Positions 1 to 64,000 of a DNA stretch of 64,000 nucleotides are shown here, in pieces. The stretch is from an uncultured Balneola sp. GTDB taxonomy: Bacteria; Bacteroidota; Rhodothermia; Balneolales; Balneolaceae. The position numbers and the translations under genes are program-made. The notes under the pieces are model-generated. The model had not been told where the DNA came from. It did not search any database and worked only from the letters and a program-made list of their open reading frames with translations. How positions within the stretch are numbered: position 1 is the stretch's first letter; the number at the start of each line of letters is the position of its first letter. The stretch lies in assembly GCA_913058495.1 (NCBI GenBank), contig CAJXQC010000014.1, forward strand, positions 1 to 64,000, in the 5' to 3' direction.

Positions 1-65
1 CTCCTGCTGACGCTGTATTTGGTAACGACCCTTCGCAGCCTATCATCACAAAGCCAAAAATGTGA
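1..65 (+). CDS. 3' end of an upstream gene (partial, unidentified)
   Basis: The third forward frame is open from the window edge to a TGA at 63-65 and would encode about 20 residues ending ITKPKM. The composition is plausible for a protein C-terminus, but there is too little to identify it. The other two frames are less protein-like. It lies 58 bp before the CHAT-domain gene and on the same strand, so it could belong to the same transcript. Confidence 0.35.
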   Translation, partial: PADAVFGNDPSQPIITKPKM

Positions 66-123
66 TTTATTTTTGCTGTTAATTTTAGACTAAGAGCTTT
101 ACTATGTAGCTAAATAATCTATT

Positions 124-3100
124 ATGCTCTTAATTCTTTTATTTTCATTTTTATTACCTTTTCAGCCTGTCGATCCTCATATATCGATAACAAATCAGGC
201 CAACACATATATTGAGCAAATAAAACTTACTCAACAATCAGACCTAAGTTTCTGGGCATTGAATGAGCTGTACAGTTCTAATTGTGGAAACAGTAAAGTA
301 ATTAGCAGAACTATTTCCCAATCAGGATCGACCCTTTTACAAAGAATTTTTTCTCAGTATGAATGCACCTCTAAGGAAGACGAAGATTCTCTAAAAATAG
401 AACGTCTTAAGTTTTATACTCTTGAAACCAAGTCGTATGCTGGATTACTACACATCTTATCACTTTCATTGCCAAAAAGAGATCTGAATAAATTTTATTC
501 AGATTTTAATACTAAGTGGAAAAACAACTTGTCGGAAAGGGAGTCCAATTTACTTAATGCAGTTATGAACAGAGAGGCCATTTCAAGCTCTACTCTATTC
601 AAAAAAAACAAACCTTTTATTTTGTACTCATTACTTTTTAGTGAGTTTGTGAATTCTTATTTCGACTCCGAAGAATTTACAATCATAATTACTGAACTAA
701 GTAAAGATAAAGAGCGTAGTTTACCAGGGCTAGAGAATTCAATAACTAATTTTAACTTGCTCAAAGCTTCTTATGAAACAAACAGGTATCAACTGATTTC
801 CAATATTTTTGATGATCTGATTAAGTCTGAATACTATCCCAATTCTGAAAAAAAAGTTACTGTTTTTAGCGGGTTAGATTACGCATTAAGTTATACTGGA
901 AACTTTTCAGAATCCCTATATCTACAACGAAATATTTTAATTCCACTTTCAAAATACTATAATCAGAAAAGCAGAACGGATTATGTGCTTTTACAACAAA
1001 GTGCTAATTTATACAATCTTGGTAAATATCAAGAAGCAAAAGAAATACTTGAAGGACTATATAGTGATCCCGAGTCTACAATTCCAAATTCACAGCTGTA
1101 TAACAATTTATCTTTATGCTACAAGCAACTCGGTGAAAAAAATGAATACACTTCTTTTCTTTTAAAAGCAGTTCAAGAGGCTGAAACAAGTAAAACCCGT
1201 GAACAAAGTGAGGACTTTTATAAAGTAAAGCTCGGTTTGTATAAAAATCTTTTTGTTCACTATAATTCCATAGGAGATTCGACCAGCGCTCTCCCTTTTA
1301 TAAGAAAAGCTCAAAATTTAGCCAAACTAAAAAATGATGATTTTGAGTTAGGTTCGATCCACCTCTATTTGGGAAACTACTATCTTGAAAACTTTAATGA
1401 TTATGAAAAGGCTATTCTCCAATTTAAACTTGCAGAAGAAAAGTTTATAAGTAGTCAAAATTATTTTAGTGAAAAATTTCTACTAGTCGACAAAGTTGCT
1501 CTTCTAATTAAAATGGATTCTTTAAGTCAAGCAACTGAAGCAATTGAAGAGATTAAGGTTTTGGCTTCAGAAAACTCAGACACCCCTTTTTATATTGAAG
1601 CTTTAATCTATGAAGCTGAAATTGCAGTTTTGCAGAACGACATTCATTTACTTCAACAAACTTTAAATGATATAGACATATACTCCTTAAAGGATCTAAA
1701 GTTTGAAAATCTTATAAGATATCACAACTTACATGCAACCTTACTCCTCAAGAAAAACAGACCCAGAGAAGCATATACATATCTAAAACCCAAACTGGAT
1801 CAGATCATTGAACGAGCTCAGGGAAGTGTAGAAGCTCAAACCGGGTTTTGGACTGTAGAACAAGAATACCTTGATTCCTTTGAGTTAATGATCTCTATTC
1901 TTACAGAGTTGGATTACAAGGAACAGTCAATAGTTTATCTCGATAAGCTTAAAACTATTAATGACGCTTCTTTGTACAATAATCCCCTACTGAAAGCCTC
2001 AAAGTTAACTGAAAAAGAGCTCACTGAAGAGAAAAAATTAGCTGAAACTATTCAGGAATTACGTAACAATTACCTAAGTGCTGAGGAAAGTTCAAAGCAA
2101 AGATTAAAAACTGAAATAGACAGGCTTTCAGCTCAAAGACAATTGCTGACAAATAAAGTAACCCATAAAAATAAAGATGTAAGTATACCTATTTGGAAAG
2201 TCCAGCAACAAATGAGGAATGATGAATTTATTCTTCATTATACTGAATTGAATAACAAACTGTATGTCAGTTCAATCTCGAAAGAAAATACCACGCTTTT
2301 TGTTCAGGAACTCACTGATGAGATCGGACTTCTATTAACTGAAACTGCAAATAATCTCGCAATAGGGAAAACCTCACTATCTTCTCTGTATCAAATTTAT
2401 CAAATACTAGATCTGAAAAGCATTCCTGATTATGTGAAACAGATCATTGTTATTCCGGATAATGAATTATACAGAATTCCAATGGATGTACTGCCTACCA
2501 AAAAGCCAAATTCATCATTTAGCTTTGGAAGCTCCAGTTATATGATTGAGGATTATAGTTTTAAATACTTCACTTCTCTTCAGGATTATATAGACAACAG
2601 TAGAAATACCAGATCCCCTTTAGAGACAGACTTTTCAGCATTTGCTATTTCTTATTTCGATAACTTCCAGGAAAATCTACCCTCTCTTCCATTTGCAACT
2701 CAGGAAGCCCAAGAAATTGAAAAAGTGCTAACTTCATTTGAAACCAAAAAAATATTTGTAGGAAATAGCGCTACTGAAGAGACTTTTCAAAATCAGCTGA
2801 ACTCTTCGAAAATTTTGCATGTGGCAACTCACAGTGAGGTTTCTGCCCAGGACCCTTTGTTCTCTACTATATATTTAAAATCAGCACTATCTAACGGAAC
2901 CAAAGGTGATGCACTTTATGCTTATGAGTTATTCGATAACCAATTGAAAAATGATCTGATAATGCTTAATTCATGTAGTTCCGGAACAGGAAATTATATG
3001 CAGGGGGCCGGAATTATGGGCATTAGCAGAGCCCTCAGATATGCCGGTGCAAAAAGCCTCGCTTTAAATCTGTGGGAAGTAAATGATAAAATAGCATCTG

Positions 3101-3345
3101 AATTTGCTACTAATTTTTACTCTTATTTAAATAGTGGTCTTTCCAAAAGTGAGGCTATGAGATTGGCTAAGATAGACCAAATAAGAACCGGAAGTGCCGA
3201 CCCTCATTACTGGGGTGCTTATACACTTATTGGAAATTCCAGTCCGGTTATAAAAAAACCAAAAAGCTCACAGTATATATTGTCATTACTAATAACTGTA
3301 GGCTTTTTGGTTGGGTATAAGGTCAGGAAAAAATCTATCGCGTAA
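124..3345 (+). CDS. Secreted or membrane-anchored TPR protein with C-terminal CHAT peptidase domain
   Basis: The 1073-residue product starts with a hydrophobic stretch that looks like a signal peptide or anchor (residues 1-14). A long helical TPR region follows (about 90-560, with motifs such as YNLGKYQEAKEIL and YLGNYYLENFNDYEKAI), then a coiled-coil segment (about 650-690). The CHAT domain runs from about 790 to 1040. CHAT proteins are caspase-like cysteine peptidases. The expected dyad is visible as His903 in HVATHSE and Cys951 in MLNSCSSGTG, followed by the family's GAGIMGISRALRYAGAKS and SADPHYWGAYTLIG motifs. A transmembrane segment near 1051-1066 is followed by KVRKK, suggesting anchoring with a short basic cytoplasmic tail. 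The gene converges on the TPR anti-sigma-like gene with only 5 bp between the stops. The substrate is unknown. The domain call is firm; the biological role is not. Confidence 0.85.
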   Translation: MLLILLFSFLLPFQPVDPHISITNQANTYIEQIKLTQQSDLSFWALNELYSSNCGNSKVISRTISQSGSTLLQRIFSQYECTSKEDEDSLKIERLKFYTLETKSYAGLLHILSLSLPKRDLNKFYSDFNTKWKNNLSERESNLLNAVMNREAISSSTLFKKNKPFILYSLLFSEFVNSYFDSEEFTIIITELSKDKERSLPGLENSITNFNLLKASYETNRYQLISNIFDDLIKSEYYPNSEKKVTVFSGLDYALSYTGNFSESLYLQRNILIPLSKYYNQKSRTDYVLLQQSANLYNLGKYQEAKEILEGLYSDPESTIPNSQLYNNLSLCYKQLGEKNEYTSFLLKAVQEAETSKTREQSEDFYKVKLGLYKNLFVHYNSIGDSTSALPFIRKAQNLAKLKNDDFELGSIHLYLGNYYLENFNDYEKAILQFKLAEEKFISSQNYFSEKFLLVDKVALLIKMDSLSQATEAIEEIKVLASENSDTPFYIEALIYEAEIAVLQNDIHLLQQTLNDIDIYSLKDLKFENLIRYHNLHATLLLKKNRPREAYTYLKPKLDQIIERAQGSVEAQTGFWTVEQEYLDSFELMISILTELDYKEQSIVYLDKLKTINDASLYNNPLLKASKLTEKELTEEKKLAETIQELRNNYLSAEESSKQRLKTEIDRLSAQRQLLTNKVTHKNKDVSIPIWKVQQQMRNDEFILHYTELNNKLYVSSISKENTTLFVQELTDEIGLLLTETANNLAIGKTSLSSLYQIYQILDLKSIPDYVKQIIVIPDNELYRIPMDVLPTKKPNSSFSFGSSSYMIEDYSFKYFTSLQDYIDNSRNTRSPLETDFSAFAISYFDNFQENLPSLPFATQEAQEIEKVLTSFETKKIFVGNSATEETFQNQLNSSKILHVATHSEVSAQDPLFSTIYLKSALSNGTKGDALYAYELFDNQLKNDLIMLNSCSSGTGNYMQGAGIMGISRALRYAGAKSLALNLWEVNDKIASEFATNFYSYLNSGLSKSEAMRLAKIDQIRTGSADPHYWGAYTLIGNSSPVIKKPKSSQYILSLLITVGFLVGYKVRKKSIA

Positions 3346-3350
3346 CGGTT

Positions 3351-4097
3351 TTACTTATCATCCATCGCATCTAAAGCGTTTATGTAAGTTTTAGCAATTC
3401 GGCTGTATTCCCGATCAAGATCATAAGTATTTTGAAAAGCGATTTTCGCCTCTTCCAATTGGTCTAGTTGGAAGTATGAGTTTGCCAACAACCAGTATCC
3501 TTTTTCAAGAATGTTTTCAGCAATACCTTTTTGCTCAGTTACAATCTTAAAGTTAGAAGCTGCTTCTCTATATTCTCCCAAATTATACTGAATAGAACCT
3601 AAAGTAATAGAAAACTCCGCGATTAATGTTGGGTTTTCTTCGCTGGACAATTCCGTACTCAAAAGATCTTTAGCTTCCTGAGTACTTCCGTCAGCTGCAA
3701 GTTGTATTGCTTTCTTTATAATTTCATTAGTTATATTTGCAGAGACACCAACATCACTTCTTACAATGTCTAAACCAATTTCAGGAATAGGCGATACAGG
3801 TGTTGTATTGTCTGCAGAATAATTCATCACACCTAGCACACCAACAAAAATTACTACAGCTGCAGCTGTTACATAGCTTGCATATTTTCTAATTTGTATA
3901 GCAACGCCCGGAGTTTTCTGTTCTCTCTTCTCTTCAATTATAGATTTAAGATTGGCTACACTCTTCATATAGTCCAAATAATATCCATCCTGAATTAATT
4001 CTATCCATAAGTCGTCAGTTTCTTCTTCGGATAGCCGTCCATTAAGATAAAGATCTATTTTTCTCTCAAGATCTTTATTAAGATTATTTTGAATCAT
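3351..4097 (-). CDS. Anti-sigma-like single-pass membrane protein with C-terminal TPR repeats
   Basis: The 248-residue product has a short helical cytoplasmic N-terminus (1-60: LERKIDLYLNGRLSEEETDDLW), one transmembrane helix (about 72-92), and an extracytoplasmic part. That part carries TPR-like repeats (about 130-245: LGSIQYNLGEYREAASNFKIV, GYWLLANSYFQLDQLEEAKIAFQNTY). This architecture is common in Bacteroidota beside ECF sigma factors, where the N-terminal helices act as the anti-sigma part. No sigma factor gene lies in the window, so that role is inference. It may instead be a generic TPR scaffold. It is convergent with the CHAT gene and divergent from the TlpA-type gene, with a 265-bp region upstream that contains two hairpins. 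Confidence 0.6.
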   Translation of the reverse strand: MIQNNLNKDLERKIDLYLNGRLSEEETDDLWIELIQDGYYLDYMKSVANLKSIIEEKREQKTPGVAIQIRKYASYVTAAAVVIFVGVLGVMNYSADNTTPVSPIPEIGLDIVRSDVGVSANITNEIIKKAIQLAADGSTQEAKDLLSTELSSEENPTLIAEFSITLGSIQYNLGEYREAASNFKIVTEQKGIAENILEKGYWLLANSYFQLDQLEEAKIAFQNTYDLDREYSRIAKTYINALDAMDDK

Positions 4098-4139
4098 TAT
4101 TATTTACCTTTTAAATGCTTTCACAAACAGTTCATATTC

Positions 4140-4206
4140 CAAAACCGATCATTTCAGCATGGTTTTGTACCATTATTTTAGGAAAGAACTTATTTTAATT
4201 CTTTCC
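4140..4206. other. Two perfect hairpins in the divergent region 4098-4362
   Basis: CAAAACC at 4140-4146 pairs with GGTTTTG at 4161-4167. GGAAAGAA at 4181-4188 pairs with TTCTTTCC at 4199-4206 around a 10-nt loop. Both lie upstream of the anti-sigma-like gene (minus strand) and about 160-220 bp upstream of the TlpA-type gene. They could be operators or 5'-UTR structures. The rest of the 265-bp region is AT-rich, and I see no gene in it. Confidence 0.4.
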
Positions 4207-4362
4207 GTTCGCTAACAAGAGCATCTAAACTATTGTTTGTTACAGCTGTTGCCTTAATAAAACATTAGAAAATCTTAAGAAATAAAACGCTATTTAATTC
4301 CTTTTTCAAATAATTGTTTTATCCTTAGCTAAGATAAGTTTAAAACTGACACAAATCTTGCC

Positions 4363-5805
4363 ATGATTATAAAAAAAATTGTTCTATTTTTCTGTTCAAC
4401 ACTAATATTATTAAGTGCCTGTAAAAGAGATAATGGAGCAATGTCTGTTAATGGTACAATAGATTATTTAGGTGATGCTGAAATCTCAATTTCAGAACAA
4501 CCACTACATTACAAGTATTCTCCAAAAAAAGTTTATAAAGTAAACTCTATAGAAAATGGTGTTTTCAAAGCGGAAATTCCTGTTAAAAGAGACCAAAATT
4601 TAACTCTTTCAATAGGTGATCAATCATTACTGATAATCGCTGACCCTGAAGATGATCTTAAACTCACTATTTCGCGTGCCACATTTCCAACAGATGTAGA
4701 AATTGAATCAACTCATGCAGGAGATTATGAATCTTATCAAAACTATTTAGTTGAAACTGAAGGTCTGGATAAACAAATTGAGAAAGAGATGAATAACTTT
4801 AAAGCCGGATTGGAAAATTCAGCTTTAGAATTAAGTACAAAAAAAATTCAGATTGCGAAAAAAAATCTATCGGGAACAGCATTTGACCACCTCATTATGA
4901 AAGCGCAAGGTGAACTACTGGTAAACAAAATCAAATCAGTTGAGTATAGGTTTGGGAAGGATAATTTTAATGCTGACTCAGAACGAAGAGAAATTCTTGA
5001 ACAAGCTAAAGCTGATAACTTTTTTACTCTTAAATCTCTGGTAGCACAACGCGCCGGAATTCGGGATGTAACTCATTACTATGCACGTACTTTTGGAATC
5101 TACGATAGCGTAAATCGGGCTTACGGTAAAGAGCTTGCTGAATATGATATCAAAAGACTCGCCTATGAGGAACTAAACGAAAAGCGTCTGGAAGTAATAG
5201 CCCAGATAGATGAGCGAGAAGCACAGGCTTACGCAAAGATGTTTTTAGTAGCCGAGCGAATTGGCGAAATTGAGCTTTCAAAAGCCGAGCCAAGTTACCG
5301 ATCTTACCTTAATGAATACTCAGAATTTGAAGACTACACTAACTTTTTAACGTACTTCTATAACGAAATTAAATCCGTTTCTCCCGGCGAATCTGCAAAA
5401 TCTTTTTCTCTGAAAGATGTAGAAGGAAATACTCATACTTTAGAAGATTATGAAGGAAAATATGTACTGCTGGATTTTTGGGCGGGGTGGTGCCAACCTT
5501 GTTTGGATGAGTTTTCTGTAATGAGAGATATTTATAGTGATTTCAGCAGAGAAGATTTCGAAATCATTGGCATTTCCACAGAAATTGATAAAGAAGTTTG
5601 GAGAGCAGATATTGAAAAATATGAAAATCCCTGGCCTCAATTATACGGAGGTAATGGTTTTGATCAGGAAACATTTAAAGCGTATAAAGGCGGTGGAATT
5701 CCATTTTATATTCTTATAGATCCGGAAGGAAACATTGCCCGTTATAATGATATTAGAGCGACATTTAATTTAAGAGAAGTATTAAACAACCTTATTGATG
5801 AATAA
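4363..5805 (+). CDS. TlpA/ResA-family thioredoxin-like lipoprotein
   Basis: The 480-residue product has a lipoprotein signal (LILLSAC, acylated Cys20), an N-terminal domain of the type found in Bacteroidota TlpA-like proteins (about 25-120), a charged helical middle (about 125-330), and a C-terminal thioredoxin fold (about 340-478). The redox motif is W376-C377-Q378-P379-C380 within LLDFWAGWCQPC, and the conserved cis-Pro region appears as GGIPFYILIDPEG. Proteins of this type reduce or exchange disulfides in the periplasm. The stop overlaps the start of the GH3-like gene by 8 bp, so the two are probably co-translated. Confidence 0.85.
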   Translation: MIIKKIVLFFCSTLILLSACKRDNGAMSVNGTIDYLGDAEISISEQPLHYKYSPKKVYKVNSIENGVFKAEIPVKRDQNLTLSIGDQSLLIIADPEDDLKLTISRATFPTDVEIESTHAGDYESYQNYLVETEGLDKQIEKEMNNFKAGLENSALELSTKKIQIAKKNLSGTAFDHLIMKAQGELLVNKIKSVEYRFGKDNFNADSERREILEQAKADNFFTLKSLVAQRAGIRDVTHYYARTFGIYDSVNRAYGKELAEYDIKRLAYEELNEKRLEVIAQIDEREAQAYAKMFLVAERIGEIELSKAEPSYRSYLNEYSEFEDYTNFLTYFYNEIKSVSPGESAKSFSLKDVEGNTHTLEDYEGKYVLLDFWAGWCQPCLDEFSVMRDIYSDFSREDFEIIGISTEIDKEVWRADIEKYENPWPQLYGGNGFDQETFKAYKGGGIPFYILIDPEGNIARYNDIRATFNLREVLNNLIDE

Positions 5806-6928
5806 ATCCATTTATAAATTTCAGTTCTTAATCTTAGTAACAGCACTTTTTATCAACTCGTGTAGTTCTGAAAAACCTGCTGAAAAAAAACCTTCATTTA
5901 CTGATAAACAGCTCGGACAAATGTTGGTTGTAGGTTTTCGAGGAACTGAAATTAACTCTGAAAGCCCAATTGTTCGGGATATAAAGGAGAGAAATTTAGG
6001 GGGCGTCATTTTATATAGTTACGACTACCGAACTAATTCATCTAATAGAAATATTGAATCCCCTGATCAGCTCTTACAACTCAATAGTGCTTTGGTTGGA
6101 TATTCTATAAACCCACCCTTTATTTCTGTAGAACATGATGGAAGCGAACACTCAGCATTGCACAATTTATATCCTTCTATGGAAAACATTTTTGAGCAAA
6201 ACTCTTTTTCAGATACGCTCAAAGTAATAAATAATTCCAGAAGGTTTGCACAGGAATTTATGGTTGTTGGAATAAATACAAATTTACATCCACGATTGGA
6301 TCTGAAAACTAAAGAATCATCTAATGCTGCATTGATTTCTTCCGATCCGCAAAAAGTCACTGAAATCTCTAACCTGATTTTGGATGAATACGATACCGAA
6401 AAATTGTTGAGCGTTCCTAAATACTTTCCGGGCTATAGTGTTGATTATAATCCAACTGATTCAACAGATAATATATCCTCATCCTGGTCTGAAGATTTTC
6501 TGACTCCATACAAAAACCTGTTTGAACAACGAACCATCAGAGCTGTTCAAGTTTCTCATGCTACTAATGGAAATATAGATTCCACCTGGCCCGGAACTTT
6601 CTCTCACTCAACTGTTACAGGTTTACTACGCGATTCTCTTGGGTTTGAAGGTGTAGTATTCTCTGATGATCTTCAAAAACCTATCATCACCTCAAATTAT
6701 AATCTGGAAACCTCGATTCTACAATCAATAAATGCCGGAGTAGATGTTTTGGTATTTGGAAATAATTTTAAATACGATGAAGATATAGCACAGAAAGCTA
6801 TTGCCATCATTCAAAAATTATTGAAAGAAGGAAAGATCAAACCAGAAACTATCGAAGCTGCTCTGTCAAGAATTGACCAGCTTAAACAAGATGTAATTGC
6901 CGAGCTCTGTACATGTCTGACTACATAA
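5798..6928 (+). CDS. GH3-like (NagZ-type) lipoprotein with a degenerate acid/base motif
   Basis: From the ATG at 5798 (a TTG one codon earlier is possible) the product has 376 residues, with a lipobox ending at Cys22 (FINSC). The fold is glycoside hydrolase family 3: DKQLGQMLVVGFRG, VEHDGSEH, and FSDDLQ with the putative nucleophile Asp290 retained. In NagZ enzymes the KHFPGHG...DSH loop supplies the general acid/base His. Here the loop reads K208-Y-F-P-G-Y213 and D221-S-T223, so the catalytic His is absent. It could be an inactive binder or a hydrolase with altered chemistry. The C-terminus overlaps the HD-domain gene by 16 bp, so the three genes 4363-7566 look like one operon. Confidence 0.8.
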   Translation: MNKSIYKFQFLILVTALFINSCSSEKPAEKKPSFTDKQLGQMLVVGFRGTEINSESPIVRDIKERNLGGVILYSYDYRTNSSNRNIESPDQLLQLNSALVGYSINPPFISVEHDGSEHSALHNLYPSMENIFEQNSFSDTLKVINNSRRFAQEFMVVGINTNLHPRLDLKTKESSNAALISSDPQKVTEISNLILDEYDTEKLLSVPKYFPGYSVDYNPTDSTDNISSSWSEDFLTPYKNLFEQRTIRAVQVSHATNGNIDSTWPGTFSHSTVTGLLRDSLGFEGVVFSDDLQKPIITSNYNLETSILQSINAGVDVLVFGNNFKYDEDIAQKAIAIIQKLLKEGKIKPETIEAALSRIDQLKQDVIAELCTCLTT

Positions 6929-7566
6929 AAAAAACAGCGCAATTTGTTAAAAACCAACTTGAGGGAGAAGGTTCAGGTCATGATTGGTGGCATATTTTAA
7001 GAGTGTGGAATATGTCAAAAAGGTTAGCTTCAGAAGCAACCGATCCTGTTTCAACTCTTGTGATTGAACTCGCCGCATTGTTGCATGACATAGCAGATCA
7101 CAAGTTCCATGATGGGGATTTAAGTGTTGGGCCAAAAGTAGCCTCCGAATGGCTGTACTCCATCAAAGTTGATAAAAAAGTCATCGATCACGTATCTGAT
7201 ATAATCAAAGATCTTTCATTTAAAGGAGCTGAAGTTGCAACGCCAATGAAAACCATGGAAGGCAAGATCGTTCAGGATGCCGATCGTTTGGACGCCATCG
7301 GAGCCATCGGAATAGCTCGTGCTTTTGCTTATGGCGGATATAAATCACGTGAATTGTATAACCCGAATATAGAACCTGTTTCGCACTCTAGTTTTGAATC
7401 ATACAGAAAAGATGAAGGTCATACCATCAACCATTTCTATGAAAAGCTTTTACTCCTGAAAGACCGAATGAATACAGAATCCGCCAAAAAAATAGCTAAT
7501 GAGCGACATATCTTTATGAAAGAGTATGTAGATCGTTTCTTACAAGAATGGGATGGAAATCAATAA
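6913..7566 (+). CDS. HD-domain phosphohydrolase (YedJ/YpgQ-like)
   Basis: The 217-residue protein carries the HD metal-binding signature: GHDWWHILRVWNMSKRLA near the N-terminus, LAALLHDIADHKFHDGD, and VQDADRLDAIGAIGIARAFAYGG. Length and motifs match the small HD hydrolases related to E. coli YedJ and B. subtilis YpgQ; the latter was reported as a nucleotide pyrophosphohydrolase. There is no signal peptide, so it should be cytoplasmic, unlike its two upstream neighbours. The ATG at 6913 lies inside the end of the GH3-like gene, so translation is probably coupled. The substrate cannot be read from the sequence. Confidence 0.85.
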   Translation: MSDYIKKTAQFVKNQLEGEGSGHDWWHILRVWNMSKRLASEATDPVSTLVIELAALLHDIADHKFHDGDLSVGPKVASEWLYSIKVDKKVIDHVSDIIKDLSFKGAEVATPMKTMEGKIVQDADRLDAIGAIGIARAFAYGGYKSRELYNPNIEPVSHSSFESYRKDEGHTINHFYEKLLLLKDRMNTESAKKIANERHIFMKEYVDRFLQEWDGNQ

Positions 7567-7580
7567 GATCTCCTTTGCAT

Positions 7581-10136
7581 TTATTTAATCAGTGTAAGTC
7601 TTTTGCTCACTTTCTGCCCAAGTGCTTCCAGAGTATAGAAATATACACCTGATGAAAAGCCCGTCGCATTCCAGCTAACACTAAAATTACCCGAAGATTT
7701 ATTTTCATCAACAAGGACTGACACTAGTCTTCCGGTAATATCGTACACTCTGATCGAAACTCTCCCCGGTTTATCTAAACCATAATTTATCGTTGTAACC
7801 GGATTAAAAGGATTTGGGTAATTCTGACTCAGAGAAACATTTTTGGGTAACTCATCGAACAACTCTTCTTCATTGCTTACTGAAACATCCGAATTTGATT
7901 GTCCCGGTGTTCCATGTGAGCTTGAAGCCGCCCAATTCTCACCTAATGAATTATCGAATCCGGGATTGGTTAAGGCAAGAGTTGCGCCCATCCCATCTGC
8001 TTCAACCGGCCATGGAGCTTTGTCGTTGTAAGTGAGCTCATCAACAATCGCTCCGTTTGAATCGAACAATCTAATTAACTCTCCATCACCGGATAAGCCG
8101 AAATCCATATCACCAATTTTATTTTGAACACCAGAAAAAAGATCTCTGAATAATGAATCTTTTCTGGTAAGCACTAAATAACTATCAGCAGCAAGAATAG
8201 TCTCAGATGGAAAAGTAAATTTATGCTCGTCATCAGAATCAGAAAAATACCATCCTGAAATATCTATACTTTGGTCTGAGTTGTTATAAAACTCTACCCA
8301 ATCTTCTGTATCAAAATCATCTGCTGATCTGTAATTGATCTCATTTATCACAACACCGGTAGAGCTGATCTCATTTCTCCTGAAGTGTGCAGTCAGTGAT
8401 GTATTATCTGTTATCGAAACAGCTTTCGACTTTTCAGAACCACTCATTGCCCCACTCCATCCAATAAACGTATATCCCGGATTTGCTACAGCTTTCACAT
8501 TAGCGGGAATGGAATTATAAATAAGTCCATATTCCAATTCGTCAGACCGTACTCCTTCTATATAAATTTGCCCGGCTTCTGCAGGTGCTACAATGGTCTC
8601 TAAACTGTTCAGCCTTGTAAGATCAAAATGATCCATTAAATGCATCTTTGCATAATCTTTTCTTTCGGTGATAAATTCCTCGATTACACCAAGATGTTTT
8701 TCCCAATCCATGTTTCTACCAAGTCGAAATGATTTAGTCCATCTGTCCATATGACGTGGGATCTCGGACTCGATCAAACTGGCTGTGCTATCTATAAAGC
8801 TCATCATCCTTGAGGCTTCAAAAGTCGTATTAATATGCATACTGTATCGCTGGATGAATTTGTTTCTGAAATCCTGATTTTTCAGCAAATTTCTAAACAG
8901 GAACGTTGCCCAAGTAGGGTTTTCGTATTCTGTATTAGATGTTGAAGTCAATTTCTGTAACATATTAGTATCATAAACACCTCTTGAATGACTTCCCATC
9001 GACATATCCACATCATATAAAAGCCACTTCCACTTTCCTTCGGGGGTCTGAGGTCTCCAGAAAATGATATTATTTGCCGGCCAGTCTCCGTTTGCCCAAT
9101 AGATCTGAGCAATTTGATAATCAATGTACTGATCGATATCCATTTGGCTGGAAACCCAATCAAAATTTTCTGGTACTGTGATGTCATTATTTCCGATAAA
9201 ATCGATCATCGCATCATAATGATCTGAACTGCCTTCTTTAACATTTGCACTCCCGGAAAGTATATCTAACTCATTCTCATCAAAGCCATAATTGGACTCA
9301 ATGAAATCTTCATTCTGTTTTTCTCTGAGCATATGAATGCCCCAATAATCTCCGTTGATGAATACAGCTACCGGCTTAAAAGCCTGGTATCCCAAATCCA
9401 TACGGTTTCTTACCATTGATTGGGTTGCCGCATTTCTGATCATAGCTCGGTACCAATCCTGACCACCACTTCTGAGTGCAAGCCGATCGAAGGAAGTGAT
9501 TGGTTTATCTTCGAATACCTGATACTCAAGTTTGGAAGTTCCGTATTCGCTTCGGAAATAAATATCTAATGACTTTTGATCGTACAGCCTGGTACATCCA
9601 CCACCGATCTTAATTCCTGCATTTACAACGAAGCCTTCTTCTCTGTTTTTCTCGAAAAGCTCCAGTCTTGCCGGACGTTCCCAATCCTGATTCCAGTTTT
9701 TTGGAGTACTTCTGCAATATCCCGGAATACCGTTCGTACCTTCCACATAAATGCCACGTTCATTGGAAAACAGATTATCAGGATCTGTTGTGATTGAGAA
9801 TACAGGAAGCTCTGTTCCTTCGTCTAAAAAATAAGTCCGATACACTAGGTTGGTATCCAAAAAATCGGGTGAAAAAGTCGCAACTCTTAAGACCTTGGTT
9901 TCGTAAATAACCAGCGAATCCTGCCAAACAGGATCTGTGGTATCAGGGACTGAACCGTCCAATGTGTAATAAGCTTTTAAGGTATCAGGGAATGTCTGGA
10001 TCGTTATTTTTAAAGAATCGTTATAGAATCCACTAGCCGGTTCTACCGTAACAGTCTGAGCATTTATAATTTGAACATTGAAAAGAACTATAAGCCAAAC
10101 AATAAGTTTGGTGGAGAGGTCAGTTTTATTTCTCAT
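7581..10136 (-). CDS. Secreted CotH-kinase-family protein with lamin-tail and T9SS sorting domains
   Basis: The 851-residue product has a signal peptide (LIVWLIVLFNVQIINAQ). A chitobiase/hexosaminidase C-terminal-like beta domain follows (about 30-95: YYTLDGSVPDTTDPVW). A CotH kinase-like domain comes next (about 120-520), with the DFIESNYGFDENELDIL and WKWLLYDVDMSMG motifs. After it are an InlB B-repeat-like segment (about 550-605: ANPGYTFIGWSG), a lamin-tail domain (about 610-740: VVINEINYRSADDFDTEDWVEF), and a type IX C-terminal sorting domain (about 770-851: SQNYPNPFNPVTTINY, SSGVYFYTLEA). CotH proteins are atypical protein kinases. Export through the T9SS encoded at 27-32 kb is inferred from the sorting domain. 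It is convergent with the HD gene. Confidence 0.88.
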   Translation of the reverse strand: MRNKTDLSTKLIVWLIVLFNVQIINAQTVTVEPASGFYNDSLKITIQTFPDTLKAYYTLDGSVPDTTDPVWQDSLVIYETKVLRVATFSPDFLDTNLVYRTYFLDEGTELPVFSITTDPDNLFSNERGIYVEGTNGIPGYCRSTPKNWNQDWERPARLELFEKNREEGFVVNAGIKIGGGCTRLYDQKSLDIYFRSEYGTSKLEYQVFEDKPITSFDRLALRSGGQDWYRAMIRNAATQSMVRNRMDLGYQAFKPVAVFINGDYWGIHMLREKQNEDFIESNYGFDENELDILSGSANVKEGSSDHYDAMIDFIGNNDITVPENFDWVSSQMDIDQYIDYQIAQIYWANGDWPANNIIFWRPQTPEGKWKWLLYDVDMSMGSHSRGVYDTNMLQKLTSTSNTEYENPTWATFLFRNLLKNQDFRNKFIQRYSMHINTTFEASRMMSFIDSTASLIESEIPRHMDRWTKSFRLGRNMDWEKHLGVIEEFITERKDYAKMHLMDHFDLTRLNSLETIVAPAEAGQIYIEGVRSDELEYGLIYNSIPANVKAVANPGYTFIGWSGAMSGSEKSKAVSITDNTSLTAHFRRNEISSTGVVINEINYRSADDFDTEDWVEFYNNSDQSIDISGWYFSDSDDEHKFTFPSETILAADSYLVLTRKDSLFRDLFSGVQNKIGDMDFGLSGDGELIRLFDSNGAIVDELTYNDKAPWPVEADGMGATLALTNPGFDNSLGENWAASSSHGTPGQSNSDVSVSNEEELFDELPKNVSLSQNYPNPFNPVTTINYGLDKPGRVSIRVYDITGRLVSVLVDENKSSGNFSVSWNATGFSSGVYFYTLEALGQKVSKRLTLIK

Positions 10137-10209
10137 TGATGATTACCTTACCGAGGCGCGCTAATAATTTCTACTGATCAGTTATTTATTCATTAAATAT
10201 ATAAAACAA

Positions 10210-10764
10210 ATGTATACAAACGACTTCTATATACAAGGCTTTACATCTGCCAAGAAAACTATCCATGAATTAGTAGACAGTATTGATAACCAGACTTTTA
10301 ATACTCCGCCTGCTGAATACAAATGGTGTATAGGAGAGATTATCAGTCACCTCATCAAAACAAATACGGAGTATCTGGCTGTGCTTGAGAATAAAATTCT
10401 TGGTGATACTTCGGGGCTTAAAAAAGGAAATGGTCCATATAATCACCCGTTTCACTTGCGTTGGTTTATAAAAATTGTAAGTCCTGAATTTAAAAAAGCG
10501 ATGCCTACCATTCCTCCATTTGAACCTAAAGCCATAAAAGATCTGAATAAATCTGAATTGCTTTCAGAGTTTGATGCTATTCAGGACAGATATTTAAAGC
10601 TCCTTGATAAAGCGAGTACTGAAAACCTTCATCTTGGGAAGATCAAAGTGGGCAATCCTATTTATCCTCTTATTAAAATGAGTTTGAGTGCCTGTTTTGC
10701 TGTAAATGAAGCGCATCAAAGAAGGCACTTTCAGCAAATTGAAGAAATTTTAGCTCAATCCTGA
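10210..10764 (+). CDS. DinB-superfamily protein
   Basis: The 184-residue protein has the four-helix DinB/YfiT pattern, with histidines placed to bind metal: His in IGEIISHLIKTNTEY and the pair in EAHQRRHFQQIEEIL. Many DinB-fold proteins are thiol-dependent S-transferases (for example with bacillithiol); others have no known reaction. There is no signal peptide. The last 10 bp overlap the convergent hydroxylase gene. Confidence 0.75.
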   Translation: MYTNDFYIQGFTSAKKTIHELVDSIDNQTFNTPPAEYKWCIGEIISHLIKTNTEYLAVLENKILGDTSGLKKGNGPYNHPFHLRWFIKIVSPEFKKAMPTIPPFEPKAIKDLNKSELLSEFDAIQDRYLKLLDKASTENLHLGKIKVGNPIYPLIKMSLSACFAVNEAHQRRHFQQIEEILAQS

Positions 10765-11213
10765 CGGGTTCTTTTTTTCTCCGGATAACGGTCAAAAGGA
10801 AACAGAAAAAGTCCGTATGGTTCATGTCCTTTCTTTCCTGCATCCTGATGGTGACGCTGATGAGCTCTGCGCACCAATTTCATAAACCAGTTATCACTTT
10901 TAAAAGGCATAAACCTTTTATGTGTGAATAAATCATGGATTATGAAATAAAGCAGTCCATATAAAGCAATCCCCGCACCTATTCCAAAAGCCGGTGAAGT
11001 AAACATGGTATCCGCTCCTATCATTATCAACCACATAGAAATCCCCGCAAAAACGAATGAGAAAATATCGTTCATCTCAAATAGCCTGTGATCAGGAGTA
11101 TGATGAGATTGATGAACCCTCCAAAACACGCCATGGAATAGCCACCGGTGCACACAATAGGAAACAATTTCCATTCCTGTAAAACCCAATAAAATGTAAG
11201 CTATCAATATCAT
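10755..11213 (-). CDS. crtZ: Beta-carotene hydroxylase-like membrane protein (fatty acid hydroxylase superfamily)
   Basis: The 152-residue protein has the histidine clusters of the di-iron membrane hydroxylases: H22-R-W-L-F-H27, H34-Q-S-H-H38, HDLFTH and HQRHH. It has about four hydrophobic segments. Length and His spacing match CrtZ, which hydroxylates beta-ionone rings of carotenoids at C-3. No other carotenoid gene is in the window, so the substrate is inferred from family resemblance. It overlaps the DinB-fold gene tail to tail. Confidence 0.8.
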   Translation of the reverse strand: MILIAYILLGFTGMEIVSYCVHRWLFHGVFWRVHQSHHTPDHRLFEMNDIFSFVFAGISMWLIMIGADTMFTSPAFGIGAGIALYGLLYFIIHDLFTHKRFMPFKSDNWFMKLVRRAHQRHHQDAGKKGHEPYGLFLFPFDRYPEKKRTRQD

Positions 11214-11307
11214 CTAAAGCATTTAAAGTTTCTTATCTCTAAGAAATAGATTTTTGAAAAATATCATTCAAAAACTGAAAAATTTATCGGAAATAATTTT
11301 GGGTCGA

Positions 11308-11332
11308 ATGTATTTATACATATAATGTACAT
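11308..11332. promoter_or_regulatory. Tandem inverted repeats upstream of the umuDC pair
   Basis: ATGTAT-TT-ATACAT occupies 11308-11321 and ATGTACAT occupies 11325-11332, about 30-50 bp before the umuD-like start. They sit where an operator would be expected. I could not find an identical motif before lexA, so assignment to LexA is a guess. Confidence 0.35.
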
Positions 11333-11359
11333 ATATTAAATATGTAAATAAATCCCTCA

Positions 11360-11803
11360 ATGAGAAGCATAGAAGCACAAAAGGATACTGATACCCGCTC
11401 AAGAACCGGTCGACTTGAATTAGCCCGAAAAATAGAAACAGGATTCCCCTCTCCTGCTTCAGATCATCTGGAAAAAGCCTTGAATCTCGAGGAGCTTGTT
11501 GTGTTCAGACCGTCCGCCACTTTTTATGTAAGAGCTCAGGGAAATGCAATGCAACGCTCGGGAATACACGACAAAGATATTCTGATCGTGGATCGGTCAA
11601 TTACTCCTCGCCATGGAAATATCATTGTTACTTCCATTGATGAAGAACCCTCCATCCGGAGATTTGCTAAACAGGGTTCCCGCATATTTTTAGTTTCTGA
11701 TGATTCCAGCTTACAACCTATTCCCATCACCAAAGAAACAGCGTGGACTATTTGGGGAGTGGTTACACATGTAATCCATCGATTCAGGTTGGAGGAAAAA
11801 TAG
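11360..11803 (+). CDS. UmuD-like protein lacking the autoprotease residues
   Basis: The 147-residue product aligns with UmuD over its length: GFPSPASDHLEKALNLEEL, HDKDILIVDRSITPRHG, IWGVVTHVIHRFR. In E. coli UmuD, cleavage occurs at Cys24-Gly25, with Ser60 and Lys97 as the catalytic dyad. Here, with a constant offset of three residues, these positions are Thr27-Gly28, Ala63 (GNAMQRSGI, codon GCA at 11546) and Arg100 (SIRRF, codon CGG at 11657). All three key residues are changed while the fold motifs are kept, so self-cleavage is not expected. It lies 7 bp upstream of umuC and clearly forms an operon with it. The protein may be a constitutive Pol V partner, or a version that cannot be activated. 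Confidence 0.88.
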   Translation: MRSIEAQKDTDTRSRTGRLELARKIETGFPSPASDHLEKALNLEELVVFRPSATFYVRAQGNAMQRSGIHDKDILIVDRSITPRHGNIIVTSIDEEPSIRRFAKQGSRIFLVSDDSSLQPIPITKETAWTIWGVVTHVIHRFRLEEK

Positions 11804-11810
11804 AATATCT

Positions 11811-13133
11811 ATGAATATCGATCCTTATAATTTACCTACTGCTTATGCGATGATAGACTGCAATAACTTTTATGCCTCCTGTGAACGCGTGTTTGATCCA
11901 ACTCTTATTGACAAACCTATCGCTATTCTCTCAAATAACGATGGTTGTGTTATTGCTCGTTCAGAAGAAGCTAAAGAGGCCGGAGTTGAAATGGGAGCTC
12001 CGGAGTTTAAATCCAGAAAGTTATTCAAAGAAAAAGGTGTTGTTGTTCGATCATCAAATTATGCTCTTTACGGCGATATGTCTGACAGAGTAATGGATGT
12101 TTTAGATCAGCTTTCACATAACATTGAAGTGTATAGTATAGATGAAGCTTTTGCCAGAGTTTCTACCAACATTTTTGATGATCTTAACGAATACGGAACT
12201 TATATAAAAGAAACCATACAACGATGGACAGGCTTACCGGTATCCGTAGGAATTGCGCCGAGTAAAACATTGGCAAAAGTCGCCAACAGCATTGCAAAAA
12301 GGAATCCATTATTTGATGGCGTACTTGCTCTTTCCAATCAAGATGAAACTGATCAACATCTAAAGGATCTGCCTGTCCAGAAAATTTGGGGCATTGGTAG
12401 TGGAATGACCGTTCGCCTACACCGACACGGCATCGAAAATGCATTTCAATTAAAGAATACCGTACAGAATCGAAAATGGGTGCGAAAAAATCTACATGTA
12501 ACCGGGTTACGAACCGTTCAGGAATTAAACGGAATACCATGTATAAAAATGGGTGAAGCTTTGGATAAGCGAAAAGGAATTTTGACATCCAGAATGTTTG
12601 GAACTCCGATCTATGAATTAGACCACCTGCAGGAAGCTATTTCTACATATGCCTCCCGTGCAGCTGAAAAACTCCGTTCCCAAAATTCGGTAGCTTCTTT
12701 ATTAAGAATTATGCTGATTGGAGATAAATATTCGAATCTGAAAGGCCAGTATAAATACTCTGCCGGCACTTCTCTGAAAGTACCCACTGCTAACACGCCT
12801 ACATTGATCAGATTAGCAAAAGGATTGGTTAATCATGTATACATGGAAAACACAAAATATAAAAAAGCTGCTGTGATGTTAACCGGAATTGTGCCAAACA
12901 GTGAAGTCCAGATGGATCTTTTTGATCCTCATTTATATACCCAACAACAATTCAGGCTCATGGAATGTTTGGATGAGATCAACTCAAAGTTTGGAAGAAA
13001 TAAGGCTGCTTTTGCTTCAACCGGGTTGCATAAAGAGAAAGAGCATCGCAACAAATGGCTGATGAATCAAAATTACCTCAGCAACAGATACACTACTCGC
13101 TGGGGTGAACTAATGGTGGTAAAAGCAAAATAA
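11811..13133 (+). CDS. umuC: UmuC-type Y-family DNA polymerase (Pol V catalytic subunit)
   Basis: The 440-residue product has the Y-family active site: Asp16 in MIDCNNFYASCERVF, and Asp111-Glu112 in YSIDEAFARV. It also has LSNNDGCVIARSEEAK, VSVGIAPSKTLAKVANSIAK, the helix-hairpin-helix IWGIGSGM, and a C-terminal little-finger region. Length matches UmuC. Translesion synthesis by UmuC normally requires UmuD' and RecA. Here the partner gene encodes a UmuD that appears unable to self-cleave. The N-terminal extension MNIDPYNLPTAYA is slightly longer than in E. coli; the ATG at 11811 is chosen because it leaves a normal 7-bp gap. Confidence 0.93.
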   Translation: MNIDPYNLPTAYAMIDCNNFYASCERVFDPTLIDKPIAILSNNDGCVIARSEEAKEAGVEMGAPEFKSRKLFKEKGVVVRSSNYALYGDMSDRVMDVLDQLSHNIEVYSIDEAFARVSTNIFDDLNEYGTYIKETIQRWTGLPVSVGIAPSKTLAKVANSIAKRNPLFDGVLALSNQDETDQHLKDLPVQKIWGIGSGMTVRLHRHGIENAFQLKNTVQNRKWVRKNLHVTGLRTVQELNGIPCIKMGEALDKRKGILTSRMFGTPIYELDHLQEAISTYASRAAEKLRSQNSVASLLRIMLIGDKYSNLKGQYKYSAGTSLKVPTANTPTLIRLAKGLVNHVYMENTKYKKAAVMLTGIVPNSEVQMDLFDPHLYTQQQFRLMECLDEINSKFGRNKAAFASTGLHKEKEHRNKWLMNQNYLSNRYTTRWGELMVVKAK

Positions 13134-13142
13134 CAGATCGCT

Positions 13143-15155
13143 CTATTTCCAATATGATCGTTGGACAATATCTCCTTGAGTTATTCTGTCAACCACGCTC
13201 ATTCCATCAGTAACTTCTCCAAAAATAGTATAGCGCCCGTTTAAATGAGGAGCCCACACATTCATAAAGAAATATTGGCTTCCTTCGGTATCAGGACCTG
13301 AACTTGCAACTCCTGCTTTGCTTCTGAAATAGTGAGTTGCACTTGCTTCCGTTGGCACTGTGTAATCCGGACCTCCGAAACCTGATCCTGTTTCCACATC
13401 CCCTCCCTGAATCACAAAGTTTGGAACAACTCGATGAAACGCAATTCCATTGTAATGTCCATTAGTAATCAAGCTATCCATTCCTGAAATCGTAGCCGGT
13501 GCTGTTAACACATCTAAAGTAATTTCTATATCTCCTTTTTTTGTTTCCAACACCCAAACAGGATTTGGTCCCAAGTCAGCTAATCTGTCCCAATCTGGAA
13601 CTCTAAACGATACAGGAGCTAAAGAATCTTCTATGAAAGACCATTCCTGTGCAATTAAACTTTGCTTTAGATCATGACCTGCATTCTCATAAAACTGAGT
13701 AATCATGACTTCTGATTCTTCTTCAAATCTATTTTTTAGTATCGAAGTAACCGACCGGAAAATATCTATATCATCAACTACAGATCTATCATTTAAAAGA
13801 GCTACTAATTTCTCAAAATCCTCTTCAGGTAATACGTTTTCATCTGAATGCAAGGCTTGCATTGTAAACGCTCTCTCTCCTCTTTCCAAAGCTGTAAACA
13901 AAATGTTATGTGCTTTCTCAACCCTCTCTTCGGTTTTGAGTTCAACGTCAGCATTTGCCCAAAAGGTATTCATTTCTCTTAAAAGAAAACTATAAAGCAA
14001 TCCTTGTGAGGTATCTATATCCGCTGCTAAGTAATCAAAAACTTCCACTTCATCCCAGACTTTTTGAAGTGCAGAATATCTGAGTGTTTGTAGATAAGGG
14101 TCTTCAGTTCCAATAGGTAGTAAATCGTCAATGTATTTCCCGGGGTTTACCGAAGCATTGAAACCGGCTAATCGTACATGTGGTTCAACAGCAACATTCA
14201 GCGCTGTAGCATTTAATAATGAGTTGTTGATTTCTTTAGCAAAATCTTCTTTTGCAGCTATTACACGCAGAGCCTGAATAACAACATTTGGATTTTTATG
14301 CTGAACAAAAGCGTTCAGAGCTACCGGAGCGTAAGTATCATTTTCCTCATTTCTTCCAATTGCCTGAATAATCTCAATAGCCAGTTGAACATCCATCAAG
14401 ATAAAATCTTTATCAATAAAGTGATGGAATACTAAACCTGAGTGATCTTTCATCAGTAGTGCAGCAATATAACGATCGGAACCTATTTCATCAGGATAAT
14501 AGTTTTTCCATAACTCGATCATCTTGTTAACTGCATTTTGAGTCAACCCTTGTTTTTCCTGATTATTTCTTGTTCTGTAAAATCCGTACAAATAGGCCTG
14601 TCCTGCTTTACTGTTAGTTGTAGACAGTGCTCTTTCTATGATCTGAATTTGCTGTTCTTCAGTAGCTTCTACATTTCCTGTTAAACGACCAATGGCGTAA
14701 GCTAGTTGAAATTCCATATCCTGATTCGGCGGTACATCTTCTTTTAAAAGCAATTCAAGCGAGCGACTATTGCCCAGCTCTCCTAAAGCTGAAACCAAAC
14801 CTATGTTGGAAGCATTGCTTGCTATAAAAAGCTCGTTCAATCTCTCTAATTGTTCTTCAGAAAGCTCTTTTAACCAAAGAGATGACCACGCCTCTTTTGT
14901 GTCTGCTTCGCTTACCAAGTCTATTAATGCATCAATATCACTTACCGGTGTGTTAATCAACGCCTGCCAGGCTTGTACCCGAATTCTATCATCTTTATGT
15001 GAGGTGAATTCCATTAAAGCCTGGCCATCTCGTGCGTAAACCGCTTCATAGAGATCCGGATATTCTTGAGTAAGCAGTAGACCGGCTTCTTTCTTAACAG
15101 GGTCACAAGCAAATAGTAAAAAGGTTAAAACAAAGACTGAAATAATTTTATACAT
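13143..15155 (-). CDS. Lipoprotein with HEAT-like repeats and C-terminal cyclophilin-type PPIase
   Basis: The 670-residue product has a lipobox (FLLFAC, Cys17, Asp at +2). About 450 residues of short helical HEAT-like repeats follow (for example HKDDRIRVQAWQALINTP, VVIQALRVIAAKEDF). The C-terminal cyclophilin domain (about 520-668) has VLETKKGDIEITL, GIAFHRVVPNFVIQGGD, EGSQYFFMN and LNGRYTIFGEV. Cyclophilins isomerise peptidyl-prolyl bonds. The catalytic Arg of FHRV and the Gln of QGGD are present, so the domain looks active. A HEAT scaffold fused to a cyclophilin suggests an envelope chaperone. It is convergent with umuC and divergent from lexA. Confidence 0.88.
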   Translation of the reverse strand: MYKIISVFVLTFLLFACDPVKKEAGLLLTQEYPDLYEAVYARDGQALMEFTSHKDDRIRVQAWQALINTPVSDIDALIDLVSEADTKEAWSSLWLKELSEEQLERLNELFIASNASNIGLVSALGELGNSRSLELLLKEDVPPNQDMEFQLAYAIGRLTGNVEATEEQQIQIIERALSTTNSKAGQAYLYGFYRTRNNQEKQGLTQNAVNKMIELWKNYYPDEIGSDRYIAALLMKDHSGLVFHHFIDKDFILMDVQLAIEIIQAIGRNEENDTYAPVALNAFVQHKNPNVVIQALRVIAAKEDFAKEINNSLLNATALNVAVEPHVRLAGFNASVNPGKYIDDLLPIGTEDPYLQTLRYSALQKVWDEVEVFDYLAADIDTSQGLLYSFLLREMNTFWANADVELKTEERVEKAHNILFTALERGERAFTMQALHSDENVLPEEDFEKLVALLNDRSVVDDIDIFRSVTSILKNRFEEESEVMITQFYENAGHDLKQSLIAQEWSFIEDSLAPVSFRVPDWDRLADLGPNPVWVLETKKGDIEITLDVLTAPATISGMDSLITNGHYNGIAFHRVVPNFVIQGGDVETGSGFGGPDYTVPTEASATHYFRSKAGVASSGPDTEGSQYFFMNVWAPHLNGRYTIFGEVTDGMSVVDRITQGDIVQRSYWK

Positions 15156-15237
15156 GAATCACACACATTTTTTTATTGACACTGATTAAAGAACTTCGTT
15201 TATTGCACATACTTTACACATTAAGTAATATCATGCT

Positions 15238-15897
15238 ATGGATAATGCACATTTAACGAGAAAACAACAGGAATTTTTTAATTACATCGTGGAATATAAA
15301 AAAGAATATGATGTATGGCCGACCTACAGAGAAATTGCTGAACATTTTGATTACCGCTCTCCAAATAGTGTTACACAGAACATTCAGGCTTTACTTAAAA
15401 AAGGATTTCTCATTAAGCGTAATGATGAAGAGTACGACCTTCCCAAAGAGAAGAAAAAGAATTTGCTGGAAGATTATGACGATCAGGATGGAATTCCAAT
15501 TCGAGGTCTTATTGCCGCAGGTTATTTACAAGAAGCCGTTGAAGCTGATCTCGGAAAGATCACATTGTCTTCACTATTCCCGAACTTAGATCAACTATTC
15601 GCACTCCGTGTTTCAGGGTTTAGCATGAAAGATGTTGATATTTATGATGGAGATCTTGTAGTGCTTATGGATACCGATGTTAAAAATGGTGATATCGGAG
15701 CGGTTCTGTACAATGGTGAAACCAGCTTAAAGAAAATCTTTTGGGGTAGTAATGGTTTGCGTCTGGAAGCTGCCAATGAAAGCTACGATGACATTATCGT
15801 TGAGCCGGATGTATTTGAAGAAGTCCGAATCATAGGCAAATATATCGGACACATTAATCGTCAAGGTTTTCAGAGAGCCACTTCGAAAGTAGCTTAA
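15238..15897 (+). CDS. lexA: LexA SOS repressor
   Basis: The 219-residue product has the winged-helix domain (LTRKQQEFFNYIVEYKKEYDVWPTYREIAEHF, then NSVTQNIQALLKKGFL) and the S24 peptidase domain. The cleavage site Ala94-Gly95 (GLIAAGY), the nucleophile Ser129 (VSGFSM) and the general base Lys165 (SLKKI; Lys166 is adjacent) are all present, so RecA-stimulated autocleavage is expected. It is divergent from the cyclophilin lipoprotein gene across 82 bp. It lies 2.1 kb from umuC, so the block is a probable SOS locus. Confidence 0.95.
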   Translation: MDNAHLTRKQQEFFNYIVEYKKEYDVWPTYREIAEHFDYRSPNSVTQNIQALLKKGFLIKRNDEEYDLPKEKKKNLLEDYDDQDGIPIRGLIAAGYLQEAVEADLGKITLSSLFPNLDQLFALRVSGFSMKDVDIYDGDLVVLMDTDVKNGDIGAVLYNGETSLKKIFWGSNGLRLEAANESYDDIIVEPDVFEEVRIIGKYIGHINRQGFQRATSKVA

Positions 15898-15915
15898 GAT
15901 TTAATTAAGCTACTT
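15887..15915. terminator. Convergent hairpin holding both stop codons
   Basis: AAGTAGCTTAA at 15887-15897 pairs perfectly with TTAAGCTACTT at 15905-15915 around a 7-nt loop, followed by a pyrimidine-rich run on the plus strand. The stem contains the lexA stop (TAA 15895-15897) and the stop of the opposing gene (15910-15912), so it could end transcripts from both sides. GC content is low, so strength is uncertain. Confidence 0.6.
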
Positions 15916-16413
15916 CTTTCTTCTGTAATGACCATCAAATACCGTGTTCCAGGTTTTGCCGTCGTCTGTAGACTGTTCCCAAAGCTGTCTTACATGGTCA
16001 TCAGACAAATGAAAAAAAGTAAGTTTATTTAGCAGAGAAGTTCCACCTTGCCCAACTCCTTCTCCGGAATACTCCAAAGCTTTTCTTTCGTTATTATAGG
16101 TGCCTGAAAACTCTATTGGAATTCCATTAGACCCAATCCATTTTTGATGCCACTTCTGATCCAGAATACTGTAATAATTCAGGCTTTTACCTCCTAATCC
16201 CCCGGTATTGGTCCAGTTTTCAAGTAATGCGCACTTATTTGAAACAAGTTCGATCTTAGAACTTCCAACTACCTGATCACTGGGGTTTTTAACCTCCCAT
16301 TCACCGACCCAAAAATCAAATTGGCGATGTTCTTCTGAAGAACAAGGAGCTTGTCGTGATAAAGCTACTGATGAATAGAACCCTAAAAATAAAAGCAGTA
16401 ATAAATTTCTCAT
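15910..16413 (-). CDS. Exported DUF1579-like protein of unknown function
   Basis: The 167-residue protein has a signal peptide (MRNLLLLLFLGFYSSVALS). The mature region is all-beta in character, with the recurrent motif HRQFDFWVGEWEV, then YYSILDQKWHQKWIGSNG and DDGKTWNTVFDGHYRRKK. The FWVGEWEV pattern resembles DUF1579-type lipocalin-like exported proteins. No catalytic residues are recognisable. It converges on lexA. Confidence 0.65.
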   Translation of the reverse strand: MRNLLLLLFLGFYSSVALSRQAPCSSEEHRQFDFWVGEWEVKNPSDQVVGSSKIELVSNKCALLENWTNTGGLGGKSLNYYSILDQKWHQKWIGSNGIPIEFSGTYNNERKALEYSGEGVGQGGTSLLNKLTFFHLSDDHVRQLWEQSTDDGKTWNTVFDGHYRRKK

Positions 16414-16521
16414 TTGAATCCTCGACTTAGATTTATGTCTACATATAATTTAGTAAACCATATCCTGAGAAATAATTGGAAGCGAATAAATCCTATCGGA
16501 TTTAGAAATTTAAAAGCGTAT

Positions 16522-17664
16522 TTATTTAGAGTCTTGAAACTTCTTTTGATACAGAGAAGGGGTTAAACCTGTATGCCTTTTAAAAGCCAGACTAAAAGTC
16601 GTTTTGTTATTAAAGCCTGACTCTTTTGCAATACCGTACATATTTAATTCTTCATTCTTGTTAAGAAGCAACTTCTTGGATTCTTTAATACGGTATTCAT
16701 TTACAAAGGCTGAAAAAGTCGTTTCAAGTTCATCATTAATTACCTGTGAAACGTGATGTTTTGATTGATCTACAGCATTAGCCAGATCTTTTAATTTCAA
16801 ATTAGTTTTGAGAAACAACTTATCATCTTCCATCAATTTGAGAAGTTCTTCTTTTAGTTTTTTAGCTCCTGATTGTGTCAAACCTGAGTTTGAATATTTC
16901 CCCTTCTCTGTATGTGATTCAATATCCCCCTCTAGTACTTCCGGAGAGATGAATCCAAAATATCCGATCGCATAAATGAATACACTCATTGATACTGAAA
17001 TTGCATAATCATATGCTAAATTATAACTGAACAGATACACCATTATGTAGTACGAAGCGAAACTAACCGTAAAACCGATAAAAGAGTATCTGAGTATAGT
17101 TAACCAACGCTCTACACTCTCCTTTACGTTACTAAGATCTTTCTTTGATATCAGTTTAAAACCTAAAATGGTGTAAATACCCAGATGTAACGTCATTACT
17201 ATCGGCAATACATAGGCTATATTTAGAAATACAGTTTGTACAAACTCATTTTCGAAAAGAAATATCTGTCGATTTAAAAGCATTTCAATTTTTGTACTAC
17301 CATCTAATACATAATACGGGATTAGTATAAATAGATGGAAAACAAACGGAATGGAATGAATCAGGTCTTTTCTATCAAGATCGCGGCTATTGATAAAAGA
17401 TCTTATGTACAGATAAAAAAGTGGCCCGAAAAGAAAAGGAAAGGCAGAAGAGATTCTATTGACATGTGGAAATTCAAACCTGAAGTTAGTCCAGAAAGCG
17501 ACATAATCTATCAGTGTGATCGAGAATAATAGAACCAGAATATTCAGTAAGATCTCAGGTTGGGAATTTCTTTTGATGAAGAAAACCACAGACAAGAAAA
17601 TTCCTTGCGCCGCGGCCAGCATAAAAAAAATCGACCAGCTATCTAATGATATTTCAGGTATCAC
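16522..17664 (-). CDS. Membrane-anchored AraC-family transcription regulator
   Basis: The 380-residue product has about seven transmembrane helices (residues 10-240) followed by a cytoplasmic AraC/XylS DNA-binding domain (about 270-378: LKDLANAVDQSKHHVSQVIND and YGIAKESGFNNKTTFSLAFKRHTGLTPSLY). This arrangement is common in Bacteroidota, where the membrane part is presumed to sense an envelope or extracellular signal. The ligand and targets are unknown. The small gene 17671-17835 lies immediately upstream on the same strand with a 6-bp gap. Confidence 0.88.
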   Translation of the reverse strand: MIPEISLDSWSIFFMLAAAQGIFLSVVFFIKRNSQPEILLNILVLLFSITLIDYVAFWTNFRFEFPHVNRISSAFPFLFGPLFYLYIRSFINSRDLDRKDLIHSIPFVFHLFILIPYYVLDGSTKIEMLLNRQIFLFENEFVQTVFLNIAYVLPIVMTLHLGIYTILGFKLISKKDLSNVKESVERWLTILRYSFIGFTVSFASYYIMVYLFSYNLAYDYAISVSMSVFIYAIGYFGFISPEVLEGDIESHTEKGKYSNSGLTQSGAKKLKEELLKLMEDDKLFLKTNLKLKDLANAVDQSKHHVSQVINDELETTFSAFVNEYRIKESKKLLLNKNEELNMYGIAKESGFNNKTTFSLAFKRHTGLTPSLYQKKFQDSK

Positions 17665-17670
17665 TAGTTC

Positions 17671-17835
17671 TTAAGACGATTTCTTTACTGTTTTAAGTTT
17701 TCCATTAGCATCTTTGCGCGCCTCATGAAGCTGAGAATCTTTGATCCAAGCTCGCCCACCATCATGTTGTAATCTTTTGGTATTTTTGTATTTGAAAGCC
17801 TGCTCGTGTAACGAAGGTAACTTACTCATTGCCAT
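17671..17835 (-). CDS. Small basic protein of 54 residues
   Basis: This minus-strand frame starts at the ATG complementary to 17833-17835 and stops at TAA (17671-17673). It encodes a Lys/Arg-rich product containing HEQAFKYKNTKRLQHDGG and RAWIKDSQLHEARKD. The length, composition and position 6 bp before the AraC-type gene suggest a real gene rather than noise. A second in-frame ATG lies two codons downstream. I do not recognise the family. Confidence 0.5.
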   Translation of the reverse strand: MAMSKLPSLHEQAFKYKNTKRLQHDGGRAWIKDSQLHEARKDANGKLKTVKKSS

Positions 17836-17902
17836 AAAAGTTTTGTTTTAAAATCTGAATCAATTTAACAGTTCAAAATATAAAGAACAGTTAGTTTTTT
17901 GC

Positions 17903-17933
17903 TTTGTTTTATGAGAACAATCGCTTATCTTTG
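17903..17933 (+). promoter_or_regulatory. Bacteroidota-type promoter of rplU-rpmA
   Basis: TTTG at 17903-17906 and TATCTTTG at 17926-17933, with a 19-bp spacer, match the Bacteroidota primary sigma consensus (TTTG, about 19 bp, TAnnTTTG). The rplU ATG follows 38 bp later. Confidence 0.75.
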
Positions 17934-17971
17934 TAAGCTCTAAAATAATCCAAAAAAGAAATTAAATACCC

Positions 17972-18475
17972 ATGTACGCTATAGTAGAAATCGGCGGGCA
18001 TCAATACAAAGTAGCTGAGAACGATGTTCTTTTTGTTGACAAGCAAAATGTAGATTCAGATTCTGTTACTTTTGACAATGTTCTTTTACTAAAAGATGAT
18101 AAAGGCGCTGTTAAAGTTGGGAAGCCTGTAGTTGATGGAGCTTCTGTAACAGCAACTATTCTTGACACCGTTAAATCTGATAAAGTTCTTGTTTTCAAGA
18201 AGAAAAGAAGAAAAGGATATCAGAAATTGAACGGACACCGACAAGTAATGTCTCAAATTCAAATTGAGTCTATTTCTGCATCTGGAAGTACAAAAAAGAC
18301 TGCTAAGAAAGCAGCTCCAAAAAAAGAAGAAACTAAAACTGAAGTAAAAGCTGAAAAAGCTACTTCAGATCTATCATCGCTAACCGTTGCTGAGCTTAAG
18401 AAAATGGCCTCTGAAAAGGGACTAACTGGATATTCCAGTATGAAGAAAGCTGAGCTTATCGAAGCGTTAAGTTAA
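17972..18475 (+). CDS. rplU: 50S ribosomal protein L21 with a C-terminal Rho_N/SAP-like domain
   Basis: Residues 1-103 are a complete L21 (MYAIVEIGGHQYKVAENDV, KKRRKGYQKLNGHRQ). A Lys/Ala/Glu-rich linker follows (about 104-132), then a small helical domain (133-167: LSSLTVAELKKMASEKG and KKAELIEAL) resembling the N-terminal helix-extension-helix of Rho. Typical L21 is about 103 residues, so the tail adds over 60. The tail may contact RNA. It is in an operon with rpmA (25 bp gap). Confidence 0.95.
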   Translation: MYAIVEIGGHQYKVAENDVLFVDKQNVDSDSVTFDNVLLLKDDKGAVKVGKPVVDGASVTATILDTVKSDKVLVFKKKRRKGYQKLNGHRQVMSQIQIESISASGSTKKTAKKAAPKKEETKTEVKAEKATSDLSSLTVAELKKMASEKGLTGYSSMKKAELIEALS

Positions 18476-18500
18476 TTTTAATTCCTAATATCTAAGTACA

Positions 18501-18758
18501 ATGGCACATAAGAAAGGTCAAGGTTCTACTAGAAACGGACGAGATTCAGAAAGTAAACGATTAGGCGTAAAGAAATTTGGTGGCGAATTTGTTCGCTCAG
18601 GAAATATCATTATGCGTCAAAGAGGAACCAAGTTTCACCCGGGCTTAAATGTTAAGCGTGGTGGAGATGATACTCTTTTTGCTGTAGCTGATGGTCACGT
18701 AAATTTCTCCATCAAATCAGGTGGCAGAAAGTTTATCAATGTTGAGCCTTTAAGCTGA
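18501..18758 (+). CDS. rpmA: 50S ribosomal protein L27
   Basis: The 85-residue product shows the L27 sequence throughout ([39 protein letters not shown]). It starts directly with AHKKG and has no Firmicutes-type N-terminal prosequence. Its N-terminal tail reaches the peptidyl transferase centre. It is the second gene of the rplU operon and is followed by a strong terminator. Confidence 0.97.
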
Positions 18759-18777
18759 ACAAGCTGAGAAAAAATTT

Positions 18778-18811
18778 AAGCCTCGTACATATTTTGTGCG
18801 AGGCTTTTTTT
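18778..18811 (+). terminator. Intrinsic terminator of rplU-rpmA
   Basis: AAGCCTCG at 18778-18785 pairs with CGAGGCTT at 18799-18806, and the stem runs into a T tract to 18811. It starts 19 bp after the rpmA stop. Confidence 0.9.
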
Positions 18812-18824
18812 ATATCTTTGATTT

Positions 18825-19478
18825 ATGAATGAGATTACAATTCCCGGAACTGATCTAACAGCAAAGTCAATCTACTGTATCGGCAGGAATTATATTGAAC
18901 ACGCTAAAGAGCTCAACAATCCTGTTCCCTCTTCTCCTTTGGTTTTTTTAAAACCTCAAAGTGCTCTTTGTTTTGATGGTTCTGAAATTATAATTCCTGA
19001 ACAAAGCTCTGATGTTCATCACGAAGTAGAAATTGTTGTAGCTATTTCAAAAAAAGGGAAAAACATCCCTGAAAATGATGCCCACAACTTCATTGGAGGC
19101 ATTGGTGTTGGCATTGATTTTACAGCCAGAGATATTCAACAGAGAGCTAAAGAATCAGGACATCCCTGGAGTGTAGCAAAGGGATTTGACACTTTTGCTC
19201 CGGTAAGTCGTTTCATACACGCTTCAGAATTCGAAGATCTTGGATACATAAATGTTGATCTTTCAGTTAATGGAGTAAACAGACAATCCGGCAACTCTTC
19301 TCAAATGATCTTTTCCATAAACTATCTTATTTCTTATCTGTCTTCAATTTTTACGCTATACCCCGGAGACCTCATTTTTACAGGAACCCCAAGCGGAGTT
19401 TCCCGTGTAATTTCCGGAGATCAAATTTCAGCAACATTGGGAGAAAAATTAGTAACTCTTTCAGTTTCGGTTAAGTAG
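18825..19478 (+). CDS. Fumarylacetoacetate hydrolase family protein
   Basis: The 217-residue product has the FAH-fold motifs: CIGRNYIEHAKEL, the metal-binding HHEVEIVVAI, GIDFTARDIQ, WSVAKGFDTFAPVS and FTGTPSGVS. Short members of the family include acylpyruvases and oxaloacetate decarboxylases, and the sequence does not allow a choice between them. It sits right after the rpmA terminator. A TATCTTTG box at 18813-18820 is only 4 bp from the ATG, which would imply a very short or absent leader. The M23 gene follows after 2 bp. Confidence 0.88.
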   Translation: MNEITIPGTDLTAKSIYCIGRNYIEHAKELNNPVPSSPLVFLKPQSALCFDGSEIIIPEQSSDVHHEVEIVVAISKKGKNIPENDAHNFIGGIGVGIDFTARDIQQRAKESGHPWSVAKGFDTFAPVSRFIHASEFEDLGYINVDLSVNGVNRQSGNSSQMIFSINYLISYLSSIFTLYPGDLIFTGTPSGVSRVISGDQISATLGEKLVTLSVSVK

Positions 19479-19480
19479 TT

Positions 19481-21292
19481 TTGAAATATTTATCTCTTCT
19501 TTTTTTTCTTTTTGCTTGTCCATTGAACCTAATTTCACAAGATTCAACTTATCTGTGGCCAACAAACTCCGGTAAATTTTTAAGCTCTACTTTTGGTGAA
19601 ACACGATCTGCGCATTTCCATGCAGGACTGGATATAAAAACCTGGGGACGAGAAGGCTATGAAGTATATGCGTCGAAAGATGGTTTTCTAAACAAGCTTC
19701 TAATAACCAATAAAGGGTATGGAAAAGCTATTTATCTCGAACACCATGATGGCACATATACAGTTTATGCACATCTTCAGCGGTTCAACGAACAATTTCA
19801 AGAAATCGCTGATTCTATACGTATAAATGAACTCAATTTCTCTTATACATTTGAACAGTCATTTGAAGATCAAAAAATTAAAGTGAAGAAAGGAGATATT
19901 ATCGGATATACAGGCTCAACAGGTATTGGCCCTCCTCATCTTCACTTTGAGATCAGAAATAATTTAAATCAGCCTATAAATCCCCTCTTATCAAATCTAG
20001 CCGTTAAAGATACTGTCGCCCCTGTTTTCTCTTCAATTCTGATTGAACCACTCTCAATTAAAAGCACAGTATTTGGCTCCTTTTTCCCAGCTGAAATAGG
20101 TCCAATTAATATTAAAAACGATACAACATATTTTGACACGGTTTTTGTAGATGGGGATTTCGGATTATCAGCAAACGTATATGATCAGGCAAATTTGGTA
20201 AACAATAAGTACGCAGTATATGATCTGATGTTAAGTTTTGAAGATCAGACCCTTTATCATGAAAAATTAAATCGTTTTGATTTTTCTAAAGCAGATAATA
20301 TGTTTGTGAATAGAGTAACCTCTGTTAATAGCAGCAGGAGAAGTTTTCAACGACTTTTTGGGCAAGAGCAATTCGCCCACCCTTTTTTAGTAAAAGAATC
20401 TCAATTTTCAGCCCCTGAGCAAGGCACTTATAAAGTAGTTGCGAGAGATTATTACGGAAATCAAAGTGTTGCTGTAATCCCTGTAGTAAAAGAAATTCGT
20501 TACGATCTCAGATATTCCCACAAAGAATTTAACGAGCGTTGGACTAATAATTGGATAATCCGGAATGACACTTTAAATCTGGATCTTCGAAAACCTGATC
20601 AATGGATAACCTGGGATTCAAGCTCAACACAAAAAATAGTCGATCTTAAAGATCCAAATTATACAATATCCAGATTAAGAGCAGAAAAGCAATATTCGGT
20701 GACATCTCCGGATTATAAAATCAAAGTTAAGATAGATTCGAATACATTCTTTGAGACTTTAAGCCTAGCTCAGGATGTGCAATTTGTAAATGATACACTG
20801 TTCGTACAAATCGGGGTTCCTGAATTGATTAACCGAAAAAATCTTTTTATTCAGGTACAATTGCCAACAACTATGCAGGGAATGGATCGATTAAACTTAT
20901 ATCAATTCAAGCAAAATGAAGATCCAAGCTTTATTGATTCTTGGGTGAAAGGAACTACTTTAAATGCCGAGATCCCTTCACTGGGTAATTTCATTGTTTT
21001 GGAAGACTCTCTCCCTCCTGAAATTATGAATCCCGAGTTAGTGACATTAGGTAATGGCATGCAAACCTATATGATCAAAACCCATGACGACCTTTCCGGT
21101 ATAGACTTCAAATCCGCATTATTTAGGATCAATGGTATTCAAGGAATTCCTGAGTATGATTACGAAAACAATTCATTTACATTTTATCTGCCCAAATTCG
21201 ATTTAGAATCTGAGAATTATATATATCTGGAAGTCTCCGATAGAGCAGGAAACTTTACCTACAAAAGTTTCCTGCTTAAAATTAAACAATAG
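19481..21292 (+). CDS. Exported M23-family metallopeptidase (LytM-type)
   Basis: The TTG at 19481, 2 bp after the upstream stop, gives a clean signal peptide (YLSLLFFLFACPLNLISQ). The 603-residue product has an N-terminal LytM domain with zinc ligands His47 and Asp51 (HAGLDIKTWG) and His153/His155 (PPHLHFEIR). About 430 residues of beta-rich sequence follow, with no recognised domain. M23 enzymes cut peptidoglycan cross-bridges or regulate amidases. All ligands are present, so it should be active. The last 11 bp overlap ridA on the other strand. Confidence 0.88.
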   Translation: MKYLSLLFFLFACPLNLISQDSTYLWPTNSGKFLSSTFGETRSAHFHAGLDIKTWGREGYEVYASKDGFLNKLLITNKGYGKAIYLEHHDGTYTVYAHLQRFNEQFQEIADSIRINELNFSYTFEQSFEDQKIKVKKGDIIGYTGSTGIGPPHLHFEIRNNLNQPINPLLSNLAVKDTVAPVFSSILIEPLSIKSTVFGSFFPAEIGPINIKNDTTYFDTVFVDGDFGLSANVYDQANLVNNKYAVYDLMLSFEDQTLYHEKLNRFDFSKADNMFVNRVTSVNSSRRSFQRLFGQEQFAHPFLVKESQFSAPEQGTYKVVARDYYGNQSVAVIPVVKEIRYDLRYSHKEFNERWTNNWIIRNDTLNLDLRKPDQWITWDSSSTQKIVDLKDPNYTISRLRAEKQYSVTSPDYKIKVKIDSNTFFETLSLAQDVQFVNDTLFVQIGVPELINRKNLFIQVQLPTTMQGMDRLNLYQFKQNEDPSFIDSWVKGTTLNAEIPSLGNFIVLEDSLPPEIMNPELVTLGNGMQTYMIKTHDDLSGIDFKSALFRINGIQGIPEYDYENNSFTFYLPKFDLESENYIYLEVSDRAGNFTYKSFLLKIKQ

Positions 21293-21659
21293 CTATGCAG
21301 CTAATTTCTACCAGTACACTTTTTGGAAGTGTTTGAACAGCTACCGTTTCTCTTGCCGGCGGATCACTTTTGAAATAGCTTCCATAAACCTCATTTACCT
21401 CTCCGAAGTCTCCCATATCATCAAGAAATATTGAACACTTTAGGATTTTAGAAAAATCTGAACCGGCAGCTTCTAGAACAGCGCCTAAGTTTTTCATTAC
21501 CTGCTTCGCCTGATCTGAGGCATTATCTCCAACTATTTGCATTGTTGCAGGGTCCAGAGGAATCTGACCAGAGCAGTATAAAACGCCATTATGTTCAATT
21601 GCCTGGCTATAAGGGCCTATAGCAGCTGGTGCAGCTTCAGTTGAAATCACTTTTTTCAT
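21282..21659 (-). CDS. ridA: RidA-family enamine/imine deaminase
   Basis: The 125-residue product matches RidA along its full length (GPYSQAIEHNGVLYCSGQIPLDP, PPARETVAVQTLPKSVLVEISCIA). The substrate-binding Arg103 and the conserved Glu118 are present, which is typical of the active RidA subgroup that hydrolyses 2-aminoacrylate. It overlaps the M23 gene by 11 bp, tail to tail. Confidence 0.93.
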   Translation of the reverse strand: MKKVISTEAAPAAIGPYSQAIEHNGVLYCSGQIPLDPATMQIVGDNASDQAKQVMKNLGAVLEAAGSDFSKILKCSIFLDDMGDFGEVNEVYGSYFKSDPPARETVAVQTLPKSVLVEISCIAIV

Positions 21660-21784
21660 AAGTTCGTATTATTTAGAATTTGAAATTAAAATACACCTTC
21701 TTTTTTGCGGAAAGCGCTTTATATAGTTATTTTGTTAACTTATTAAATCCATTTGAAACCAACCACTACCAATTTTACACTGAT

Positions 21785-23095
21785 ATGAAAAAGAATTTTT
21801 ATAAACTTCTTTCTTTTGCGGTTTTAGCAACTATAATTATTAGTTGTGGCGAAGATACAAACCCCTTAATAAAAGAAGCCCAAGAGGGAATCAAGACCAA
21901 AAATTATGATGCTGCTTTAACATCTTTAGATAATGCAATATTAGAAGATTCATCTAACGCTAATGCATACTATTACAAAGGTGTAGTTTACTCAGAAATA
22001 GCACAAGACAATCCTAATATCCCGGACAGAAAGGATAGCTATACTAGCATGAGAGAAAATCTGTTAACTGCTATTCAAATGTACAACCAACAAGGTATTG
22101 AAAGCCTTCAATCTGTCGAATCTGAGCTTTTGATAGATAGAATGTGGGGATCAGAACACAATCTCGGAGTAAAATTCGCTACCGGAGACTCAACAGTGAC
22201 TCAAAATTATGATATCTCTGAAGATCATTTAGAAAATGCAATAGTGATAAATCCTGATAGCATGCTCTCATATGAGGTTCTTGCTGAGGTATACAGACTC
22301 AATTCTAATCTTGAGAAAGGAATATCCTTGTATGAAGATATTTTGACTAAAAAAGATAGTCCTGATGCCTTTGATTACGATCGATTAGGTACGTTATACC
22401 TTCAGGCTGAAGAATATGAAAAAGCTAACAACATCCTTATTGAAGGTATCGAGTCTTTTCCTGATTCAATTTCATTAATTCAGAAATTAGCTGATTCTTA
22501 TATGAATCTTGGAAACAACGAAGCTTCGATTGAAGTCATCGAATCTCTAATTGAAAGAGACCCAAGCAATCCTCAATACCATTTAGTATTAGGTACTCAG
22601 GTTTATATTATGGGTAGTGCCATTAGCGATGAAAATTCTGCCAAATATGACGAAATATTTGAATTGGAAAGAGAATTGCGAGGTCAAGAAGGGGAGCAAA
22701 AACGACAAACAGAACAAAAAATTCAGAATTTAAGAGCTGAAATTTCTACTAACAGCACAGAAGCAAATAGATTAATTGCAAGAGCTGTTTCTGAATTGGA
22801 AAAAGTTGTTGAGCTTCGTCCTGACGACGCAAACGCTTACAGCACTTTAGGAATCGTTTATCAAAACAAAGCCGCTTCATTGTTTGAAAAACGTAATGAT
22901 ACCAGTGATAATGAAAAAGCAGCTCAAATTGAAGCAGAAGCTAAAGATAACTTGAGAGAAGCTATGAAATATTATGAAAAAGCTACTGAGTTAAAGCCCG
23001 ATAACAAAGATTATTGGAGATCTTTATTTCAGGTATATACCTCTCTTGGTATGAATGAAAAAGCTGAAGCTGCTATGGAAAAAGCGGGAATGTAA
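21785..23095 (+). CDS. TPR lipoprotein (first of two paralogues)
   Basis: The ATG at 21785 gives a proper lipoprotein signal (SFAVLATIIISC, Cys21) and a 436-residue protein; the frame is open 35 codons further upstream but that part is unlikely to be translated. TPR motifs occur throughout (KTKNYDAALTSLDNAI, YYYKGVVYSEIAQDN, LGTLYLQAEEYEKANNIL, AYSTLGIVYQNKA). It shares order and motifs with the next gene, for example the Y-x-E/G-IA-DxPxxDR segment, so the pair arose by duplication. It is presumably a periplasm-facing scaffold. A promoter region with an AAAGCGCTTT palindrome (21711-21720) lies upstream. Confidence 0.8.
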   Translation: MKKNFYKLLSFAVLATIIISCGEDTNPLIKEAQEGIKTKNYDAALTSLDNAILEDSSNANAYYYKGVVYSEIAQDNPNIPDRKDSYTSMRENLLTAIQMYNQQGIESLQSVESELLIDRMWGSEHNLGVKFATGDSTVTQNYDISEDHLENAIVINPDSMLSYEVLAEVYRLNSNLEKGISLYEDILTKKDSPDAFDYDRLGTLYLQAEEYEKANNILIEGIESFPDSISLIQKLADSYMNLGNNEASIEVIESLIERDPSNPQYHLVLGTQVYIMGSAISDENSAKYDEIFELERELRGQEGEQKRQTEQKIQNLRAEISTNSTEANRLIARAVSELEKVVELRPDDANAYSTLGIVYQNKAASLFEKRNDTSDNEKAAQIEAEAKDNLREAMKYYEKATELKPDNKDYWRSLFQVYTSLGMNEKAEAAMEKAGM

Positions 23096-23124
23096 TCCTG
23101 TTTTATCTTCAAAGATACAATTCT

Positions 23125-24306
23125 ATGAAAAACCCAACTATTACCCGATATGCAAGTATACTACTTGTTATCGGGTTTTTTATTTCCTGTTCCGGTTCAA
23201 AATTTTCAGCTGAAAATCTTATCGATGAGGGAAATTACCAACAAGCACTTACTGAGATCTCTGCTGAAATAGAAAAAGAACCATCCTCTTTTCTCTTTTA
23301 TCAAAAAGGAAAAGTGTACGGCTTAATTGCTAAGGATTCACCCGTACAGGACCGAGAGTTCAATTATAATAATATGAGTTCATCTTTTGACTCAATAAGT
23401 GTGTATCAAACTGCATCACCCGAAATGAATTGGCAATCCGAAGCTGACAGCCTTTCTAACTATTATTGGGAAATGGAGCATAAGAATGGGCTTCAATCTT
23501 ATAAAGAAGGATCTGTTGAGGATATTCAAACGGCAATAAGCCATTTCAGAAATGCGATTGCAATCGAACCTGAAAACATTGAAAGTTATAAGTCTTTATC
23601 AATTGCTCAATATAATAGCAGTGATGTTGAAGGGGCTATTAAAACTTTAAAAATGACGGAATCTTTGGATACCGTTAGTCTGGATATATTCCAAAATCTG
23701 GGGTTTTTATATTTAGAAACCGGAAATCCTGAGCAGTCTATTTATTATTATAAAAAAGCTGATCAAGACCCTACAAAGAACAAAAATGTGGCATTTGGTC
23801 TTGTTAACGCCTACATCAGCCAGGATAGAAATACGGAAGCTGTTTCATTTCTAAACAATCTTGTTGAGGAATTCCCGAATGACCCTAAGTTGCATAATGT
23901 GTATGGCACTCAATTATATGAACAGGTTTCAGAACTATTTTCAAACCTAAAAGCGTCATATGCCAATTCAGACACTTCTTCAGTTACCAACTTAAGTGTT
24001 GAAATTGAAGGTGTTTCCGAAAACGCTGAAAATGAATTAATTAAAGCTTACCAAATTGAAAACTCTAACATTGAGTTTATAGAAAGTCTGGCTGTGTTTT
24101 ACAATAATATGTCCGGGAATTATTTCTCTGTACATCAAGTTGCCTTTGAAAATGATAAAAGTAGTATCGTAGAAAAAGCTCTTGCACTTACTGACTTTGC
24201 CATTACTTATTATGAGAAACTGCAAGAGTTAAACACCGGAAATAATAGCTATTCCGAAAAAATTGAAAATCTAAATAGTTTAAAAGAAAGCTGGATTAAC
24301 CAATAA
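23125..24306 (+). CDS. TPR lipoprotein (second paralogue)
   Basis: The 393-residue protein has a lipobox (VIGFFISC, Cys22) and TPR repeats (DEGNYQQALTEISAEI, FQNLGFLYLETGNPEQSIYYYKKA). It matches its upstream neighbour in layout and is shorter. The first 19 codons carry a terminator-like hairpin (23143-23176). Its stop codon TAA shares the A with the ATG of the next gene (TAATG at 24304-24308), so it is translationally coupled to the PLP enzyme, an odd pairing of functions. Confidence 0.78.
   Translation: MKNPTITRYASILLVIGFFISCSGSKFSAENLIDEGNYQQALTEISAEIEKEPSSFLFYQKGKVYGLIAKDSPVQDREFNYNNMSSSFDSISVYQTASPEMNWQSEADSLSNYYWEMEHKNGLQSYKEGSVEDIQTAISHFRNAIAIEPENIESYKSLSIAQYNSSDVEGAIKTLKMTESLDTVSLDIFQNLGFLYLETGNPEQSIYYYKKADQDPTKNKNVAFGLVNAYISQDRNTEAVSFLNNLVEEFPNDPKLHNVYGTQLYEQVSELFSNLKASYANSDTSSVTNLSVEIEGVSENAENELIKAYQIENSNIEFIESLAVFYNNMSGNYFSVHQVAFENDKSSIVEKALALTDFAITYYEKLQELNTGNNSYSEKIENLNSLKESWINQ
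23143..23181 (+). terminator. Intrinsic-terminator-like hairpin inside the start of the second TPR lipoprotein gene
   Basis: ACCCGATA (23143-23150) pairs with TATCGGGT (23169-23176). Inside it, CAAGTA (23153-23158) pairs with TACTTG (23162-23167) around a 3-nt loop. A T run follows (23176-23181). Both stems are perfect, separated only by a small asymmetric bulge. It lies 48 bp after the preceding stop and 19 bp after the ATG at 23125, so it may terminate or attenuate readthrough. Confidence 0.7.
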
Positions 24307-25442
24307 TGAGATTCAACACTAAAGCAATTCATGCCGGCCAAAAAAATGAAGAAACTTCAGGTGCCGTTATGCCCCCAATTTTCCAGACTTCAACTTATGC
24401 TCAGTCTGCACCTAACGTTCACAAAGGTTATGATTACGCTCGGGTTGGAAATCCAACACGAACTGCTCTGGAAAATATGATAGCAGGACTTGAAGGAACT
24501 GACTCCTGTGCTTGTTTCGCTAGTGGGGTCGCTGCTATGGATGCTTTAATGAAGATGTTTCGTCCCGGTGATCATATTATTGCTTCGGATGATTTATACG
24601 GTGGTTCTTACAGATTATTTACATCAGTATTCCAGCCTTATGGCATCGAGTTTTCATTCATTGATATGACTAACCTTGATCTTGTAAAGGAAACTGTTAA
24701 ACCTAATACAAAACTTTTCTGGATTGAAACTCCAACAAACCCTTTGTTAAGAGTTGTTGATATTGAACAGCTGTCTACAATAGCTCACGAAAATAATGCT
24801 CTTTCAGTTGTTGATAACACTTTTGCTTCACCTTACCTGCAAAGACCTGCTGAACTGGGTGCAGACGCGGTACTTCACTCTGCTACAAAGTATTTAGGGG
24901 GGCACTCAGATGTTATTCACGGTGCAATAGCTACTTCAAACAAAGAAATTCTTGAAAACCTTTTGTTCCAGGTAAAATCCTCAGGAGCTGTACCCGGTCC
25001 AATGGATTGCTATTTGGTTCTAAGAGGAATTAAAACATTAGCAGTTCGCGTAGAACGAGCAGTTTCGAATGCTAAAAAAGTTGCTGATTTCTTAAACGAA
25101 CACCCAAAAGTAAGCGAAGTTCATTACCCCGGATTAAGTTCTCATCCTCAACATGAATTAGCTAAAAAACAGATGGATGATTTTGGTGGCATGGTTTCAT
25201 TTTCATTGAAAGATGACTCAATAGAAGCTGCTACAAAGTTTATGGCTAGCACAAGATTCTTTACACTTGCGGAAAGCTTGGGAGGAGTAGAATCTCTCAT
25301 AAGCCATCCCGCTTCAATGACTCATGGCTCCATTCCGAAAGAACACAGAGAAAAAGCCGGGCTTAAAGACTCACTAATAAGACTTTCTGTTGGTATTGAG
25401 GATGCTGAAGACCTTATTCAGGATTTAGAGCAAGCTTTTTAA
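24306..25442 (+). CDS. Cys/Met-metabolism PLP enzyme (cystathionine gamma-synthase or lyase type)
   Basis: The 378-residue product belongs to the transsulfuration family: GYDYARVGNPTRTALE, ASGVAAMDAL, DDLYGGSYRLF, IETPTNPLL, VVDNTFASPYLQ. The PLP lysine is Lys195 in HSATKYLGGHSD, and AESLGGVESLISHPASMTH is near the end. Length is normal. Synthase (MetB) and lyase cannot be separated safely by eye. It starts on the TAATG overlap with the TPR lipoprotein gene. Confidence 0.92.
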   Translation: MRFNTKAIHAGQKNEETSGAVMPPIFQTSTYAQSAPNVHKGYDYARVGNPTRTALENMIAGLEGTDSCACFASGVAAMDALMKMFRPGDHIIASDDLYGGSYRLFTSVFQPYGIEFSFIDMTNLDLVKETVKPNTKLFWIETPTNPLLRVVDIEQLSTIAHENNALSVVDNTFASPYLQRPAELGADAVLHSATKYLGGHSDVIHGAIATSNKEILENLLFQVKSSGAVPGPMDCYLVLRGIKTLAVRVERAVSNAKKVADFLNEHPKVSEVHYPGLSSHPQHELAKKQMDDFGGMVSFSLKDDSIEAATKFMASTRFFTLAESLGGVESLISHPASMTHGSIPKEHREKAGLKDSLIRLSVGIEDAEDLIQDLEQAF

Positions 25443-25522
25443 CAACACATTCCTTCTTTTTTTGTAACTTCAGGCAGTTAAAAAAGCGCTTACAGAATTA
25501 TAATCACTAAAGAAATTTTATC

Positions 25523-26701
25523 ATGCGAGACGTAGTAATTGTTGAAGCCAAAAGAACACCAATTGGAGCTTTTGGCGGAAGCTTGGCATCTTTCACAGCC
25601 CCCGAATTAGGTAGTACAGCTATCATAGAATTACTTAAATCTTCAGGCATTTCAGCTGATGTTGTTCAGGAAGTTGTGATGGGTAATGTTCTTACTGCTG
25701 GTATTGGTCAAGCTCCTGCAAGGCAAGCAGCATTAAAAGCCGGTCTTTCTCAAAAAACTCCTAGTACTACTGTAAACAAAGTTTGTGCTTCAGGAATGAA
25801 AGCAATTATGATCGCTGCAGATCAGATTCGGTTGGGTGATGCCGATGTTGTTGTAGCAGGTGGAATGGAAAGCATGAGTAATGTCCCCTACTATCTCCCT
25901 AAACATAGATACGGTTCTAAATATGGGCATGTTCAGACAGAAGATGGAATTCTAAAGGATGGACTTTGGGACGTTTATAATGACTATGCTATGGGTAATG
26001 CTGCTGAAGTTTGTGCCAAAGAATGTAATATAAGTAGAGAAGAGCAGGACGAATTTGCTATAGAATCTTATAAAAGAGCTCAAAATGCTCAGGAAAAGGG
26101 GTATTTTGATGATGAGATGATTAAGGTAAAAGTAACAGACAGAAGAGGAAATGTTACAATAGTAGAAAAAGATGAAGAAGTTGCCCGGGTAAAATTTGAA
26201 AAAATTCCGTCTCTACGACCTGTTTTTGACAAAGAAGGAACTGTAACCGCCGCAAACGCTTCAAGTATTAATGATGGTGCTGCCGCGGTTTTAGTAATGA
26301 GTGCCGATAAAGCCAAGGAGTTAGGATTAACACCCATGGCTAAAATACTGAGCCATGGTAGTGCTGCAAAAGCTCCGGAATGGTTTACAACGGCTCCATC
26401 TGATGCAATTCCAATTGCACTAAAAAAAGCAGGGTTAACAACAAAAGAAATTGATTTATTTGAAATTAACGAAGCATTTTCTGTGGTTTCAATTGCTAAT
26501 AACCAAATTCTTGAACTCAATCCTGAGAAAGTGAATATCAATGGTGGAGCTGTAAGTATTGGCCACCCAATAGGTTGTTCAGGAGCTCGTATAGTTGTTA
26601 CATTATTACATGCTTTAAAAAGAACCGGCGGCAAGTATGGTTGTGCCGGCATCTGTAATGGTGGTGGTGGTGCTTCTGCGCTAGTTATAGAGATGATTTA
26701 A
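25523..26701 (+). CDS. Acetyl-CoA C-acetyltransferase (thiolase)
   Basis: The 392-residue product is a type II thiolase: MRDVVIVEAKRTPIGAFGG, the acyl-accepting Cys88 in NKVCASGMKA, GGMESMSNVPYYLP, the GHPIGCSGARI histidine motif, and the second catalytic Cys in CAGICNGGGGAS. It condenses two acetyl-CoA to acetoacetyl-CoA or runs the reverse reaction. It stands alone between an 80-bp upstream gap and a clear terminator. Confidence 0.95.
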   Translation: MRDVVIVEAKRTPIGAFGGSLASFTAPELGSTAIIELLKSSGISADVVQEVVMGNVLTAGIGQAPARQAALKAGLSQKTPSTTVNKVCASGMKAIMIAADQIRLGDADVVVAGGMESMSNVPYYLPKHRYGSKYGHVQTEDGILKDGLWDVYNDYAMGNAAEVCAKECNISREEQDEFAIESYKRAQNAQEKGYFDDEMIKVKVTDRRGNVTIVEKDEEVARVKFEKIPSLRPVFDKEGTVTAANASSINDGAAAVLVMSADKAKELGLTPMAKILSHGSAAKAPEWFTTAPSDAIPIALKKAGLTTKEIDLFEINEAFSVVSIANNQILELNPEKVNINGGAVSIGHPIGCSGARIVVTLLHALKRTGGKYGCAGICNGGGGASALVIEMI

Positions 26702-26704
26702 AAT

Positions 26705-26730
26705 AAAAAAGGAGTAAAAACTCCTTTTTT
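26705..26730 (+). terminator. Intrinsic terminator of the thiolase gene
   Basis: AAAAAAGGAGT pairs with ACTCCTTTTTT (stem core GGAGT 26711-26715 with ACTCC 26720-26724), ending in a T run. It starts within a few bases of the stop codon. Confidence 0.85.
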
Positions 26731-26800
26731 GTTTGACTTTATAAACGAACTCGCATATTATCAACCTAGATTTTAATTAAACCCTCATATATACTGTAAT

Positions 26801-26911
26801 ACAGCTACTATTTATTCATCCAATACCGAATAATTATTACATACAGGGCAACCTGCTTCCCATTAAAGTCTAAATTCTGATATTACTATTTCGAACAGCT
26901 ACTATTTATTC
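26801..26911. repeat. 17-bp direct repeat upstream of porU
   Basis: ACAGCTACTATTTATTC occurs exactly at 26801-26817 and again at 26895-26911, a 94-bp period, in the 258-bp region between the thiolase and porU. The second copy ends 48 bp before the porU ATG. It could be a pair of regulator sites or a small duplication. Confidence 0.55.
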
Positions 26912-26959
26912 GCCACGTGCGTTAATTAATTTTTTCAGATCTATTTATAGTAATTAATA

Positions 26960-29900
26960 ATGAAGATTAGGCTTGTGCTTTTTTGTGGGGTGTTCGTTTT
27001 CTTTAGCTCTGTTTCGCTTCTGGCGCAAAGAGTAAAGATTACTGCTGAAACAAACTCATTTACTGATTATGAATTGGTAAATGATACTGATAAAATTCTA
27101 CCGCCCTATCAGCTGCTAATTCCTGTTATAAATGGACAACCGGCTTTCAAAATACTTGAACAAAGTATTACCGAGACCAACACCTCTCTCTCAGAAAGCA
27201 CAATTGCAGCCTCTTTTATTTCATCGGATAATGTGGAGCCGGTAGAAATTGCAAGCACCGGGTTATACAGAGGATTTGAAAAAGCTCAGGTTTTATTCCA
27301 CAGAGTCAGATACACATCGAACTCTATCTTGACAACCAAAAAGCTTAGGGTCCGGGTTTATAAAACTGATAATAAGAGAACTATACCTTCCAAGAAAACT
27401 ATCAGTACAGACTCTCCGTTGGGATCAGGAATATGGTTCAGAATTCCCATCACTGAAAATCATATTTACAAACTTGATGCAAACTATTTAAATGAACTTG
27501 GGCTAGCTGTTGAAAATATAGATCCGCGGAAAATCCAGCTTTGGGGAACCAACGGCTATCAACTTCCTGAATTGAGCGGTGCTGACAGACCATCTTTTTC
27601 TCAAATTCCTATTATTGTTGAAGGAGAAAGTGATGGTTCCTTTGATGCCGGTGACCAATTATTGTTTTATGGAAACAGCCCACATCGTGTACTAAGAAAT
27701 CAGGATAAATTTGTTCACAGCTTACATCCATACTCAGATCATAAATTTGTGTATTTAACCGTAGCTGACCAAAACGGATTGCGTTTAACTCCTTCAAACA
27801 CAAATTTAAATCCTACTTCTACTGTTAGTTCATTCACCGATTTTATTTGGAAGGATGAGGAATTAACAAAGCCTGAAGATAGATTCAAATCTGGAAGATA
27901 TTGGCTTGGTCAATCAATTTCAGCTACCCAAAGCAATGTTCCGGTTTCCATATTGAAGGACACATTATTCGGAGCTGCAAACATCTTAAATGTAAATGTT
28001 ACTGCACGCCTGTATGCTCGTTCAGAAGCGTTAATAACCTTTGATGTTGACTTGAATAATATCAACGTTGCTCAAAATAACGTGTCCAGTTTATCTTCCT
28101 CAAGTTCCTCAGAAGGATACAATGGAAGTGAAGGAGACGCTGCATCTCCGTATAATATCAATGAAGATGTAACTGTTTCTGTAAATGATGGTATTCTTGA
28201 TTTAACAGCTTCCGTTACTCACCGGCAACAAAATAGTATAGCTTTTGTTGATTGGATTAGATTGACTTTTGAACGCTCATTGGTTGCGGAATCCAATCGA
28301 TTATTATTTTATACAATTAATGAGGCCGTACCCCAACAGGAAGTTACTTTTAGATTGCAAGGATTTAATACAAATCCATATGTATTAGATGTAACTGACC
28401 CTTCAAACCCACTTTTACTTACGGCAACTAGCACTGCCAATGATAATTTTGTTGTAGATTATTTTCAGAATACAGGCAGAACCATTATCGCTCAATCTAC
28501 TTTTCCAACACCAGCAATGGGAGAACAAATTGAGAATCAAAATATAAAAGGCCTTGCTACTTACCCTGATTATATCGTTGTAACCTCAGAAGAACTTAAA
28601 GAGGAAGCCTTTGAATTGGCTCAATATCGGCAAGAACAAGGGTTTACTCCTGTTTTAGTAACACAAACTGAAATATTTAATGAATTCTCAAGTGGAGTAA
28701 AAGATCCTTCTGCAATAAGGGATTACGTCAAATTTTTGTGGGATCGAGCGGTAACCAGCGGAGAAAATGAACCACAATACTTGCTACTTTTTGGTGATAC
28801 AAGCTATGATACTAAGGATATCATAGAAAACGCTTTAACAAATCATGTTCTCACATATCAAAGTCAGCAATCAACTGTAAGAGCTACCGGAAGTGGAGGT
28901 GGAACTTTTGGTACCGACGATTTCTTTGGATATTTAGATGATTCTGAAGGCGATATAGGAGGTGGCAATACCGAGAACAGTTTTTTAATGGATATTGGGA
29001 TTGGAAGAATAACTGCACAAACTTCTACCGATGCATCAAATTTAATAGATAAAATTAAAAGATACGAAGCTCATTCAAATGCCGGAGAATGGCAAAACTT
29101 ATTTACATTTGCTGCTGATGATGACTTCCCTGAACAAAACACAAACAGAGATATACATACTGTTAATGCTGACGTTTCTGCTGAAATGATGTCTCTTAAT
29201 GAACCAGGCATTCGTTTGAATAAAGTATATGAATTCTCATATCCGGTTGAAATTACCGGAGCCGGACGACAAATACCTGAAGCTACTCAGGACTTCATTG
29301 GAGCTATAAATAACGGAACACTTGTTCTCAATTATTCAGGTCATGGCAACGAACAAACCCTTTCAGATGAAGAGCTTTTTCTTTCAGAATATATAACCGG
29401 ATTAACAAATACTGATAAATTATGTGTACTCGTTACAGCCACTTGCCAGTTTGGAAGGTATGACGATACAAGCGATCAATCAGGAGCTGAACGATTCGTA
29501 AGTGCTGTAAATGGAGGAGGAATTGCTTCCTTTACTACAACACGAGTAGTGTATACAAACTCAACTGTTAGCTCCAGTAATAACTTTGGTTTGAATCTGG
29601 CTCTTTCCCAAAGAATGTCCGAAAGGAAATCGGATGGTACTCCAAAGCGCTTAGGAGATATTATGAGGGAAACCAAAAACACCATTATAGGAAATGGCAA
29701 TTCCCGGGTTGGTGCTTCAACTAATAGCAAGAAATTCGTTTTAATTGGTGACCCGGCTACAATATTCAAACTTCCATCTCAAAAAGCAGTTATCACTTCA
29801 ATCAATGGTACAGATGTCCTCGATCAGGATACCACTATCTCGCTGCGTGCTTTAGATCAAGTTACTATATCAGGCAGAATTGAAAACAGTAGTAATCAAC

Positions 29901-30883
29901 TTGATAACTCGTACAATGGAAAGGTTGTTTTATCAGTATTTGACGCACGTCGTTCGGTAAGTCTTCCTGACCGTGAGTGGAATTGTGTACTCAATGGGGA
30001 TTGTACTTATGATGTAGAAACCAATCTACTTTTTAAAGGTACTGTGACCGTTGAGAATGGTCAGTTTTCACAGATATTTATAATACCAAAAGATATCAGC
30101 TCTTCAACTGAAAATGGCAGAATTGTTTTATATGCCCAAGGATCTTCTGCTTACGCCGGCGGAGCTTTTACTGATATTACTTTTGATGGCATAAATCCGG
30201 ATGCTGTCAATGATGGAAACGGACCTTCTATGAATATTTATTTGAACGATGAAAAATTTGTAAACGGAAATTTAGTCAGCGATTCACCTAAACTGATCGT
30301 TGAACTTCAGGATAATTCAGGAATTAACACTACAGGAACAGGAGTTGGACATGAAATAATTGCTACTATCGATACAAAGCCTACACAAACATTTATCCTC
30401 AATGAATTTTATGAGGGAAATTTAAATGATTTCACTGGAGGGCGTATCGAGTTTCCTCTGGATCAATTACCGGAGGGTAGTTACTCGCTGAAAGTTCGGG
30501 CATGGGATGTACATAATAATCCAAACGAAAAAGAGATCTTTTTCGAAGTTGCTCCCAAAAATGAACTCTCGATTCGGAATATTTACAATTATCCGAATCC
30601 AATGAATTCAAAAACTCAGTTTACGTTCGAACATAATCAGCCGGGCAATCCGTTAGACGTGTCTATAAAAATATACACACTTAGCGGAAAGCCGGTACAA
30701 TACATTAAGCAAGAATCACTTATTACATCTAATTCTTATGCCAATATTCCATGGAATGGCCGTGACAGGGATAATGATCGCCTGGGCAACGGTACTTATA
30801 TTTATGTGCTTCGGGTTACAGCAGAAACCCCGGAAGGAAAACAATCAATCGAAAAAATCGAAAAGCTCGTAATCTTAAGATAG
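26960..30883 (+). CDS. porU: Type IX secretion system sortase PorU (C25 peptidase family)
   Basis: The 1307-residue product has a signal peptide (FCGVFVFFSSVSLLAQ), a long beta-rich N-terminal region, and a gingipain-type C25 domain (about 530-930). The C25 motifs are YPDYIVVTSEELKEEAFELAQYRQ, YLLLFGDTSYD and MDIGIGRI. The catalytic pair is His795 (NYSGHGNEQ) and Cys829 (TATCQFGRYD). The last 100 residues form an FlgD-like domain (IYNYPNPMNSKTQF, NGTYIYVLRV). PorU removes the C-terminal signal of T9SS cargo and attaches it to the cell surface, acting with PorV. porV follows 54 bp later. Confidence 0.93.
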   Translation: MKIRLVLFCGVFVFFSSVSLLAQRVKITAETNSFTDYELVNDTDKILPPYQLLIPVINGQPAFKILEQSITETNTSLSESTIAASFISSDNVEPVEIASTGLYRGFEKAQVLFHRVRYTSNSILTTKKLRVRVYKTDNKRTIPSKKTISTDSPLGSGIWFRIPITENHIYKLDANYLNELGLAVENIDPRKIQLWGTNGYQLPELSGADRPSFSQIPIIVEGESDGSFDAGDQLLFYGNSPHRVLRNQDKFVHSLHPYSDHKFVYLTVADQNGLRLTPSNTNLNPTSTVSSFTDFIWKDEELTKPEDRFKSGRYWLGQSISATQSNVPVSILKDTLFGAANILNVNVTARLYARSEALITFDVDLNNINVAQNNVSSLSSSSSSEGYNGSEGDAASPYNINEDVTVSVNDGILDLTASVTHRQQNSIAFVDWIRLTFERSLVAESNRLLFYTINEAVPQQEVTFRLQGFNTNPYVLDVTDPSNPLLLTATSTANDNFVVDYFQNTGRTIIAQSTFPTPAMGEQIENQNIKGLATYPDYIVVTSEELKEEAFELAQYRQEQGFTPVLVTQTEIFNEFSSGVKDPSAIRDYVKFLWDRAVTSGENEPQYLLLFGDTSYDTKDIIENALTNHVLTYQSQQSTVRATGSGGGTFGTDDFFGYLDDSEGDIGGGNTENSFLMDIGIGRITAQTSTDASNLIDKIKRYEAHSNAGEWQNLFTFAADDDFPEQNTNRDIHTVNADVSAEMMSLNEPGIRLNKVYEFSYPVEITGAGRQIPEATQDFIGAINNGTLVLNYSGHGNEQTLSDEELFLSEYITGLTNTDKLCVLVTATCQFGRYDDTSDQSGAERFVSAVNGGGIASFTTTRVVYTNSTVSSSNNFGLNLALSQRMSERKSDGTPKRLGDIMRETKNTIIGNGNSRVGASTNSKKFVLIGDPATIFKLPSQKAVITSINGTDVLDQDTTISLRALDQVTISGRIENSSNQLDNSYNGKVVLSVFDARRSVSLPDREWNCVLNGDCTYDVETNLLFKGTVTVENGQFSQIFIIPKDISSSTENGRIVLYAQGSSAYAGGAFTDITFDGINPDAVNDGNGPSMNIYLNDEKFVNGNLVSDSPKLIVELQDNSGINTTGTGVGHEIIATIDTKPTQTFILNEFYEGNLNDFTGGRIEFPLDQLPEGSYSLKVRAWDVHNNPNEKEIFFEVAPKNELSIRNIYNYPNPMNSKTQFTFEHNQPGNPLDVSIKIYTLSGKPVQYIKQESLITSNSYANIPWNGRDRDNDRLGNGTYIYVLRVTAETPEGKQSIEKIEKLVILR

Positions 30884-30937
30884 TGAGCATTAAAAATCAT
30901 TTTAATACGTTATATTTATCCAAACACTTTGTATGAT

Positions 30938-32077
30938 ATGAACAGAAATTTATTATTACTCATTACGAGTTTCTTTATACTTTTTTCAACCACAACCATT
31001 AAGGCTCAAGTTGGTATTACAGGAGTGCCCTTTTTACAAATCGAAGCTGATTCCAGAGGTGCCGGCATGGGGAACACCGGTGTAGCACTTGCGGATAATG
31101 CAGCCGCTTTGTTTTGGAATCCCGCCGGTCTTGCCTATCAAAAAGATAATCAAGCCAGTTTCACGCATTCAAACTGGTTAGCAAATTTTGGAGTAAACGA
31201 TTTGTTCTATGATTATCTGGTGGTTAAACAGTACGTAGAAGGTATTGGAACCATAGGTGGGCATATTACTTTCCTTAATCTAGGTGAACAGCTTAATACT
31301 ACTGAGGGTGGTGAAGAAGGAGCCAGATTCAATAGTTATGAGTTTGCAATCGGTTTGTCTTACGGAACAGAAGTAAGTAAGAATTTAGCCCTTGGTGGAG
31401 GGGCAAGACTTATATACTCAAGTTTAGCAAGCGGAATACAAGTTGGAGGTCAAAAGATTAACCCAGGATCAAGTGTTGGTATAGATATTTCAGCACTTTA
31501 TAAAACAGATCCTTTCGATTTTGGTTCTTCTGACGCTATTGCCAGTTTTGGAATAAATCTCTCTAATCTAGGACCGGGAATTCAGTACTCTGATAATGCT
31601 CAGAAAGACCCTCTTCCAACTGTTTTACGATTTGGTCCCGCAATAAATTTCGGGCTGGATGAAGACAGAATCAACGAACTTACTGTTGCTGTAGACATTA
31701 CTAAGATCATGGCTCGCCAGGAAGCAATTGTAACTGAAGATGATACAACCTTCCGTGCAGTTGCCCCTCTGAAAGCTTTAATAGAATCATGGGGTACATA
31801 TCGCCCATTTGATCCCAATACGGGAACCAGAACCAGCGTAAGTTTGATGGAACAGTTTATGATTGGAGCAGGTCTGGAATATTGGTACGATCGTAAGTTC
31901 GCCATTCGGGGAGGCTACTATTATGAATCTCCTGATAATGGTGACAGAGAATTTATTACCTTTGGTGCTGGCCTGAGGTATAATCAATTTGGTGTGGATT
32001 TCAGTTATATAAAAACACTTGAATCCCAAAGTCCTCTGGCAAACACTTTACGCTTTAGTATTCTCCTGAACTATTAA
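30938..32077 (+). CDS. porV: Type IX secretion outer membrane protein PorV
   Basis: From the ATG at 30938 (a TTG three codons earlier is less likely) the 379-residue protein has a signal peptide ending at IKAQ. The mature part shows the PorV/FadL-like start FLQIEADSRGAGMGNTGVALADNAAALFWNPAGLA, then alternating beta strands of an outer membrane barrel, ending LRFSILLNY. PorV shuttles T9SS cargo from the translocon to PorU, which fits the neighbouring porU. The pseudo-M6 gene starts 5 bp after the stop. Confidence 0.92.
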   Translation: MNRNLLLLITSFFILFSTTTIKAQVGITGVPFLQIEADSRGAGMGNTGVALADNAAALFWNPAGLAYQKDNQASFTHSNWLANFGVNDLFYDYLVVKQYVEGIGTIGGHITFLNLGEQLNTTEGGEEGARFNSYEFAIGLSYGTEVSKNLALGGGARLIYSSLASGIQVGGQKINPGSSVGIDISALYKTDPFDFGSSDAIASFGINLSNLGPGIQYSDNAQKDPLPTVLRFGPAINFGLDEDRINELTVAVDITKIMARQEAIVTEDDTTFRAVAPLKALIESWGTYRPFDPNTGTRTSVSLMEQFMIGAGLEYWYDRKFAIRGGYYYESPDNGDREFITFGAGLRYNQFGVDFSYIKTLESQSPLANTLRFSILLNY

Positions 32078-32082
32078 AATAC

Positions 32083-35000
32083 ATGCCGGTTTCTAATTTT
32101 TTTCTTAAAAAGAGCGTGTTAATTGTAAGCATGCTCTTTTTATTTTCATTACAGACTTCAGCTCAAAAAATAGTTCCGAAAAAGAGCCATTCGATTTCTA
32201 TGGTTGATGATGCGGTCTATTCTGTACCAACAACCGGCACGCTTGATGTAGTTGCTATCATGGTCGAGTTCCAGCCTGATGAAAATGACCTTACCTCCGG
32301 AGCCGGTGTTTTTGAAGGTGGTCTTCCCTATCTGGTAAACGATCCCACTAATATTGATCCTTTGCCACATAACAGATCATATTTTGAAGCTCACCTCGAA
32401 TTCGCAAGAAATTACTTTGAACAATCTTCCGATAATCAACTTACTCTCAACTACAGGGTACTTCCTGATGTTTATCGTCTAGACAAAGAAATGAAGGAAT
32501 ATTCTCCAACCGGAAAAACTTTTACCAATGAAAAACTAGCTCAATTTATTGTTGATTCCTGGACAAAAGTTGAAGAAAATGGTGGCTTTGATGCCACAGG
32601 ACTTGATCCGGAAAATACTGCTTTTATAATTTTTCATGCAGGAATTGGCCGCGATATAGAACTTGTTGGTACCAGCTTAGACATCACTCCTCAAGACATT
32701 CCTTCAATTACGTTGAAAAAGAATGATCTGGCTGAACTTTTAAATCAACCTTCTTTTGATGGCATTTCAATAAATAACGGAGCTTTCAGAGTTACTAATT
32801 CCTTAATTATTCCTAGAACAGAATCCAGACGAGGGTTAGATATTCAGGATACTGAATTTGTTTTTCCTCTTTCAATAAATGGTTTGCTTTGTGCTTCAAT
32901 CGGTAGTCATTTGGGGCTTCCTGATCTTTTTAATACTGAAACCGGTGATTCAGGCATTGGCCGTTTTGGGTTGATGGATGGAGCTAGCTTTTTTGCATAC
33001 CAAGGACTTTTTCCTCCTGAACCATCAGCATGGGAAAAAACTTTTTTAGGCTGGACAACTCCGTTCGAGATCACGACCCAAACTACAGGTGAGATATCGC
33101 TTACAGCATCAAGTTCAAACGACCTTAGTAACATTGCTCAGTTCAACCTCTCATCCTCTGAGTATTTCCTTCTGGAAAACAGATACAGAGATATTGGAAA
33201 TGATGGAGTTACTTTAACTATCCGAAAAAATGATGGAACTGAAGTTCAACAAACCTTCACAAATGACAATGATACATTCGTCTTCCAGGGTTCAGATTTT
33301 GATGATTTATTTGAGCAAGGCGTCATTATTGATGTGAGCGATTTTGACTGGAGCTTACCGGGAGGTTTAGATGTAGGACCTGACGACAATGAAGGGACAG
33401 CAGATGATCGGGAATTGAATGGCGGAATCTTGATCTGGCACATTGACGAATCTGTTATAAACAAGAAAATATCTCAAAACTCAGGAGTAAACAGTAACCC
33501 TGATCGCAGAGGTGTGGATCTGGAAGAAGCTGAAGGTTCGCAGGATATTGGAAAACCGCTGGATGGTGCTTTAGATAACAGTGCTGCTTTCGGAATCCCA
33601 TTCGATTTCTGGTGGAGTGGCAACAATTTTACTGTTGTCAATCAGGGTAGTCAGGTTTCTCTTTATGAAAATCAATTTACTCCAAAAACTTTTCCTGATA
33701 CAGACAGCAATTCGGGAGGAAAGACATTTGTACGTTTTTTTGATTTTTCTGATAACCTTCCAACTGCTACGTTTAAAATTGAAGCGTTTACTGATTCCGA
33801 ATTTGATTACACTGAAGTACTTTCAATCACACAAAACGAAGAAAATTATTACACTGTTTCTAATTCGTATCATGACTTCTTTCCCCTTTCCATGGGGTTG
33901 TATACTTCCGGACCAGATAGCTTTCTTGTAATCCCAAAAAATGAAAACATTGATGCGGTCAGAATTGGCGAGCAGTCAAATACTATCTATGAAGTTAATT
34001 CTTCAAGTAATCAACAGCCATTTCTTGGGAATGAATTCATAACAGCACTAAATCCTGTAACAGCTTCTAATTTTTTGGTAACTGCTTTTGAATGGAATCA
34101 GGGAACAGAAACATTTGATGAAATCTGGCAAGTTGATACGACAGCCAATAAAGCCTTCATTAGCTCACAATCAGGTGATTCACTTTTTCTGGACTTCACT
34201 TCTGTAGCTCTGGATCCTGTCACCGGTAATAATCTTCCAAAACAAACTCCTATCGGTTTCAGATCTGAGATTGTCAACAATAGCAATGCATTGATAAACG
34301 GTCAAACGGTTTCTTTTCAAAGAAGTACAATTATAGATTTTTTGTCTGCTTCAACCAACCGACTATATTCAGGTCTTATAAAAGGTGAAGAGCAAAATGT
34401 ATATTATATTTTTGAAGATGATGCTTTCATACTAGCTGATCCCTCAAAAACAGATCCCTTCACGACAATTTTTTCTGAATATGCATCAGAATGGCCTGCA
34501 ATAAGTAAGGACTTTGAAATACTTCGTGTCGATAAAACGAATAATCTTTTGATCGGTTATAACAGAAACGGAGCCATCCTAAATAATATGCCCGTAGATG
34601 CACCTGAAAATGTGAAATTTACCGGAACCCCACTTTTGGCTGATATTACCGGAGATAATATTCAGGATATTCTTATAGTTGGTCAGGATGAATTCTCACT
34701 AAATATTTATGGATACCAAAAAGATGGCACGCCTCTTGAAGGATTTCCCTTATTTGTTGGCGAAGTAACTGATCAGAATTTTCAACCTATTCATCCGGCC
34801 TTTATTGGGAACACTCTTTATGCCGTAAGCCATATAGGTGATATAAAAGCCTGGAAATTTAATGATTTCACTTCTTCAGAATGGCCTTCTCGCTACGGCA
34901 GGAATTCTTTTAATAAAGTTTCTGCTGAAATTAATTCGAATGACCCTCAAAATGAGGGTTCTTCTTTTGATATCCTGAATAAAAAAGAAACATATAACTG

Positions 35001-35250
35001 GCCTAACCCTGCTGATCAGGAAACCAACTTAAGATTTCAGGTTGAGCAGGCCGGACAGGTAGAGGTCAATATAATTACTCAAAGCGGAAGGCTTGTTTAT
35101 AAAGATGTTTTACAGGTAAACGGAGGCTCTCCGGAAGAAATAACAATAAATACATCCGGGTGGGGAAGCGGTGTTTATTTCGCAATGGTGAAAGCCACTG
35201 TTAACGGAAATTCGGAATCTAAACTCGTTAAAATAGCGGTGGCTCATTAA
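32083..35250 (+). CDS. M6-family metalloprotease-like secreted protein with a degenerate zinc site
   Basis: The 1055-residue product has a signal peptide (KKSVLIVSMLFLFSLQTSAQ) and an M6/immune-inhibitor-A-like region (about 40-480: YFEAHLEFARNYFEQSS, IGRFGLMDGAS, GGILIWHIDESVI). A beta-rich middle follows, with a type IX sorting domain at the end (about 970-1055: YNWPNPADQETNLRF, GSGVYFAMVKA). Normal M6 enzymes have HEFGHxLGLPDL. Here the LGLPDL part is intact but residues 271-275 read ASIGS, so both His ligands and the catalytic Glu are gone. I found no HExxH elsewhere in the protein. It may be a pseudoenzyme tied to the secretion operon. The stop overlaps the next start (TAATG). Confidence 0.85.
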   Translation: MPVSNFFLKKSVLIVSMLFLFSLQTSAQKIVPKKSHSISMVDDAVYSVPTTGTLDVVAIMVEFQPDENDLTSGAGVFEGGLPYLVNDPTNIDPLPHNRSYFEAHLEFARNYFEQSSDNQLTLNYRVLPDVYRLDKEMKEYSPTGKTFTNEKLAQFIVDSWTKVEENGGFDATGLDPENTAFIIFHAGIGRDIELVGTSLDITPQDIPSITLKKNDLAELLNQPSFDGISINNGAFRVTNSLIIPRTESRRGLDIQDTEFVFPLSINGLLCASIGSHLGLPDLFNTETGDSGIGRFGLMDGASFFAYQGLFPPEPSAWEKTFLGWTTPFEITTQTTGEISLTASSSNDLSNIAQFNLSSSEYFLLENRYRDIGNDGVTLTIRKNDGTEVQQTFTNDNDTFVFQGSDFDDLFEQGVIIDVSDFDWSLPGGLDVGPDDNEGTADDRELNGGILIWHIDESVINKKISQNSGVNSNPDRRGVDLEEAEGSQDIGKPLDGALDNSAAFGIPFDFWWSGNNFTVVNQGSQVSLYENQFTPKTFPDTDSNSGGKTFVRFFDFSDNLPTATFKIEAFTDSEFDYTEVLSITQNEENYYTVSNSYHDFFPLSMGLYTSGPDSFLVIPKNENIDAVRIGEQSNTIYEVNSSSNQQPFLGNEFITALNPVTASNFLVTAFEWNQGTETFDEIWQVDTTANKAFISSQSGDSLFLDFTSVALDPVTGNNLPKQTPIGFRSEIVNNSNALINGQTVSFQRSTIIDFLSASTNRLYSGLIKGEEQNVYYIFEDDAFILADPSKTDPFTTIFSEYASEWPAISKDFEILRVDKTNNLLIGYNRNGAILNNMPVDAPENVKFTGTPLLADITGDNIQDILIVGQDEFSLNIYGYQKDGTPLEGFPLFVGEVTDQNFQPIHPAFIGNTLYAVSHIGDIKAWKFNDFTSSEWPSRYGRNSFNKVSAEINSNDPQNEGSSFDILNKKETYNWPNPADQETNLRFQVEQAGQVEVNIITQSGRLVYKDVLQVNGGSPEEITINTSGWGSGVYFAMVKATVNGNSESKLVKIAVAH
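32107..32145 (+). terminator. Intrinsic-terminator-like hairpin inside the signal-peptide codons of the M6-like gene
   Basis: AAAAAGAGC (32107-32115) pairs with GCTCTTTTT (32133-32141), extended by three pairs (one G-U) to a 12-bp stem with an 11-nt loop. It is followed by TATTTTC. It lies 30 bp after the porV stop and 24 bp into the downstream gene, so it may separate or attenuate porUV from the genes behind. Confidence 0.65.
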
Positions 35251-38200
35251 TGAAAAAGGTTCTGTCCATATTAATCTTGTTCTTTTCTCTCGGAATTCAC
35301 TCTGTTTATTCTCAGACCAGCCCGCTTTATTACGATTATTCTCACAACCACCTGGAATGGTTTACTATTGAAAGCGATCATTTTCTAATTCACTTTCAGG
35401 AAGGCAACAGCCGGTCTGCAAAAGTAACTGCCCGAATCGCAGAAGAGATCTATACTCCCATTACAGAGTTATATCAGCTTGAACCTGATCAGAAAGTAAG
35501 TATCGTGCTTAAAGACAGGGATGATTATTCTAACGGAGCAGCTTACTTTTTTGATAATAAGATCGATATATGGCTTCCGGCTTTAGACACTCCACTTCGT
35601 GGAACACATAACTGGCTACGAAACGTAATTACACATGAGTTTACTCATATCGTTCAAATACAGAAAGCCATCAAAGGGAAACGCAAATATCCCATTTCGT
35701 ACATTCAGTGGTTAAGTTATGAAGATGTTCGAAGACCTGACGTGTTGTATGGTTTTCCGAATGGAATTGCCACCCTCCCCTTTGCTACTATCAATGTTCC
35801 TGCGTGGTTGGCCGAAGGTACAGCTCAATATCAACGCCAAGGGTTACTTTATGAAACATGGGATTCGCATCGTGATATGATTTTGCGTACAAGAATTTTA
35901 TCTGATACCTACTTCAGTCTGGAAGAAATGGGAACATTTTCCTCAAAAACCAGCATTGAAAGAGAAACGGTTTACAATCAGGGGTTTGCTTTTGTGATCT
36001 ATCTGGTAGACCTCTTTGGAGAAGATGTTATCAGAGAAATATCAGCTGCACTTGCACAAAGAGGAGTATTTAATGTAGCCGAAGCCATTGAAATTGCAAC
36101 AGGAATTCCGGGCAAATTGGTCTTTGAGGATTGGATAGCTGATCGAAAGCAATTCTATTCAAAAGCTATTGAAGGTTTAAACATTACCAAAAGTGACTAT
36201 GTTGAAAAAGAGGGTTTCTTCAATTTTTATCCTAAAGTTTCACCTGATGGAAACTCAGTAGCATACCTTTCTAATAAAGGCAGGGATTATAGCCTGGCTT
36301 CACTTTATCTAAAAAATAAAAATGGAACTAAGGAAATAGCTCAGGTTTCAAATCAGCTTTTTGATCAGCATCAGCAACATACATCAGCAACTGAAAAGCC
36401 TTTGATCATATTCCTTGCTACCTCATATTCTTTCTCTGCTGATGGAAAAAACATAGCTTACTCCGTTAACAAAGCTACCAGGTATGGGGAATCATATCGT
36501 GATATTTTTATTTATGACTTGGAAACTGAGGAACACACCAAGCTTACCAACGGAGCTAGAATAGAATCACCTGCATGGAGCCCTCATGGAGCTGATATTG
36601 CAGCTATCCAGTATAACAAGGGAACACAGAATCTGATACTTTTAGATCCTGAATCCAGTGAAACAATTCGTCTGACTTCTTATCAAAACGGCGAAACTTT
36701 GTATACACCTGTTTGGAGTCCGGATGGAAACGCGATCTACTTTGCATATGCCGACCGGGGCAATCGTTCTATCCTTAAGTATAGTTTAACAACTAAAACT
36801 GTTGAACCGGTCATAGCCAATGAATTCATTGATTCCCGGGACCCTTTTATTTCCAAGGACGGGAAAAATATATTTTACTCAAGTGATGAAAACGGAATAT
36901 TCAATATCCACAAAATGGATATAGAAACCGGAGTCTCGGAGCAGGTTACAAATGTAGTCGGTGGTGCTTTTATGCCATTCAAAGACAATAGCGAAAACCT
37001 GTACTATTCTGAGTATGAAGCTGATGGATATAAGATCAAAAAGCATCTGCTCGATTCCATGAAAAGAGAACTCACAACTTACAATCCCATATATTCTGAA
37101 ACTGAATCTTTTCCGGTTTCAGATTCTTTTACTCAGTTAAATAACTTTGATGATAGAGATCTTACTGAATTCACTCCTTCAGAACATGCTGTAGCAGATA
37201 CGGGTTCTTATAAATTCGAAATGAGTACAACTGGAGCAGAAGATGACTATTCTTACCGTGAATATGATGACACTTTTACGGACTTTTCATTTTTTCCGAT
37301 AATCCGTTTCGATAACTATTCAAAATTAAATGGCAGTAACGGGTCTCTTATTAAAAACGGAAAGTTTGGCAAACTTGGTGAAAATCTTCTTCGTGATGTT
37401 AAACCGGGTGTCTATTTTGCTTCTCGAGATGTGTTAGACAAGTTAAGTATTTTTGGGGGAGCGATGCTTGGTGTCGGCTCTCTTCCGGCAGAAAGCATCG
37501 GAGGCTTTTTTAAGCCAAACCGTCTTTTTGAATTGGACCGGGATCTTTTTCTAATCGCAGAATACCGTGGACTTCCCTTTATTAAAAGAAGCTGGTCTCC
37601 TACTGTTTCTCTTGAACTTTATAATCTTCGGAGAAATGTTAAAGACGGTTTACAAATTGAAGAGTTTCCATGTACTTCCTGTGCTCAAAAAGATACAGTA
37701 AACGTTGATATTGCTTATCAGATATGGGAAGCCAACCTGTTCTTCAGAAGTAAGCTTAGTCGGCGTTCTTTGCTTGAATTTGGAATTGGTTATAGTCCAT
37801 ACAGAGTTGAAACGGATAATTTTTATTCTAACGAGTTGCAGGCCTTTATAACAGGTTCGTCTTCAGAGTACTTTAAAGGAACTACTTTATCAGCTTCTTA
37901 TACAGTAGATTATTATGAGTTTACTACAGATGCTGACATTGCACCCATCGGTTTAAAAGGCTATCTGCGCTATCAATACCAGCCCGGTAAATTACTGGAA
38001 GAATATGATATTGAAGACGGCTCGTTGGTTCCAATATTCAAAACTTCAAAAAATCATTCTACAGAGTTTCATGTACGATATGGGTTCAAGCTAGCTTCCG
38101 GTCAGGCACTACAAGCCAGAGCAAGAGGCTTTGCTTATTTCAATAACCCGAATGATTCTTTTTACACTGATTATATTGGTGGGTTTCTTGGCATGCGGAG

Positions 38201-38591
38201 TTATCCCTATTTTGCATTAGGTGGAGACAGAACTGCGTTTACAAGTCTCTCATATTTTGTACCAATCTTTAAAAATATTACCAAGCAAGCAGGACCTTAT
38301 ACCCTTGATAAGCTGTATGCAAGAATATTTTTTGAAGCCGGAAATGCATGGAATTCACCTTTTGGAACAAGTAATTCGCTTAAAACGGGTATTGGTACAG
38401 AACTCAGATTAGCGATGAATGGATATTATCTATTTCCCTTAAAGCTTTTTGTAAGTGCTTCATATGGATTCAATGAATTTCAACTGACACTCCCTGATGA
38501 ATTTGTTACAGGAACAGGAAATAATACTGTTACCTATGGCCATGAACTCCTATTCCATTTTGGATTAACTTTTGATTTCGAACTGCTATGA
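35250..38591 (+). CDS. Exported gluzincin-like peptidase with beta-propeller and outer membrane barrel
   Basis: The 1113-residue product has a signal peptide (ILILFFSLGIHSVYSQ). A peptidase MA-like domain (about 30-300) carries zinc motif His129-E-F-T-His133 and the third ligand Glu189 (AWLAEGTAQY). About six PD40/TolB-type propeller blades follow (about 320-610: VSPDGNSVAYLSNKG, WSPDGNAIYFAYAD, ISKDGKNIFYSSDENG). The C-terminal part (about 690-1113) looks like a BamA/TamA-type barrel (GGDRTAFTSLSYFVPIF, ARIFFEAGNAWN, LLFHFGLTFDFELL). Unlike its upstream neighbour, the metal site is complete. It is translationally coupled to both neighbours (TAATG before, ATGA after). Confidence 0.8.
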   Translation: MKKVLSILILFFSLGIHSVYSQTSPLYYDYSHNHLEWFTIESDHFLIHFQEGNSRSAKVTARIAEEIYTPITELYQLEPDQKVSIVLKDRDDYSNGAAYFFDNKIDIWLPALDTPLRGTHNWLRNVITHEFTHIVQIQKAIKGKRKYPISYIQWLSYEDVRRPDVLYGFPNGIATLPFATINVPAWLAEGTAQYQRQGLLYETWDSHRDMILRTRILSDTYFSLEEMGTFSSKTSIERETVYNQGFAFVIYLVDLFGEDVIREISAALAQRGVFNVAEAIEIATGIPGKLVFEDWIADRKQFYSKAIEGLNITKSDYVEKEGFFNFYPKVSPDGNSVAYLSNKGRDYSLASLYLKNKNGTKEIAQVSNQLFDQHQQHTSATEKPLIIFLATSYSFSADGKNIAYSVNKATRYGESYRDIFIYDLETEEHTKLTNGARIESPAWSPHGADIAAIQYNKGTQNLILLDPESSETIRLTSYQNGETLYTPVWSPDGNAIYFAYADRGNRSILKYSLTTKTVEPVIANEFIDSRDPFISKDGKNIFYSSDENGIFNIHKMDIETGVSEQVTNVVGGAFMPFKDNSENLYYSEYEADGYKIKKHLLDSMKRELTTYNPIYSETESFPVSDSFTQLNNFDDRDLTEFTPSEHAVADTGSYKFEMSTTGAEDDYSYREYDDTFTDFSFFPIIRFDNYSKLNGSNGSLIKNGKFGKLGENLLRDVKPGVYFASRDVLDKLSIFGGAMLGVGSLPAESIGGFFKPNRLFELDRDLFLIAEYRGLPFIKRSWSPTVSLELYNLRRNVKDGLQIEEFPCTSCAQKDTVNVDIAYQIWEANLFFRSKLSRRSLLEFGIGYSPYRVETDNFYSNELQAFITGSSSEYFKGTTLSASYTVDYYEFTTDADIAPIGLKGYLRYQYQPGKLLEEYDIEDGSLVPIFKTSKNHSTEFHVRYGFKLASGQALQARARGFAYFNNPNDSFYTDYIGGFLGMRSYPYFALGGDRTAFTSLSYFVPIFKNITKQAGPYTLDKLYARIFFEAGNAWNSPFGTSNSLKTGIGTELRLAMNGYYLFPLKLFVSASYGFNEFQLTLPDEFVTGTGNNTVTYGHELLFHFGLTFDFELL

Positions 38592-39535
38592 AAAATCTGA
38601 TTTTAATATTATTTACTTCAGCCATGTTCTCTGGTGTTAACTTCGCTCAACTAAAATCCGATCTTGCCGGTAATATTGTAATCGTTGAAGAATCTTCTGT
38701 TTCAAAAAATATTTCTATCAGTGATTTTTCATTCCAACCAGCTTCTGAAGGATTCAGAGGCACATTGCAGACACAATCGGGAATTGCATTCTTATCCTCT
38801 GCTATACTGCCCGGCTCTGCGCAAGCAGCTAACGGCAAGTGGGCAAGAGCAGGAATTTATCTTGCTACCGAGGCTTTCAGTATTTTCTATTATATAAACC
38901 GAAACAATGTAGCCAAAGATCAGGAACGAGCTTATGAAGCTTTCACGCATAAAGAATGGAGCGTAGTTGCTTATGCTCAATGGCTGATTGGATATTATGA
39001 TAATAATGGATTGTCACATGATAAGCTGGATCAACTCAGAACAATGGTTGGTGGTTTAAATCCTGATTTTTCTGATACAAGAAATGACTGGAGTAAGGTA
39101 AATATCAGACTTCTTCAACAGATCGAAAGAGAAACCAAATTAGTTTGTGGGAATTGTGGAAACGGAGATTTCTCACACGTTCTTCCCTCTTACGGGTCTC
39201 AACAATATTATGAATTGATTAGCAAATACTATCAGTTTGAAGGTGGTTGGTCAGATTTTTATGCTGAAAATGTTGCGGTGAATAACCCAAATTATGATTA
39301 TCTCTACGATAATGAAGGCGACCTTGCTTCTCCATTATTTTTACTTGGTACTGAACGAGCCGACCGTTTTAACAATAATTATCGTCGCGCAGGGAACATT
39401 TTGAATCTATTAGTGATAAACCATGTAGTTTCAGCCTTTGACGCTCTCTTTTCTGTGAAACTGAAAAATGCCAGAGTTCAAGCTTCGGCAGATATGATGC
39501 GAGCTGATTCATTTTCACTAACCTTACACTTTTAA
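38588..39535 (+). CDS. Exported protein of unknown function (DUF5683-like motif)
   Basis: The 315-residue product has a signal peptide (LILFTSAMFSGVNFAQ). The segment SAILPGSAQAANGKWARAGIYLATEA resembles the SxxLPGxGQxYNGK motif of DUF5683-type membrane proteins, and hydrophobic segments follow (AFSIFYYINRN, WSVVAYAQWLIGYY). A CGNCG motif lies near residue 182. The start overlaps the upstream stop by 4 bp (ATGA), so it is tied to the propeller-barrel protein. I cannot assign a function. Confidence 0.6.
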   Translation: MKNLILILFTSAMFSGVNFAQLKSDLAGNIVIVEESSVSKNISISDFSFQPASEGFRGTLQTQSGIAFLSSAILPGSAQAANGKWARAGIYLATEAFSIFYYINRNNVAKDQERAYEAFTHKEWSVVAYAQWLIGYYDNNGLSHDKLDQLRTMVGGLNPDFSDTRNDWSKVNIRLLQQIERETKLVCGNCGNGDFSHVLPSYGSQQYYELISKYYQFEGGWSDFYAENVAVNNPNYDYLYDNEGDLASPLFLLGTERADRFNNNYRRAGNILNLLVINHVVSAFDALFSVKLKNARVQASADMMRADSFSLTLHF

Positions 39536-39546
39536 CATCGTCTGTA

Positions 39547-40395
39547 ATGCCGTACTTTTCGAATATGCTCAAACGGATATTCACAAGTAAAAAATTCTAT
39601 TTTTCCATTCTGGGACTCGTTCTATTCGGCTCACTCTTTCTTCTCTTTTTTGATAAAGTGGTAATGCCGGGCTACACGAACTATTATGAAGGATTAACAG
39701 TACCGGATTTAACAAGACTTACTCTCGAAGAAGCTGAACAAGAGTTAATCAGCATTGGTCTCAGATATGAAGTAGCAGACAGACGTGCTAACTCTGCTTT
39801 TCCTGCAAACTATGTGATTGACCAACAACCTGCGGCCAATACTATTGTTAAGCCGAACCGAAAAATTTATCTAACAGTAAATACAGAAGTAAAACCTGTA
39901 GTTGTGGTTCCGAATGTGGTAAGTCTTTCCATTCGAAATGCTCAAATTCAATTACAAAACTACGGTCTTGAAGTAGGATCAACCAGTTACGAATCTTCCC
40001 GATTCAAAAATGTGATCTTGCGTCAATCAATCCCCCAAGGTGATACAGTTGCTAAAGGGACAACTATTGATCTTGTTGTAAGTGATGGTTTGGGTAATAA
40101 GATTGTAACTATACCTGAAATTATTGGGTTAAGGCTTCCACAAGCTCAATTAAAACTTCGTGAAGCAGGACTCCGATTAGGTGAAATACGATTCCGTCCG
40201 ATTAAAGATGTTACCCCGAATACGGTTCTGGAATACACGCCAAACGTAGCTGAAATTATTGAAGGAGAAACTATAGATCTGGTTATTTCTGAGCGTTTTG
40301 AAGCTATTGAACCTGATGAAGGTGGAGTAGTGAATATTGACTCTACCGGTACTCCAATCCCAAAACAACTTCCACAACCAAATAAAAAAGACTAA
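39547..40395 (+). CDS. Membrane-anchored protein with three PASTA domains
   Basis: The 282-residue product has an N-terminal transmembrane helix (about 17-37, FYFSILGLVLFGSLFLLFF). Three PASTA domains follow (about 48-112, 115-182, 186-256: TVPDLTRLTLEEAEQELISIGL, VVPNVVSLSIRNAQIQLQNYGL, TIPEIIGLRLPQAQLKLREAGL), then an acidic/proline tail. PASTA domains bind peptidoglycan or beta-lactams. They usually sit on Ser/Thr kinases or PBPs, but here there is no kinase domain. An alternative start is Met7 at 39565. The stop overlaps the rpe ATG (TAATG). Confidence 0.88.
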   Translation: MPYFSNMLKRIFTSKKFYFSILGLVLFGSLFLLFFDKVVMPGYTNYYEGLTVPDLTRLTLEEAEQELISIGLRYEVADRRANSAFPANYVIDQQPAANTIVKPNRKIYLTVNTEVKPVVVVPNVVSLSIRNAQIQLQNYGLEVGSTSYESSRFKNVILRQSIPQGDTVAKGTTIDLVVSDGLGNKIVTIPEIIGLRLPQAQLKLREAGLRLGEIRFRPIKDVTPNTVLEYTPNVAEIIEGETIDLVISERFEAIEPDEGGVVNIDSTGTPIPKQLPQPNKKD

Positions 40396-41066
40396 TGGAT
40401 TTTCAACTTCCCATCTTGGCACCATCAATTCTGGCAGCAGATTTCACTCAACTTGGAAGTGATATTAAAGACTGTGTAGATGGCGGAGTGACTTGGATTC
40501 ACTGTGATATCATGGATGGTCATTTTGTGCCAAATATCAGTTACGGACCAAGTATCGTGAAAGCTGCAAAAAAATCTGCTCCTGAAGCTTTTATGGATGT
40601 TCATTTAATGATTGAAGATCCCGATAAATTCGTGGATGATTATGTACAAGCCGGTGCTGATCTTATATCTGTTCATTATGAAGCCTGCCCTCATTTACAC
40701 CGATCTATTCAGAACATAAAGAAGCATGGGATTATGGCAGGAGTGGTTGTAAATCCAGCCACCTCTTTATTTAATATCGAACCCATTCTTGAATATGTTG
40801 ATCTGGTTTTGATCATGAGTGTAAACCCGGGTTTTGGTGGACAAAGCTTTATTGAATCCAGCTATGAAAAAATTCAGGAACTTGCTGATCTGCGAGATGC
40901 AGGTGGACATGGTTTTTTAATCGAAATTGATGGTGGTGTCTCACTCAAAAATATCGAAAAAGTAGCTGAAGCCGGGGCTGATGTGCTTGTGGCAGGTAGC
41001 AGTGTTTTTAAAGCAGACGATATTACAGCCAGAGTTAATGAGTTGATGGGTAAGCTTGAAAGCTGA
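40395..41066 (+). CDS. rpe: Ribulose-phosphate 3-epimerase
   Basis: The 223-residue TIM-barrel protein has all family landmarks: LAPSILAADFTQLG, VTWIHCDIMDGHFVPNISYGP, DVHLMIEDPD, LVLIMSVNPGFGGQSFI, IEIDGGVS and VLVAGSSVF. It interconverts ribulose 5-phosphate and xylulose 5-phosphate in the pentose phosphate pathway. Its start is coupled to the PASTA gene, so it may share the long porU transcript. Confidence 0.97.
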   Translation: MDFQLPILAPSILAADFTQLGSDIKDCVDGGVTWIHCDIMDGHFVPNISYGPSIVKAAKKSAPEAFMDVHLMIEDPDKFVDDYVQAGADLISVHYEACPHLHRSIQNIKKHGIMAGVVVNPATSLFNIEPILEYVDLVLIMSVNPGFGGQSFIESSYEKIQELADLRDAGGHGFLIEIDGGVSLKNIEKVAEAGADVLVAGSSVFKADDITARVNELMGKLES

Positions 41067-41156
41067 TAGCGAGCTTAATTTTTCTTATCTTTACTGCTTA
41101 ATTCTAACTCAATTCAAAGTTCCATCGAAGACGAACGTACCCTCTTAGAACAAGTC

Positions 41157-42104
41157 GTGGATATTTCCGGCTCCGACCCGGTTTCACTATTCGGATTACA
41201 CGACAAAAATATTCAGATTCTGGATAGATCATTCCCGGAAGTGAAGATCAATGCCCGTGGTAATCGTGTTAAAGTAATTGGCTCCAGCGAAGAAGTTGAT
41301 CTGGTAAAGAATATCATTGAAGGTATGATAGGTGTTGCTGATCGCAAAGGCTCTGTTTCCGAAAACGAAGTTAAAACGCTGATCACTCTTAAATCAGGTG
41401 AAAGAAAAGCCAGAACTCCTCTTCCTAAAAATATCAAAGAAGGCGACCTGATTCTTTATACTTATGATGGGATTCCTGTTCATGCTAAAACTCCCGGACA
41501 GAAACGAATCGTTACCACATCAAACCAGAGTGATATCCTTTTTTCAATTGGTCCTGCCGGAACCGGAAAAACGTACACTTCTGTTGCTCTTGCAGTAAAA
41601 GCGATGAAGGAACAACGAGTAAAAAAGATCATCCTTGCAAGACCTGCTGTTGAAGCCGGAGAAAGTTTAGGTTTCTTACCCGGAGATCTGAAGGAAAAGA
41701 TCGATCCTTATCTTCGCCCACTTTATGATGCTTTGGAAGACATGATCGAGCCCGATAAACTCGATTATTATCTCACCAAGAATATGATCGAAATTGCCCC
41801 ACTGGCGTATATGCGAGGTAGAACCTTGAACAATGCATTTGTGATTCTGGATGAAGCTCAGAATGCTACTAATGCTCAAATGAAGATGTTTCTTACCAGA
41901 ATCGGGTTCAATAGTCGTGCGATCATTACCGGAGATGTTACCCAAACCGATCTTCCCAGAAAACAAGAGTCAGGTTTGATCACAGTTCAGGATATTTTAA
42001 AAGATGTGGACGGAATTGATTTCGTATATCTGAGTGAAGAAGATGTTGTACGCCATAAGCTGGTGAAGGATATTATCAACGCCTACGAAAAGTTTGAATC
42101 ATAA
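41157..42104 (+). CDS. PhoH-family P-loop ATPase
   Basis: From the GTG at 41157 the product has 315 residues. It has a KH-like N-terminal part (VKINARGNRVKVIGSSEEVD) and the PhoH ATPase core: Walker A G132-P-A-G-T-G-K-T139, ILARPAVEAGESLGFLPGDLKEKIDPYLRPLYDAL, and Walker B VILDEAQNATNAQMKMFLTRIG. PhoH-like proteins are linked to RNA metabolism. The frame stays open and protein-like for 26 codons upstream (SIQSSIEDERTLLEQV) without ATG, GTG or TTG, so translation may begin earlier at a rare codon such as the ATT at 41112. Confidence 0.92.
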   Translation: MDISGSDPVSLFGLHDKNIQILDRSFPEVKINARGNRVKVIGSSEEVDLVKNIIEGMIGVADRKGSVSENEVKTLITLKSGERKARTPLPKNIKEGDLILYTYDGIPVHAKTPGQKRIVTTSNQSDILFSIGPAGTGKTYTSVALAVKAMKEQRVKKIILARPAVEAGESLGFLPGDLKEKIDPYLRPLYDALEDMIEPDKLDYYLTKNMIEIAPLAYMRGRTLNNAFVILDEAQNATNAQMKMFLTRIGFNSRAIITGDVTQTDLPRKQESGLITVQDILKDVDGIDFVYLSEEDVVRHKLVKDIINAYEKFES

Positions 42105-42106
42105 CT

Positions 42107-42138
42107 GTTGCAAAGTATCTTAGTGACACAGTAACAAA
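42107..42138 (-). repeat. TGTCAC-family repeat, left of the IVP gene
   Basis: Read on the minus strand, this stretch matches the start of the repeats at 42524 and 61845 (TTTGTTACTGTGTCACT against TTTGTCACTCAGTCACA). AGTGACACAGT (42122-42132) is a near-perfect inverted copy of ACTATGTCACT at 42552-42562, and GTTGCAAAG (42107-42115) is inverted at 42528-42536. Confidence 0.55.
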
Positions 42139-42148
42139 GTAAGTGATT

Positions 42149-42502
42149 ATGATTAAAACATTTCGAGACTTAAAAATCTGGCAGCAATCCATGGAGTTGG
42201 TGACTGAGATATATCGCGCTACATCTTCTTTTCCTGAGGAAGAAAAATACGGATTAACATCGCAGTTGAGAAGATCATCAGTTTCAATACCTTCAAATAT
42301 ATCTGAGGGCTTTGGAAGAAACTCTCAGGGAGACTTTAAAAGATTCGTGAACATTTCAATGGGCTCGCTATTCGAATTACAAACTCAAATCGAAGTAGCC
42401 AAAAACTTAGAATTCATCTCCAAAGAAATTTTTGAAAACCTATACGATAACTCACGAGAAATAGAGCGCATGATGAGTAGCTTTATCAGAACATTAAAAT
42501 AA
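42149..42502 (+). CDS. Four-helix-bundle protein of the 23S rRNA intervening-sequence (IVP) family
   Basis: The 117-residue protein (ATG at 42149; a GTG two codons upstream is possible) has the family signature: FRDLKIWQQSMELVTEIYRAT, FPEEEKYGLTSQLRRSSVSIPSNISEGFGRNS, and ISMGSLFELQTQIEVAKNL. These small basic helical-bundle proteins occur inside 23S rRNA intervening sequences and as scattered single genes that behave as if mobile. Their biochemical role is unclear. It interrupts the phoH-to-hydrolase region and is bracketed by short inverted TGTCAC-type repeats. Confidence 0.9.
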   Translation: MIKTFRDLKIWQQSMELVTEIYRATSSFPEEEKYGLTSQLRRSSVSIPSNISEGFGRNSQGDFKRFVNISMGSLFELQTQIEVAKNLEFISKEIFENLYDNSREIERMMSSFIRTLK

Positions 42503-42523
42503 AAAATCCACTTTGAATTAACG

Positions 42524-42562
42524 GTTGCTTTGCAACTCTGTCACCTCTTACACTATGTCACT
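42524..42562 (+). repeat. TGTCAC-family repeat, right of the IVP gene
   Basis: It contains a small hairpin GTTGC-TTT-GCAAC (42524-42536), then CTCTGTCAC and ATGTCACTT. From 42529 it aligns without gaps to 61845-61880, with about 26 of 36 positions identical. It runs into the ATG of the next gene (42555). Confidence 0.55.
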
Positions 42563-43364
42563 TAATAAAACATACGCAGCTGCACTTTATGAAGGTACTT
42601 TCTCGGTAGGATTAGATAAAAAATTCAATCGTATTTCTAGAGATGATAAACCTGCTAAAGGTGCACTCAAAATTTCTTTGAATCCCTTTTTGATTTCTAC
42701 TCCGGATAAAAAATTTCTTTTTGATTGCGGAATCGGAGTATTTGGCGAAGACACCGGACCTCATGTTATTCGTGAAAACCTGGAAGCACATGATCTGACT
42801 GAGTTTGATATCACAGATGTCGTTTGCAGCCACTTGCATTATGATCATATTGGTGGACTGGCACACAAAGAGAATGGATATTGGGAGCTTACTTTTCCTG
42901 AAGCTAAAATCTGGGTTTCGAAAAAAGGCTGGGAAAAGGTAATGAACAAAGAAGTGTATTACGATGAAGAAAAAACGGAGTTCGTTTCTTTCATTGATGC
43001 TAAAGCTGATCTTCACTTTTTGGATGCAGAAGATGAAGCTTATCCGGAATTAAAAGTGGAAAAGATCGGCGGTCATACAGAATTTCATCAGGTTCTTCTT
43101 TTTAATGACGGAGAGAATAAGTTTATGCAAGCCGGTGATGTGATCGCTACCCGAAGCCAAGTGAATCGAAAATTTGCTGCTAAATATGATTATGACCCTA
43201 AAACCAGTCAACAGCAACGCGAACGATTGGCAAAACTGGCTTTTGATGAAGGTTATACTATTTTAGGCTACCATGACGACAGCACTCCAATTATTAAACT
43301 TACCGGTCACCACGATAAAACCGGATACACTACTGAAGCCATAGATTCTTATGTCCCTGACTGA
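42555..43364 (+). CDS. Metallo-beta-lactamase-fold hydrolase
   Basis: The ATG at 42555 gives 269 residues and a typical start (MSLNKTYAAALYEGTFSVGLDKKF); an in-frame TTG 10 codons upstream lies in repeat sequence and is unlikely. The zinc signature is H93-L-H95-Y-D97-H98 (VVCSHLHYDHIGG), with later ligands in GGHTEFHQV, MQAGDVIA and ILGYHDD. Relatives include lactonases and thioesterase-like enzymes. The substrate is unknown. It overlaps the PNP gene by 14 bp. Confidence 0.88.
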   Translation: MSLNKTYAAALYEGTFSVGLDKKFNRISRDDKPAKGALKISLNPFLISTPDKKFLFDCGIGVFGEDTGPHVIRENLEAHDLTEFDITDVVCSHLHYDHIGGLAHKENGYWELTFPEAKIWVSKKGWEKVMNKEVYYDEEKTEFVSFIDAKADLHFLDAEDEAYPELKVEKIGGHTEFHQVLLFNDGENKFMQAGDVIATRSQVNRKFAAKYDYDPKTSQQQRERLAKLAFDEGYTILGYHDDSTPIIKLTGHHDKTGYTTEAIDSYVPD

Positions 43365-44145
43365 TCATATTTTTGAAATTAAAGACTTTCTTGTTGAAAA
43401 GGGATTTCCCGATAAGATCGAAGCCGTAGTAATATTAGGCTCCGGACTTGGTGATTTCGGGGATGAAATTCAGAATCAAACGGTTATTCCATATTCAGAA
43501 ATTCCAAACTTTCCGCAATCGACCGTACAAGGACATTCAGGAGCTTTGATATTTGGCGAAGTGGAAGGAAAAACCACGTTAGCTTTTTCCGGCCGATTCC
43601 ATTTTTACGAAGGATATGGATTTGATAAAACGGTTATTCCTGTTCATCTGGCGTATGCATTTGATGCTGATAAACTGCTGGTTTCCAATGCCGCCGGTGG
43701 TATAAACCTTGATTTCAGAGTTGGCGATCTGATGGTGATCGAAGATATCATCAAACAGAATATGGATCTGAAAGCAGCTCCTTCTTCTAAAAAGTGGTCG
43801 CTTGATCTTTATCCGGTTGCAGATCGGGTTCAACAAATAGCTCATGATGTTGGAGTAGCTACCAAGCGAGGAACCTATCTTTACGTGAAAGGACCTAACT
43901 ATGAAACCAAAGCAGAGATCAAAGCTTACCGAATGATTGGTGGAGATTCGGTTGGAATGAGTACCGCTCCCGAATTGATGGAAGCTGCCCGACTTGGAAT
44001 TAGATCAGCTGCTGTATCATTGATTACAAACGCGGCAGCTGGAGTAACCGATCAAAAATTAGATCACGCCGAAGTAAAAGAAGCCGCCGAAATGAAAAAA
44101 GGCGAGTTTGCTGAGTTGGTGAAGGGGTTGATTTTATCCTTTTAA
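43351..44145 (+). CDS. Purine-nucleoside phosphorylase
   Basis: The 264-residue product is a trimeric-type PNP: VVILGSGLGDFGDEI, TVQGHSGALIFGEVEGK, SGRFHFYEGYG, LLVSNAAGGIN, GPNYETKAEIKAYRMIGGDSVGMSTAPELMEAARLGI and LITNAAAGV. It cleaves purine nucleosides with phosphate to base and ribose 1-phosphate. The canonical GPxYETPAE has Lys in place of Pro here. The start lies inside the end of the hydrolase gene, so the two are co-translated. Confidence 0.93.
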   Translation: MSLTDHIFEIKDFLVEKGFPDKIEAVVILGSGLGDFGDEIQNQTVIPYSEIPNFPQSTVQGHSGALIFGEVEGKTTLAFSGRFHFYEGYGFDKTVIPVHLAYAFDADKLLVSNAAGGINLDFRVGDLMVIEDIIKQNMDLKAAPSSKKWSLDLYPVADRVQQIAHDVGVATKRGTYLYVKGPNYETKAEIKAYRMIGGDSVGMSTAPELMEAARLGIRSAAVSLITNAAAGVTDQKLDHAEVKEAAEMKKGEFAELVKGLILSF

Positions 44146-44160
44146 TTAATAAATTAACAC

Positions 44161-45324
44161 ATGGCAAAGAGAAAGGCTTTATTTACTATAGATTTAGGCA
44201 AAAATGGAGGGAGAAAAGTATTCTACACCATTGATAAAATCAAAGAATGGGTAGCAATTGAGGAACAATATTGGACATGGGTAACCCAATATAATACTAT
44301 ATATAATGTTGGTGCATACTATAAAAAACATTATGGTGCATTAAACGACATCAAAAAAGTTGTCAACTCTGCGAATAAGGAAACTCAAAATTTTGAAACC
44401 CAGATAAGTGATATTGAATCTAAAATTGCTCAATATTATAAAAGTGGTAGTATAATTCACTCTCTTAGTCCTAAAGCAAAATATTTAGAAGAGCTACAGA
44501 ATATTAATGAAAGAGGTGCAGCACTAACTTTCTCATATTTCTATGGTAATCGAAGTAACCATATTGATTTTATTCTTGCTGCATTTGATGCTGTCTTATT
44601 TGAACGAGGGATAAAATCCACCAAATTAAATACTGATAAAAAACTATCTGAAGATTTTCTAAGTGATATTCGTGAAAATCTTTCTAAAAGCGAATCAATT
44701 TTAGATGATAAGGAGATTGGCATTAATGAAACCTCACAAGAGTTAAAATCGGTTCTCGAACAAAGCAAATCAGATGTAAGCAATCAACTTACCAAGCAAG
44801 ATGAAGAATTTGAAACTCTGCTTAAAACTGCAGAAAAAAGCCTTTCTAATATCGAATCCGTTTATGATAGAAAATTAGCTATTCAGTCTTCTGTAAGATA
44901 TTGGAAAGCAAAGGCTGCATCTCATAAAAGTTTTTTAACGGGTTTTTATAAGATTTTCTCTGGAGCAATTGTTTTAAGCGTAATAATTGTTTTTTTAGAA
45001 ATCTGGCTCTTATTTAAAGATTATACAATTGAAACACCACCGCCATATTGGGTTGCAACCATTGTAATTCTCACAATATCTGTTTTGATATGGTTCATAA
45101 GAATTTTAGCAAAAATTATGCTTTCAAATATTCATCTTCAAACTGATGCAAATGAAAGAAGAGTAATGATTTTAACTTACCTTTCATTATTAAGGCGCGA
45201 AAATGCAATAACTGAAGATGATCGTAAGATTATACTACAAACTCTTTTTAGACCATCGGCAACTGGTATAATTAAAGATGAAAATCTACCAAGTTTCATC
45301 TGGGATAAATTTACTAGCAATTGA
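44161..45324 (+). CDS. DUF6161-type coiled-coil membrane protein
   Basis: The 387-residue protein has no signal peptide. It has a long coiled-coil middle (about 60-245), two transmembrane helices (about 262-282 and 294-318), and a conserved-looking C-terminus (NIHLQTDANERRVMILTYLSLLRRENAITEDDRKIILQTLFRP in part) that I associate with DUF6161. Such proteins are sporadically distributed and of unknown function. The gene is more AT-rich than its neighbours and borders a 584-bp non-coding region full of repeats, so it may be an acquired gene. Confidence 0.65.
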   Translation: MAKRKALFTIDLGKNGGRKVFYTIDKIKEWVAIEEQYWTWVTQYNTIYNVGAYYKKHYGALNDIKKVVNSANKETQNFETQISDIESKIAQYYKSGSIIHSLSPKAKYLEELQNINERGAALTFSYFYGNRSNHIDFILAAFDAVLFERGIKSTKLNTDKKLSEDFLSDIRENLSKSESILDDKEIGINETSQELKSVLEQSKSDVSNQLTKQDEEFETLLKTAEKSLSNIESVYDRKLAIQSSVRYWKAKAASHKSFLTGFYKIFSGAIVLSVIIVFLEIWLLFKDYTIETPPPYWVATIVILTISVLIWFIRILAKIMLSNIHLQTDANERRVMILTYLSLLRRENAITEDDRKIILQTLFRPSATGIIKDENLPSFIWDKFTSN

Positions 45325-45500
45325 TTCTTTGATAAACTAATTGATAGTATCAGTTTTTTTAAATACTAGCTCAATTCTTTTTTAATTCAGGGTTCTTCTA
45401 GTTCCGTAGCTCCCTGCGTAACTTGCTAATTAAAAGCCCTGCTTTTATTGAAGCAAAACCATAACCCTCGTTGATTGCACAAATCCTAATCTCAATGACT

Positions 45501-45553
45501 CCCCTCGGAAAGTCCAAAGAACTGTTTGGACTTTAATCTCCCCTTGAGGGGAG
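45501..45553. repeat. Double-hairpin repeat related to the ftsQ-ftsA element
   Basis: AAAGTCCAAA (45509-45518) pairs with TTTGGACTTT (45525-45534). CTCCCCT-TG-AGGGGAG forms a second hairpin at 45538-45553. The stretch TTAATCTCC...GAGGGGAGAA resembles one arm of the element at 58474-58574, suggesting one dispersed family. The rest of 45325-45500 shows only a weak hairpin (AAAAGC/GCTTTT, 45432-45446) and no gene. Confidence 0.6.
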
Positions 45554-45611
45554 AATCTTGCGGTCATTAAGAATATTCAAAATTTGATTCTAAAATCTTT
45601 CGGATTTAAAT

Positions 45612-45673
45612 AACTCTTCCAGAGTTACCCTTTTGAAATTTAATAACTGTCTCTATTCAACTCTGGAAGAGTT
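45612..45673. repeat. Inverted 15-bp repeat (AACTCTTCCAGAGTT / AACTCTGGAAGAGTT)
   Basis: The sequence at 45612-45626 recurs exactly, inverted, at 45659-45673, and each copy is itself a hairpin (AACTCT/AGAGTT). It lies in the non-coding region upstream of the dcw promoter. It may be a dispersed palindromic repeat. Confidence 0.6.
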
Positions 45674-45760
45674 GGAAGTTGAGTCACTTCAGTATTCATT
45701 ATTCAAAAACTCCCCACCCACTCCCACTACTCTTTTTAAAACAGCTAAACAGCCTCTGAA

Positions 45761-45790
45761 ATGAATGTGGAAAACTTTTTCAACATTCAT
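45761..45790. promoter_or_regulatory. 30-bp near-perfect palindrome upstream of the mra promoter
   Basis: ATGAATGT at 45761-45768 mirrors ACATTCAT at 45783-45790, and the inner GAAAA mirrors TTTTC; 13 of 15 pairs match. It ends 11 bp before the TTGACA element, a good position for a regulator binding site, or for a terminator of upstream transcripts. Confidence 0.5.
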
Positions 45791-45801
45791 AAACAAATTT
45801 C

Positions 45802-45856
45802 TTGACACATATTATATTTTTAGGGTACATTGTGGGGTGATGTGGGAGATAGTGGG
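45802..45856 (+). promoter_or_regulatory. dcw promoter and MraZ operator (three GTGGG boxes)
   Basis: TTGACA at 45802-45807 and TACATT at 45826-45831 (18-bp spacer) suggest the promoter. GTGGG follows at 45832-45836, 45842-45846 and 45852-45856, each separated by 5 nt. This is the published MraZ binding arrangement. Since the boxes begin right after the -10 element, MraZ binding should repress the cluster. They also fix the mraZ start downstream of them. Confidence 0.85.
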
Positions 45857-45908
45857 GACTACTCCTGAATCACATAATTTAGCAATCTTCAATACCTCTG
45901 AGGGAATC

Positions 45909-46379
45909 GTGCCTAGTTTTAAAGGACAATACGAGCATTCTATAGACGATAAAGGTCGTGTAGCCTTCCCTGCCAAACTACGCAAAAATCTCAGTCCGGA
46001 CGCACAAGAAAAGTTCACGATCGTACGCGGTCAATCTGAAGAATGCCTATATCTATACCCCGAAAATGAATGGCAAGCTGTGGAAAAGAAACTTTCTACC
46101 GTAAATTCCTTCAGTAAAAAAGGCCGTTTAGTTAAAAGATATTTACTCCGTTTTGCTGAAGATCTATCCCTCGACAAGCAAAACCGTATCGCCCTCCCCT
46201 CCGATCATATCAATTATTCTGCCATAGACTCTAAAGTGGTTTTTATCGGAATGGGTGAACATATAGAAATTTGGTCCCCAGCTAAATTAGAAGAAGCCGA
46301 CGAGAATGTAAGCGCTGAATCAATAGAAGAAATCTTTGAGCAAGTGCTCGGAGGAGATCTCGAAAATGATGGTGATTGA
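45909..46379 (+). CDS. mraZ: MraZ, transcriptional regulator of the dcw cluster
   Basis: The GTG at 45909 gives a 156-residue protein that begins as MraZ proteins do (PSFKGQYEHSIDDKGRVAFPAKLR) and has the usual length. The frame is open further upstream, but that part would run through the promoter and operator. Two AbrB-type halves are visible: DDKGRVAFPAKLR and DKQNRIALPSD. MraZ forms rings and binds GTGGG repeats, which are present 53-77 bp upstream. It is the first gene of the cluster, 1 bp before rsmH. Confidence 0.92.
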   Translation: MPSFKGQYEHSIDDKGRVAFPAKLRKNLSPDAQEKFTIVRGQSEECLYLYPENEWQAVEKKLSTVNSFSKKGRLVKRYLLRFAEDLSLDKQNRIALPSDHINYSAIDSKVVFIGMGEHIEIWSPAKLEEADENVSAESIEEIFEQVLGGDLENDGD

Positions 46380-46380
46380 G

Positions 46381-47307
46381 ATGACTACATACCACGAGCA
46401 TATTCCGGTAATGCTAAACGAATGTATGGAAGGCTTAATTACCGATGAAAACGCTATATATATAGACGCTACACTTGGTGGCGGTGGACATTCAAAAGAA
46501 ATTCTTGCTCGTCTTGGCAAAAATGGAACGCTTTATGGCATCGATCAGGATGATGAAGCTATTGCTGCAGCCACAGCTCGCATCGGCGAAGATGAACGTT
46601 TTAAAACGATAAAAGGCAATTTCGGCTATCTGTCAACACTTCTACCTCCCCCTGTAAAAGGACAGGTAGCCGGAATCCTACTTGATCTTGGAGTTTCAAC
46701 GCATCAGATCAAAGAAGCAGAACGTGGATTCAGTTTTCAGGAAGATGGTCCTCTTGATATGAGAATGGGGAATCTTTCAGGTGTTTCGGCTTATCAGGTA
46801 GTTAACAATTATGATTATGAAACACTTCGCGACGTTATCTTCCATTATGGTGAAGAGCGTGCTAGTCGTCAGATCGCCAAAGAAATTATCAATAACAGAC
46901 CTATTGAAACTACCGGTGAACTTGCAGCTATTGTAAAGGAATTGGTTCCTGCTAAATTTGCTGTGAAATCGCTGGCAAGAGTTTTTCAGGGAATACGAAT
47001 TGAAGTAAACCGTGAATTAGATGTTTTAAAAGACGTTCTAACTCAATCATTAGAAGTTTTAAAGCCAGGCGGTCGCATTGTGGTGATGTCTTATCATTCA
47101 CTGGAAGATCGTATTGTTAAAAAATTCTTTAAAGCCGGAAATCTGGACGGAAAGCTCGAAAAAGATTTCTACGGCAACATAATTTCCCCACTAAAAGCTG
47201 TCAATCGACAGATCATAACCCCTTCAGCCGAAGAGGTTGCTAAAAACCCCGCTGCCCGGAGCGCTAAACTCCGGATAGCTGAGAAAAACAGCGGAGGTAG
47301 TCAATGA
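46381..47307 (+). CDS. rsmH: 16S rRNA (cytosine-1402-N4)-methyltransferase RsmH
   Basis: From the ATG at 46381 (1 bp after the mraZ stop; ATGs at 46366 and 46369 overlap mraZ and are less likely) the 308-residue product has HIPVMLNECMEGL, the SAM-binding IDATLGGGGHSKEIL and GIDQDDEAI, LLDLGVSTHQIKEAERGFSFQEDGPLDMRM, and VMSYHSLEDRIVKKFF. It methylates C1402 in the ribosomal P site. The start of ftsL overlaps its end by 4 bp. Confidence 0.96.
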   Translation: MTTYHEHIPVMLNECMEGLITDENAIYIDATLGGGGHSKEILARLGKNGTLYGIDQDDEAIAAATARIGEDERFKTIKGNFGYLSTLLPPPVKGQVAGILLDLGVSTHQIKEAERGFSFQEDGPLDMRMGNLSGVSAYQVVNNYDYETLRDVIFHYGEERASRQIAKEIINNRPIETTGELAAIVKELVPAKFAVKSLARVFQGIRIEVNRELDVLKDVLTQSLEVLKPGGRIVVMSYHSLEDRIVKKFFKAGNLDGKLEKDFYGNIISPLKAVNRQIITPSAEEVAKNPAARSAKLRIAEKNSGGSQ

Positions 47308-47720
47308 TCGTGCAATCCCCACTTAAAAAGCGCGAAACCCGACCTAACCTCCGTAAAGTTCCTTTACCTGACATAGAATCCCCATCTTCATCCCCAAAAG
47401 GAAAAAGATCTTCAGGTAAAAAAGCAGGAAAGTCGGTGAGAAAAACTATTCGGGATATTAAGCCCTGGAAAGTGATTCTTACAACTATTGCTATAGGTGT
47501 ATTCGGATTTCTGTACCTGACACATGTTTTTGCTACACAAAAGTTGTTAGAAGAAGTCCAAAAGCTCGAAAGCGACTACAATAAAGTGCGTACTCAACAT
47601 GATGCTTTAAAATTACAGTATGACCGCATGGTTGGTCCGGCTGAAATCTACGAAAAAGCAGAAAAAGCCGGTTTTATAAACGGTGGTCCTGCTGATAAAC
47701 TGATCGAGGTTAAAAAGTAG
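47304..47720 (+). CDS. ftsL: FtsL-like cell division protein
   Basis: The 138-residue product has a basic cytoplasmic N-terminus (about 1-53, rich in Lys, Ser and Pro), one transmembrane helix (about 55-76, VILTTIAIGVFGFLYLTHVF) and a short coiled coil (about 78-108). This is the FtsL layout at the FtsL position. FtsL joins FtsB and FtsQ to activate septal FtsW/FtsI. Sequence identity is always low in this family, so the call rests on topology and context. Confidence 0.85.
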   Translation: MIVQSPLKKRETRPNLRKVPLPDIESPSSSPKGKRSSGKKAGKSVRKTIRDIKPWKVILTTIAIGVFGFLYLTHVFATQKLLEEVQKLESDYNKVRTQHDALKLQYDRMVGPAEIYEKAEKAGFINGGPADKLIEVKK

Positions 47721-49889
47721 ATGACTGAAAGAACTTCCATATTAAGCAGGATGTTTTTGGTGTTTGGACTACTGTTGCTCATACCTTGTGTATTGGCTTT
47801 TCAATTAGTCCGCATCAATTATCTGGAAGGCGAAGAGTTACGTTTACTTTGGAGTAAACAAGCGATCGATTCTATTCCTATCCCCGCACAGCGCGGAAAT
47901 ATCTATGATGCTAACGGAACCTTGCTTGCTACTAATGCTGCTAATTACCTGATCGCGTTGGATCCTAAAGTAAAAGATGCGAGTGGAAAATCAGTTACAC
48001 AAGAGCAGATTAACCAATTAGCAGTTACTTTAGCTAAACAAACCAATCAGTCTCCATCTTACTTCAAGAAAAGAATTAGTGATGCTCCTTCACATTCACA
48101 GTATATCATACTTGCAAAGAATTTGTCTCCTGTTTCAAGAGATGCCGTTCGCGAATTAGATATAAAAGGAGTCATCATTGAGGAGAGTTTCAGCAGAAAA
48201 TACACCTTTGGTTCTCTGGCTGCTCATTCTTTAGGTTTTGTAAATCATAATATGGATGGCAAAACAGGCCTGGAAGCCTATTATGATACAGAGTTAAAAG
48301 GTGAAAATGGAGTTCAGCAAGTTCGTCGTGACCCAAGAAATCAAATTTCTGCTTATGTAGGAGCTCCAAAGAAACTTCCGGAAAATGGTCATTCCATCCA
48401 CACCACTATCGACTCATACATTCAGGCTATTCTGGAAGATGAGCTAAAGAAAGGTGTGGAAAAGCATCTTGCTGAATACGGAACCGGAATTATTATAGAT
48501 CCTAAGACCGGAGCCATTAAAGCAATGGCCAACTATCCGACTTATGATCCGAATTATCCGGGCAGTAACGAAAATGAAAACCGAAGAAATTTTGCCATTT
48601 CTGATATGGTGGAACCGGGTTCAACCTTTAAGTTGGTGACTGCGATCGCAGCTGTGGAACAAAACAAGGTAGATTTTGATGAAATTTTTGAAACTCCTGA
48701 ATCCGGCGAAGTGCAAATTCATGGATTAACTCTCCGTGATCACGACCCGCTTGGAAATATGACTTTTCAGGAAGTCATTCAGAAATCTTCCAATGTGGCT
48801 ACCGCCGAAATTGCCATGAGGTTAAAACCTGAAGTTTTTTATCAATATGCCAGAAATCTGGGTTTTGGTGCTGAAACGAATATTGATCTTTCCGGTGAAG
48901 TAGCCGGAATTCTGAACAAACCCTATGACTGGAGTTTGGTAAGTCTTCCATGGATGAGTCATGGATACGAAGTTTTAGCCACTCCTTTACAAGTAACTCA
49001 GGCTTATGCTGCTTTTGCTAATGAAGGAATGTTAATGCGTCCTTATCTGGTCGACAAAATTGAAGATCAAAATGGTAATGTTGTTTTGGATAACACTCCG
49101 GTTGAAATTCGTCGTGTAGCCAGAAAGAAAACACTTCAGAAAATACTTCCGATTTTTGAAAGCGTGGTAACAGATTCCGGAACCGGAGAATGGGCGCAGA
49201 TCGATGGATTGAGAATTGCCGGAAAAACAGGTACGGCTAAAAAAGTATATCAAGGGCGTTATTCTAATAAATATCTCGCCTCTTTTGTAGGGTTTTTCCC
49301 AACCGAAGATCCAAAGTATGTTTGCCTGATCATGTTGAATGAGCCAAAAACCAGCGGATACGGAGGTTTTACTGCGGGTCCTATTTTCAGAGAAACCGCA
49401 AAAAGAATTGCTGGTTTAGATGGCGATATACAACGAAGTATGTTACCACAAGAAGAACCTGAATTTATCACAAAGGCTCCTTCATTCATAGGTATCGGAA
49501 AAGAAGAAAGTGAAGATATCCTTAAGAAATTTGACATTCCTTATAGCATTGAAGGAAAATCAGGGTATGTAGTTTCACAAACTATTGAACCGGGCAGCCC
49601 TCTTCTCGGAAAAGACGAAATTATTCTCACTTTATCGGAAACCTATTTACCTGTTGACAGTTCGAAGGTTAAAGAAGGCTTTGCAGAAGTTCCCGAACTT
49701 CGAGGAATGAGCATGCGTCAGGCAACCACCATTTTAGCGGAACTTGGATTAGATGTTAAAACTTACCGTTCCGGCACTGTTGAACGACAGTTTCCAAAAG
49801 CAGGTGATATGATGAGACTTGGCAGTTCTGTTACCATTCGTGGCAAAGCAAAATCACTTGAACTTGTAGCCATGGAGGATAGAGATTGA
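47721..49889 (+). CDS. ftsI: FtsI-type septal transpeptidase with C-terminal PASTA domains
   Basis: The 722-residue class B PBP has an N-terminal membrane anchor (about 12-30), a dimerisation region (QRGNIYDANGTLLATN), and a transpeptidase domain. The catalytic S301-T-F-K304, the SxN motif (QKSSNVA) and K502-T-G504 are all intact. Two PASTA domains follow (about 585-640 and 655-710, PELRGMSMRQATTILAELGL). E. coli FtsI lacks PASTA; this layout resembles Gram-positive PBP2x/SpoVD and other Bacteroidota. The start directly follows the ftsL stop. Confidence 0.95.
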   Translation: MTERTSILSRMFLVFGLLLLIPCVLAFQLVRINYLEGEELRLLWSKQAIDSIPIPAQRGNIYDANGTLLATNAANYLIALDPKVKDASGKSVTQEQINQLAVTLAKQTNQSPSYFKKRISDAPSHSQYIILAKNLSPVSRDAVRELDIKGVIIEESFSRKYTFGSLAAHSLGFVNHNMDGKTGLEAYYDTELKGENGVQQVRRDPRNQISAYVGAPKKLPENGHSIHTTIDSYIQAILEDELKKGVEKHLAEYGTGIIIDPKTGAIKAMANYPTYDPNYPGSNENENRRNFAISDMVEPGSTFKLVTAIAAVEQNKVDFDEIFETPESGEVQIHGLTLRDHDPLGNMTFQEVIQKSSNVATAEIAMRLKPEVFYQYARNLGFGAETNIDLSGEVAGILNKPYDWSLVSLPWMSHGYEVLATPLQVTQAYAAFANEGMLMRPYLVDKIEDQNGNVVLDNTPVEIRRVARKKTLQKILPIFESVVTDSGTGEWAQIDGLRIAGKTGTAKKVYQGRYSNKYLASFVGFFPTEDPKYVCLIMLNEPKTSGYGGFTAGPIFRETAKRIAGLDGDIQRSMLPQEEPEFITKAPSFIGIGKEESEDILKKFDIPYSIEGKSGYVVSQTIEPGSPLLGKDEIILTLSETYLPVDSSKVKEGFAEVPELRGMSMRQATTILAELGLDVKTYRSGTVERQFPKAGDMMRLGSSVTIRGKAKSLELVAMEDRD

Positions 49890-51346
49890 ATACACATGAT
49901 CTCATAGAATTTATAAATCCTTTAAACACTTCCCGTTTTAAACCGGAAGGTGAGGTTGGTCCGCTTATTCAGGATTCACGTCAGGTTACAGAAGGCTCTG
50001 TTTTCATAGCCATACGAGGCACTGAAGTAGATGGACATATGTTTTTGGAAGATGCCATCCATCGCGGAGCAAAAGTAATTATCTGTGAAGAATCTTATTA
50101 CACTGATGCTGAAGTTTGTGTGATTGAAGTTGAAAATACACGATCATTGATAGGACCTTTAGCTCAAAAAATGGCCGGGAACCCTGGTGACCAACTAAAG
50201 ATCATCGGAATCACCGGCACAAACGGTAAAACTACTACTGCTACTTTAGTATACCAGGCACTTACCAAACTCGGCGAGAAAGTTTCTCTTTTAGGAACTG
50301 TGGAGAAAAAGATCCTTACAGAATCATTAGATAGCAAATTAACTACTGCTGACCCAATAGAGCTTGCTGCCGACATGAAAAAGATGGTTGAAGCAGGCTC
50401 AGAGTATTTGGTTATGGAAGTGTCTTCTCACGCTCTTCATCAAGCAAGAGTCGGAGGTTTTGATTTCAAAGTAGCAGCCTTTACTAACCTTTCGCAGGAT
50501 CATCTCGATTATCACGAGACTATCGAAGAATATGCCGCTGCTAAGAAAATTCTTTTTGATGGATTGAAACCGGAATCATCTGCAGTAATCAACATGGATG
50601 ATTCTTATGGGGCTTTTATGGCTGATAGGGTCTCCGCTCAAATTTCAGAACTTTCATTCGGAAAAAATGCCCAAGTCTTAAGTAATTCTACACAAGGGCT
50701 AAAAATTTCAGTCGATGGATCTGAGATTTCTTCGTCATTGGTGGGACATTTCAATGCGTTTAATCTGGCTGAGGCTTTTATGATCTGTAACGAACTTGGT
50801 CATGACAAGCAAAGAATTGCTTCAGCACTTTCATCTGTGCCGGGAGCTCCCGGAAGAATGGAATCTGTAAGTTTAGATTCAGAAACAGAACTCCCGAAAG
50901 TTATCGTTGATTACGCACACACGCCTCATGCGCTTGAAAATGTTCTAAAAACATTATCAGAGTCTCGTATACCGAACCAATTTATTTACTGCGTTTTTGG
51001 TGCAGGAGGAGACAGAGATTCAGGCAAGAGACCGAAAATGGCAAAAGCAGCTTCAGAATTTGCTGATGAAATCATTGTAACCAGTGATAATCCAAGAACT
51101 GAAAACCCTGATCTGATCATCGCCGATATTTTGCAGGGATTTGAAAATACTGACAATGTTGTAACCATCACTTCCCGAAAAGAAGCCATTTTTAAAGCTA
51201 TCGAACTGGCTTCATCAAATGATATCATTCTTATTGCCGGAAAAGGACATGAAGATTATCAGGAAATTGACGGAAAACGATATCCTTTTGACGACCGATT
51301 AGTTGCAAAAGAAGCTCTCGAACTTAAAGCCAAAGGAGGATTCTGA
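49886..51346 (+). CDS. murE: UDP-MurNAc-tripeptide synthetase MurE (meso-DAP adding)
   Basis: The TTG at 49886 overlaps the ftsI stop (TTGA) and is supported by a GGAGG at 49874-49878, 7 bp upstream. The 486-residue ligase has DSRQVTEGSVFIAIRG, the P-loop GITG-T112-N-G-K115-T-T, HQARVGGFDF, and the D401-N-P-R404 motif that selects meso-diaminopimelate. It adds the third residue of the stem peptide. No murF follows, in contrast to the E. coli order. Confidence 0.95.
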   Translation: MNTHDLIEFINPLNTSRFKPEGEVGPLIQDSRQVTEGSVFIAIRGTEVDGHMFLEDAIHRGAKVIICEESYYTDAEVCVIEVENTRSLIGPLAQKMAGNPGDQLKIIGITGTNGKTTTATLVYQALTKLGEKVSLLGTVEKKILTESLDSKLTTADPIELAADMKKMVEAGSEYLVMEVSSHALHQARVGGFDFKVAAFTNLSQDHLDYHETIEEYAAAKKILFDGLKPESSAVINMDDSYGAFMADRVSAQISELSFGKNAQVLSNSTQGLKISVDGSEISSSLVGHFNAFNLAEAFMICNELGHDKQRIASALSSVPGAPGRMESVSLDSETELPKVIVDYAHTPHALENVLKTLSESRIPNQFIYCVFGAGGDRDSGKRPKMAKAASEFADEIIVTSDNPRTENPDLIIADILQGFENTDNVVTITSRKEAIFKAIELASSNDIILIAGKGHEDYQEIDGKRYPFDDRLVAKEALELKAKGGF

Positions 51347-52482
51347 TGCTATACGAATTATTCTCCTGGCTTGATACTGCATTTGACTTCCCGGGCGCCG
51401 GAGCGTTTGAATATATTTCCACAAGGACGGGTTTGGCCGCTGTTACATCTGTGATCATAAGCCTGATCATAGGAAGAAGAATTATCAAATGGCTGAGCAA
51501 CATGCAGCTTAAGGAAGTGATCCGTGAGGACATTGGTCTGGATCATCACCAAGCTAAAGCCGGAACTCCATCAATGGGTGGAGTCATTATTCTGCTGGCA
51601 GTGATCATACCTTCTATCCTATTCATGAAAATGGATAGTGTATACGCCTGGCTTATTGTATTTGTGATAATTGCACTAGGGCTTGTTGGTTTTGTGGATG
51701 ATTACATCAAAGTTGTGAAGAAAGACAAAAGTGGACTGGCCGGACGATTTAAGATAGTTGGTCAAGTCGGAGTTGGAATTGTTGTTGGAGCTGTATTGTA
51801 TTTCCATCCTGATTTTGCTGATGTGAATACGCTTTCAACCGTTCCTTTCCTCAAAAACGTGAATATTGATTACGCTTTCTTTGGAGAAGACCTCGGCTGG
51901 ATGATATTTATTCCTGTTGCTGTTTTTGTGATAACTGCAGTAAGCAATGCCACTAACTTAACAGATGGCCTGGACGGATTGGCTTCCGGCGTTTCTGCGA
52001 TCTGCGGGTTTGTATTCGCAATTTTTGCTTATGTATCCGGAAGAACTGACTTATCTGGATATTTAGACATTATGTACTTACCGGGTGCAGGTGAACTCAC
52101 TATTTTTTGCGCTGCACTAATCGGTGGTTGTATGGGATTTTTATGGTATAACACCAATCCGGCATCTGTATTTATGGGCGACACAGGTTCTTTGGCACTT
52201 GGTGGTGCTTTTGGAGCTTTGGGGCTGATGCTTCATAAAGAGCTGCTCCTCCCCTTCATTTGCGGTGTATTTTTCTTTGAAACGCTTTCTGTGATCATTC
52301 AAACTACCTACTTCAAGTACACTAAAAAGAAGTATGGCGAAGGAAAACGAGTGTTCTTGATGACTCCGATCCATCATCACTTTGAGAAAAAAGGATGGTC
52401 GGAACAAAAGATCGTAGTTCGATTCTGGATCATCACGGTGATGCTGGGAATTTTGAGCCTTCTAACATTGAAGATCAGATAA
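51346..52482 (+). CDS. mraY: Phospho-MurNAc-pentapeptide transferase MraY
   Basis: The 378-residue protein has about ten transmembrane helices and the family motifs TPSMGGVIILLA, GFVDDYIKVVKKDKSGL, NATNLTDGLDGLASG, FMGDTGSLALGGAFG and the PIHHHFEKKGW histidine motif. It makes lipid I on the inner membrane face. Start and end are both coupled (TGATG with murE, TAATG with murD). Confidence 0.97.
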   Translation: MLYELFSWLDTAFDFPGAGAFEYISTRTGLAAVTSVIISLIIGRRIIKWLSNMQLKEVIREDIGLDHHQAKAGTPSMGGVIILLAVIIPSILFMKMDSVYAWLIVFVIIALGLVGFVDDYIKVVKKDKSGLAGRFKIVGQVGVGIVVGAVLYFHPDFADVNTLSTVPFLKNVNIDYAFFGEDLGWMIFIPVAVFVITAVSNATNLTDGLDGLASGVSAICGFVFAIFAYVSGRTDLSGYLDIMYLPGAGELTIFCAALIGGCMGFLWYNTNPASVFMGDTGSLALGGAFGALGLMLHKELLLPFICGVFFFETLSVIIQTTYFKYTKKKYGEGKRVFLMTPIHHHFEKKGWSEQKIVVRFWIITVMLGILSLLTLKIR

Positions 52483-53834
52483 TGGATGTAGCTAACAAAC
52501 ATATCGTTGTTATTGGTGCCGCCAGAAGTGGTATTGCTGCTGCTATTCTTCTTAAGACAAAAGGAGCTGATGTTTTTGTGTCTGATTATGGAATCATTAA
52601 AGAAGACTGGAAACAGAATCTTGTAAATGCCCAAATCGATTTTGAAGAAAACGGACATTCGGACAAAGCAAAACAAGGTGACTTTGTAGTATTAAGCCCT
52701 GGGGTTCCAACAGAATCACCATTAGTTCAGTTTTATCTGAATGAAGGGAAAAAAGTCTACTCAGAAATTGAAGCAGCAAGTTGGTTCACGGATCAAAGAA
52801 TTATTGCAACTACCGGAAGTAATGGAAAAACTACCGTTACTAACTGGTTGGATCATGTTTGGAAAACAGCTAAAAGAGATCATTCTGTTTCAGGAAATAT
52901 AGGAGTAGCTTTTTCAGATGTTGTTGATGGCTCAGGTGGCGACTTCATACTTGAGATCAGCAGCTTCCAGCTTGATCATATTGACACATTCAAGCCAACA
53001 ATAAGTTTGTTGCTGAATATCACTCCGGATCATTTAAACAGATACGGTAACAGTGTTGAAGCTTATGCTGCTTCAAAATTCAGAATTACAGAAAATCAGA
53101 CGGACGAGGATTGGTTCATATTCAATTATGATGATCCGATCATAAAAAGCCACGTGGAATCGCTTCAGAAAAAAGAAGACGCTCCAAAGTTATGGGCTTT
53201 TTCATACAACAATGAAGTGCCGGAAGGTGCTTTTGTACGCGACGAACATATCATCTTCAAATTCAACAACAAGGAAGAAACGCTTATGCCGGTATATGAA
53301 GTAGGCCTTAGTGGAAATCACAACTTGAACAACGGATTAGCAACGGCTTTAGCTGCTCGTGCGGCTGAAATTAAAAACGAAGCTATTCGCGAAAGTCTTC
53401 AATCTTTCATGGGCGTTGAACATCGTCTTGAGAAAGTAAAAGATGTCGACGGCGTGAAATATGTAAACGACAGCAAAGCTACTAATGTAAACGCAGTTTG
53501 GTTCGCTTTAGACAGTTTTCAAGTTCCAATGACATTGATTCTCGGTGGACGAGACAAAGGAAATGATTACAGCGAAATCGTTGATCAGATCAAAGAAAAA
53601 GTTCATACGATCATTGCAATTGGAGAATCAAAGGATCGGGTTGAAGATCAACTGGGTGAAGTGGTTCCAAACTTTGTAAAAGCTGAAAGTATGATGAAAG
53701 CTGTTCGTGCAGCTCAAAAAGTAGCGAAACGAGGAGAAGTTGTTTTGCTGAGTCCTGCATGCGCATCATTTGATATGTTCGACGATTACGAGCACAGAGG
53801 AAAAGTATTTAAAGAAGAAGTTTATAAGCTCTGA
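52482..53834 (+). CDS. murD: UDP-MurNAc-L-alanine:D-glutamate ligase MurD
   Basis: The ATG at 52482 shares its A with the mraY stop and yields 450 residues, a normal length; the frame is open further upstream inside mraY but should not be used. Motifs: HIVVIGAARSGIAAAILL, ATTGSNGKTTVTNWLDH, NITPDHLNRYGN, HRLEKVKDVDGVKYVNDSKATN and LILGGRDKGNDY. It adds D-Glu. A 115-bp repeat-bearing gap separates it from ftsW, the first break in tight packing. Confidence 0.96.
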   Translation: MDVANKHIVVIGAARSGIAAAILLKTKGADVFVSDYGIIKEDWKQNLVNAQIDFEENGHSDKAKQGDFVVLSPGVPTESPLVQFYLNEGKKVYSEIEAASWFTDQRIIATTGSNGKTTVTNWLDHVWKTAKRDHSVSGNIGVAFSDVVDGSGGDFILEISSFQLDHIDTFKPTISLLLNITPDHLNRYGNSVEAYAASKFRITENQTDEDWFIFNYDDPIIKSHVESLQKKEDAPKLWAFSYNNEVPEGAFVRDEHIIFKFNNKEETLMPVYEVGLSGNHNLNNGLATALAARAAEIKNEAIRESLQSFMGVEHRLEKVKDVDGVKYVNDSKATNVNAVWFALDSFQVPMTLILGGRDKGNDYSEIVDQIKEKVHTIIAIGESKDRVEDQLGEVVPNFVKAESMMKAVRAAQKVAKRGEVVLLSPACASFDMFDDYEHRGKVFKEEVYKL

Positions 53835-53839
53835 AGAGC

Positions 53840-53945
53840 TAAATGACAAAACCCAAACAACAAATGACAAACAAATTTCAAATACCAAACGCTGAAAATC
53901 CCAATGAGGGGTTAACTGTGATTTGCTATTTGAACATTGAAATTT
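53840..53945. repeat. Inverted-repeat insertion between murD and ftsW
   Basis: The stretch contains tandem-like AAATGACAAA/AAATGACAAACAAATTTCAA sequence, and AAATTTCAA (53873-53881) is inverted as TTGAAATTT (53937-53945). It has no coding character and ends 4 bp before the ftsW start. It resembles dispersed intergenic repeats, not a promoter. Confidence 0.5.
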
Positions 53946-53949
53946 ACGA

Positions 53950-55140
53950 GTGATATACACGAGTCCACATAGCAACCTCTCTAATATCATCGGCACCAGC
54001 CCGGAAGATATTGATAACCGTAAGCAAGGCAGCGATCGCTTTTTGTTGATGGCCGTTGTTGCGCTTATGATGTTCGGTGTACTTGCCGTGTATTCTTCTA
54101 TTGCTTACTTCGCTGAATCTAAGTCTACAACTGCATTTACTTTGATCACAGGACATATCATAAAACTTGGAATTGCTTTTGTTGTAATGCTGATCGTTTC
54201 GAAGATCAATTATCACACTCTGGCAAAATTCAGCCGTATTGGTATGGTAATAAGTTGGGTGCTTCTTGTAGCTGTTCTGATGTTTGGAACTGAACAATTT
54301 GGAGCAAAAAGATGGCTAAACCTTGGTGGTTTTACATTCCAGCCGTCCACAGTAGCAACGGTAGCTCTTCTGCTTCATATCTGTGTACTTCTCTCTGAAA
54401 AACAGGATTACGTCAAAGACTTCAAAAGAAGCTTTATTCCTATTATGGTTTGGGTAAGTATTACCTGTGCATTGATCGGTGTTCAGGATTTCAGCAGTGC
54501 CGGAATTCTATTCGGAATTTGTCTGATCGTAATGTTTATAGGTCGAGCCAGTACTTTGCAGTTGGGAACTCTTGTATTGATCGGATTTTTTGGCGGGATG
54601 TTACTCCTGAATCAATCTGAGAATCGTCAAAGCAGGATTGATAATTACATCACACAGGTTAAAGATATTGAAAGTACTAAGATCCTTCAGGGGTCGGGAT
54701 ATCAGGCACAGCAGGCACATATTGCTATCGCCAAAGGAGAATTTTTTGGAGTTGGAATAGGTAAAAGTTCACAACGTGACTTCCTCCCTGCTCCTTACAA
54801 CGATTTCATTTTCGCAATTATAGCCGAAGAATACGGAATTTTCGGTGCGATGAGTTTGATACTCATTTTCACTCTTATTTTGTTCCGTGGAGTGGTTTTC
54901 ATTTCCAAAAATGCAGAAGACACTCTTGGTTCTCTTCTGGCAATTGGCTGTACACTCACTATCGTTTTATATGGATTTGTAAATGCAGCTGTGGCAAGTG
55001 GATTACTTCCTGTAACCGGACTTCCAATGCCATTTGTAAGTTACGGCGGTACCAGTATGCTTTTTGCAGGATTGATGGTAGGAATCTTATTGAATATTTC
55101 GAAACATCATAAAGATCGGAGGACTATGTATTATGGATAA
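53950..55140 (+). CDS. ftsW: FtsW septal peptidoglycan polymerase (SEDS family)
   Basis: The 396-residue protein has about ten transmembrane helices and SEDS motifs: MMFGVLAVYSSIAYF, GAKRWLNLGGFTFQPS, GIGKSSQRDFLPAPYNDFIFAIIAEEYGIFG and the C-terminal LPVTGLPMPFVSYGGTSML. It polymerises lipid II with FtsI. The start is GTG at 53950, directly after the repeat; no ATG lies close upstream. It overlaps murG by 8 bp. Confidence 0.94.
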   Translation: MIYTSPHSNLSNIIGTSPEDIDNRKQGSDRFLLMAVVALMMFGVLAVYSSIAYFAESKSTTAFTLITGHIIKLGIAFVVMLIVSKINYHTLAKFSRIGMVISWVLLVAVLMFGTEQFGAKRWLNLGGFTFQPSTVATVALLLHICVLLSEKQDYVKDFKRSFIPIMVWVSITCALIGVQDFSSAGILFGICLIVMFIGRASTLQLGTLVLIGFFGGMLLLNQSENRQSRIDNYITQVKDIESTKILQGSGYQAQQAHIAIAKGEFFGVGIGKSSQRDFLPAPYNDFIFAIIAEEYGIFGAMSLILIFTLILFRGVVFISKNAEDTLGSLLAIGCTLTIVLYGFVNAAVASGLLPVTGLPMPFVSYGGTSMLFAGLMVGILLNISKHHKDRRTMYYG

Positions 55141-56233
55141 TCCGAGAATCTTAATTGCTGCAGGTGGAACCGGTGGACACGTGTATCCCGCAATTGCTAT
55201 TGCTGATGCTATTAAAAACGAAAATGCTGACTCTGAGATCTTATTTATAGGGACCAAAGATCATATGGAATGGAAAGCTGTTCCAAAAGCCGGTTATAAG
55301 ATCAAAAGTGTTTGGATCAGTGGGTTTCACCGAAGACTTACTTTAAAGAATATGCTGTTCCCATTAAAACTTGTGACGAGTATAGTTCAAAGTTTTGGAA
55401 TAGTGAGCTCTTTCAAACCTCAGGTTATGGTTTCTTGTGGTGGATATGCTGCCGGGCCGGTTGGCTGGGTTGCAGGAAAGCGTGGAGTGAATGTGGTGAT
55501 TCAGGAGCAAAACAGCTTCCCCGGAGTCACAAACCGAATGCTTGCTAAGTTCGCATCCAGAATATTTACAGCTTTCAAGGAAGCAGCGAAGTATCTGCCT
55601 TCTGATAAGATCGTGGAATCAGGAAATCCAACCAGAAACACTTTGGATAAGGTCGAAAAGAAGGTTGGACTCAACTCCTTCAACTTTGATGACTCTAAAC
55701 CGGTATTGATGGTTCTTGGAGGAAGTGGTGGAGCAAGATCGATCAATGAAGCGGTAAAAGAAAACCTTGATAAACTATCAGGTCTACAGGTGATCTGGCA
55801 GTGCGGAAGCCGGTACATCGATGCTTTGATGAAAGAAGTTGACTTAGAGAACAACAAGAATATTCGTTTAACAGCCTTCATAGACAACATGCCTGAAGCT
55901 TATGCTGCTGCCGACCTGATCGTTAGTCGCGCAGGCGCAAGTTCATGTTCTGAATTTATGATGACAGGAAAACCCAGTGTATTGATTCCTTCTCCAAATG
56001 TAGCCGGAGATCATCAAACACAAAACGCACAAAGCATGGTTGATGCCGGAGCTTCTGAATTATTGAAAGATATCGACGCAGTAAATGCTTTACCTGAACT
56101 GGTTCATTCATTGATCAAGAATCAGGAAAAATTGAAGGAAATGAACAAAGCTGCACTAAGGTTGGGAAAACCGGACGCAGCTAAGATGATCGCAAAAGAA
56201 ATTTTAGAACTCGCAAAATCGAAGAACAGTTGA
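55133..56233 (+). CDS. murG: UDP-GlcNAc:lipid I GlcNAc transferase MurG
   Basis: The 366-residue GT-B enzyme has ILIAAGGTGGHVYPAIAIADAI, VSCGGYAAGPVGWVAGKRGVNVVIQEQNSFPGVTNR, VLGGSGGARSINEAV and the UDP-GlcNAc loop SRAGASSCSEFMMTGKPSVLIPSPNVAGDHQTQNAQ. It makes lipid II at the inner membrane. The start lies inside ftsW, and the TGA overlaps the murC start. Confidence 0.97.
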   Translation: MDNPRILIAAGGTGGHVYPAIAIADAIKNENADSEILFIGTKDHMEWKAVPKAGYKIKSVWISGFHRRLTLKNMLFPLKLVTSIVQSFGIVSSFKPQVMVSCGGYAAGPVGWVAGKRGVNVVIQEQNSFPGVTNRMLAKFASRIFTAFKEAAKYLPSDKIVESGNPTRNTLDKVEKKVGLNSFNFDDSKPVLMVLGGSGGARSINEAVKENLDKLSGLQVIWQCGSRYIDALMKEVDLENNKNIRLTAFIDNMPEAYAAADLIVSRAGASSCSEFMMTGKPSVLIPSPNVAGDHQTQNAQSMVDAGASELLKDIDAVNALPELVHSLIKNQEKLKEMNKAALRLGKPDAAKMIAKEILELAKSKNS

Positions 56234-57663
56234 TGGAAAACAGAATTCAAACACAACCCGTATTTGGACGAACCAAACATATTCATATGGTTGGAATCGG
56301 TGGAATTGGTATGAGCGGGATGGCTGAGATCTTGATACAAAGAGGTTATAAAGTAACCGGTTCTGATGGCGCTTCGAATGAAACTACAGACCGTTTGAAA
56401 GAACTTGGTGCTACTATTTATCAAGGACACGCTCCTGAAAATATTGAAGGCGCCGATGTTGTGGTTTATACCAGTGCAGTTAAAGCAACTGAAAACGAAG
56501 AAACAAAAGCTGCTTTAGAAAATCGTATTCCTACTATCAAAAGAGCGGAAATGCTCGCTGAATTGATGAAGATGAAGTTCGGAATCGGTGTAGCTGGAAC
56601 TCATGGAAAAACTACTACAACTACCATGATCGGTCACGTGACTCAGGACGGAAATTATGATCCGACTATCATGGTTGGCGGAAAAGTGCATAGTTTTGAT
56701 AAAACCAATGCTGTTGTAGGTAAAGGTGATGTGATCGTTGTTGAAGCAGACGAGTTTGACAGAACATTCCTTCGCCTCACTCCTTCTATTGCTATTATTA
56801 CCAATATTGAAGCGGAACACTTAGACATCTACGATGATCTGGAAGATGTGAAAGGTGCGTTCATCGATTATGCTAACAAAGTTCCTTTTTACGGTGCTGT
56901 AATTGTTTGTCTGGATGACCCGAATGTTCGAAGTATTCTTCCTGATCTGGAAAGAAGAATTATCTCTTATGGATTAAGCCCTCAAGCTCAGGTTCGTGCT
57001 GTTGATATTCAAATGAATCAATTTACCAGCACTTTTACGGTGATGAATGATGATCAAAAACTTGGAGTAATCACTTTAAAAGCTCCAGGCGATCATAATG
57101 TGAAAAATGCCCTGGCTGCGGTAGCTACCGGAATTGAGCTAAATATTGATTTTAAACTGATCAAGCAAGGATTGGAACGCTATCAGGGTGTGTTCAGAAG
57201 ATTTCAGAAGAAAGTTGAAGAACAAGGCGTGATGGTAATCGATGACTATGCTCATCACCCAACAGAAGTTGCTGCAACTTTGAACGCAGCTCGCAAAGGT
57301 TGGCCTGATAGAAGAATTGTGGCTGTTTTCCAACCTCACTTGTATTCCAGAACTCAGGATCTGTATAAGGAGTTTGGTCTTTCATTTTCTGATGCAGAAG
57401 TATTGGTGATCACAGATGTATATCCATCCAGAGAAAAACCAATTGAAGGCGTAACCGGAAAACTGATCTCTGACACTGCTGAACAATACGGTCACAAGAA
57501 TGTAATCTATGTTGAGGACAAAGCAGATGTAACGGAAACTCTTAAAGAAATTTCAAAAGCCGGAGACATCATAATAACCATGGGCGCCGGAGATATTTAT
57601 AAATATGGCGAAGAATTCGCTAAAGAATTGGAAAGCGGAAACTATAAAACAGGAGCTAAATAG
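56233..57663 (+). CDS. murC: UDP-MurNAc:L-alanine ligase MurC
   Basis: The ATG at 56233 (TGATG with murG) gives 476 residues; a TTG one codon upstream is possible. Motifs: HIHMVGIGGIGMSGMAEIL, GVAGTHGKTTTTTMIGHV, VEADEFDRTFLRL, NIEAEHLDIY, VIDDYAHHPTEVAATL and FQPHLYSRTQDLYKEF. It adds the first stem residue. MurB does not follow, although some bacteria have it here. Confidence 0.97.
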   Translation: MENRIQTQPVFGRTKHIHMVGIGGIGMSGMAEILIQRGYKVTGSDGASNETTDRLKELGATIYQGHAPENIEGADVVVYTSAVKATENEETKAALENRIPTIKRAEMLAELMKMKFGIGVAGTHGKTTTTTMIGHVTQDGNYDPTIMVGGKVHSFDKTNAVVGKGDVIVVEADEFDRTFLRLTPSIAIITNIEAEHLDIYDDLEDVKGAFIDYANKVPFYGAVIVCLDDPNVRSILPDLERRIISYGLSPQAQVRAVDIQMNQFTSTFTVMNDDQKLGVITLKAPGDHNVKNALAAVATGIELNIDFKLIKQGLERYQGVFRRFQKKVEEQGVMVIDDYAHHPTEVAATLNAARKGWPDRRIVAVFQPHLYSRTQDLYKEFGLSFSDAEVLVITDVYPSREKPIEGVTGKLISDTAEQYGHKNVIYVEDKADVTETLKEISKAGDIIITMGAGDIYKYGEEFAKELESGNYKTGAK

Positions 57664-57666
57664 TTA

Positions 57667-58413
57667 GTGTCCGTCAACAGCACACATAGCGACGTGAAAA
57701 AGAGTAAGCTTCTCCCCTGGGCAACAGCGATCATGCTGGTTGTTGGAGTTGCTGTACTTGCGGCTGTCTATTGGAACAGAAATGTGACTGTTGATGAATT
57801 GTCATTTTCCGGAAATGTAATTACAGAGATCGAAGTACTGACAGAAGCTGCAAATGTAGAATTTGGAGTTCATCCCGACAGTCTGGATCTGAGTGTGATC
57901 GTTGAACGTATTGAAAAAGTAGATTATGTAAAAAGCGCGACTCCTTACATAGAACCAAATGGCGATCTGAATATTGAAATTACAGAACGAACACCTGTTG
58001 CATTACTTATTAAAGATGAAAAAAGAGCTTATGTAGATGCTGAAGGAGTAAAACTTCCGATTTATGAAAATAAGACGTTTGATCTGCCTTTGGTTTATGG
58101 GTTTGATGCTTCCACAGGTTCTGACACACTTAAAAGTGAAGCTTTCAAACAAATAAGCACTTTTTTAACGGAAGCAAAGCAAAATAAATTTGGATGGATG
58201 ACCATCAGCGAAGTGGCTTACAACAAAGAAGAAGGCGTTGTAGCACTAAGCCAGGAAAACGGAGTAAAGCTTTTATTCGGAAGTAATGACTTCCGAATCA
58301 AGCTTGAAAATTGGGAAGCTTTTTACACGGAAGTAATTCGGGTGAAAGGAATCCAAACCATGCAACAGGTAGATCTCAGATTTACCAACCAAGTGGTAAC
58401 AAGGGAAGGATAA
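57667..58413 (+). CDS. ftsQ: FtsQ-like division protein
   Basis: The 248-residue product has a short cytoplasmic N-terminus, one transmembrane helix (about 17-36, ATAIMLVVGVAVLAAVYW) and a POTRA-like domain (about 40-115, VDELSFSGNVITEIEVLTEAA, DYVKSATPYIEPNGDLNIEITERTPVALL), then the beta domain. The start is a GTG at 57667, 3 bp after the murC stop. It recruits FtsL/B to the septum. The call rests on layout and position. Confidence 0.88.
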   Translation: MSVNSTHSDVKKSKLLPWATAIMLVVGVAVLAAVYWNRNVTVDELSFSGNVITEIEVLTEAANVEFGVHPDSLDLSVIVERIEKVDYVKSATPYIEPNGDLNIEITERTPVALLIKDEKRAYVDAEGVKLPIYENKTFDLPLVYGFDASTGSDTLKSEAFKQISTFLTEAKQNKFGWMTISEVAYNKEEGVVALSQENGVKLLFGSNDFRIKLENWEAFYTEVIRVKGIQTMQQVDLRFTNQVVTREG

Positions 58414-58473
58414 GATATGAACATCAATCAATTTCATATAGAAAAAGCTTTTTCTCTTTTAAGAGATCCAGGA

Positions 58474-58574
58474 ACCCACCCCTCAATCCCCTCCGGTGGA
58501 GGGGAAGCTCTTTGGTCTAAATCAGAGAAAGAGCAACGAGTTTCTCCTCCAGGGAGGAGATTAAGAGGAGGGTC
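58474..58574. repeat. REPIN-like palindromic element between ftsQ and ftsA
   Basis: ACCCACCCCTCAATCCCCTC and following (58474-58505, hairpin CCCCTCC...GGAGGGG) recurs inverted at about 58543-58574 (GGAGGAG... with AGGAGGGT at the end). The centre also pairs: GCTCTTT (58507-58513) with AAAGAGC (58528-58534). Two inverted REP-like units around a short loop are the REPIN layout. It fills most of the 229-bp ftsQ-ftsA gap, and the short frame reading through it looks fortuitous. Confidence 0.7.
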
Positions 58575-58642
58575 AGGAAATACAGGTTCCACAAAAAATC
58601 TGCAATCAATTTTAGCAATCAACAAACAAAGCGGTATCAATA

Positions 58643-59902
58643 ATGTCTGAACAAGAAAATATCATGGTCGGTCTCGATATTGGGACTACAAAAATTTGCG
58701 CAATCGTTGCTTCTATCGAGCACGAAAGAATCAACATCCTTGGAGTTGGTAAAGCTCCCAGCGACGGTTTAAATCGTGGCGTGGTTGTTAACATTGATAA
58801 GACCGTAAACGCAATCAAGGACGCCATCGCACAGGCAGAACTCGCTTCGGGAATTCAGGTGAATTCTGTGAATGTAGGTATTGCAGGCGATCACATTCGA
58901 AGCATGCGTAGTAAAGGTGTGATCACCATTAACAACAAAGACAATGAGATCACCGCTCATGATGTAGAACGTCTTTTAGAAGACTGTCAGCGCATTATGT
59001 TGCCTACTGATCAACAAATTCTTCACGTAATCCCTCAGGAGTTTGTGGTTGATGGACAGGATGGCATCAGTGATCCGGTTGGAATGAGTGGAATGCGGAT
59101 GGAAGCTGAAGTTCACATCATTACCGGACTCGTATCAGCAGCAAAGAATATTTACAGATGTGTGGAAAGAGCAGGTTATCAGGTAGCAGACATTATCCTT
59201 GAGCCTCTCGCCTCTTCATATTCCGTTCTTGATCAGGAGGAGAAAGAAGCCGGAGTTGTATTGGTGGATATAGGAGGTGGAACTACAGACGTAGCCATTT
59301 TCCAGGATAATACCATCCGACATACAGCGGTTATCGCAATTGCAGGACAAAAAGTAACGGACGATATCCGACTTGGATTAAGCGTGCTCGACGATCAGGC
59401 GGAAACACTGAAAAGAAAGCATGGCGAAAGTTATGCGGACATGATCCAGGAAGACGAAGTGATCACCGTTCCGGGAATTGCAGGACGTCCACCAAAAGAA
59501 ATTACAAAAAGCATTCTTGCTAAGATTATACAGGCAAGAATGGAAGAAATCATGGAAATAGTTGGGATCGAGATCAAACGCAGTGGTTACTCTGAAGCAC
59601 TTAGTGCTGGAGTAGTTCTTACTGGCGGCGGATCATTGATCAAGAATATTTGTCCACTGGCTAACGAGATCTTAGGAATAGATGCCAAGATCGGGATTCC
59701 CTTGGGAATAACAGGCGGCTTAGTGGAAGAAGTAAACAGTCCAATTTACGCTACAGGTGTTGGTCTTGTAGTTCATGCTCTAAAAACAGGCATGGGCAAC
59801 AATCAAACAATGATGCCATCATCACAAAAAGGCGGAAAAAATATGGAACAGGTGATGAACAAGATCGCCGACCGTATGAAAAGTTGGTTCAAAGAACTTT
59901 AG
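58643..59902 (+). CDS. ftsA: Cell division protein FtsA
   Basis: The 419-residue actin-fold protein has ENIMVGLDIGTTKICAIVA, the SHS2-type 1C domain (VNSVNVGIAGDHIRS), VLVDIGGGTTDVAIFQDN and VLTGGGSLIKNI. A C-terminal amphipathic helix (MNKIADRMKSWFKEL) ties FtsZ to the membrane. It follows the repeat-filled gap, and ftsZ starts 60 bp later. Confidence 0.96.
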   Translation: MSEQENIMVGLDIGTTKICAIVASIEHERINILGVGKAPSDGLNRGVVVNIDKTVNAIKDAIAQAELASGIQVNSVNVGIAGDHIRSMRSKGVITINNKDNEITAHDVERLLEDCQRIMLPTDQQILHVIPQEFVVDGQDGISDPVGMSGMRMEAEVHIITGLVSAAKNIYRCVERAGYQVADIILEPLASSYSVLDQEEKEAGVVLVDIGGGTTDVAIFQDNTIRHTAVIAIAGQKVTDDIRLGLSVLDDQAETLKRKHGESYADMIQEDEVITVPGIAGRPPKEITKSILAKIIQARMEEIMEIVGIEIKRSGYSEALSAGVVLTGGGSLIKNICPLANEILGIDAKIGIPLGITGGLVEEVNSPIYATGVGLVVHALKTGMGNNQTMMPSSQKGGKNMEQVMNKIADRMKSWFKEL

Positions 59903-59962
59903 CAAACAGCAATCATCTACAAAAAACAATCCAGTAAATAAATACAAAAACAAGGAGTAATC

Positions 59963-61306
59963 ATGGCTAACCATAATACTCGATTCTTTTTCGACGAACA
60001 AAGCCAGGAAAACGCAAAGATCAAAGTGGTCGGCGTAGGCGGCGGTGGCGGAAACGCAATCAACAATATGATAAATATGGGTCTCGATAGTGTGGAATAC
60101 ATCGCACTTAATACCGATGCCCAGGCACTGAAAAACAGCCAGGCTGATGTAAAAATTCAGGTTGGAACCTCACTTACTAACGGTTTAGGAGCAGGAGCTC
60201 GTCCGGAAGTTGGCAGAGAAGCGGTTGAAGAAAACCGACACGAAATTGAAGAAGCCATCGAAACTGCGGATATGATCTTCGTGACTGCAGGAATGGGTGG
60301 CGGTACCGGAACGGGAGGCGCACCTGTAGTTGCAGGAATGGCTAAACGTAAAGGAATTCTTACCGTAGGAATTATTACTACTCCATTCGATTGCGAGGGT
60401 AAGATCCGTAAGAAATTTGCACTCGAAGGAATCACCGAACTTAAAAAGAACTGTGATACGGTCATCGTTATTCCAAACGAACGACTTCTGGACATCGCAG
60501 ACGAAAACACCACATTAATGGATGCTTTCGCTCTGGCAAATGAAGTTTTATATAACGCAACGCGCGGTATCAGCGACTTAATTCTAATGCCCGGCTTGAT
60601 CAATCTTGATTTTGCAGATGTTAGAACTACGATGACCGATGGTGGAGCGGCGATCATGGGATCCGCAACGGCCGAAGGTCCTGACAGAGCTGAAATTGCA
60701 GCTCGTTCTGCTATTAACTCACCGTTATTGGATGGCGTTAGTATTCGCGGAGCTCGTAGTGTTCTTGTTAATATCAGCGCAGGTTCTGCTCTTGGTATGC
60801 GCGAGACAACGACTGCAACCAGCATTGTTCAGCAGGAAGCAGGTGACAACGCAGAGATCATCTTAGGTACTGTTCTTGATGAAACATTTACTGATGAGAT
60901 CAGAGTTACGGTAATTGCTACAGGTTTTGATCTTGCCGAAGACAGAACTACTGCGAAAGTTGCTCCGAACGCTACTGCTGGTTTAAACAAAGCAGCAGAA
61001 AACGCTTTAAATAATCAGCAGGTAAAACCACAAGGAGTTCCAAGTAGAATTGCTCGTACTCCTAGCGATTATTACAAAGGAGAAGGAAATCTTAAGAAAT
61101 TGGATACGCCTTCTTACCTGCGCCGAGATCTTTCTGTTCGACAAGAAGAACAGGAATCTGAAGAGGAGCAGGAAAGTTATCGCGCTGAAGAGCCTAAGCA
61201 AGAAACGAAAAGTAGAGATAATATCGCTCCGTTCCAAAGCAGAACAGAGCGTATTCAAAAAGACGATTCTGATCAGCCCGCATTCTTGCGCAAGATCATG
61301 GATTGA
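59963..61306 (+). CDS. ftsZ: Cell division GTPase FtsZ
   Basis: The 447-residue tubulin homologue has IKVVGVGGGGGNAINNM, NTDAQAL, the GTP signature GMGGGTGTGGAPVVA, the T7-loop region LINLDFADVRTTM, a variable linker (about 340-430) and the C-terminal peptide DQPAFLRKIMD, which binds FtsA. A good Shine-Dalgarno (AAGGAG at 59952-59957) precedes the ATG. It is the last gene of the cluster. Confidence 0.98.
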   Translation: MANHNTRFFFDEQSQENAKIKVVGVGGGGGNAINNMINMGLDSVEYIALNTDAQALKNSQADVKIQVGTSLTNGLGAGARPEVGREAVEENRHEIEEAIETADMIFVTAGMGGGTGTGGAPVVAGMAKRKGILTVGIITTPFDCEGKIRKKFALEGITELKKNCDTVIVIPNERLLDIADENTTLMDAFALANEVLYNATRGISDLILMPGLINLDFADVRTTMTDGGAAIMGSATAEGPDRAEIAARSAINSPLLDGVSIRGARSVLVNISAGSALGMRETTTATSIVQQEAGDNAEIILGTVLDETFTDEIRVTVIATGFDLAEDRTTAKVAPNATAGLNKAAENALNNQQVKPQGVPSRIARTPSDYYKGEGNLKKLDTPSYLRRDLSVRQEEQESEEEQESYRAEEPKQETKSRDNIAPFQSRTERIQKDDSDQPAFLRKIMD

Positions 61307-61430
61307 TCTGTTTTTGGTTTACTGATTCTATGAGTTGCCTTGGAAAGGTGTCTCTTGAATCATGATTTTTTTACTGGATTATAGTTGCTGCTCACTTTTG
61401 GTGAGACGGCTATAGATTGCTAACAACAAG

Positions 61431-61461
61431 AGAAGCCTCTGGATAAGGGGCTTCTTTTTTT
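61431..61461 (+). terminator. Intrinsic terminator after ftsZ
   Basis: AGAAGCC (61431-61437) pairs with GGCTTCT (61449-61455), followed by a T run to 61461. It is 125 bp after the ftsZ stop and is the first strong terminator behind the cluster. A smaller hairpin, CTCAC-TTTTG-GTGAG, lies at 61391-61405. Confidence 0.8.
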
Positions 61462-61641
61462 GATCGCTGATTTCGCTGATTTCTTCTCATCGGGCTAGCG
61501 CCCATGCTCGTTTACTTTATTCCCCATGTTCGTACCAATTCAATATCCTCTCACTATGAACGAATGTGAGAAGTCTAAAAATTCAGATTCAAAAAGACAA
61601 CCCTTAGATGTCTCCCTTCGGTTCGACATGACAGAGCCGAG

Positions 61642-61752
61642 TTTGTCATTTCGAGATGAATGAAGGCACAGCCTGAATGACCGAGAAATCTAACAATCTA
61701 CTGAATTGCATCGACTATCTTTAGATTTCTCAAATGCGTTCGAAATGACAAA
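61642..61752. repeat. 111-bp palindromic repeat (GTCATTTCGA family)
   Basis: The ends TTTGTCATTTCGA (61642-61654) and TCGAAATGACAAA (61740-61752) are perfect 13-bp inverted repeats. Nested inside, GAGAAATCT (61683-61691) pairs with AGATTTCTC (61723-61731). It lies in the 567-bp non-coding region 61307-61873, which otherwise holds the ftsZ terminator and a related partial motif (CGGTTCGACATGACA, about 61619-61633). Confidence 0.7.
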
Positions 61753-61844
61753 GGCCTTGTTATATTAATCCGACCCTAAAGGGTCTCCTTGTTTAAGGCT
61801 TTAACAAAAAAGACGTTCCCTTATGACTAAGAAGCCAAATTCAC

Positions 61845-61880
61845 TTTGTCACTCAGTCACATTCCCCACTCTGTCACTTC
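61845..61880 (+). repeat. TGTCAC-family repeat at the end of the M61 gene
   Basis: This stretch aligns without gaps to the repeat beside the IVP gene (42529-42564), with about 26 of 36 positions identical. It overlaps the stop codon of the M61-type gene (61874-61876), so the repeat supplies the end of that coding region. Confidence 0.55.
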
Positions 61881-63691
61881 TTCAACCCCAACCAAGCATT
61901 TCTTCTCTCCACCTCTTTTCTACCAGCATTTTCATCAAGAGTAGTTTGTAGTGTTTTGGAAGCTTCCAGAGTTACATCGAAGGTTTTTTCTTGTCCCCAT
62001 CTTTCGATGACTACTTTAATTACATCGCCCGGTTTGTGATTTGCTAAGATCTCATCCACGTTTTCTACGGAATTCATGTCCGTTCCTGAAATAGAAATAA
62101 ACACATCTTCTGATTCTATTCCTGCTTTGTAGATCGGACTTCCAACCGTTGCGTTTGAAGTCATTTTCCATTCATCATTTCGCTTTCGGATGGTTTCGCC
62201 TAAACTTGCCTTGTTCGGTTCTGCTAATTCAAGCTTCACTCCTACTTTCGCAAATAATGATTCGTAATCAGGAAGTTTGCTGTCAAAGATATAATTCTCA
62301 AAATAGTTGTCAGCGAATTCTTTTCCGGCATATTCTGCCAAAGCATCCTGAAGATCTTTAACCGTGTACGGAACTTCTGTCTTGCCGTATTTCATCCAAA
62401 CGGATTTCATAAAGTCGTCGAGGTTTAGTCCTTTGTCTAAAGTTCTGAGAGAAAGATCTAATCCCAATCCAAGTACACTTCCGTAAGTATAGTATGACAC
62501 AAACGTATTTGATCGATTTACCGGATCTACTGATCGCGCCGCATCTACAAACGGAGCCTGGTAACTCATTTCGATCGGATTGAAGTAATTTCTTCCCGGA
62601 GAATTGATCACATAATTCAGTCCACCGTCCAATCCTTCTACATATTGCTTATCCGTTCTGATATCAGCTCTGGCAAGCGTCAAGCCTGTATAATAGCTCG
62701 TAAATCCTTCTGCGAACCAAAGTTCACCGCTCATATTCGCTTCTTCAAAATCGAATGGTTCCAGACTGGCCGGACGGATTCGTTCTACATTCCATGCATG
62801 AAAAAATTCATGAGAGATAGTTCCGATACTGGTTTCTCCCAAAGGTCGATCTAGTGGTTTAGAACTTACCACATAGGTAGAATTTCGGTGTTCCATTCCG
62901 TCACCACTGGCATTGGGCATATAGCAAGACAAGAATGTATATTCGCCATAATCGAACTTCGGCATCACCCCATAAATATCTCTCTGCGCTTTTACGATCG
63001 CCATTACCTTCCCAAAATATTCATCCACTTCTTTATCTGAAGCCGGAGTGTGTAAAGCCAGTCGGATATTCTGTCCGTCTACTTTTTCCTCACGGAAATG
63101 CATATCTGCAATTTCGGTCGGACTGTCTAAAAAGTACTGAAGATCTTCCGCGTAATAGGTATTTCCTTCCACATGCTTTAGCTGTGTAGCAATTTCCCAG
63201 CTCAGGTCGTCTCTTTTGTTGAATGTGATCTCGATCGGACGGTATTCGTAGTTTCGTGCCCATGCAAAAGTCGCAGGCATGTTCATATGCGCATGCGTTT
63301 CGTCAATTCCGGTGTACGTCCCTCCTCCTCTGTTCGCGTATAAAGTGTAGCTGAACTTCACGGTTCCATCATGACCGCTTACATTCCATTGATGTGGATT
63401 TGGTCTGGTAATTTCCAACTCATTTCCGCTACCATCTACTGCGCTTACATTGTACACGTTCTTGGCAAATTCATGAAGTGCATATCGTCCCGGAGACGTT
63501 CTGCTCATTCTCACTTCCAGCACTTTCTTTTCTACGTTCGGAAAGGTGACAGAGATTTCTGCTTCGTGATGAACCGCATTTTCGAACGAAATTTCGTACT
63601 GATTATGGGTTTGGGCGGAAGCCACATTCGTGGCGAATATTGAATATCCAACAAGGAATAATGAATATTGAAGTGCTAGAACTTTTTTCAT
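61874..63691 (-). CDS. Exported M61-family peptidase with PDZ domain
   Basis: The ATG at 63691 gives a clean signal peptide (VLALQYSLFLVGYSIFATNVASAQ) and 605 residues; the frame is open 19 codons further upstream but without a signal-like start. The N-terminal beta domain (about 30-190) precedes the zinc peptidase, with His294-E-F-F-His298 (TISHEFFHAWNVERIRP) and the third ligand Glu328 (WFAEGFTSYYTGL). A PDZ domain follows (about 480-575: GSPIYKAGIESEDVFISISG). M61 enzymes are glycyl aminopeptidase-like. All ligands are intact. Confidence 0.9.
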   Translation of the reverse strand: MKKVLALQYSLFLVGYSIFATNVASAQTHNQYEISFENAVHHEAEISVTFPNVEKKVLEVRMSRTSPGRYALHEFAKNVYNVSAVDGSGNELEITRPNPHQWNVSGHDGTVKFSYTLYANRGGGTYTGIDETHAHMNMPATFAWARNYEYRPIEITFNKRDDLSWEIATQLKHVEGNTYYAEDLQYFLDSPTEIADMHFREEKVDGQNIRLALHTPASDKEVDEYFGKVMAIVKAQRDIYGVMPKFDYGEYTFLSCYMPNASGDGMEHRNSTYVVSSKPLDRPLGETSIGTISHEFFHAWNVERIRPASLEPFDFEEANMSGELWFAEGFTSYYTGLTLARADIRTDKQYVEGLDGGLNYVINSPGRNYFNPIEMSYQAPFVDAARSVDPVNRSNTFVSYYTYGSVLGLGLDLSLRTLDKGLNLDDFMKSVWMKYGKTEVPYTVKDLQDALAEYAGKEFADNYFENYIFDSKLPDYESLFAKVGVKLELAEPNKASLGETIRKRNDEWKMTSNATVGSPIYKAGIESEDVFISISGTDMNSVENVDEILANHKPGDVIKVVIERWGQEKTFDVTLEASKTLQTTLDENAGRKEVERRNAWLGLKK

Positions 63692-63863
63692 TGATATAAT
63701 TTTTTGAATTGAACATCTGAAGATGAGGAGCTTTAAGGATTGGTGCAACTGATGTTACATCTCTTTGCTTATTGATGGTCATTATAGAGAAGTCATCCTG
63801 AAGAGGTTAAAGATCTTTGTTTTATCTTTTTTAAAAAGGTATTGAAGAACATGTAAATAGAAC

Positions 63864-64000
63864 TCAAGCAGGATAAATCCCAACTTCCATCATCCAATCT
63901 ATAGATCTAGATACTTTTTCAGGCTTAAATTTTTTCTTTTTCTTATGCCATGCATAGAGCTTTTCTGTAAGAGCTTCTTTTGATGTACTCTCTCCTTCTT
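63864..64000 (-). CDS. 3' end of a further gene (partial)
   Basis: A minus-strand frame runs from the window edge to a TGA complementary to 63864-63866. It encodes about 44 residues ending in VSRSIDWMMEVGIYPA, preceded by a lysine-rich run. The composition looks like real protein, and the other two frames contain stops. The family cannot be told from this end. Confidence 0.5.
   Translation of the reverse strand, partial: EGESTSKEALTEKLYAWHKKKKKFKPEKVSRSIDWMMEVGIYPA

Follow-up and report, generated by a model that had tools for sequence, protein, structure and literature searches.

The window analyzed here is a stretch of 64,000 nucleotides from an uncultured Balneola sp., and it carries umuD, umuC and lexA on the forward strand. 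The umuD gene (11360..11803, + strand) is an ORF of 147 amino acids that encodes a UmuD with a dead catalytic dyad. After a gap of 7 bp it is followed by umuC (11811..13133, + strand), which encodes an intact Pol V catalytic subunit of 440 amino acids with IMS, IMS_C and DUF4113 domains and the motifs DCNNFYASCE and YSIDE. At a distance of 3.4 kb lies lexA (15238..15897, + strand), the product of which retains the Ala-Gly cleavage site and the Ser-Lys pair when aligned to E. coli LexA. The coordinates, the Y-family domains and both catalytic motifs of UmuC, together with the LexA alignment, bear out the original prediction of an intact umuC 7 bp after umuD and an intact lexA close by; a decayed umuC, which would have spoken against the significance of the umuD changes, was ruled out by the kept domains and motifs. 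A DinB_2-superfamily gene and a fatty-acid hydroxylase gene lie directly upstream of umuDC (10210-10764, 10755-11213), and genus g7 has a similar-looking gene ahead of its unlinked umuD (L022, L029, L033, L039).

The umuD product scored as a UmuD with NCBIfam PRK10276.1 (130.6 bits versus a cut-off of 110), and its best PDB match was E. coli UmuD (8gmt_B, E 5e-25; the 8gmt construct has Ala at position 97, and the Lys is visible in UmuD′ chains). In alignments to E. coli UmuD, residues C24, S60 and K97 correspond to T27, A63 and R100 at a constant offset of 3, as had been claimed for this protein. The position of the cleavage site, C24-G25 in E. coli, is occupied by T27-G28 (codons at 11438..11443, + strand), that of the catalytic Ser60 by A63 (GCA, 11546..11548, + strand) and that of the catalytic Lys97 by R100 (CGG, 11657..11659, + strand). 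The protein therefore has neither the catalytic Ser and Lys nor the Ala-Gly or Cys-Gly scissile bond of a self-cleaving S24 peptidase. Because Thr-Gly is also seen in UmuDs whose Ser-Lys pair is intact (two Halomonadaceae loci and five Pseudomonadota loci), the site by itself is no proof of uncleavability; the strong point is that Ser and Lys are both gone, and we infer from these residues that Balneola UmuD would not be expected to cleave itself.

A search of the whole genome returned the gene at 11360..11803 as its single UmuD and found no second, intact copy. The identical residue triple is present in six further assemblies of the genus Balneola and in the named record Balneola sp. EhC07. 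Sequencing error and a lone recent mutation, either of which would have undone the prediction, were thus ruled out, since independent assemblies and named records agree on these residues. The closest matches in named genomes were Balneola sp. EhC07 (98% identity), Gracilimonas mengyeensis and several Balneolaceae MAGs.

An order-level survey of 129 genomes provided 40 readable Balneolaceae UmuDs. Lys97 was found in none of the 40, being replaced by Arg in 27 and by Cys in 13, and Ser60 was absent from 37, with Ala in 22 and Gly, Glu, Asp or Asn in the remaining non-Ser copies. Ser60 was kept only in L034, L035 and L055, all of genus g19; these three have Cys for Lys97 and have lost the adjoining Met61. 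Thr preceded Gly at the old cleavage site in 38 of the 40 proteins, the two exceptions being orphan copies without umuC (G113 and G122). The idea that Ala and Arg are fixed beside an intact umuC thus held for most of the Balneolaceae and failed in genus groups g19 and g20, where position 97 is Cys and position 60 varies. In the sister family f4, all eight UmuDs have the Ala-Gly site, Ser and Lys, as do most other Bacteroidota and Rhodothermia UmuDs that were read. A scan of named genomes found Ser and Lys kept in 75 of 75 UmuDs outside five Balneolaceae loci, and a UmuC-anchored sample of Pseudomonadota retained both in 61 of 66.

One explanation for these replacements is relaxation or decay, in which case UmuD would be in the process of disappearing and its altered residues would mean nothing for regulation. 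Pseudogene copies do occur (G013, G040, G103), the two orphan copies without umuC also lack the Thr-Gly site, and pairwise dN/dS values among five Balneola species are higher for umuD (0.07-0.21) than for umuC (0.02-0.05). However, the values for umuD are far below 1, and the gene is under purifying selection. It is also fixed family-wide together with umuC and the LexA box, and the identical residues recur in another family, f24. We consider decay very improbable.

Partnership with umuC is conserved as well. The two genes occurred together in 38 of 41 Balneolaceae genomes with an intact copy of either, the UmuC catalytic motifs were retained in all 21 Balneolaceae UmuCs checked, and umuC without a detected umuD was seen in only one Balneolaceae genome, which is 86% complete. 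In genus g7 the two genes are unlinked. Both have open reading frames in G031, G046, G054 and G099, both contain stops in G040, and umuC is lost and umuD broken in G013 and G103. That two genes lying apart share their fate in this way is our strongest evidence for the view that the dead UmuD may work with UmuC, with the caveat that the coupling comes from three genomes of one genus and that the losses may not be independent.

Transcriptional control of the operon was examined by matching upstream regions to the published Balneolaeota LexA consensus, TTACACATATTTTWTACATA, for which EMSA with the LexA of Balneola vulgaris gives support (PMC7739468). Upstream of umuDC, both this comparison and a scan of the genome itself identified the predicted LexA operator TACATATAATGTACATA (11317..11333, + strand), a direct repeat with an 11-bp period, and the genome scan found a second direct repeat, CACATACTTTACACATT (15206..15222, + strand), upstream of lexA. 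The pattern YACATA-N5-YACATW had eight matches in the whole genome, compared with three for the reversed control, and four of the eight precede umuDC, lexA, a dinB and a radical-SAM (SplB-like) gene; the dinB and radical-SAM genes were identified by reading their sequences. Of 40 Balneolaceae loci, 32 have an exact match to the repeat ahead of umuD and three more a match with one mismatch, at a similar distance in most; it is absent from the four intact g7 loci and from L034. These predicted operator matches point to LexA/SOS control of umuDC, and conservation of the operator in most loci suggests that the transcriptional half of SOS control was kept where the proteolytic half was lost. The published description of the Balneolaeota LexA regulon agrees with ours in the direct-repeat operator and in the kinds of target (lexA, Pol IV, Pol V and radical SAM); it differs in dealing with transcription only, and the word umuD is absent from its text, so that the dead dyad went unremarked there (PMC7739468). 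As a separate observation on the window's own assembly, an intact Nextera adapter, CTGTCTCTTATACACATCT, lies at 24-42 of L048 (G000:C26:1-2384), near the contig start and within a truncated dinB reading frame that ends VSYTHLTLPTNRE.

Structure modelling, which had been proposed as a check, supported a UmuD′ fold for the globular core. The AlphaFold model had a mean pLDDT >90 over residues 51-140 and a TM score of 0.92 to E. coli UmuD′ (1ay9); the N-terminal arm was of low confidence, and the model is uninformative on whether the arm is docked or free. This arm, 27 residues before Gly28, differs from that of intact UmuDs of the phylum, which have P16 in 93% and L17 in 63% of cases. Balneolaceae proteins mostly have L16 and K17, with L18, and there is no P-L-F in family f24 either. 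Loss of the P16-L17-F18 anchor is what would be expected if the arm were no longer held down. The T-G-F segment and some further stretches of the arm show good conservation (Balneolaceae have E-T-G-F; f24 has A-N-A-T-G-F and keeps much of the arm), which suggests that the arm has some role rather than hanging free. We think that it stays attached, either in an open position or with a new partner.

A precedent for an arm of this kind is E. coli UmuD 3A (T14A L17A F18A), a full-length, non-cleavable protein described as a UmuD′ mimic on account of the weak binding of its arm to the globular domain (PMC5342242). Balneola UmuD resembles UmuD 3A in being full-length and presumably non-cleavable, in being altered in the same part of the arm and, as we interpret its function, in acting like UmuD′. 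The two differ in that UmuD 3A is engineered and has an intact Ser-Lys pair, whereas the Balneolaceae protein is natural and has also lost the dyad. The non-cleavable S60A variant of E. coli UmuD performs poorly in UV mutagenesis (PMC5342242), and loss of the dyad alone would therefore be predicted to leave Pol V disabled, barring a putative compensating change in the arm or in UmuC.

The E. coli results also allow a different interpretation, in which UmuD that stays uncut acts permanently as a brake or checkpoint subunit: like uncleaved UmuD2C in E. coli, it would hold UmuC at low activity, slow replication after damage or target UmuC for degradation, with lesion bypass carried out by UmuC without UmuD. 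In E. coli it is the uncleaved, full-length UmuD that is inactive, and the S60A protein is mutagenesis-deficient (PMC5342242); the conserved T-G-F and other parts of the arm are as expected of a functional docked arm. UmuC can, moreover, persist without UmuD, since umuC has no umuD within 1.5 kb at several Bacteroidota loci (L300-L303, L305 and L306, of families f27 and f44) and, in G142, no UmuD match was found genome-wide at E 0.001. However, a pure inhibitor could vanish before its target, yet the one Balneolaceae genome noted above is the only one with umuC and no umuD; a shared SOS operon would be an odd design for inhibition only; and the anchor of the closed state, P16-L17-F18, is gone in both dead lineages. 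At the level of sequence alone, a permanent inhibitor or assembly factor, as the original prediction had also allowed, looks the same as a constitutive subunit, but a pure inhibitor fits badly with the loss of umuD wherever umuC was lost. We regard a brake as unlikely.

It could also be argued that UmuD is still processed to a UmuD′-like form by some other protease, whether LexA acting in trans, Clp or Lon, or a housekeeping enzyme. The full-length arm is kept, and G-F-P-S-P directly follows the site. An active partner is able to cut E. coli UmuD S60A in trans (PMC5342242), and one f24 genome (G256) carries a dead and an intact UmuD. However, the genome studied here has no second UmuD, which disfavours the earlier suggestion of cleavage in trans by another UmuD, and other Balneolaceae likewise have one UmuD, besides weaker matches of the LexA kind. 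The docking motif of the arm is gone, and Thr is uncommon at P1, though it is seen in UmuDs with an intact dyad. Processing by another protease is in our judgment quite unlikely.

Dead UmuDs were also found outside the Balneolaceae. In the Bacteroidota family f24, nine loci and L282 have Ala60 and Arg97 with the sequence A-N-A-T-G-F (A-D-A-T-G-F in one). The f24 umuD adjoins umuC in most loci, and CTAA-N5-TTAG, the published Bacteroidetes SOS box (PMC8565304), was present upstream of umuD in all nine loci examined. One member of the family, L297, still has Ser, together with Arg97. The genome G256 encodes both a dead UmuD with Thr-Gly, Ala and Arg and an intact UmuD with Ala-Gly, Ser and Lys (L102 and L115), each with a umuC; a heterodimer with cleavage in trans is possible in this organism. 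Dead or partly dead UmuDs lie near umuC in five more families, f51 (L220), f21 (L242, L277, L304), f8 (L278), f29 (L279, L292) and f17 (L287, L296), where several short UmuDs align with little margin, so that single residues in L287, L292 and L304 are uncertain. A further locus, L095 (f15), has Ser with Arg97. D-x-N and S-x-D-E motifs were present in all partner UmuCs of these families (L095 was outside this check). Among Pseudomonadota, five UmuDs beside umuC depart from the Ser-Lys pair (L316, L336, L339, L361, L373); L316 has its start codon right before G-A-F-P-S-P-A, as if made pre-cleaved, and has Arg in place of Lys97. A viral origin was weakly rejected: two scans of viral contigs, with P0001 and with the family f24 alignment, both as short peptide patterns, found no relatives.

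The number of times that self-cleavage was lost was estimated on UmuC trees. The best tree needs nine changes to the dead state, of which well-supported branches force only two. In the first UmuC tree, the Balneolaceae stood next to f4 (support 85) and f24 stood with proteins that have intact partners (support 95). A single clade of Balneolaceae and f24 was not rejected by the AU test (p 0.217), and a single origin of all dead UmuDs was narrowly rejected (p 0.042), for a group that had been named after the tree was seen; the UmuD tree has too few columns to decide between one and several origins. Given that only two changes are forced and that these p-values lie where they do, we consider more than one loss likely and go no further. 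A broader generalization, which we consider somewhat less likely than not, is that self-cleavage is no core part of Pol V but a removable regulatory layer that was lost several times in Bacteroidota. Lys97 would have changed to Arg repeatedly, Ser60 disappearing as well and the old site often acquiring Thr, and the uncleaved arm may itself contribute to the working of a Pol V that is always ready, making these proteins a distinct class of UmuD.

Among known systems, the Balneola protein is most readily compared with E. coli UmuD and UmuD′, which it resembles in its fold, its PRK10276 score above the cut-off, its operon with umuC and its predicted SOS control, and from which it differs in lacking Ser60, Lys97, C24-G25, the P16-L17-F18 anchor and T95. 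Phage N15 gp26, of the HumD type, is likewise a natural escape from cleavage, and its residue at the Ser60 position is not Ser. It begins at the Gly of G-F-P-S-P-A and is thus made pre-cleaved and armless, whereas Balneola UmuD has a 27-residue arm; with these residues before Gly28 and an NCBIfam HumD score of 79.5 bits versus a cut-off of 120, the Balneola protein does not belong to HumD. The open-licence literature searched contained no report of dead-dyad UmuDs from nature, and so none of a full-length form that is fixed in a family alongside its umuC.

The explanation that we favor is that self-cleavage was lost in evolution and that uncleaved UmuD now serves the Pol V of these bacteria as a constitutive accessory subunit; our grounds are the residues in the case of uncleavability, and comparative genomics in the case of function in the uncut state. 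Among the possibilities first raised for this protein, action without cleavage is the best supported, by co-inheritance with umuC, purifying selection, the SOS operator and recurrence elsewhere, and the others are less so. SOS induction, through cleavage of LexA, would turn on umuDC, and the UmuD dimer would then join UmuC directly with its N-terminal arm still on, filling the accessory role of E. coli UmuD′ and activating UmuC without being cut by any route. An arm without the P16-L17-F18 anchor may no longer lock a closed, inactive state, as in UmuD 3A, and may instead be open. Control of the polymerase would be left to transcription and, presumably, to RecA.

Cleavage of UmuD is regarded in E. 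coli as a safety catch that times the action of the most mutagenic polymerase, and textbook accounts treat it as essential. In the Balneolaceae, a family of marine bacteria, Pol V probably works without this self-cleavage safety catch. A family that probably lacks cleavage but has a conserved, SOS-controlled operon makes the role of the cut testable, that is, whether it serves activity or only delay, and natural full-length mimics of UmuD′ would aid structural work on Pol V.
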